The position numbers and the translations under genes are program-made. Below are positions 1-6,807 of a stretch of 6,807 nucleotides of DNA, piece by piece (the stretch's first letter is position 1; each line of letters opens with the position of its first letter). The stretch comes from Lachnospiraceae bacterium OM04-12BH. Its GTDB lineage: Bacteria; Bacillota; Clostridia; Lachnospirales; Lachnospiraceae. The DNA is taken from NCBI GenBank assembly GCA_003490145.1, contig QULQ01000030.1:1-6807 (forward strand), in the 5' to 3' direction. The notes beneath the pieces are model-generated. The model was not told where the DNA came from, made no database searches, and was given only the letters and a program-made list of their open reading frames with translations.

Positions 1-1044
1 AATCTGGCTTATTATGAGGTCTCCTTCCGGCAGAGTTTTTTATTTTCAATCATCAACTATACAATGCTTGTATTGATTGATTATGTGACTGTTTTGCTGG
101 GAGGAGGAGGTTCAATCCAAGAAAAATGGTTTTTACAGGCACTGATATCAAAGACTGCTTTTATCATTCTGATGTTGTTTATCAGAAGATTTAGCAAGAC
201 AAGAAAAAGCTACGGTCTGATTACAGGAAAAGAATGGTTACAGTTTTTCTGTGTTCCTGTATTTACGGTGGTCGGTTTCATTCTTATGTTTTATTCAGAA
301 AACGATGATATGCAGAATGTATTTTTATTTCTTTCGGTGGGACTGGTTGCGATTAACCTTATCCTTATGGAGTTCATGCAGAATACCATTGAAAAAGAAG
401 AGAGAATAAAAATTGCGGTACTTACGGAACAAAATCAGAAAAATCGTATTGCAGATTATCAGGACCGGGAAGAAATCTATGAGCGTCAGCGAAGAAAAAT
501 GCACGATTATAAAAATCAGCTTTCCACAATCCAGACGTTGATTAAGAATGGACACACAGATGAGGCACTTTCATTTACGCAGAAGCTGACAGAGAGCATA
601 GCTGTCGAGATGTCGGCAATCAACACAAATCATCCGGTGGTCAATGCTGTTTTAAACCAGAAATACCGCAGCATGCAGGAGAAGCACATAGCAGTGATCC
701 TAAAAGTAGGGGATTTGAAGGAGATTTGTCTGGAAGAGGAAGAGATTGTGATTCTGCTCTCTAATTTATTGGATAATGCAATCCGGGAGAGGGAAAAGGT
801 GCTGAAAAATACTGGAAAAGCGGTCATTCATCTGAAATTAGAGGGGGAAGAACATAAACTGATATTTGCGGTGAGAAATCCGGTGACAGAAAAGGCGGAA
901 ATTGAAAATGATACGATAAAGAGCAAAAGAGGGGATCATCACGGTATTGGATTGTTAAATGTAAAAGTAGTTGTGGATAAATATGGCGGTGATATGGTGC
1001 TTTCCTGCGATGAAAATGAATTTAAGGCAGTGGTCATCTTGTAA
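1..1044 (+). CDS. GHKL-type sensor histidine kinase, AgrC-like (5' end missing)
   Basis: This is a membrane sensor kinase that would phosphorylate a response regulator, typically of the LytTR class, after sensing a peptide. The frame is open from base 1, so the gene starts upstream; the first visible ATG (64) is internal and has no RBS. Four hydrophobic stretches appear before about base 380 (around FLFSIINYTMLVLIDYV, ALISKTAFIILMLFI, FFCVPVFTVVGFILMFY and VFLFLSVGLVAINLILM). A coiled linker follows. The phospho-acceptor His is in KMHDYKNQL (codon 502-504). The N box is NLLDNAI and the G box is HHGIGLLNVK, with a GGDM turn near the end. These are the elements of the GHKL/HPK10 group. AgrC-like proteins usually have six or seven membrane segments, so two or three lie outside the window. 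The stop is TAA at 1042-1044, 95 bp before gene A. The ligand and partner regulator cannot be seen. Confidence 0.93.
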   Translation, partial: NLAYYEVSFRQSFLFSIINYTMLVLIDYVTVLLGGGGSIQEKWFLQALISKTAFIILMLFIRRFSKTRKSYGLITGKEWLQFFCVPVFTVVGFILMFYSENDDMQNVFLFLSVGLVAINLILMEFMQNTIEKEERIKIAVLTEQNQKNRIADYQDREEIYERQRRKMHDYKNQLSTIQTLIKNGHTDEALSFTQKLTESIAVEMSAINTNHPVVNAVLNQKYRSMQEKHIAVILKVGDLKEICLEEEEIVILLSNLLDNAIREREKVLKNTGKAVIHLKLEGEEHKLIFAVRNPVTEKAEIENDTIKSKRGDHHGIGLLNVKVVVDKYGGDMVLSCDENEFKAVVIL

Positions 1045-1126
1045 AGAGATGGTCTTTGTGTGCGTAATATGGTCGTTTGATGATATGGGACTGGGAGAAC
1101 AGGTTATTTTATCCGATAAAGAAAGC

Positions 1127-1134
1127 AAAGGAGG
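1127..1134 (+). promoter_or_regulatory. Ribosome binding site fixing the start of gene A
   Basis: AAAGGAGG lies five bases before the ATG at 1140. The same frame has an earlier ATG pair at 1077 and 1080, but these have no Shine-Dalgarno and would add 21 residues (MMIWDWENR...) encoded across the spacer. The start at 1140 is therefore preferred. Confidence 0.85.
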
Positions 1135-1139
1135 TTACT

Positions 1140-1913
1140 ATGAGTAATACAATTAATGTGAACTATATGACACGGGCTTGCAATCAGTACCAGCAGAAAA
1201 TTGTGGCTAAAGATCAGGAGAAGGAAGATACAAGGTTTGCGGATAGTGTAAGAGAAAAGAGCGAAGCTAGCGGAAGTATAGTGGGCAATTCAAAAATAGG
1301 TTCTGTGTCTGCTAAAGATATGACGATGGTGGAATACAAGCAGTACATTTACAATAAAATATCCCAAATTCCAATGCATCCCACAAGGGCAGGCGAGTCA
1401 ATATCTGTCACCATTTCAGAGGCGGGTTTTGAAGCGATGAAGAACGATCCAGAGTATGAAGCATGGGTATTAAATGATTTGCAGGTGGGTTGGTCACAAC
1501 CGGATAAATGGTCCGGTATATGTGGAGGAGCGTTTTCTACAATATATTATGGAGCATCAAAAGAAGAATGTCATGCTGAGATGTGGAGTGCCGGTTATAA
1601 CAATGGGAATGGTGGGAAGATTTTTAATGATAAGTCAAAAAATAGTTTTTGGGAGCGCAGAATAGAAAATAAAAAGAGAATAGAAAATCAGGTAAAGAAA
1701 CAACAGGAAAAAAAGCGGATTCAGAAAAAACAAGCGGAAAGAACAGCTTATGAAGAATATGCGCAAAATAAAAGGTTATCCGCTCAGGATGCCAGAACTC
1801 GATTGGTGGCTGAGAGTAGTTCGTCTGCTAAGACTGTCACAATAAGTCAGGCAGTAGCTTCTTATGAGGCAAATTTTACAATGGCAGTAAGCGTATCGAA
1901 CAAAACCCAATAG
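1140..1913 (+). CDS. Gene A: uncharacterised 257-aa protein with basic C-terminal coiled coil
   Basis: I recognise this as a type seen in Lachnospiraceae but cannot assign a function; a DUF6033-like assignment is a memory-based guess. Residues 1-60 are polar and probably flexible. Residues 61-165 look like a compact domain: MTMVEYKQYIYNKI helix, the stretch PMHPTRAGESISVTISEAGF, then DPEYEAWV and a Trp/Gly/Cys-rich segment (WSGICGG, IYYGASKEEC, NGNGG). Residues 168-205 are a Lys/Arg/Gln-rich probable coiled coil. The C-terminus holds an SYEANF motif. There is no signal peptide or membrane segment. The N-terminus (MSNTINVNY) fits the shared leader pattern of this cluster only weakly. It stands 95 bp after the kinase and 45 bp before gene B, so A and B are probably co-transcribed. 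Confidence 0.88.
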   Translation: MSNTINVNYMTRACNQYQQKIVAKDQEKEDTRFADSVREKSEASGSIVGNSKIGSVSAKDMTMVEYKQYIYNKISQIPMHPTRAGESISVTISEAGFEAMKNDPEYEAWVLNDLQVGWSQPDKWSGICGGAFSTIYYGASKEECHAEMWSAGYNNGNGGKIFNDKSKNSFWERRIENKKRIENQVKKQQEKKRIQKKQAERTAYEEYAQNKRLSAQDARTRLVAESSSSAKTVTISQAVASYEANFTMAVSVSNKTQ

Positions 1914-1958
1914 CCTGCAAATAAAAAATCAAGGCTAAATAGAAAGGAGAGATGCAGT

Positions 1959-2507
1959 ATGGGAATTAATGGAGTATCATCGTATGCCAATACATACACA
2001 TACGGAAATGTAAAAAATGAAAATGTAAAGCCATCAAAGAATAGTGAAAAGAATTATTATGCAGGATACACTATGAATTCAGCCAATAAGTTTAAAAATG
2101 TATCAGACTATTCAAAATATTTGACTAACAAGTATAAATGTTTGACTCCATGCAAAAATGCTTCTGTATTGATTGACGGAAGTGTAATGCGAAAGGCATG
2201 TGGAGATGAAAAAACTGCGAAATGGCTTGAGGAAAATTTAGCAATTATGCCAGATGTTATACGAAATGCACAGAAGGCGGCAATAAGTCATGGTAGTAAA
2301 CTGATATCAGTGGAGTTTAAGTTTACGAATAATGGAACCGAAATGACAACCTGTGGCATTTTTGGAGAGACTGGTACGGATTCAGAAATTGACAAATGGC
2401 TGGAGAGAATGAAAGAGGATAAAGAAAAAGAAGATAAAAAAACAGAAAATATGATTGCTATAGAAGCGACAACTAAAAATAAGGTAGGTTTTGATACATA
2501 TGCATAG
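1959..2507 (+). CDS. Gene B: uncharacterised 182-aa protein
   Basis: The start is set by AAAGGAGAG at 1943-1951, seven bases before the ATG. I do not know its function. The N-terminus MGINGVSSYANTY is the clearest example of the short leader pattern shared across this cluster. Residues 20-47 are Lys/Asn/Tyr-rich linker. Residues 48-140 look folded: a helix VSDYSKYLTNKYKC, a strand around ASVLIDGSVMRKAC, helices EKTAKWLEENLAIMPDVIRNAQKA, and strands ISVEFKF and EMTTCGIFGET. Cys residues lie at 61, 65, 81 and 132. A charged EKEDKK tract at about 152-161 precedes the terminal GFDTYA. No signal peptide or transmembrane helix is seen. The stop TAG at 2505-2507 is followed by gene debris rather than an intact gene. 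Confidence 0.87.
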   Translation: MGINGVSSYANTYTYGNVKNENVKPSKNSEKNYYAGYTMNSANKFKNVSDYSKYLTNKYKCLTPCKNASVLIDGSVMRKACGDEKTAKWLEENLAIMPDVIRNAQKAAISHGSKLISVEFKFTNNGTEMTTCGIFGETGTDSEIDKWLERMKEDKEKEDKKTENMIAIEATTKNKVGFDTYA

Positions 2508-2527
2508 TATCAATTTCTATAATTTTG

Positions 2528-2680
2528 AAGAAAGAAAAGATTACAAACAAGGTATTGAAGGTAGTGGAGAGAATTGCCCAGAATGAAGTGGAAAAACAGT
2601 TCTTGGCAGGACGGCAGAGTATTCAGCAATTTATCACCAGCCGAAAGGACCGAAGAAAAGGGAAAACTAGGTCAGAATAA
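2528..2680 (+). pseudogene. C-terminal gene fragment, basic helical tail
   Basis: This frame reads as a Lys/Arg-rich amphipathic helix (KVLKVVERIAQNEVEKQF, then a basic tail ending RKGKTRSE) up to TAA at 2678-2680. The composition is coding-like, but there is no ATG in frame and the only nearby alternative, TTG at 2525, lacks an RBS. It looks like the 3' end of a gene whose 5' part was lost in the deletion or recombination that abuts gene B. An ATG at 2680 overlaps its stop (TAATG) and opens a 43-codon frame (MKYFVECCGCDYRNG...) ending at 2811; that frame has no RBS and I do not count it as a gene. The fragment's source family is unknown. Confidence 0.45.
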
Positions 2681-2742
2681 TGAAATATTTTGTGGAGTGT
2701 TGTGGTTGTGATTATCGTAATGGCAAAACAAAAGGAGTTAAT

Positions 2743-2914
2743 ATGGGATTAGGCGTTGAAAATTCAGTTAAATCCGGGCGGGAATCTGACCTATCAGGAT
2801 TACGCAAGTGATATCCGGAAAATTTTAGCATATAACCGGACACAGCACAAAGATATTATGTCTGAGTTGAATGTACAGTTTGTTATAGCAGACGGTACAA
2901 TTCAGATAAACTGA
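2743..2914 (+). pseudogene. Frame-broken small gene with good RBS
   Basis: AAAGGAG at 2731-2737 precedes ATG 2743, which reads MGLGVENSV and then drifts into unconvincing sequence, stopping at 2811. The next frame over is stop-free from 2753 to TGA at 2912-2914 and looks coding: LKIQLNPGGNLTYQDYASD, a helix DIRKILAYNRTQHKDIM, then ELNVQFVIADGTIQIN. Removing one base between 2743 and 2765 would join the start to this body, giving a protein of about 57 residues. Another reading is a TTG start at 2756. A short frame from ATG 2720 (MAKQKELIWD) also ends in TAG directly before the body in the same frame. MGLGVENS resembles the leader pattern of neighbouring genes. It may equally be the tail of a larger deleted gene. 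Confidence 0.45.
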
Positions 2915-2930
2915 TTGGAGGAATAGAAGT

Positions 2931-3758
2931 ATGCACATTGGTTTTGGTCAGAATACCGTATCTTCATTGTACGGTCATCAAAAAGGCGATCATATGAAAA
3001 CTATAGAGCTTTCTCATAAAAAGCATAAGGCAAATGAATCGCAAGAAAAAATGACCGTAACATCCAGCAAGGACGTATGCCGGAGGATAGGGCATTCAGA
3101 TGAAGCCGATGGGGAAAATCAGGAAAACGCATATATACATGATAGGTTTGCCTTAGACGCTGGTTACGTAAATTATATTAGAGAAACAGTGCCTAAAACT
3201 ACTTGGTCAAAGGATTATCTTCAAGAATTATGGGATGAAGAGACTAAATATTTAAAGAGTATCCGTGAAAGTAAAAATGGATATGGTTTCGATGATATTG
3301 GAATGGGAGCTGCATATGCCTATTCTACTATGTATCAAAAAATTGTAGAAGGATATAGGAATGGAACAAGAGAAGTGTATGTATGCGATAATCCAGAGAG
3401 TGGAAAAAGACGTCTGTTGTCAATGGATGAAGAATTGGAAAAGCTAAATAAAGGTTTTGAGGAACTGATAAAATGGGACAAAATGGTTGCCAAAAGTCAA
3501 AAGCAAAATGCAGAAAATAAGCAGAAATTTCAGAATACAAAATTGGATGAATCGTTTGATGCCTTTGATATAAATCAGGCATGTGACTATATTCAAGATT
3601 CTTATTTAGAGTTCCGTTCACTTTATCTGGAGCAATATGAAAGAACGGGAGGAAATATAGATATAAAGTCTTTGTTTTCTTATGTTTTAAGAAGCGGAAA
3701 TCAGGATATGCATAAATATTGTGAATTTCTGTTTGAAAAAATTGGTTTTATTGTTTAA
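2931..3758 (+). CDS. Gene C: uncharacterised 275-aa protein, probably the N-terminal part of a split gene
   Basis: The start is supported by GGAGG at 2917-2921, nine bases before the ATG. The N-terminus MHIGFGQNTVSSLYG resembles the cluster leader pattern. Residues 20-70 are a polar linker. From about 72 the protein is mainly helical: YVNYIRETVPKTTWSKDYLQELW, GMGAAYAYSTMYQKIVEGYRNGTREVYV, then a long charged helix MDEELEKLNKGFEELIKWDKM and a Gln/Lys-rich stretch to about 205. The tail is DIKSLFSYVLRS...HKYCEFLFEKIGFIV. No signal peptide or membrane segment is seen. It ends at TAA 3756-3758, overlapping the ATG of the next ORF. The end looks abrupt: the +1 frame continues with coding-like LLFNAGIKMFEKY, so the native protein was probably about 400 residues. 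I cannot assign a function. Confidence 0.82.
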   Translation: MHIGFGQNTVSSLYGHQKGDHMKTIELSHKKHKANESQEKMTVTSSKDVCRRIGHSDEADGENQENAYIHDRFALDAGYVNYIRETVPKTTWSKDYLQELWDEETKYLKSIRESKNGYGFDDIGMGAAYAYSTMYQKIVEGYRNGTREVYVCDNPESGKRRLLSMDEELEKLNKGFEELIKWDKMVAKSQKQNAENKQKFQNTKLDESFDAFDINQACDYIQDSYLEFRSLYLEQYERTGGNIDIKSLFSYVLRSGNQDMHKYCEFLFEKIGFIV

Positions 3759-4132
3759 TGCGGGCATTAAAATGTTTGAGAAATATTGAAATAATAAGGA
3801 AAAAGCATGAGATGGCGGTTGCAAAGCAACAGAGTGAAGCGTGGAGAAAAGCGTTAGATGGAGTGCCGGATAGTTTAAGAATGTTGTTGGAAATAAATAA
3901 TACTGAAAATGTGCCGGAATATTCAGAAAAACAAAAAAAGCAATATAACGATGCAATCAAGGCTTATGATCATACCGGTAACGGTGTAAGCTGGTCGCAG
4001 TTTGAATGGAAAACTTACGATACACAGATGACAGTCACATTTGAGGATTCGGTGAAAGTTGAAAGCATTTCAAAAAATGGAAAGTTTAAGTGTATTATGG
4101 AGCCATATCCGGGTAATGAATTAGATTTTTAA
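3758..4132 (+). CDS. C2: 124-aa ORF, probable C-terminal part of frameshifted gene C
   Basis: Its ATG shares one base with the stop of gene C (TAATG), and no RBS is visible, so translation would depend on coupling. The first 10-12 residues (MRALKCLRNI) look like out-of-frame noise. From about residue 11 the sequence looks native: helix EIIRKKHEMAVAKQQSEAWRK, a turn ALDGVPDSLRMLLEINN, a second charged helix SEKQKKQYNDAIKAYDH, then probable beta strands WSQFEWKTYDTQMTVTF, VKVESISKNGKFKCIM. Residues of the third frame between 3748 and 3786 (LLFNAGIKMFEKY) bridge the two ORFs, implying two indels close together. It is therefore best read as the 3' part of a broken gene, though a coupled separate protein is not excluded. 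It lies 63 bp before gene D. Confidence 0.68.
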   Translation: MRALKCLRNIEIIRKKHEMAVAKQQSEAWRKALDGVPDSLRMLLEINNTENVPEYSEKQKKQYNDAIKAYDHTGNGVSWSQFEWKTYDTQMTVTFEDSVKVESISKNGKFKCIMEPYPGNELDF

Positions 4133-4145
4133 AAAGTATTTCATG

Positions 4146-4174
4146 TAGGAGTCAGAGCATATTACTGACTCCTA
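4146..4174 (+). promoter_or_regulatory. Perfect 10-bp inverted repeat (intercistronic hairpin)
   Basis: TAGGAGTCAG (4146-4155) and CTGACTCCTA (4165-4174) are exact reverse complements around a nine-base loop; two G-U pairs could extend the base. It lies between C2 and gene D, just before gene D's RBS (AAGGAG, 4181-4186). No U-tract follows on the + strand, so it is not a normal intrinsic terminator. On the - strand a T-run follows only after about ten bases (4131-4135). An mRNA processing or stability hairpin, or a weak attenuator, fits better. The 5' arm itself contains TAGGAG, an SD-like sequence that would be sequestered in the stem. Confidence 0.6.
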
Positions 4175-4182
4175 TGCAGAAA

Positions 4183-4198
4183 GGAGAACAATTTTATG
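4183..4198 (+). repeat. Translation-initiation repeat, copy 1 (gene D start)
   Basis: GGAGAACAATTTTATG contains the Shine-Dalgarno, spacer and start codon of gene D. It matches 5145-5160 at 15 of 16 positions. The match stops at the start codon, so the shared piece is just the initiation region. Confidence 0.55.
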
Positions 4199-5029
4199 AG
4201 TATAACGAAAGTTGGAAGTTCCTATAATTTCATTTATAACACAAAGACAGGTAAATTATCTACAAAAGATGGCAGCAAAAATGAATTTGTTGATTTTTGC
4301 AATGGAGATGTAAAGGGAGAAGATACAGAGACACTGAATCATTTTGATGAGCATACAAGATATCAGTTTACAAGAATGCTGTTTGCATATGGAACCGGAA
4401 TGACCGGACAGAATCCTTTTGCCAATGATGAGAAAGTCGAGATTACAGCGGATATAGACAGTGCAACCCATACTTCCTTTTATGTGAATGGGCAGAAAGC
4501 GTTTACGGCAATTACGGGTATGTCATATCTCCCATCCGAGATTCAAACCTTTGGAACCGTACAGCAGCCATTTAAAACCAGAGGGTACAAACCATATGAT
4601 CCCAGTACAAACAGTATCACGATTGGGGTTGGAAGCAGATTTAATCTTGGAAATGGATACAGCATGACGGTACAGGAAGATTTTGTCTGGGGCGAGGGCT
4701 ATGGAAACGGAAGCAAGGCAGATGATGAAAGATGCAATATGATGATAGGTGGTCTGAGCTCCCTGATACATTTTGCGGATCAGCAGTATTTTTCAAGTAT
4801 GACAGATACATACACCGATTATATTTTAGATTTTCTTGCGTCACAGGGAGTGGATACAAGCAGAGAATTTGTGATAAACGGGACACATTGCGAACTGGTA
4901 AATGGGAAAATAAGTGAAGTTGGTAACGATTATGTGGTGCCTAGTTCCATTCAGCAGAAAGCAGTGAAAAGATATGAAGAAAGTATGTCACAGCTTTTGA
5001 ATAGCGGAACTTGGTATAGATGGTCATAA
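4196..5029 (+). CDS. Gene D: uncharacterised 277-aa beta-rich protein
   Basis: The ATG follows AAGGAG (4181-4186) by nine bases. The N-terminus MSITKVGSSYNF shares its pattern with gene B (MGINGVSSY) and the 5328 start (MEINNTGSTY). Residues 13-45 are a Lys/Asp/Thr-rich hairpin-like segment, and 46-66 a helix (TLNHFDEHTRYQFTRMLFAYG). Residues 80-165 are rich in predicted strands (KVEITADID, TSFYVNGQKAFTAITG, SITIGVGSRFNLGNGYSMTVQ). Then come a Gly-rich loop WGEGYGNGSK, a helix MIGGLSSLIHFADQQYF, and helix TDYILDFLASQGVD. Next is a strand pair REFVINGTHCELVNGKISEVG, and the C-terminus is a helix AVKRYEESMSQLL. There is no signal peptide, membrane segment or catalytic motif I can recognise. It resembles unnamed Lachnospiraceae proteins, from memory only. 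Function unknown. Confidence 0.87.
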   Translation: MSITKVGSSYNFIYNTKTGKLSTKDGSKNEFVDFCNGDVKGEDTETLNHFDEHTRYQFTRMLFAYGTGMTGQNPFANDEKVEITADIDSATHTSFYVNGQKAFTAITGMSYLPSEIQTFGTVQQPFKTRGYKPYDPSTNSITIGVGSRFNLGNGYSMTVQEDFVWGEGYGNGSKADDERCNMMIGGLSSLIHFADQQYFSSMTDTYTDYILDFLASQGVDTSREFVINGTHCELVNGKISEVGNDYVVPSSIQQKAVKRYEESMSQLLNSGTWYRWS

Positions 5030-5075
5030 AAGTAATAGATCACTTGGACCGTTATGGAGAGTGAATAGATTCCGA

Positions 5076-5153
5076 ATGACAGAGGAAAGGACAGCATATC
5101 TGCAACAGGAAAAAGAATTTTATACAGTGTTGGCATCCAAAATAGGAGAATAA
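5076..5153 (+). pseudogene. Short C-terminal-like fragment (25 codons)
   Basis: MTEERTAYLQQEKEFYTVLASKIGE ends at TAA 5151-5153, reads like the helical tail of a larger protein, and has no clear RBS (only AGAG at 5058-5061, too distant). The frame is open upstream through the end of gene D, so the fragment may have lost its 5' part. Around it, 5030-5199 holds no intact gene: there is also a nine-codon frame at 5158-5187 and a short repeat at 5032-5047. Confidence 0.3.
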
Positions 5154-5160
5154 TTTTATG
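5145..5160 (+). repeat. Translation-initiation repeat, copy 2, leading to a 9-codon mini-ORF
   Basis: GGAGAATAATTTTATG differs from the gene D initiation region by one base. The ATG at 5158 opens a frame MHDAKMILR that stops at TAG 5185-5187, within the RBS of the Cys-rich gene. It could be a relic start of a paralogue deleted behind its first codons, or a leader peptide coupled to the next gene. I favour the relic. Confidence 0.45.
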
Positions 5161-5186
5161 CATGATGCAAAAATGATATTGAGATA

Positions 5187-5193
5187 GGAGGAG
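5187..5193 (+). promoter_or_regulatory. Strong ribosome binding site for the Cys-rich peptide
   Basis: GGAGGAG lies six bases before the ATG at 5200 and is among the best Shine-Dalgarno matches in the window. It supports real translation of a very short gene and decides for Met1 over the in-frame ATG at 5242, which has only AAGGAA upstream. Confidence 0.8.
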
Positions 5194-5199
5194 TTCCAT

Positions 5200-5325
5200 A
5201 TGAAATTAGGGAAGAAAACAAAGACTGAAAAAGGAACATTTATGGCATATGCTTCTTGTTCATGTACTTGCTTCTGCGTATGTAAGTGCCAGAACTGTAA
5301 TAGATCATTGGGGAGAAGAAAATAG
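5200..5325 (+). CDS. Cys-rich 41-aa RiPP/bacteriocin-like precursor (CLI_3235-like)
   Basis: The peptide starts MKLGKKTKTEKGTFMAYA, a Lys-rich leader, and then has a core with Cys at every second position: CSCTCFCVCKC, followed by QNC and a basic tail NRSLGRRK. There are seven Cys in 14 residues. From memory, the clostridial CLI_3235-type putative bacteriocin precursors (a TIGRFAM model) share a MKKLGKK-like start, a TVEAYA-like end of leader and a CxCxC core, and are proposed substrates for azole or thioether-forming enzymes. The match of both ends plus the strong RBS makes a chance ORF unlikely. The leader/core boundary is probably near AYA-SC. No modification enzyme, protease, exporter or immunity gene is in the window, so maturation is unknown. 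A metal-binding or metallothionein-like role is the main alternative. The +1 frame across the Cys block is also open and continues into gene E. Confidence 0.72.
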   Translation: MKLGKKTKTEKGTFMAYASCSCTCFCVCKCQNCNRSLGRRK

Positions 5326-5327
5326 AA

Positions 5328-5432
5328 ATGGAAATAAACAATACTGGTTCTACATATGGGGCAGCATTTCGTCAAAAACCGATTTTTTCATGTCTGGAAA
5401 GGAAACAGTGGCATTTTTTGAAGGAAAACTGA
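5328..5432 (+). pseudogene. Apparent native N-terminus of gene E, in a different frame
   Basis: ATG 5328 follows GGGGAGAA (5310-5317) by ten bases and lies two bases after the stop of the Cys-rich gene. It reads MEINNTGSTYGAAF, which matches gene D's MSITKVGSSY at M, I, G, S and Y. After about residue 20 the frame turns implausible (FSCLERKQWHFLKEN) and ends at TGA 5430-5432. Meanwhile the -1 frame becomes the long body of gene E. Restoring one base in the A5 run (5374-5378) or the T6 run (5383-5388) would join them. I infer a single-base contraction; a sequencing error or a recoding event remains possible. Confidence 0.55.
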
Positions 5433-6807
5433 AGAAAAATATGACACTTCAGGAAGATTCCTGTACACTTGGCAGCAATGACACTTATCGCAGACAGCAT
5501 ACCACTTATGAGGTTTCGGACAAGAAGAAGGGAAGTACGTTTCTGGATCTGGATTTTCTGATTAAGGACGAAACCAGCAGTCTGAAAGGAAATCTCAGTG
5601 ATAAAAAGGATGTGGATTTCTACAACTTTTCCATTCCATTTAATCGAACCATACAGAATTATTTTGGGGTTCAAATATACATGGACATGCCGGAAGGCTG
5701 TGATTATGACCTCACCTTATATGATGAATATGGCAATCAGGTCGGAAAGGCAGAATGGGACGGAGAAGGACGTAAAACACTGACCATCCCGAACTGGGAT
5801 ACAAATACCAATAAATATTGTATCAAGATAGAAAACAAAAATGGGGAAGAAGTTTCCCCGGATGATTATTATAAAATCAGTTTCAAGGTTTCTGAAAATA
5901 AAGAACAGGAAAAGACCGATGCCATAAGGGCGGCATTCGGGAACCTTCACGGTGCATACAGCCGGAAAGATGAAAATTGGAGGGAATACCTCGACAAATA
6001 TAATGAAGTCCTGATGGATACAGAGAAAAATTATACAAAAGAAATGGATAAACTCCACCAGAAGCAGTTTGAAAGTCTGCCGGAAGAAAAGAAATACAAA
6101 GGCGGACGCACAGTGGATGAATTGTTGCAGGACATGGCAGAAGGAAAGACACTGGATGATGTGGAAATGGAGTATGTGAAAATTTTTGCCAACCTGAAAG
6201 ATTTTGAGAAAGCACAGCAGAAGGCGGAACTGAAACATGATTTTTCCGAGGATTTTGTAAAGGATCTGGAAAGCAAAGGTATCTCACGTGATGAGCTGGA
6301 TGGAATGCAGATAAAGATTGAAAGCAATGGGAATGTAACAGTGAGCGGTATCGAAGATAAAGAAGTCCGGGAACAGGTTCAGAAACTGGTAGAAGAAAAG
6401 TACAGTGACCGGATGTATCAGTATTACACAGGAATTGCTGACAGTGTGGGAAATCTGTCGTCTAATACCTATCAGTATGCCACGGATGTGCAGGAAGTCA
6501 GGCGTTACTTAAAAGGGGTTACGGGAGAAGATATTTCTCTGGAGAACCTTTATCTGACACCGGACGGAAAAATTGGCGGGTTGCCGGAAAAAGCCGCTAA
6601 TCTGATCAACAAAACAAAAGACAATGCCAAGATAGAGCGGATAAAGGATGCATTGATAAATATTATAGGACATAACAGGACAAGCGGTGATCTGGGGATT
6701 CCCGATTTTACTTCGGAGTTTCAATTCAGCAATGGCGCTTTCTCTGTGGCAGACAGTGGTTTTACGGTGGATATGGCGGCATTGGATAGAAGGCTGACGC
6801 CCCAACC
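5390..6807 (+). CDS. Gene E: large uncharacterised protein with PPC-like domain (3' end outside window)
   Basis: The frame is open to the right edge: 472 codons from ATG 5390, which has no RBS. The native start is more likely 5328 in the neighbouring frame. Numbering from 5390, residues 60-167 resemble a bacterial pre-peptidase C-terminal (PPC) beta-sandwich: GNLSDKKDVDFYNFSI, then GCDYDLTLYDEYGNQVGK, then NKYCIKIENKNGE and DDYYKISFKV. Residues 172-345 are highly charged and helical, with GNLHGAYSRKDENWREYLDKYN, a KGGRTVDELLQDMAEGKTLDDVE segment and a small strand pair MQIKIESNGNVTVSGI. Residues 346-430 hold YQYYTGIADSVGN, VRRYLKGVTGEDISLENLYLTPDGKIGGLP and a helix. The end (FTSEFQFSNGAFSVADSGF) returns to beta. 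PPC domains normally sit in secreted proteins, yet there is no Sec signal and no protease motif is visible. The frame is also open upstream to 5210, overlapping the Cys-rich gene. Function unknown. Confidence 0.8.
   Translation, partial: MSGKETVAFFEGKLKKNMTLQEDSCTLGSNDTYRRQHTTYEVSDKKKGSTFLDLDFLIKDETSSLKGNLSDKKDVDFYNFSIPFNRTIQNYFGVQIYMDMPEGCDYDLTLYDEYGNQVGKAEWDGEGRKTLTIPNWDTNTNKYCIKIENKNGEEVSPDDYYKISFKVSENKEQEKTDAIRAAFGNLHGAYSRKDENWREYLDKYNEVLMDTEKNYTKEMDKLHQKQFESLPEEKKYKGGRTVDELLQDMAEGKTLDDVEMEYVKIFANLKDFEKAQQKAELKHDFSEDFVKDLESKGISRDELDGMQIKIESNGNVTVSGIEDKEVREQVQKLVEEKYSDRMYQYYTGIADSVGNLSSNTYQYATDVQEVRRYLKGVTGEDISLENLYLTPDGKIGGLPEKAANLINKTKDNAKIERIKDALINIIGHNRTSGDLGIPDFTSEFQFSNGAFSVADSGFTVDMAALDRRLTPQ

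Follow-up and report, generated by a model that had tools for sequence, protein, structure and literature searches.

The window, by which we mean the whole stretch of 6,807 nucleotides analysed here, carries an array of genes for proteins with M-x-I/V-type starts, some of them DUF6033-like, behind a gene for a GHKL kinase (PF14501). Our subject is a 41-codon open reading frame (ORF) that lies between this array and a gene we call E. The features, in order and with their strand, are the following.

1..1044 (+): GHKL histidine kinase gene, its 5′ end cut by the window (PF14501, 65.5 bits; 418 aa in genome G006)
1140..1913 (+): gene A, an array-type protein (relatives beside CcpM block genes in loci L045 and L049; another in L069, a locus in which CcpM was not found)
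1959..2507 (+): gene B, DUF6033-like below the cut-off (21.7 of 25 bits)
2525..2680 (+): small ORF B2, 51 aa (weak relatives, 17.6-22.6 bits, in the CcpM-bearing L047, L049 and L051)
2756..2914 (+): fragment, a 52-aa ORF left from an E2-like gene, whose C-terminal end it encodes (phmmer 84 bits to E2; 140 bases at 94.3% identity to G006 sequence downstream of E)
2931..3758 (+): gene C, 275 aa (L069 has a weak relative, 22.3 bits)
3758..4132 (+): ORF D0, 124 aa (no family match over the cut-off)
4196..5029 (+): gene D, 277 aa (array-type start MSITKVGSSY; no Pfam match)
5028..5087 (+): 60-base intergenic element (95% copies at G006:C1:2725384-2725443 and G001:C19:1986-2045; a 35-base piece at G006:C1:1661766)
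5186..5191 (+): ribosome-binding site AGGAGG, from the sequence, 8 bases ahead of the ATG
5200..5298 (+): leader and Cys core of the ORF, codons 1-33 through CQNC (TIGR04065, 30 bits; identity to P0002; L002 DNA)
5299..5325 (+): foreign tail NRSLGRRK and stop, replacing the C-terminal end of the relatives (7 of 33 bases equal to L002; resembles element 5028-5087)
5328..6807 (+): gene E, running off the window (out of frame here; intact, 511 codons, in L001 and L022)

The ORF at 5200-5325 begins with an ATG and encodes the 41-residue peptide MKLGKKTKTEKGTFMAYASCSCTCFCVCKCQNCNRSLGRRK; its stop ends at 5325 and the ATG of gene E stands at 5328, which leaves 2 bases between them. A first-pass annotation made from the sequence had described it as a peptide with a Lys-rich leader and alternating cysteines, preceded by a strong ribosome-binding site, placed directly before gene E and resembling CLI_3235-type precursors. 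All of this was borne out. The peptide has the Lys-rich leader and the Cys core with CxC repeats that mark membership of the CLI_3235 family, and the HMM check with the precursor model TIGR04065 gave 30 bits (E 4.3e-7) at a cut-off of 26, the match covering model positions 3-33 of 34. Matches to this model were found in 9 of 397 Lachnospiraceae genomes, seven of them over the cut-off, and in 0 of 14 control genomes. Because of this score, the rarity of the model across genomes and the presence of the identical 126 bases in two other sequences, Roseburia faecis M72 and G006, the ORF is real and beyond chance.

Both sequences are close to the window. M72, a gut Roseburia strain, matches it at 98.06% identity in its 4.4-kb contig L001; G006, a contig of 4.49 Mb from the same GTDB genus, does so at 98.47% across 6.8 kb. 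At 98% overall identity the 126 unchanged bases say little about constraint. G006 is probably R. intestinalis, since its other precursor is identical to the first 60 residues of P0151, a protein to which NCBI gives that species name. Elsewhere M72 and G006 are far more divergent (76.8% identity across 1,390 bases that surround a radical SAM gene), so either the locus has moved between species or M72 includes foreign contigs. An M72 assembly contaminated wholesale, which would account for the 98% cross-species identity, was not supported: contig C40 has no match in G006 and C41 a partial one only (92% over 655 bases, plus weaker matches), in a check that covered these two of the fetched short contigs, while C39 and C42 could still be foreign. 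The differences between the window and G006 are unevenly placed, with 1 of 104 in 2508-5325, 65 before and 38 behind it; this segment, ORF included, is probably a recent exchange or recombination tract. Plasmid records gave zero matches to window positions 5000-5500, and no relative of the 41-aa peptide was found in viral contigs.

The first-pass annotation had also implied that the precursor is complete, and this was not supported. The closest complete relatives are P0002 (66 aa), P0005 (65 aa) and, also with 65 aa, the precursor encoded in L002, which comes from a Lachnospiraceae MAG. P0002, the nearest, is the same as the window ORF over residues 1-33, through CQNC, after which it runs on with HSIGEANGTQ for a total of 33 residues, whereas the window reads NRSLGRRK and stops. 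At the DNA level 47 of 57 bases equal those of L002 over codons 15-33, against 7 of 33 over the next 11 codons. Behind the last Cys there are 19-33 residues in all 11 precursors from the fetched genomes and 8 in the window ORF. Among 108 homologues the median is 29 residues, and nine fall at 8 or below. In eight of the nine, the final Cys is not in the core but further on, either within the normal end or in sequence that has changed; the ninth, P0229, is a chimera. The 41-codon ORF is the leader and core of a CLI_3235-type precursor without the C-terminal end that its relatives share and that is expected of such precursors. TIGR04065 covers leader and cysteine core only, in 34 positions, and a copy cut behind the core therefore still passes its cut-off.

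The tail that stands in place of the normal end resembles DNA upstream. Positions 5290-5312 form an imperfect direct repeat (78%) with 5025-5047, and this upstream copy belongs to the 60-base element, which is also found ahead of an array-type gene in G006 and M72 (95%). As possible origins of NRSLGRRK, element 5028-5087 gave p 0.031 in shuffle tests and a frame-shifted precursor end p 0.098. The new end of the chimera P0229 (WTVMESE) is read from the 60-base element.

No maturation enzyme had been visible to the first-pass annotation, and family searches agree: profile searches of the window found no CcpM radical SAM maturase and no TIGR04066, carrier-like, protease or exporter gene. Around the G006 copy of the ORF (L021-L022) there is likewise no TIGR04066, TIGR04069, S8 protease or ABC exporter gene. 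NCBIfam scans of two loci, L002 and L042, showed the same gene order in both: precursor, CcpM, TIGR04066, carrier-like protein, S8 protease and ABC transporter. At other CcpM loci order and content vary. CcpM was present in 9 of 10 searched genomes, which had been chosen for holding a precursor or the window ORF. Within the genus, 1 of 62 genomes was over the cut-off and 3 of 62 had E below 1e-90, and 12 of 397 were over the cut-off in the family sample, where the searches for E, kinase and CcpM scored the best 3-4 candidates per genome. The CcpM loci of G012 and G024, just under the cut-off, were considered as possible ancestors and set aside, since their precursors are different ones and nothing there matched the array type. 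With P0128 as query, the 37 genomes of the L002 genus yielded G002 itself alone.

These enzymes might act from a distance. If the ORF were a short but functional precursor, acted on in trans by CcpM machinery encoded at another place in the genome, its intact start, ribosome-binding site, leader and core would be in keeping with that, and G006 does hold the ORF together with a complete CcpM cluster 2.2 Mb away, whose CcpM is the sole one over the cut-off in that genome. This cluster, however, owns a precursor (MKKLVKRSDVMQETLEAYCSCSCSCYGTCSC...) with a leader and core unlike those of the window ORF. M72, a draft genome, has the ORF, yet CcpM over the cut-off was not found there (best 272.8 of 500 bits), and the C-terminal end common to the relatives is gone. 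We consider maturation in trans very unlikely.

An array-type protein is encoded by the next gene upstream in 7 of the 11 precursors examined, within 130 bases in six and at 300 bases in one, and a Pfam test of five of these upstream proteins put four over the DUF6033 cut-off. DUF6033 proteins directly upstream of CLI_3235 precursors are encoded at L042:16124-16897, L048:4443-5288, L045:12450-13145 and L002:9290-9913. In L002 a relative of gene B lies 85 bases upstream of the precursor, and in the metagenome protein P0133 gene B is fused to a complete precursor. The proposal in the first-pass annotation that the ORF ties its neighbours to a peptide product locus is thus partly supported: the families recur at such loci, as the upstream genes and the P0133 fusion indicate, but kinases of 44-47% identity sit where CcpM was not found. 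With the G006 kinase as query, M72 follows at 97% and a partial copy in G137 at 77%; the next best, at 44-47%, are in G110, G331 (contig C36), G406, G396, G327 and G443, and these genomes gave no CcpM match at E 1e-100, apart from G331, whose CcpM lies on a different contig. Kinases at the CcpM loci of G339, G331, G207, G092 and G383 are 30-32% identical to that of G006. The array is, on these comparisons, not specific to the peptide system.

Several further features of the array deserve mention. In G006 a LytTR regulator also precedes it, beside the GHKL kinase, and a complete agr-like set (LytTR regulator, GHKL kinase and AgrB; L022:7774-10543) lies about 4.3 kb behind E2. The E2 fragment at 2756-2914 forms a second rearrangement scar near the ORF. 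Gene C differs from its M72 counterpart at 32 positions spread evenly over the codon (11, 9, 12), which suggests relaxed or diversifying evolution; the differences between the window kinase and that of G006 number 6, 2 and 34 by codon position.

Gene E loses its frame in the window at a T run (5382-5387) and is intact in L001 and L022, by phase variation or through a sequencing error. Of its 34 differences to M72, 27 fall at third positions of the downstream frame, and E appears to be under purifying selection. Pfam gave zero matches to it; the predicted fold of the M72 copy (L001:2858-4393) includes a beta domain at about residues 85-190 that resembles two known domains, the pre-peptidase C-terminal one and collagen-binding domain 3 (Foldseek E 1.4e-4, TM by target 0.67). 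In the metagenome proteins P0010-P0013 the C-terminal end of E is fused to the second half of the kinase, which would fit a tandem duplication or a rearrangement of the locus in some strains. E-like genes occur in 12 of 397 genomes and four of these are among the nine with TIGR04065 matches, an overlap with a hypergeometric probability of 5.6e-5 that ignores kinship; leaving out M72, the genome of the query, the overlap is 3 and p 8.3e-4, kinship again ignored. Gene E and the kinase were nonetheless rejected as marks of CcpM loci: no CcpM lies near the best E relatives (79-80%, in G327 and G443, near kinase relatives) or near the closer kinases, which leaves only a loose link.

Co-translation of the ORF with gene E is plausible, with the qualification that the window copy of E has lost its frame. 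Coupling of translation to E, as a short reading frame upstream of it, might even be all that the ORF now does; the 2-base spacing, the strong ribosome-binding site and the selection on E would suit such a role. Relatives of E in G327, G443 and G432 are preceded by other sequence, however, and with the downstream frame broken in the window itself we regard coupling as the sole function as extremely improbable.

Proteins from metagenomes offer parallels to the cut-off form. Among 106 homologues (P0002 and P0005 excluded), 44 have 14 or more residues identical to P0002 or the G006 precursor, and the foreign part could be traced in six of the 44; others outside these six, among them P0004, P0129, P0145, P0171, P0173, P0175 and P0222, have foreign ends too. 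Three, P0201, P0217 and P0229, are G006-type precursors cut behind residues 30, 25 and 22, in the Cys core, and joined to DNA 8,141, 8,568 and 15,562 bases downstream, respectively; each jump spans all five block genes, from CcpM to the ABC transporter. In P0133, gene B (18 of 18 residues, window 2052-2105) is joined to the complete precursor from residue 7, so that in some strain the complete form very probably lies downstream of gene B. P0163 has the CQNC-NRSLGRRK junction of the window with other DNA behind it, including a 17-residue match to the array region in L042 and L100; P0212 joins a relative of an array protein to a G006-type precursor. P0201 is supported by five contigs and P0133, P0163, P0212, P0217 and P0229 by one each, and such chimeric proteins may include assembly errors. 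The search returns only proteins holding a precursor part; breakpoints inside the precursor are therefore found by construction and preferred sites cannot be inferred from them.

The locus combines a family match with a missing end and the lack of maturation genes in the window, and the same cut-off form recurs in two other sequences. We think it probable that the 41-codon ORF is a stump or scar left by deletion of a CLI_3235 cluster within a DUF6033-type array, and not a working precursor. The missing end, the drop in identity to L002, the absent block, the jumps in P0201, P0217 and P0229, the P0133 fusion, the junction in P0163 and the E2 scar all favour this reading. The ancestor would have made a peptide modified by the radical SAM enzyme CcpM, trimmed by a subtilisin-like protease and exported by a downstream-encoded ABC transporter, a route we infer because complete loci encode such a block. 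A deletion starting inside the precursor gene would have removed its end together with the maturation and export genes; recombination among paralogous DUF6033-type array genes could have taken out the block and set E 2 bases past the new stop. Given its good ribosome-binding site, the stump is predicted to undergo translation even now and perhaps to pass ribosomes on to E, yielding no matured peptide.

A complete precursor at the window's own locus was not found in the fetched genomes, nor was the deleted block seen in place. Indeed, no precursor was found in L077 or in L069 and L070, which have close kinase and E relatives, so the fragment could instead have been brought in, if recombination between array genes placed the 5′ portion of a precursor gene in a locus of kinase, array and E from which the enzyme block had always been absent. 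L069 (in G443) and L070 (in G327) resemble the window in having the kinase, E relatives and array-type genes in one locus and differ from it in that neither the precursor fragment nor CcpM was found there; the direct repeat 5025-5047/5290-5312 flanks the segment, its upstream copy being part of an element found elsewhere. Against such a gain stand the shortness and imperfection of the repeat, the P0133 fusion, which suggests that a complete precursor follows gene B, and the three traced parallel events, all of them deletions; we judge it rather unlikely. Arrays of this kind with gene E are apparently unnamed in print, as far as our literature search went.

Deletion stumps could, beyond this, have a history of their own. 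CcpM clusters in Roseburia populations may have been switched off repeatedly by deletions that start in the cysteine core and remove all of the enzyme block, the translated leader-core stumps being kept for a function, for example as decoys for the CcpM or exporter of another strain, and spread between species with the DUF6033 array; taken jointly, we find this quite doubtful.

The window shares with the CLI_3235 family (TIGR04065, with CcpM TIGR04068, TIGR04066, TIGR04069, S8 protease and ABC transporter) the leader, the GTFMAYA motif and the CxC core. It differs in lacking the C-terminal end and the partner genes, those of G006 being 2.2 Mb away and beside another precursor. A radical SAM gene is described as commonly lying downstream of CLI_3235-type precursors (PMC7343975), and in the accessible text of PMC9062424 CcpM is named as a previously annotated enzyme only. 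A described relative is SacP23 of Paenibacillus polymyxa, whose CLI_3235-family precursor lies in a cluster with TIGR04068, TIGR04066, TIGR04069, a subtilase and an ABC transporter; produced from the whole cluster in Bacillus subtilis it is reported to inhibit Gram-positive bacteria, and thioether links are expected in it (PMC10731318). Its precursor has 61 aa and a full cluster, according to the same source, while the window copy has 41 aa and none. Our literature searches found no paper on CcpM loci in Roseburia, though such work may exist.

A hitherto unnoticed partner of the CcpM system may be the DUF6033-type gene that lies directly upstream of several precursors. Since TIGR04065 covers leader and core only, genome mining would take cut-off copies such as the one described here for producers. 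Judging by the deletion proteins, the CLI_3235 cluster may be polymorphic in gut bacteria, and this, if true, would bear on which of them make such peptides and which have lost them.
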